A DNA stretch of 12,239 nt, taken from NCBI GenBank assembly GCA_013813905.1, contig JACCQX010000132.1, positions 1 to 12,239 of the forward strand, in the 5' to 3' direction. The stretch's first letter is position 1. Every line of letters begins with the position of its first letter. Below the pieces are notes generated by a model, which worked only from the letters and a program-made list of their open reading frames with translations, had not been told where the DNA came from and did no database searches. This document shows positions 1 to 12,239 of the stretch, piece after piece. Origin of the DNA: Chloroflexota bacterium. Lineage in GTDB: Bacteria; Chloroflexota; Limnocylindria; Limnocylindrales; CSP1-4. A program made the translations under genes and the position numbers.

Positions 1-2
1 TC

Positions 3-1142
3 GGTGGGGAGTCACGCGACGACGACTTCGCCTCCTTCGAGCGCATCGCCGAGCCGGACAGGATCCTGGCAGCGGTGGACGGTGAGGTCATCGTCGGAGG
101 TGGCGGCGCCTTCACCTATCGCCTGACGGTGCCGGGGGGCGAGATCGGCGCGGCGGGCGTCACGGCTGTGGGCATCCTGCCCACGCACCGACGACAGGGT
201 GCTTTGACCCAGCTGATGCAAGCCCAGCTGGACGATGTCGCACGGCGAGGCGAGCCGGTGGCCATCCTGTGGGCTTCGGAGGGCAGCATCTATCAGCGCT
301 TCGGTTACGGGCTGGCCGCCGTCGAGGCACGGCTGGAGGTTCCTCGCGCCCGGTCGGCCTTCCGGCTGGCCATCGAGCCCGAGGGTGCCACGCGCATGGT
401 CACGCGGGCGACGGCGGCACAGCAGTTCCCCGCCGTCTACGAAGCGATCCGTGCCGTCACGCCGGGCTTCTTCGACCGATCGAGCGCCTGGTGGGACGTG
501 GAGGTCCTGGACGATCCGGAACACCATCGCCGGGGAGCGGGACCGAAGCGTTTCCTGCTGTATGAAGTGGGAGGGCAAGTCGAGGGCTATCTCATCTACC
601 GCACCGCGGGGGACTGGGAGAAGCGCGCTTTGGAGGTGCGTGAGCTGATGGCCACATCGCCACGCGCGACCCGGGGTTTGTGGCGCTTCTGTTTCGGACA
701 TGACCTGATCACCACCATCCGCGCTGGCTTTCAGCCTGTCGATCATCCGCTGCTGCTGCTCGCGGCCGAGCCGCGACATCTGGAGCTGAAGGTCGGCGAC
801 GCCCTGTGGCTGCGCATCCTGGATGTCGCCGGAGCTCTCTCGGGGCGCAGCTATGCCGCCAGCGATCGTCTGGTGATGGAGATCGCGGACTCCTTTCGGC
901 CCCAGACAGCCGGGCGCTGGGCGCTCGACACGACCGGTGACGTGCCGCACGTTGAGCGGACGGACGAGCCGGCAGACATCGCGCTGGACATCAACGATCT
1001 GGCCTGCCTCTACCTGGGCGCCTTCAGCGCCGGCGACCTGGCGCGCGCGGGCCGAACGACCGAGGCGACCGACGGCGCATGGGCCCGGCTCGACGCTCTT
1101 TTCCATACGGATCGGAAGCCTTGGTGCCCGCAGGTCTTCTGA
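3..1142 (+). CDS. Eis-like GNAT N-acetyltransferase with C-terminal SCP2-like domain (5' end missing)
   Basis: The reading frame is open to the left edge, and the GTG at 75 is the internal Val of an AAVDGE stretch typical of this family, so the start lies outside the window. The family (Eis and enhanced-intracellular-survival-like proteins) has two fused GNAT folds followed by a sterol-carrier-protein-2-like domain and acetylates amines, including aminoglycosides, from acetyl-CoA. Visible here are the acetyl-CoA loop LPTHRRQGALTQLM near 177-222, the SIYQRFGYG motif near 288-311 whose Tyr is the usual general acid, and an SCP2-like C-terminal third from about 780. The protein ends in WCPQVF; a C-terminal Phe carboxylate acts as catalytic base in Mycobacterium tuberculosis Eis, so the active site appears intact. 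The substrate cannot be told from sequence. The next gene follows after 25 bp on the same strand, so co-transcription is likely. Confidence 0.9.
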   Translation, partial: GGESRDDDFASFERIAEPDRILAAVDGEVIVGGGGAFTYRLTVPGGEIGAAGVTAVGILPTHRRQGALTQLMQAQLDDVARRGEPVAILWASEGSIYQRFGYGLAAVEARLEVPRARSAFRLAIEPEGATRMVTRATAAQQFPAVYEAIRAVTPGFFDRSSAWWDVEVLDDPEHHRRGAGPKRFLLYEVGGQVEGYLIYRTAGDWEKRALEVRELMATSPRATRGLWRFCFGHDLITTIRAGFQPVDHPLLLLAAEPRHLELKVGDALWLRILDVAGALSGRSYAASDRLVMEIADSFRPQTAGRWALDTTGDVPHVERTDEPADIALDINDLACLYLGAFSAGDLARAGRTTEATDGAWARLDALFHTDRKPWCPQVF

Positions 1143-1153
1143 CCGCCGCTCCC

Positions 1154-1160
1154 AAAGGAG
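1154..1160 (+). promoter_or_regulatory. Shine-Dalgarno sequence of the LLM oxidoreductase gene
   Basis: AAAGGAG lies 7 nt before the ATG at 1168. It is the clearest ribosome binding site on the plus strand of the window. It decides the start of the next gene against the much longer frame that opens at 937 inside the acetyltransferase gene. Confidence 0.75.
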
Positions 1161-1167
1161 CCTGGGC

Positions 1168-2067
1168 ATGAAGGTCGGGGTAGTCCTGCCCATCGCCCAG
1201 ACGCCCGAGACGGGCGAGATCCAGCCCTGGTCGGAGGTATGGGAGCTGGCCCACCGAGCCGAGGCGGGTGGCCTCGATTCGGTCTGGGTCTTCGACCATG
1301 TGCTCTACCGCTTCCCCGGCGAGCGACCGTTCGGCACCTGGGAGTGCTGGACCATCCTGTCCGCGCTGGCCGCCTCCACCCAGCGGCTGGAGCTGGGTAC
1401 CCTGGTGCTGGCGACCCCATTCCGCAACCCGGCACTGCTGGCCAAGATGGCCGCGACGGCCGACGAGGTCAGTGCGGGACGCCTCATCCTGGGCCTCGGC
1501 ACTGGCTGGCACGAGCCGGAGTTCGACGCTCTGGGCCTGGGGTTCGATCACCGCTTCTCACGCTTCGAGGAAGCGCTGGGGATCATCGCGGGCTTGCTCC
1601 GAGATGGCCAGGTCGACGTCCAGGGTCGCTGGAGCTCGGCCATCGCGGCCGAGCTGCTGCCGCGGGGCCCGCGCGAGGAGGGCCCACCCATCCTCATCGC
1701 CGCTCGCGGCCCGCGCATGTTGCGCCTGACTGCGGAGCATGCCGACGCCTGGAATGCGGCCTGGTTCGGCCGGCCCACGCGCTTCCCCAGGCGCCGAGAC
1801 GATCTGCTGGCGGCCTGCGACGAGGTCGGTCGTGACCCGGCCACCCTTTCGATCACTGTCGGTTTGCGCATCGTGGACTCCGCCACCCAGCAGGACCCGC
1901 TGGACGCGGACGCGGCGATGGACATGCGTTCCGTGCCGGCCATCACCGATGGCCTGGGTGAGTGGGCCGAGCTTGGCGTAGATCATGTGATCTGCTCGCT
2001 GGAACCGGGCACGCGCGACAGCTTCGACCAACTGGCGGAAGCCGTCCGCGTCCTGCGCGGGACCTAG
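1168..2067 (+). CDS. LLM-class flavin/F420-dependent oxidoreductase (luciferase-like)
   Basis: A protein of 299 residues, the usual length for the bacterial luciferase-like monooxygenase family (TIM barrel, FMN or coenzyme F420). It begins MKVGVVLPIAQTPETG, the typical first beta strand, and carries the family signature LGLGTGWHEPEFDALG near residues 109-124, followed by the RFSRFEEAL helix. Later come the GPPILIAARGPRMLRLTAEH strand/helix near 173-192 and the barrel closure near ELGVDHVICSL. Start chosen at ATG 1168 because of a strong AAAGGAG 7 nt upstream and because the N-terminus matches the family. Whether the cofactor is F420 or FMN, and what the substrate is, cannot be decided. It lies 25 bp after the Eis-like gene and about 50 bp before the S41 protease gene, all on one strand. 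Confidence 0.88.
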   Translation: MKVGVVLPIAQTPETGEIQPWSEVWELAHRAEAGGLDSVWVFDHVLYRFPGERPFGTWECWTILSALAASTQRLELGTLVLATPFRNPALLAKMAATADEVSAGRLILGLGTGWHEPEFDALGLGFDHRFSRFEEALGIIAGLLRDGQVDVQGRWSSAIAAELLPRGPREEGPPILIAARGPRMLRLTAEHADAWNAAWFGRPTRFPRRRDDLLAACDEVGRDPATLSITVGLRIVDSATQQDPLDADAAMDMRSVPAITDGLGEWAELGVDHVICSLEPGTRDSFDQLAEAVRVLRGT

Positions 2068-2115
2068 ACGGCGCGGCCCAGCTGGGTCTGAGAGCGGCTT
2101 CCTCGCGGTCCGGCG

Positions 2116-3732
2116 ATGATGCGGGCCATGGAGCACACCGATGGAACCACCACCACGACCAGCACGACCCTGGGGCCTCGACGATCGACCAAGACGAGCG
2201 GACCCGGACCCGGACTGGTATCCGCGGGCCTGCTGGTGCTGGTCCTCGTCTTCGCGACCGGCCTATTCGTGGGCCAGGGCTTGGGCGGCGGTGGGGGAGG
2301 GATGCCCGGACCCAGCGGCAGCACCGAACCCACCACCGTGGCGGGCGGGTCGCTGACCCCGTCGTCCGAAGCGCCGACAGCCACGGCGACGCCGGCCGGC
2401 GAGCTTCCCACGGCATCACCCAGCCTTCCTGCGACCGGGTCGCCGGTAGCTAGCGCACCGCCTTCGACCGCACCGCCTCCGTCCGCATCGGCGTCGCCGG
2501 CACCGGCGTCGCCTCAGCCGATCGCTTCAGCACCGGCGTCGCCTCAGCCGACCGCTTCAGCTCCGGCCGCCACCTCGAGCGCGCCCGCCGTCGCGCCTAC
2601 GGTGCCGCCCGCGGCGCCAGAAGACTTCGCCCTCTTCTGGGAGGCGCTCCAGGTCATCCAGGAGCGCTATGTGGACCGCGAGGCGCTGGACGACACGAAC
2701 CTGACCTACGGAGCGATCCGCGGCATGGTCGAGGCGCTGGGCGATACCGGTCACACGGTCTTCCTGACGCCCGACGAGGTCCAGGCACAGCAGGATTCGT
2801 TGAGCGGTACGCTCATCGGCATCGGCGTGATGCTCGGTGAGCGTGGGGGCCGCCCGGTCGTCATGTCGGTCATCAGTGGTGCGCCGGCGGAAGAGGCGGG
2901 CGTTCGTTCGGGCGACATCATCCTGGCCGTGGAAGGCGTGTCCGCCGAGCGGCTGGGGCCTGAGGGCATCGCCGAACGCGTCCGCGGCCTGGCGGGCACG
3001 CCGGTCACCATCACGGTCCTGCACCGCGGCGCCTCTGAGCCGGAGGACATCACCATCGTCCGGCAGCGCATCCAGGTGGAGCCGGTGAGCTGGAGCTTCG
3101 TGCCGGGAACGTCCATCGCGGATGTGCGCCTGATCCAGTTCTCGTCCGGGGCCGCGGACGCGCTCCGGACCGCCTTGGAGGAGGCCATCGCGGGGGGCGC
3201 CGAGGCCATCGTCCTCGACCTTCGCTCGAACCCCGGCGGTCTGGTCGACGAGGCCGTGGGCGTGGCCAGCCATTTCCTCGACGAAGGCGTCGTCTATCAG
3301 CGCCGCGACGCGAGTGGCGGGGAGGCACCCGTGGAAGTGCGGCCTGACGGCCTGGCCACCGATCTGCCGCTGGTGGTGCTCCTCGATATGGGCACCGCCT
3401 CGTCGGCCGAGATCGTCTCGGGAGCCATCGCCGACAACGAGCGCGGCACCCTTGTCGGTGAGCAGACGTTCGGCACCGGCACGGTCCTGAACACCATCGA
3501 ACTGTCCGACGGTTCGGCCGTGCGAGTCGGCATCGAGCGCTGGCTGACCCCGGACGGCGAGCTCATCTTCGACCGCGGCATCGCGCCCAACGAGGTGGTG
3601 GAGCTGCCCGTGGACGGAGAGCTGCTCGAGCCCTCCGACCTGTCCGAGCTGTCGCCGGAGGCTTTCGCTTCTTCCTCCGACAACCAGCTCCAGCGTGCCG
3701 TGGAGCTTCTACGCGAGACCCTGGACGACTGA
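2116..3732 (+). CDS. Membrane-anchored S41 (C-terminal processing) PDZ protease lacking the catalytic Lys
   Basis: A 538-residue protein: a Thr-rich cytoplasmic tail (1-33), one membrane segment (about 34-53, LVSAGLLVLVLVFATGLFV), a Gly run, a Pro/Ala/Ser/Thr-rich extracytoplasmic linker (about 65-168), a helical cap subdomain (170-230), a PDZ domain (about 232-318, GAPAEEAGVRSGDIILAVEG) and the S41 fold (330-500). Conserved elements include VLDLRSNPGG and GTASSAEI with the nucleophile Ser429 (codon 3400-3402). The family Lys sits 25 residues later in an FGKG motif; here that residue is Thr454 (FGTG, codon 3475-3477), and the Gln four further on is Leu. The protein has only one Lys, at position 26 before the membrane. 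So it either uses another mechanism or has lost activity. Start uncertain: ATGs at 2116, 2119 and 2128, none with a good ribosome site. It ends 6 bp from the stop of the convergent HtrA-like gene. Confidence 0.9.
   Translation: MMRAMEHTDGTTTTTSTTLGPRRSTKTSGPGPGLVSAGLLVLVLVFATGLFVGQGLGGGGGGMPGPSGSTEPTTVAGGSLTPSSEAPTATATPAGELPTASPSLPATGSPVASAPPSTAPPPSASASPAPASPQPIASAPASPQPTASAPAATSSAPAVAPTVPPAAPEDFALFWEALQVIQERYVDREALDDTNLTYGAIRGMVEALGDTGHTVFLTPDEVQAQQDSLSGTLIGIGVMLGERGGRPVVMSVISGAPAEEAGVRSGDIILAVEGVSAERLGPEGIAERVRGLAGTPVTITVLHRGASEPEDITIVRQRIQVEPVSWSFVPGTSIADVRLIQFSSGAADALRTALEEAIAGGAEAIVLDLRSNPGGLVDEAVGVASHFLDEGVVYQRRDASGGEAPVEVRPDGLATDLPLVVLLDMGTASSAEIVSGAIADNERGTLVGEQTFGTGTVLNTIELSDGSAVRVGIERWLTPDGELIFDRGIAPNEVVELPVDGELLEPSDLSELSPEAFASSSDNQLQRAVELLRETLDD
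2501..2560 (+). repeat. 30-bp tandem duplication inside the S41 protease linker
   Basis: Two adjacent 30-bp units, 2501-2530 and 2531-2560, each beginning CACCGGCGTCGCCTCAGCCG, differ at one base (ATCGCTTCAG versus ACCGCTTCAG). They keep the frame and encode two copies of a ten-residue APASPQPxAS unit. A third, degraded beginning follows. This is an in-frame slippage repeat in a disordered linker. Confidence 0.9.
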
Positions 3733-3738
3733 GGGAGC

Positions 3739-4635
3739 TCAGCCCTCCTGGGGCGCCAGGTCGACACTGACCACACGCTCGTCGCTGCCGCGCACGATGA
3801 CCAGCTCCAGCCGCCCGGCAGCGTCGGTGGCACCCAGCACGTCGTACAGGTCATCCACACTGTCGAGCGGGCGGCCGGCCGCGGAGACCAGGAGATCGCC
3901 CTCGGCGATGCCCGACCGTGCCGCCGCCGAACCTTCTTCCACGTCACGCACGAGAAGGCCGGCACGCTCCGGCAGGCCCACAGCGCGACGCATGCGCCGA
4001 GCGGCCTGTCCCGGCGCGATTCCCACGCCCAGATGCGGCCTCTCGGCCGGCCCGCCTTGTGCGAGCAGCTGGACCCTGGAACGCAGCGTCTGGTCCGCTG
4101 GCAGCGCGAGGTAGAAACCGCCGCCGACGCGGTTCGTGTTGAGGCCGACCAGCCGTCCCTGCTCGTCCACCAGGGCGCTGCCCGAAGAGCCGCGGGCCAT
4201 CGGTGCGGTGTGCTCGATGCTGCCTGAGATGCGCCGGCCGCGCGGACCCCGGAAGGCGCGCGCCACGCTGGACACGAGCCCGAACGTGATCCTGCTGCCC
4301 TGGCTTGACGCGCTGAGGGCGAAGACGGGCCTGCCCAGAGCGAGGCCGTCATCCGAGATCCATTCGATGGGCTCGACCGCGCCCGTCTCGACCGTGATGA
4401 CCGCCAGATCACCGTCGGCGTCGATCCCCGCCACAGTGCCCGGGGCCCTTCGGCCATCGTGGAAGGTGACGTCGACGGCCTGGTCGCGCACGTTGTGGGC
4501 GTTGGTCATGACCTGCCCCGACGCGACCACGACGCCCGAGGCGCCGCGCCAGCCACCCTCGATGCGTACCACGGCGGGAGCGACCCGTTGGGCGAGGTCA
4601 CTGATCGTCGACTGGATCTCCTGGAGCGCGCTCAT
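3739..4635 (-). CDS. HtrA/DegP-like trypsin-fold serine protease with PDZ domain, no signal peptide
   Basis: A 298-residue protein starting MSALQEIQSTISDL at an ATG (4635-4633) preceded by AGGAGAA 7 nt upstream. The open frame continues to 4953, but that part is the shadow of the divergent regulator gene. The trypsin-like S1C domain shows the triad His47 (TNAHNV), Asp76 (DGDLAVI) and Ser151 (GSSGSALV). The PDZ domain covers about residues 198-295 (PHLGVGI, then GLLVRDVEEGSAAARSGIAEGD). The catalytic loops keep family order, so an active protease is expected. HtrA proteins degrade or monitor misfolded proteins and are usually periplasmic or membrane-anchored; this one has neither signal peptide nor membrane helix and probably acts in the cytoplasm. 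It is divergent from an HxlR regulator with a 79-bp shared promoter region, so regulation by that protein is plausible. Confidence 0.9.
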   Translation of the reverse strand: MSALQEIQSTISDLAQRVAPAVVRIEGGWRGASGVVVASGQVMTNAHNVRDQAVDVTFHDGRRAPGTVAGIDADGDLAVITVETGAVEPIEWISDDGLALGRPVFALSASSQGSRITFGLVSSVARAFRGPRGRRISGSIEHTAPMARGSSGSALVDEQGRLVGLNTNRVGGGFYLALPADQTLRSRVQLLAQGGPAERPHLGVGIAPGQAARRMRRAVGLPERAGLLVRDVEEGSAAARSGIAEGDLLVSAAGRPLDSVDDLYDVLGATDAAGRLELVIVRGSDERVVSVDLAPQEG

Positions 4636-4642
4636 CGGTAGG

Positions 4643-4649
4643 TTCTCCT
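4643..4649 (-). promoter_or_regulatory. Shine-Dalgarno sequence of the HtrA-like gene
   Basis: On the minus strand AGGAGAA lies 7 nt before the ATG at 4635, which fixes that start. Confidence 0.7.
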
Positions 4650-4657
4650 GTATGGGT

Positions 4658-4669
4658 GACTTGCAAGTC
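4658..4669. promoter_or_regulatory. 12-bp perfect palindrome, candidate operator in the htrA-like/hxlR divergent promoter
   Basis: GACTTGCAAGTC is a perfect 12-bp palindrome centred between the two divergent genes, 8 bp upstream of the ribosome site of the protease gene. A further half-like GCAAGG follows at 4670-4675. On the minus strand TACCTT (complement of 4672-4677) could be a -10 box that would put the protease transcript start inside the palindrome; on the plus strand its TTGCAA (4661-4666) resembles a -35 box. The position suits an autoregulatory operator of the HxlR protein, whose family binds short inverted repeats. The assignment is inference. Confidence 0.4.
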
Positions 4670-4710
4670 GCAAGGTACACCCGGAGGATCCCTCTGTGCA
4701 AGCGGCGCGG

Positions 4711-4716
4711 TACGAT
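4711..4716 (+). promoter_or_regulatory. Candidate -10 box for hxlR, implying a leaderless transcript
   Basis: TACGAT within GCGGTACGAT stands 7 nt before a GTG at 4724. Transcription from this box would start at or next to that GTG and give a leaderless mRNA. The box overlaps the alternative ATG at 4715, which has no ribosome site. No convincing -35 box is seen at the usual spacing. Confidence 0.35.
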
Positions 4717-5164
4717 GCGCCCCGTGGAACCGACCGCCCCGGCCATCGGCGCACTGAACGCGGCACTCTCGCGCATCGGTGACCGCTGGTCGCTGCTCAT
4801 CGTGGAGGCGCTGCTCGACGGTCCGCGTCGTTTCGGTGAGCTAACCGGAGCAGTGGCCGCCATCGCACCCAACATCCTGGCCGATCGGCTGCGCCGCCTG
4901 GAACGCGACGGCGTGATCCTGTCGGAGCCGTACTCGCGCCGGCCGCTGCGCATGGACTACCGTCTCTCAGCCGACGGCCATGAGCTGGCGGGAGTGCTGC
5001 GACTGCTCGCGGCCTGGGGTGGCACCGGTCCCGAGTCATCAGGGTCCGGGCATGACGCTCTGCGACACGGACCCTGCGGCACGTCGCTGGAAGCGCGCTG
5101 GTACTGCCCCACCTGCGCGCGCAGTGTCCAAGATGAGGAAGGCTCCGACCTAAGCTACGCCTGA
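4715..5164 (+). CDS. HxlR-family winged-helix transcriptional regulator
   Basis: 149 residues from the outermost plausible start (ATG 4715); the GTG at 4724, giving MEPTAPAIG, is equally likely and better fits the -10 box just upstream. The frame is open further left, but only as the shadow of the divergent protease gene. The HxlR winged-helix core is clear: IGDRWSLLIVEALLDGPRRF, then FGELTGAVAAIAPNILADRL, then RLERDGVILSEPY, RRPLRMDYRLSADG and LAAWGG. After it, HGPCG and YCPTC form a His-Cys-Cys-Cys cluster that looks like a small zinc ribbon, seen in a subset of the family. The Cys usually found near the N-terminus of redox-sensing members is absent. HxlR proteins are dimeric repressors or activators often controlling a divergent neighbour, here the HtrA-like protease. 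It ends 12 bp from the convergent antiporter remnant. Confidence 0.88.
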   Translation: MRPVEPTAPAIGALNAALSRIGDRWSLLIVEALLDGPRRFGELTGAVAAIAPNILADRLRRLERDGVILSEPYSRRPLRMDYRLSADGHELAGVLRLLAAWGGTGPESSGSGHDALRHGPCGTSLEARWYCPTCARSVQDEEGSDLSYA

Positions 5165-5176
5165 TCCGCGACGAGC

Positions 5177-6664
5177 TCAGGCTTCCAGGCGCATCTCCTC
5201 CAGGTCCAGGTCGCGTTCCACCCGTCGCATCGCCTCATCGCTGATCGAACCCCGGTCGCGGAGTCCGATCACCGCCTCCCGCTCGGCTTCGATGACCGCA
5301 CGCCGGATCAGCCGATGGTCGAGCAGCTCCTTCTCCGCCTCGCCGCTGGGTCCACCCTGGTGGTGGTCGCCCAGATGTTCGGCGCGATGCTGGTATTGGT
5401 TGCGCAGCTGTGCGATCAAGTCGTCGTGATCCGGAAATTCGTCTGTCAGCTCCTCGATCCGGCTCTGGGCAGCGGCCAGCGCAGCTTGGCGGGCATGAGC
5501 TTCCTCGTGATGCCCGCCGCCATCGTCGGCAACGCCCAGACGCTTGATAAGGAGCGGCAGCGTCAAGCCCTGGCCGACCAGCGTGACCAGGATCACCACG
5601 AATGTCAGAAAGATGATGAGCGGCCGCTCGGAAAAGGGCTGACCACCCGGTAAGGTCAGGGGCAACGACAGTGCGGCCGCGAGCGAGACCACTCCGCGCA
5701 TGCCCGCCCAGCCGATGACCAGTACCGTCTGCCAGGGGGGCGAAGGATCACGGGTCCGCAGCTTGGAACTCAGGCGACGCGGCAGGTACGTGGCGGGGAA
5801 GATCCACAGGATGCGCACGGCGACGACCGTGGCGCTCACGGCGACGGCGTAAAGGGCAAGGTCGACTGCCGGGTAGTCGCTCAAGCGCGCCATGATCGAA
5901 GGGAGCTGAAGGCCGATCAGGATGAAGATCAGACCGTTCAGCAGGAAGAGAAGTATCTGCCAGGCGCCGCTGCCCAGCATCCGAGTCTCCGAGGACATGA
6001 TCCGCGGCGACCTGTAGCCGATGAATAAGGATCGGTCAGCCGTCGGAGGAGCCACGCTGCAGCCAAGCCCACAGCCAGCCCCAGTATGACTCCGCCGGCT
6101 GCCACCACGCTCAGCGTCACGACGGCGTCACCCAGCGAGAAGACGCGGGTCAGGGCGGCGGCCACAGCGAACCGCAGGGCTACCAGCGCCGTGGCGTTGT
6201 TGACCAGGCTTTCGCCCTCCAGCACGGTCACCGCGCGGCGCGGCAGACCAAGACGCTGGGCGATCGACGTCGCGGCGACCGCATCGGGCGGCGACACGAT
6301 GGCGCCGAGTGCGAAGGCGGGTGCCCAGCCCATGCTCGGCACGAGACCATGGATGACCAGGCCCACGGCCAAAGTGGTGACCACGACCAGCCCGACCGCC
6401 AGCTGGAGGCGGACGCAGGTTCGCCCGAAAGTCTCGTATGGAGGTGAAGAACCCCGCCGCGAAGAGGATGGGTGGCAGGAAGAGCAGGAAGACGAGATCG
6501 GGCGGCAGGTCCACATGGGGCATGCCGGGGACGACGCCGATGACGATGCCCAGCCCAACCAGCAGGATGGGATACGGGACACCGATGCGCCGCGAAACGG
6601 TGACGGCCAGGGCGACGACGACCAGCAAGCCCAGGACCAGCTCGATGATCTCGGCTTCGTGCAT
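5177..6664 (-). pseudogene. Broken CPA1/NhaP-type Na+/H+ antiporter gene
   Basis: Read from ATG 6664 (MHEAEIIELVLGLLVVVALA), one frame gives the first membrane helices and FFTSIRDFRANLRP. Homology then continues in another frame from about 6409 (LQLAVGLVVVTTLAVGL, then GAIVSPPDAVAATSIAQRLG and EGESLVNNATALV) to WLLRRLTDP. Near 6027-6030 it jumps to a third frame with FIGYRSPRIMSSETRMLG, FLLNGLIFILIGLQLP, WAGMRGVVSLAAALSLPL and the hydrophilic C-terminal tail. Between TDP and FIGYRSPRI, CPA1 proteins normally have some 30-40 residues with a conserved membrane helix; these are missing. The ion-binding Asp of the GESLVND motif is Asn (codon 6196-6198). CPA1 antiporters exchange Na+ for H+ at the membrane; this copy cannot make one. 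A sequencing error could explain one frameshift but hardly all three lesions. The third part alone (to 5177) stays open, but its apparent start is within the junction. Confidence 0.85.
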
Positions 6665-6726
6665 GGAGCGGAACGGTACTCGACACGCAAGCCGGCTGGC
6701 CCGCGCGCTTCCGGAGGCTGGCATCA

Positions 6727-6737
6727 TGACGTTGTCA
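6727..6737. promoter_or_regulatory. Small inverted repeat in the antiporter/saccharopine-dehydrogenase divergent spacer
   Basis: The 117-bp spacer 6665-6781 contains TGAC-GTT-GTCA, a perfect 4-bp inverted repeat, directly after GGCATCAT (6720-6727), a weak -10-like box for the plus-strand gene. Nothing else stands out in the spacer except GC-rich runs near 6749-6762. The site is short and may be chance. Confidence 0.2.
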
Positions 6738-6781
6738 GCGCCGCGCCTTTGGGCGGGCCCCCGGTCGACTCAGAGGGTCAC

Positions 6782-8014
6782 ATGAAGGTGCTGCTGGTGG
6801 GAGTGGGGACCGTCGGCGAGGCCATCGCCCGATTGAGTCGCGGCAAGCCGTGGCTCGAGATGATGGTGCTGGCCGACTACGACGCCGATCGCGCTGCTCG
6901 GATCGCGGGCGAGCTGGGCGACGGCCGAACGCACCCCCACGAGCGCGTCGACGCCTCGGACGCGGCGGCCGTGGAGGGCCTGGCGCGCAAACACGGCGTG
7001 GACCTCGTGATGAACGCGGTGGATCCGTCGTTCGTGATGCCCATATTCGAGGGCGCCTTCGCCGCCGGCGTGGACTACATGGACATGGCGGTCAGTCTCT
7101 CCGAGCCGCACCCCACCGAGCCCCACGCGCAGCCGGGGGTGAAGCTGGGCGACCGGCAGTTCGCCCGGGCGAAGGCCTGGGAGGAGCGCGGCCGCCTGGC
7201 GCTGGTGGGCATGGGCATGGATCCCGGCCTCTCGGACGTGTTCGCGGCCCATGCGGCAAAGCATCTCTTCGATGAGATCCATGAGGTCAACATCCGCGAC
7301 GGCGGGGACCTGCGCGTGGAGGGCTACCCCTTCGCCCCGGTGTTCTCCATCTGGACCACCATCGAGGAGTGCCTCAATCCGCCCATCGTCTGGGAGAAGG
7401 AGCGCGGCTGGTACACCTTGGAGCCGTTCGCGGGCGCCGAGCGCTTCGTCTTCCCCGACGGCATCGGGCCCATGGAATGCGTCCATGTCGAGCATGAGGA
7501 GGTCGTGCTCGTGCCGCGCTCGCTCCAGCCACGAAAGGTGACCTTCAAATACGCCCTCGGCGACGAGTTCATCGATGTCCTGCGCACGCTGCACCTGTTG
7601 GGTCTCGACTCGACCAGGAAGGTGCGGGTGAAGGGCGTCGAGGTCGCGCCGCGCGATGTCGTGGCGGCCCTCACGCCCGATCCGGCCACCCTGGGCGAGG
7701 CCATGGTGGGACGCGCCGTGGTGGGCACCTGGGTGACCGGCCTGAAGGACGGCCGCGCCCGCGAGATCTACCACTACCAAGGGTGCGACGCACAGGAGAC
7801 GCTGCGGACCCACGGCCTCCAGCCGGTCGCCTGGCAGACCGGCTTCAACCCGGTCATCGCCATGGAGCTGCTGGCCGAGGGCGCCTGGTCGGGTGCCGGC
7901 GTCCTGGGGCCGGAGGCGTTCGACCCCGATCCCTACCTCGCGCTGCTGGACCGGTATGGCATCCACCACGCGATCGCGGAGATGGAGCCCGGCAGAGCCG
8001 TCGCAAGGGGATGA
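6782..8014 (+). CDS. Saccharopine dehydrogenase-family NAD(P)-dependent oxidoreductase
   Basis: 410 residues starting MKVLLVGVGTVGEAIARLS, a Rossmann fold with the GxGxxG loop at Gly7-Gly9-Gly12 and an acidic end of strand two (VLADYDADRA). ATG 6782 is chosen because the fold begins there and GAGGG lies 4 nt upstream, although the frame is open far to the left. The middle has MAVSLSEPHPT and GMGMDPGLSDVFAAHAA, typical of the family where the catalytic domain follows the nucleotide fold, then VNIRDGGDL and WTTIEECLNPP. The family covers saccharopine reductases/dehydrogenases, lysine 6-dehydrogenases and carboxynorspermidine synthases, all acting on imine or C-N bonds of amino acids. Which reaction applies cannot be decided. 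Its stop overlaps the start of the next gene as ATGA, so the two are translationally coupled and probably work together. Confidence 0.85.
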   Translation: MKVLLVGVGTVGEAIARLSRGKPWLEMMVLADYDADRAARIAGELGDGRTHPHERVDASDAAAVEGLARKHGVDLVMNAVDPSFVMPIFEGAFAAGVDYMDMAVSLSEPHPTEPHAQPGVKLGDRQFARAKAWEERGRLALVGMGMDPGLSDVFAAHAAKHLFDEIHEVNIRDGGDLRVEGYPFAPVFSIWTTIEECLNPPIVWEKERGWYTLEPFAGAERFVFPDGIGPMECVHVEHEEVVLVPRSLQPRKVTFKYALGDEFIDVLRTLHLLGLDSTRKVRVKGVEVAPRDVVAALTPDPATLGEAMVGRAVVGTWVTGLKDGRAREIYHYQGCDAQETLRTHGLQPVAWQTGFNPVIAMELLAEGAWSGAGVLGPEAFDPDPYLALLDRYGIHHAIAEMEPGRAVARG

Positions 8015-8661
8015 CACGACCTGCTCCGATGCTCGTCGAGCCGGTCGTCCTGGAGGGCCGTCTAGTTCGCCTGGAGCCACTCGGGCTGGACCACCTCGAG
8101 GCTCTCTGCGAGGCGGGTCTGGGCACAGGCGCCTTCCGGTGGTTCACCGATCCCATCAAGACGCCGGAACAGATGCGCCGTCATGTGGAATGGGCCGTAG
8201 CAGCCACGCATGACGGGAGCCAGATCTGCTTCGCCACGGTCGACCAGGGGACCGGGCGGGCGGTGGGCAGCACGCACTACCTGAACATCGAACGAGCGCA
8301 CCACCGACTGGAGATCGGGTACACGTGGCTCTCCCCGACCGTCCACGGTCGCGGCTACAACTCCGAGGCCAAGCTGCTCCAGATGGAGCACGCTTTCGAG
8401 CGGCTGGCGGCCAACCGCGTCGAGTGGAAGACCGACGCGCTCAACGAGCGCTCCCGCGGCGCGCTGCTGGGCATCGGCGCCACCTTCGAGGGCATCTTTC
8501 GCAACCACATCATCGTGGCCGACGGACGACTTCGGCACTCGGCCTACTACTCGGTCATCCGCGAGGAGTGGCCGGAGGTGAAGGAACGGCTCGAGGCCCG
8601 CCTGGCGCGCCAGGCCCAAGGGGCGGGCGTAAGGGCTCAGCGCACCTCGACGATGCGGTAG
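8011..8661 (+). CDS. RimJ/RimL-type GNAT N-acetyltransferase
   Basis: 216 residues. The start ATG at 8011 overlaps the upstream stop in ATGA; an alternative is ATG 8029 (MLVEPVVLEG), which begins right at the conserved first strand. Family features are LEGRLVRLEPLGLDHLEAL, LEIGYTWLSP, the acetyl-CoA loop VHGRGYNSEAKLLQ, NRVEWKTDALNERSRGALLGIGATFEG and HSAYYSVIREEWPEVKERL, all in the standard order of the GNAT_3 group. These enzymes acetylate protein N-termini, amino acids or small amines; the substrate here is unknown, though coupling with a saccharopine-dehydrogenase-like enzyme hints at an amino-acid-derived amine (inference). The normal family C-terminus is reached near residue 198. The last 18 residues or so are an extra tail, and the final 25 bp overlap the end of the convergent GreA-fusion gene. 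Confidence 0.88.
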   Translation: MTRPAPMLVEPVVLEGRLVRLEPLGLDHLEALCEAGLGTGAFRWFTDPIKTPEQMRRHVEWAVAATHDGSQICFATVDQGTGRAVGSTHYLNIERAHHRLEIGYTWLSPTVHGRGYNSEAKLLQMEHAFERLAANRVEWKTDALNERSRGALLGIGATFEGIFRNHIIVADGRLRHSAYYSVIREEWPEVKERLEARLARQAQGAGVRAQRTSTMR

Positions 8662-9839
8662 CTGATCTCGCCCACGGGCAGCTTGACCAGGACCTCATCG
8701 CCGGCGTGACGTCCCATCAGCGCCTTGCCTACGGGCGAGGCGTTGGAGATCCGGCCGTCGCCGGGGCTCGCTTCGGTCGAGCCGACGATGTGGAAGGTCG
8801 CCTCGTCGCCGCCGACCTCGGCCACCACCGTGGAGCCGAGCATCACCTCGCCGGTGCGGTCGCCGGCGATGATGACGGCGCTGTCGATGAGCTGTTGCAG
8901 CGACTGGATGCGCCCTTCCAGGAACGACTGCTCGTTGCGCGCCGCCTCGTAGTCCGCGTTCTCCCGCAGGTCACCCAGCTCGCGAGCGTGCTTGACGCGA
9001 GAGATCACTTGCGGACGCTGGACCACGCGGAGGTCCTCCAGTTCGGCGCTGAGTCGAGCCAGGCCCTCCCGGGAGATGTGCGTCGGCTCGGGGGCCGGCT
9101 TGGTGGACGCCGTGGAGGGCCGCCGTGGGCTGCGCGCCGTCGGGCTCGTGCGCGTCGCCGGGGCACGCTTCGACGCAGACTTGCCAGCCGGAACGCCCCT
9201 TGCCGAGCCGCTTGACGTGCCGGCCGAGAGCCCGACACCGGTCGGTCGCTCATCGACGAGCGCGCCCGTGATGCCGTGCGTCCGACGCCCGCCGCTGGAG
9301 ACCTCCAGGTTCCCGAAGGGGATGACCGGCGCGCCCTCGGGCAGTGCCGCCGCGATCCCTGGGTCGATCCCGTCGACGAAGGCCGTCTCCAGCGCGTCGG
9401 CATATTCCTCGATAGCTTCCGTCTCGGCCCACCAGAGCCGCCACCGGCCGGGGTCCCGCAACGTCCGCAACCAGTGCCCCCTCGAGTACGGGCGTCGGAG
9501 GCCGAGCGGCGTCTGCTGCTGGGCCGCGATGCGACCGGCGATGGAGCGGGGCGCCTGACCGATGAAGAGGACCGGCACGCGGGGCAACCAGAACGTCGCG
9601 AGGCGCTGCGTCAGCTGATGCGGGGTCGGACGCTCGCCATCGAGCAGCAGGTCCGGCGTGCTCTCGATCCAGGCGCGCACGACCGCCTGGTCGATGGGCG
9701 CCTCCTCGGGCGCATCGGGCAGCTCGATCAGGTAGACGCCGGGACCTCGGCCGGAGACGCGTTCCTCCCAACGAGCAGGGCCATCGGCGATCAACCCGAC
9801 GCCGCGCAGGAGATCCAGGGCGGAGCGCGTGGTGGGCAT
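8637..9839 (-). CDS. greA: Fusion of a divergent GIY-YIG nuclease-like domain to GreA transcript-cleavage factor
   Basis: 400 residues from ATG 9839 (MPTTRSALDLLRGVGL); no strong ribosome site. Residues 1-198 resemble a GIY-YIG-type domain: GPGVYLIEL (33-40), LFIGQA (91-96, Phe replacing Tyr of YIG), Arg103 in the next helix, YSRGHWLRTL (118-127) and WWAETEAIEEYADALETAF (136-154) with candidate catalytic Glu151, then PFGNLEVSSGGRRTHGITGA. About 50 residues separate the two signature strands, an unusually long insert. Residues 199-252 are a Ser/Thr/Pro/Arg/Lys-rich linker. Residues 253-400 are a complete GreA: an N-terminal coiled coil with the acidic tip GDLRENADYEAA (Asp290 and Glu293 correspond to the Mg2+-binding residues of E. 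coli GreA Asp41/Glu44) and an FKBP-like domain ending NASPVGKALMGRHAGDEV. GreA enters the RNA polymerase secondary channel and makes it cleave backtracked RNA. No ATG, GTG or TTG lies in frame at the linker/GreA border, so GreA is made only as part of the fusion. Confidence 0.85.
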   Translation of the reverse strand: MPTTRSALDLLRGVGLIADGPARWEERVSGRGPGVYLIELPDAPEEAPIDQAVVRAWIESTPDLLLDGERPTPHQLTQRLATFWLPRVPVLFIGQAPRSIAGRIAAQQQTPLGLRRPYSRGHWLRTLRDPGRWRLWWAETEAIEEYADALETAFVDGIDPGIAAALPEGAPVIPFGNLEVSSGGRRTHGITGALVDERPTGVGLSAGTSSGSARGVPAGKSASKRAPATRTSPTARSPRRPSTASTKPAPEPTHISREGLARLSAELEDLRVVQRPQVISRVKHARELGDLRENADYEAARNEQSFLEGRIQSLQQLIDSAVIIAGDRTGEVMLGSTVVAEVGGDEATFHIVGSTEASPGDGRISNASPVGKALMGRHAGDEVLVKLPVGEISYRIVEVR

Positions 9840-9902
9840 GCCTACAGGGTGACACAACGCAGGGGCAGCTCGCCGCGCCGCCGCGACGTGCCCCCCGCGT
9901 GA

Positions 9903-9908
9903 CCTGTA
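9903..9908 (-). promoter_or_regulatory. Candidate -10 box for the GIY-YIG/GreA fusion gene
   Basis: On the minus strand GCGGTACAGG contains TACAGG, 63 nt upstream of the ATG at 9839. It shares GCGGTAC with two plus-strand sites near start codons in this window. No good -35 box is seen. Confidence 0.25.
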
Positions 9909-9917
9909 CCGCTTGAC

Positions 9918-9926
9918 TGGTAGACT
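9918..9926 (+). promoter_or_regulatory. Candidate extended -10 promoter upstream of pepN
   Basis: TGGTAGACT fits the extended -10 form TGnTAnnnT. A GTGACC at 9899-9904 could serve as -35 with 16 bp between. Transcription would begin near 9933 and give a leader of about 107 nt that contains several overlapping inverted repeats. Confidence 0.35.
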
Positions 9927-9932
9927 CGGGTC

Positions 9933-9966
9933 CGCGGCGACGCCGCGACGTCGCGTCCATCGCGAC
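9933..9966 (+). other. Three overlapping inverted repeats in the pepN leader
   Basis: CGCGGC-GAC-GCCGCG (9933-9947) is a perfect 6-bp stem with a 3-nt loop. CGCGACGTCGCG (9944-9955) is a 12-bp perfect palindrome overlapping it. GTCGCG-TCCAT-CGCGAC (9950-9966) is a second perfect 6-bp stem with a 5-nt loop. The two hairpins share arms with the palindrome, so its use would exclude both. No T-run follows, so this is not an ordinary terminator. Confidence 0.4.
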
Positions 9967-9998
9967 CGCCGAGATCGTCCACGCCGCAGGGCACGCGG

Positions 9999-10004
9999 TA
10001 CCAT
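9999..10004 (+). promoter_or_regulatory. Candidate second -10 box of pepN
   Basis: TACCAT within GCGGTACCAT lies 35 nt before the GTG start. Transcription would begin near 10011 and leave a leader of about 29 nt holding the GAGG ribosome site at 10032-10035. No clear -35 box. Confidence 0.3.
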
Positions 10005-10039
10005 CACCGGCCCCGTCGGCCACGATCCTGTGAGGTCCC

Positions 10040-12239
10040 GTGTCCCAGACTCTCGCTCCCACGAACGCAACGCCGACTCCTGACGTGTTGACCCAGACCG
10101 AGGCGATCGAGCGGACGGGGCGCGTCGGGGATGTCGCCTACACCCTGCTCATCGATCTTCAGCTCGGACAGCGGACCTACCGGGGGCGCTGCGCCATCGA
10201 CTTCGCGGTCCGCGATGCTTCCGGGCCGCTCTTCCTCGACTTCAAGGGCGGCCGCGTCGATGAGTTCACCGTGAACGGCTCGGCCGTGCTGCCGCAGCGC
10301 GAGGGCGATCGCATCGTGCTGCCGGCGACACTCCTGACCGAGCGCGTCCGCGTCGAGGCCAGCTACGAGAACGCCTTTGATACTGGCGGCGACGGGCTGC
10401 ATCGCTTCGTCGACCCGGAAGATGGCCATGAGTACCTCTACTCCAACTTCCAGCCCTTCTCCGCGCATCGCCTCTTCCCGTGCTTCGACCAACCGGACAT
10501 CAAGGCCACCTACGGACTGACGGTGGACGCTCCCATCGACTGGCAGGTCGTCTCCAGCCACCGGCCGGCCGCCGACCCCCAGGCGCTGGAGGACGGGCGA
10601 CGCCGTCACCAGTTCGAACGCACGCCGCGCTTCAGCACCTACCTCCTGGCGCTGGTGGCGGGTCCTTATCACTCCCTCCATCGAAGTCGAGCCGACGGCA
10701 TCGAGCTGGGACTCTATTGCCGGCGCTCGCTGGCCGACAAGCTGGCCGTGGATGCCGACGAGATCTTTCAGGTCACCGAGCAGGGCTTCGACTTCTACGC
10801 CGAGCTCTTCGACCAGCCCTATCCCTTCGCCAAGTACGACCAGCTCTTCATGCCCGAGTTCAACATCGGAGCCATGGAGAACGTGGGCGCCGTGACCTTC
10901 AGCGAGAACTACGTCTTCCGCGATCCGCCCACCGACTCCCAGCGCCAGGATCGCGGCGAGGTGGTGCTCCACGAGCTGGCCCACATGTGGTTCGGCAACC
11001 TCGTCACGATGCGCTGGTGGAACGATCTCTGGTTGAACGAGTCGTTCGCCACCTACGTCGCTTACCTGGCCCTCACCGAGGCGACCCGCTTCACCGGAGC
11101 ATGGCGCTCCTTCACTACCGACATGAAGCGTTGGGCGTACCACCAGGACCAGCTGCCCACCACACATCCCATCGCGGGCGAGGCGGCCGACACGGACAGC
11201 GCGTTCCTCAACTTCGATGGCATCACCTACGGGAAGGGCGCGGCGGTCCTGAAGCAGCTCGTGGCGACCATCGGGCGCGAGGGGTTCCGCGACGGCCTGC
11301 GGCTGTACTTCCGCCGGCACGCCTGGGGCAACGCCACGCTGGTGGAGTTCCTGAGGGCGCTGGAAGAGGGATCCGGTCACGATCTGGGCGAGTGGTCTCG
11401 CCTCTGGCTGGAGACCGCCTCGGTCAACACCATCGCGGCGCAGTGGACCACTGCTGGCGGTGCCGTCGCCAGCTTGGAGCTGGCGCAGACGGCACCGGAG
11501 GAGCACCCCGTGCTCCGTCCGCACACCCTCTGGATAACACTCCTGGCGGAGGGTGATGTCGGATCGCCACCGGAGGCGCTGAAGGCCTCCATCGCTGGCG
11601 CGCGCGCAGTCGTGGCCGAGGCCGTTGGCCGTCCCAGCCCTGTGCTCGTCTTCCCCAATCACGACGACCATGCCTATGCCAAGGTCCGTCTTGACCCCGT
11701 CTCGCTGGGCTTCGTGCGGGATCGCCTGGCGAAGGTGCCTGATCCGTTGCTGCGCGAGCTCCTCTGGATGTCTCTCTGGGAGATGGTCCGTGATGGCGCC
11801 CTGCCCTCCACCGAGTACCTCCGCATCATCGGCCGCCAGGTGCTCCATGAGACGGATCCAGAGCTGATCGGATCCATCCTCGCGCGGGCCCAGTCCGCGC
11901 TGCGCTGGTATCTGCCGGAGGCTATCCGGGAGCAGAGCGCGAGCCGCATCGTGCAGACGGCATTGACCGCGCTGCCCGAGGCGGACCAGGGTGACGCTCG
12001 CATCGCCTGGCTGCGAGGTGCCATCGGGGCGGCCGCCAGTGCCGCCGACCTGGAGCCGCTCCTCGCCCTGGCCGACGGTGCCACGGCCCTGCCCGAGGTG
12101 ATGGTGGACCAGCAGATGCGCTGGGAGCTGGCCATCAAGGCGATCGCCTTCGAGGTGGCGGGCGCCGAGCAGCGCGTCACCGCGGAGGCCGCGCGCGACG
12201 GCTCCGATCGCGGCGAGCGGGCCCGCCTCCGGGCCGTGG
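10040..12239 (+). CDS. pepN: M1-family aminopeptidase N (3' end beyond window)
   Basis: The frame is open from GTG 10040 to the right edge, about 733 residues of an expected 830-860. GTG 10040 is chosen because GAGG lies 4 nt upstream; in-frame GTG 10085 and TTG 10088 are alternatives, and the family's usual N-terminus begins near LTQTEAIERTG. M1 hallmarks: the exopeptidase motif GAMEN (277-281), the zinc site HELAHMW (His311, Glu312, His315) with the third ligand Glu334 eighteen residues later in WLNESFATYV, and Tyr397 in DGITYGKGAAV as transition-state stabiliser. After residue 500 comes the alpha-helical ERAP1-like C-terminal domain. All catalytic residues are present, so an active cytoplasmic metallo-aminopeptidase clearing N-terminal residues from peptides is expected; no signal peptide is seen. 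It is divergent from the GreA fusion gene across a 200-bp promoter region. Confidence 0.95.
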   Translation, partial: MSQTLAPTNATPTPDVLTQTEAIERTGRVGDVAYTLLIDLQLGQRTYRGRCAIDFAVRDASGPLFLDFKGGRVDEFTVNGSAVLPQREGDRIVLPATLLTERVRVEASYENAFDTGGDGLHRFVDPEDGHEYLYSNFQPFSAHRLFPCFDQPDIKATYGLTVDAPIDWQVVSSHRPAADPQALEDGRRRHQFERTPRFSTYLLALVAGPYHSLHRSRADGIELGLYCRRSLADKLAVDADEIFQVTEQGFDFYAELFDQPYPFAKYDQLFMPEFNIGAMENVGAVTFSENYVFRDPPTDSQRQDRGEVVLHELAHMWFGNLVTMRWWNDLWLNESFATYVAYLALTEATRFTGAWRSFTTDMKRWAYHQDQLPTTHPIAGEAADTDSAFLNFDGITYGKGAAVLKQLVATIGREGFRDGLRLYFRRHAWGNATLVEFLRALEEGSGHDLGEWSRLWLETASVNTIAAQWTTAGGAVASLELAQTAPEEHPVLRPHTLWITLLAEGDVGSPPEALKASIAGARAVVAEAVGRPSPVLVFPNHDDHAYAKVRLDPVSLGFVRDRLAKVPDPLLRELLWMSLWEMVRDGALPSTEYLRIIGRQVLHETDPELIGSILARAQSALRWYLPEAIREQSASRIVQTALTALPEADQGDARIAWLRGAIGAAASAADLEPLLALADGATALPEVMVDQQMRWELAIKAIAFEVAGAEQRVTAEAARDGSDRGERARLRAV

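Follow-up and report, generated by a model that had tools for sequence, protein, structure and literature searches.

The window, that is, the whole stretch of 12,239 nucleotides of Chloroflexota DNA that we analyzed, carries one gene whose product joins an N-terminal domain to a complete GreA (Table 1). The original prediction had read from the sequence one frame of 400 residues with a GVY and an FIG half-motif, a following arginine, a basic linker, and an acidic tip, and all of these were confirmed on the minus strand. To the left, the frame of a GNAT acetyltransferase faces the fusion tail to tail, with its end at 8661, and to the right lies an M1 aminopeptidase transcribed away from it. Other genes of the window match GNAT/SCP2, luciferase-like monooxygenase, S41 peptidase, trypsin-like protease with PDZ, HxlR, Na/H exchanger, and saccharopine dehydrogenase. 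Of 39 loci tested, 6 have the aminopeptidase next to the fusion (L052, L054, L061, and L100-L102), with L100 being the same place as L054 and L101 the same as L052. Clusters of other neighbouring frames seemed to consist largely of high-GC antisense frames and were set aside.

Table 1. Parts of the fusion gene and their positions in the window.
Feature	Position	Strand	Basis or remark
Whole fusion gene	8637..9839	minus	400 aa, ATG start, stop at 8637-8639
Predicted GIY-YIG-fold domain, about residues 7-195	9255..9821	minus	structure model, profile link, VIA-align
GVY half-motif, residues 34-36	9732..9740	minus	
FIG half-motif (YIG position), residues 92-94	9558..9566	minus	
Arg103, GIY-YIG arginine	9531..9533	minus	84/84 fusions
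Tyr118 at the invariant His position of the free family	9486..9488	minus	profile alignment
Ala147 at the metal-ligand Glu position of the free family	9399..9401	minus	profile alignment
Asn177, second metal-ligand position	9309..9311	minus	Asn in 74/84 fusions
Disordered basic linker, about residues 200-250	9090..9242	minus	pLDDT and net charge
Complete GreA, residues 253-400 (coiled coil and C-terminal domain)	8640..9083	minus	Pfam, NCBIfam
Acidic tip, Asp290 to Glu293	8961..8972	minus	Asp290 and Glu293 in 84/84 fusions

Counting that of the window itself, 117 protein clusters match residues 1-200, and in 111 of them a Gre Pfam domain stands behind the same N-terminal domain. Conservation is reported for an alignment (A2) of 84 of the 117 hits, from which truncated and near-identical ones were left out by hand. 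Mean pairwise identity among these 84 fusions is 0.536 in the N-terminal domain, 0.556 in the Gre part, and 0.231 in the linker. The linker has a pLDDT below 50 across most of residues 207-241 in the structure model. Its net charge is +9 in the window protein with a median of +8 across the 84 fusions, where 45-102 residues lie between positions 196 and 255. In-frame ATG, GTG, or TTG codons stand at codons 1, 16, 54, 85, 88, 124, and 127, and the next only at 272, already within the GreA coiled coil. Since no start codon lies between codons 127 and 272, no start frees GreA, just as had been predicted, and the 400 aa product departs in length from free GreA of about 158 aa. Judged by sequence and structure model, the fusion is a GIY-YIG-fold domain, a flexible positively charged arm, and a complete Gre with an intact tip.

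The GreA part is complete, as the original prediction held: both Gre domains are found by Pfam (PF03449, E 1.1e-24; PF01272, E 2.1e-20), and two NCBIfam GreA cut-offs are passed (NF001263, 157.1 vs 145; TIGR01462, 147.2 vs 139). Asp290 and Glu293 are the equivalents of the E. coli tip residues D41 and E44. According to PMC7527559, the coiled coil of GreA goes into the secondary channel and the globular domain remains outside, with D41 and E44 working at the polymerase active site. Like GreA of E. coli (1grj) and of the NF001263 and TIGR01462 models, the fusion has a complete coiled coil, a C-terminal domain, and the acidic tip; unlike 1grj, it has 250 additional residues in front. It also resembles the N-terminally extended GreA proteins PRK14720 (NF011309) and PRK06330 (NF004969) in that GreA lies inside a longer protein. 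However, it matches these models in the Gre part only and far below their cut-offs (85.1 vs 714 and 44.9 vs 697, respectively).

The N-terminal part was compared at the level of fold. Residues 1-250 had no match at E up to 10 in Pfam or PADLOC, nor at E up to 1 in NCBIfam, and hence no curated GIY-YIG model of Pfam or NCBIfam recognizes them. The structure model of residues 1-199 (pLDDT 93.9, pTM 0.90) has a three-stranded sheet with flanking helices and the half-motifs on two strands. Four entries were shown by VIA-align, all of them GIY-YIG, including T4 EndoII and R.Eco29kI. In hhalign the domain was linked to a free GIY-YIG-like family (97.8-98.5%, score 97.2; 50 column-shuffled controls at most 19.2), and this free family to UvrC (94%, score 46.4; 50 shuffled controls at most 17.7). 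The direct comparison of the domain with UvrC was weak (score 26.6; 50 shuffled controls at most 19.5). Through the bridging free family, the confident models, and VIA-align, residues from about 7 to 195 are assigned to a divergent GIY-YIG fold, which upholds the predicted identity of this domain.

With T4 EndoII (2wsh), R.Eco29kI (3mx1, 3mx4), and the N-terminal domain of UvrC, the domain shares the fold, the half-motif positions, the Arg, and the Asn. In contrast to them, it has a two-helix insert (51-60 and 73-81) between the half-motifs, its catalytic set is mostly incomplete among the fusions, and it is joined to GreA. The free family (L089/P0118) has the same layout of GVY, long insert, YIG, Arg, His, Glu, and PFAN, but its proteins are of about 160 aa and mostly free-standing, and both tyrosines are present in 38 of 38. 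The alignment of this family (A3) holds 38 of 180 hits, chosen among the 120 matches listed, and the two members tested (around L089/P0118) had no Pfam or NCBIfam match. Free GIY-YIG-like proteins were seen at 1740-2219 of L089 and at 1887-2453 of L090, both on the minus strand and both lacking a Pfam or NCBIfam match. Among the free relatives are Sphingomonadales proteins, and one, P0123, carries HTH (PF01381, PF13560).

How much of the catalytic set is left in the fused domain? The Tyr, Tyr, Arg, His, Glu, and Asn of the free family map to residues 36, 92, 103, 118, 147, and 177 by a profile alignment that is gapless from Arg103 to the helix 143-157. On this mapping the window protein reads YFRYAN against YYRHEN. 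Three of six positions of an active nuclease are thus kept (the GIY tyrosine Tyr36, Arg103, and Asn177), and Phe92, Tyr118, and Ala147 stand in place of the YIG tyrosine, the His, and the metal-binding Glu. As the YIG tyrosine is replaced by Phe92, we do not file the window protein as an active nuclease. The Glu-bearing helix of the original prediction is there, with Glu144 and Glu145 in helix 143-157 by sequence and model, but the mapped metal-binding position in it is an alanine. Because Glu144, Glu145, and Asp148 beside this position are mostly kept (in 80, 83, and 81 of 84 fusions), another acid could serve as metal ligand.

Residue 36 is Tyr in 28 fusions, Phe in 46, Leu in 9, and Ile in 1, and residue 92 is Tyr in 62, Phe in 21, and Leu in 1; both tyrosines occur together in 16 of the 84 and neither in 10. 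Position 118 is His in 52, and position 147 is Glu in 61, Ala in 17, and Leu in 6. Altogether, six positions are kept in 7 fusions, five in 38, four in 16, three in 19, and two in 4. The full set was found in 7/84 fusions, 26/53 proteins with another tail, and 36/38 free proteins; fused loci with all six positions are L028-L031, L033, and L038. The lysine after YIG, present in 38/38 proteins of the free family, is not kept in the fusions. The domain has ten invariant columns, and nine of them (Glu39, Trp57, Asp67, Trp84, Gly113, Pro117, Trp136, Trp137, and Pro174) are outside the six catalytic positions.

For ANKLE1, PMC10287932 reports undetectable activity after changes of the first Tyr to Phe, of the Glu, and of the Asn, a 3500-fold loss after the second Tyr was changed to Phe, and a 150-fold loss for His to Ala. 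The title of PDB entry 3nic names an inactive Y49F variant of R.Eco29kI. Counting against inactivity, R.Hpy188I has been proposed to function with Lys at the YIG position (PMC2630997). The pattern among the fusions suggests catalytic decay in most lineages, that of the window included, with scaffold and arginine retained; it further suggests relaxed selection for cutting in most lineages with shape and arginine held. The original prediction of a cutting module therefore fares poorly: with three of six positions left, cutting by the window protein is unlikely, and by most relatives it is doubtful.

It is instructive to trace the fusion across taxa. In a class-wide search of 177 genomes with the N-terminal profile, in which at most 18 candidates per genome were scored, 93 genomes matched, all in the window's own family (93/107); the remaining families of the class, with 70 genomes, gave no match. 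One of the 93 (G099) matches only via a short divergent protein, and the remaining 92/107 family genomes match strongly (E below 1e-50). A phylum-wide sample of 400 genomes, with at most eight candidates scored in each, gave 34 matches, of which 32 fall in the window's family and two, both weak and partial, lie outside it. In another Chloroflexota family, G197:C1:2791797-2792084 weakly matches the domain's second half, with one in-frame TAG. A scan of GTDB contigs yielded 37 loci, with titles of Chloroflexota or Chloroflexi MAGs and one Candidatus Limnocylindrales MAG; L088 is a fragment.

This distribution bears on whether the fusion is an assembly or frame artefact, a reading whose probability is now negligible. 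Five of the 117 clusters (P0033, P0038, P0043, P0057, and P0060) lack Gre and have tails that appear by eye to be out of frame, and L024/L053 is broken by unread bases. Against this stand the 111 clusters with Gre behind the same N-terminal domain, which come from many assemblies. Since the fusion is conserved, the artefact is refuted, and the original view of a real fusion holds.

Gre frames outside the fusion were counted as well. Among 45 relatives with at least 88% completeness, a Gre frame without the N-terminal domain was detected in all 45 (the one in G030 belongs to the fused type), and 35 have both the fusion and such a frame, Gre frames being assigned to fusion or non-fusion by contig and, for one frame, by direct reading of its locus. 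Genome G057 is counted among the 35 though unread bases split its frame. The other ten have Gre and no in-frame fusion: G018 and G027 look like contig breaks; G003, G030, G032, G033, and G034 have the N-terminal domain elsewhere in the genome, in all of these except G032 with another, 80-residue tail; and G021, G074, and G099 are without the full N-terminal domain. In the source genome the fusion is the only Gre found, and as this genome is 62% complete (1.3 Mb of sequence), free GreA may simply be missing from the data. Three or four Gre N-domain matches per genome were seen in G105, G035, G061, and G110. By genome content, the fusion is a paralogue, a second lineage-specific GreA.

The tree of Gre domains (78 domains, 149 columns) is unrooted, and its columns are few for 78 rows; domains shorter than 130 residues, with unread letters, or identical were omitted, among them L024/L053 and L037/L062. 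In this tree 34 free GreA group together with support 100/99, namely 30 from the window's family and 4 from a second family in the class. Outside the group are all 43 fused Gre and one free Gre, L110 of G030. Two changes suffice for the fused label, where shuffles take 25.8, and the starred branches force at least 1. This grouping sets the fused Gre apart from ordinary GreA, including the free GreA of the same Chloroflexota family. The two parts appear as separate genes in G030 (genus g11), where L110 has a Gre of the fused type on its own and L042 has the N-terminal domain with the other tail; this looks like a fusion that has come apart.

The 80-residue tail was found behind the N-terminal domain at L036, L042, L046-L048, L071, L091, and P0097. 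In a second search, with a length limit that mostly excluded the 400-aa fusions, 114 proteins were examined of 282 hits: 53 had this tail, 8 had Gre, and 53 had neither. The tail-bearing P0097, L046, and L048 had no Pfam match, and by the look of its sequence alone the tail seems winged-helix-like. The forms with the other tail keep the catalytic set more often. The domain, which occurs with different partners, is thus an independent module, and its decay goes with the Gre partner.

We consider the fusion to be a GreA paralogue with a GIY-YIG module on a tether. This module, mostly without catalytic function, would bind nucleic acid at paused polymerase, and we give this reading a probability slightly above one half (about 0.53). 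Its Gre part would enter the secondary channel of a paused or backtracked RNA polymerase and stimulate transcript cleavage like ordinary GreA. The arm would keep the GIY-YIG-derived domain outside the channel and let it reach nucleic acid near the channel mouth, where the domain may bind the DNA downstream or RNA that has been extruded, in most cases without cutting it. Such binding could make the paralogue stay on, or target, particular stalled complexes, for example at lesions. The intact Gre tip, the passed GreA cut-offs, an N-terminal domain conserved about like Gre, its kinship with GIY-YIG proteins, the catalytic decay, and the Gre frame without the domain in 45/45 relatives count for this reading; the 7 fusions with the whole set, the 38 that miss only one of six positions, the acids kept beside the mapped Glu, and the Lys proposed for R.Hpy188I count against it. 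The target of the domain could also be protein instead of nucleic acid. Such a docking or regulatory module, whose scaffold would touch a repair protein or a subunit of the polymerase and do no more than set the affinity of the factor, seems to us rather improbable. The nine invariant non-catalytic columns suggest a family-specific role, and the domain is also found with a different tail, but an arginine conserved in 84/84 would then be needless, and a basic linker fits nucleic acid.

A polymerase-tethered active nuclease, which would nick DNA or cut extruded RNA near backtracked polymerase as a transcription-coupled incision, is unlikely. Constancy of Arg103, retention of Asn177, and the 7 fusions with six positions speak for it. 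However, the window protein retains only half of the set, the first Tyr is gone in 56 of the 84, both tyrosines in 10, and the mapped Glu in 23, the lysine after YIG is not kept, and UvrC is found separately, over its cut-off, in 44/46 genomes. In the source genome uvrC lies at G000:C184, and the fusion matches no uvrC model of NCBIfam; the fusion as a substitute for UvrC was rejected because uvrC is present separately. A mixed history, in which GreA of the full-set lineages (7/84, e.g., L028-L031) brings an active GIY-YIG nuclease to backtracked polymerase for UvrABC-independent transcription-coupled incision, and the domain of most relatives, the window's included, has decayed to a nucleic-acid sensor, we regard as quite improbable. 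Very improbable is an anti-phage conflict effector directed against a hijacked polymerase. A precedent for it exists in published conflict systems, where effector domains and nuclease-type partners are joined to a GreA/B-C domain (eLife 2021, PMC8195603), and like the fusion these systems place a nuclease-type module on a secondary-channel binder. They are, however, built differently, from TPR, a Gre C domain without the coiled coil, PIN, and exchangeable effectors, whereas the fusion has GreA_N and GreA_C, and no PIN or TPR was found by Pfam. No sign of the attack on foreign DNA that the original prediction had considered was seen, and the defence-gene reading was rejected: the gene is common throughout one family and missing from the rest of the class, the neighbours are housekeeping genes, and there is no PADLOC match.

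A fusion of GIY-YIG and GreA has no published description that we could find in a whole-word literature search, with most subscription journals and all preprints outside its scope, in line with what the original prediction had stated. Looser searches listed none either among the titles and abstract openings displayed. A secondary-channel factor that carries a nuclease-derived domain would tie polymerase rescue directly and physically to nucleic-acid processing. The family is a natural series, from the full catalytic set down to two of six positions, so that existing proteins would suffice to test what cutting contributes. A fold can now be proposed for the N-terminal domain of proteins named only GreA or hypothetical in the sources, and the analysis points to a broad unnamed GIY-YIG-like family.

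Apart from the fusion, the Na/H exchanger of the window may be split between two frames at 5177-6727 on the minus strand. The frame 5177-6055 covers only positions 256-374 of the exchanger profile, and the frame 6128-6727 looks, by eye, like the front part missing from it.
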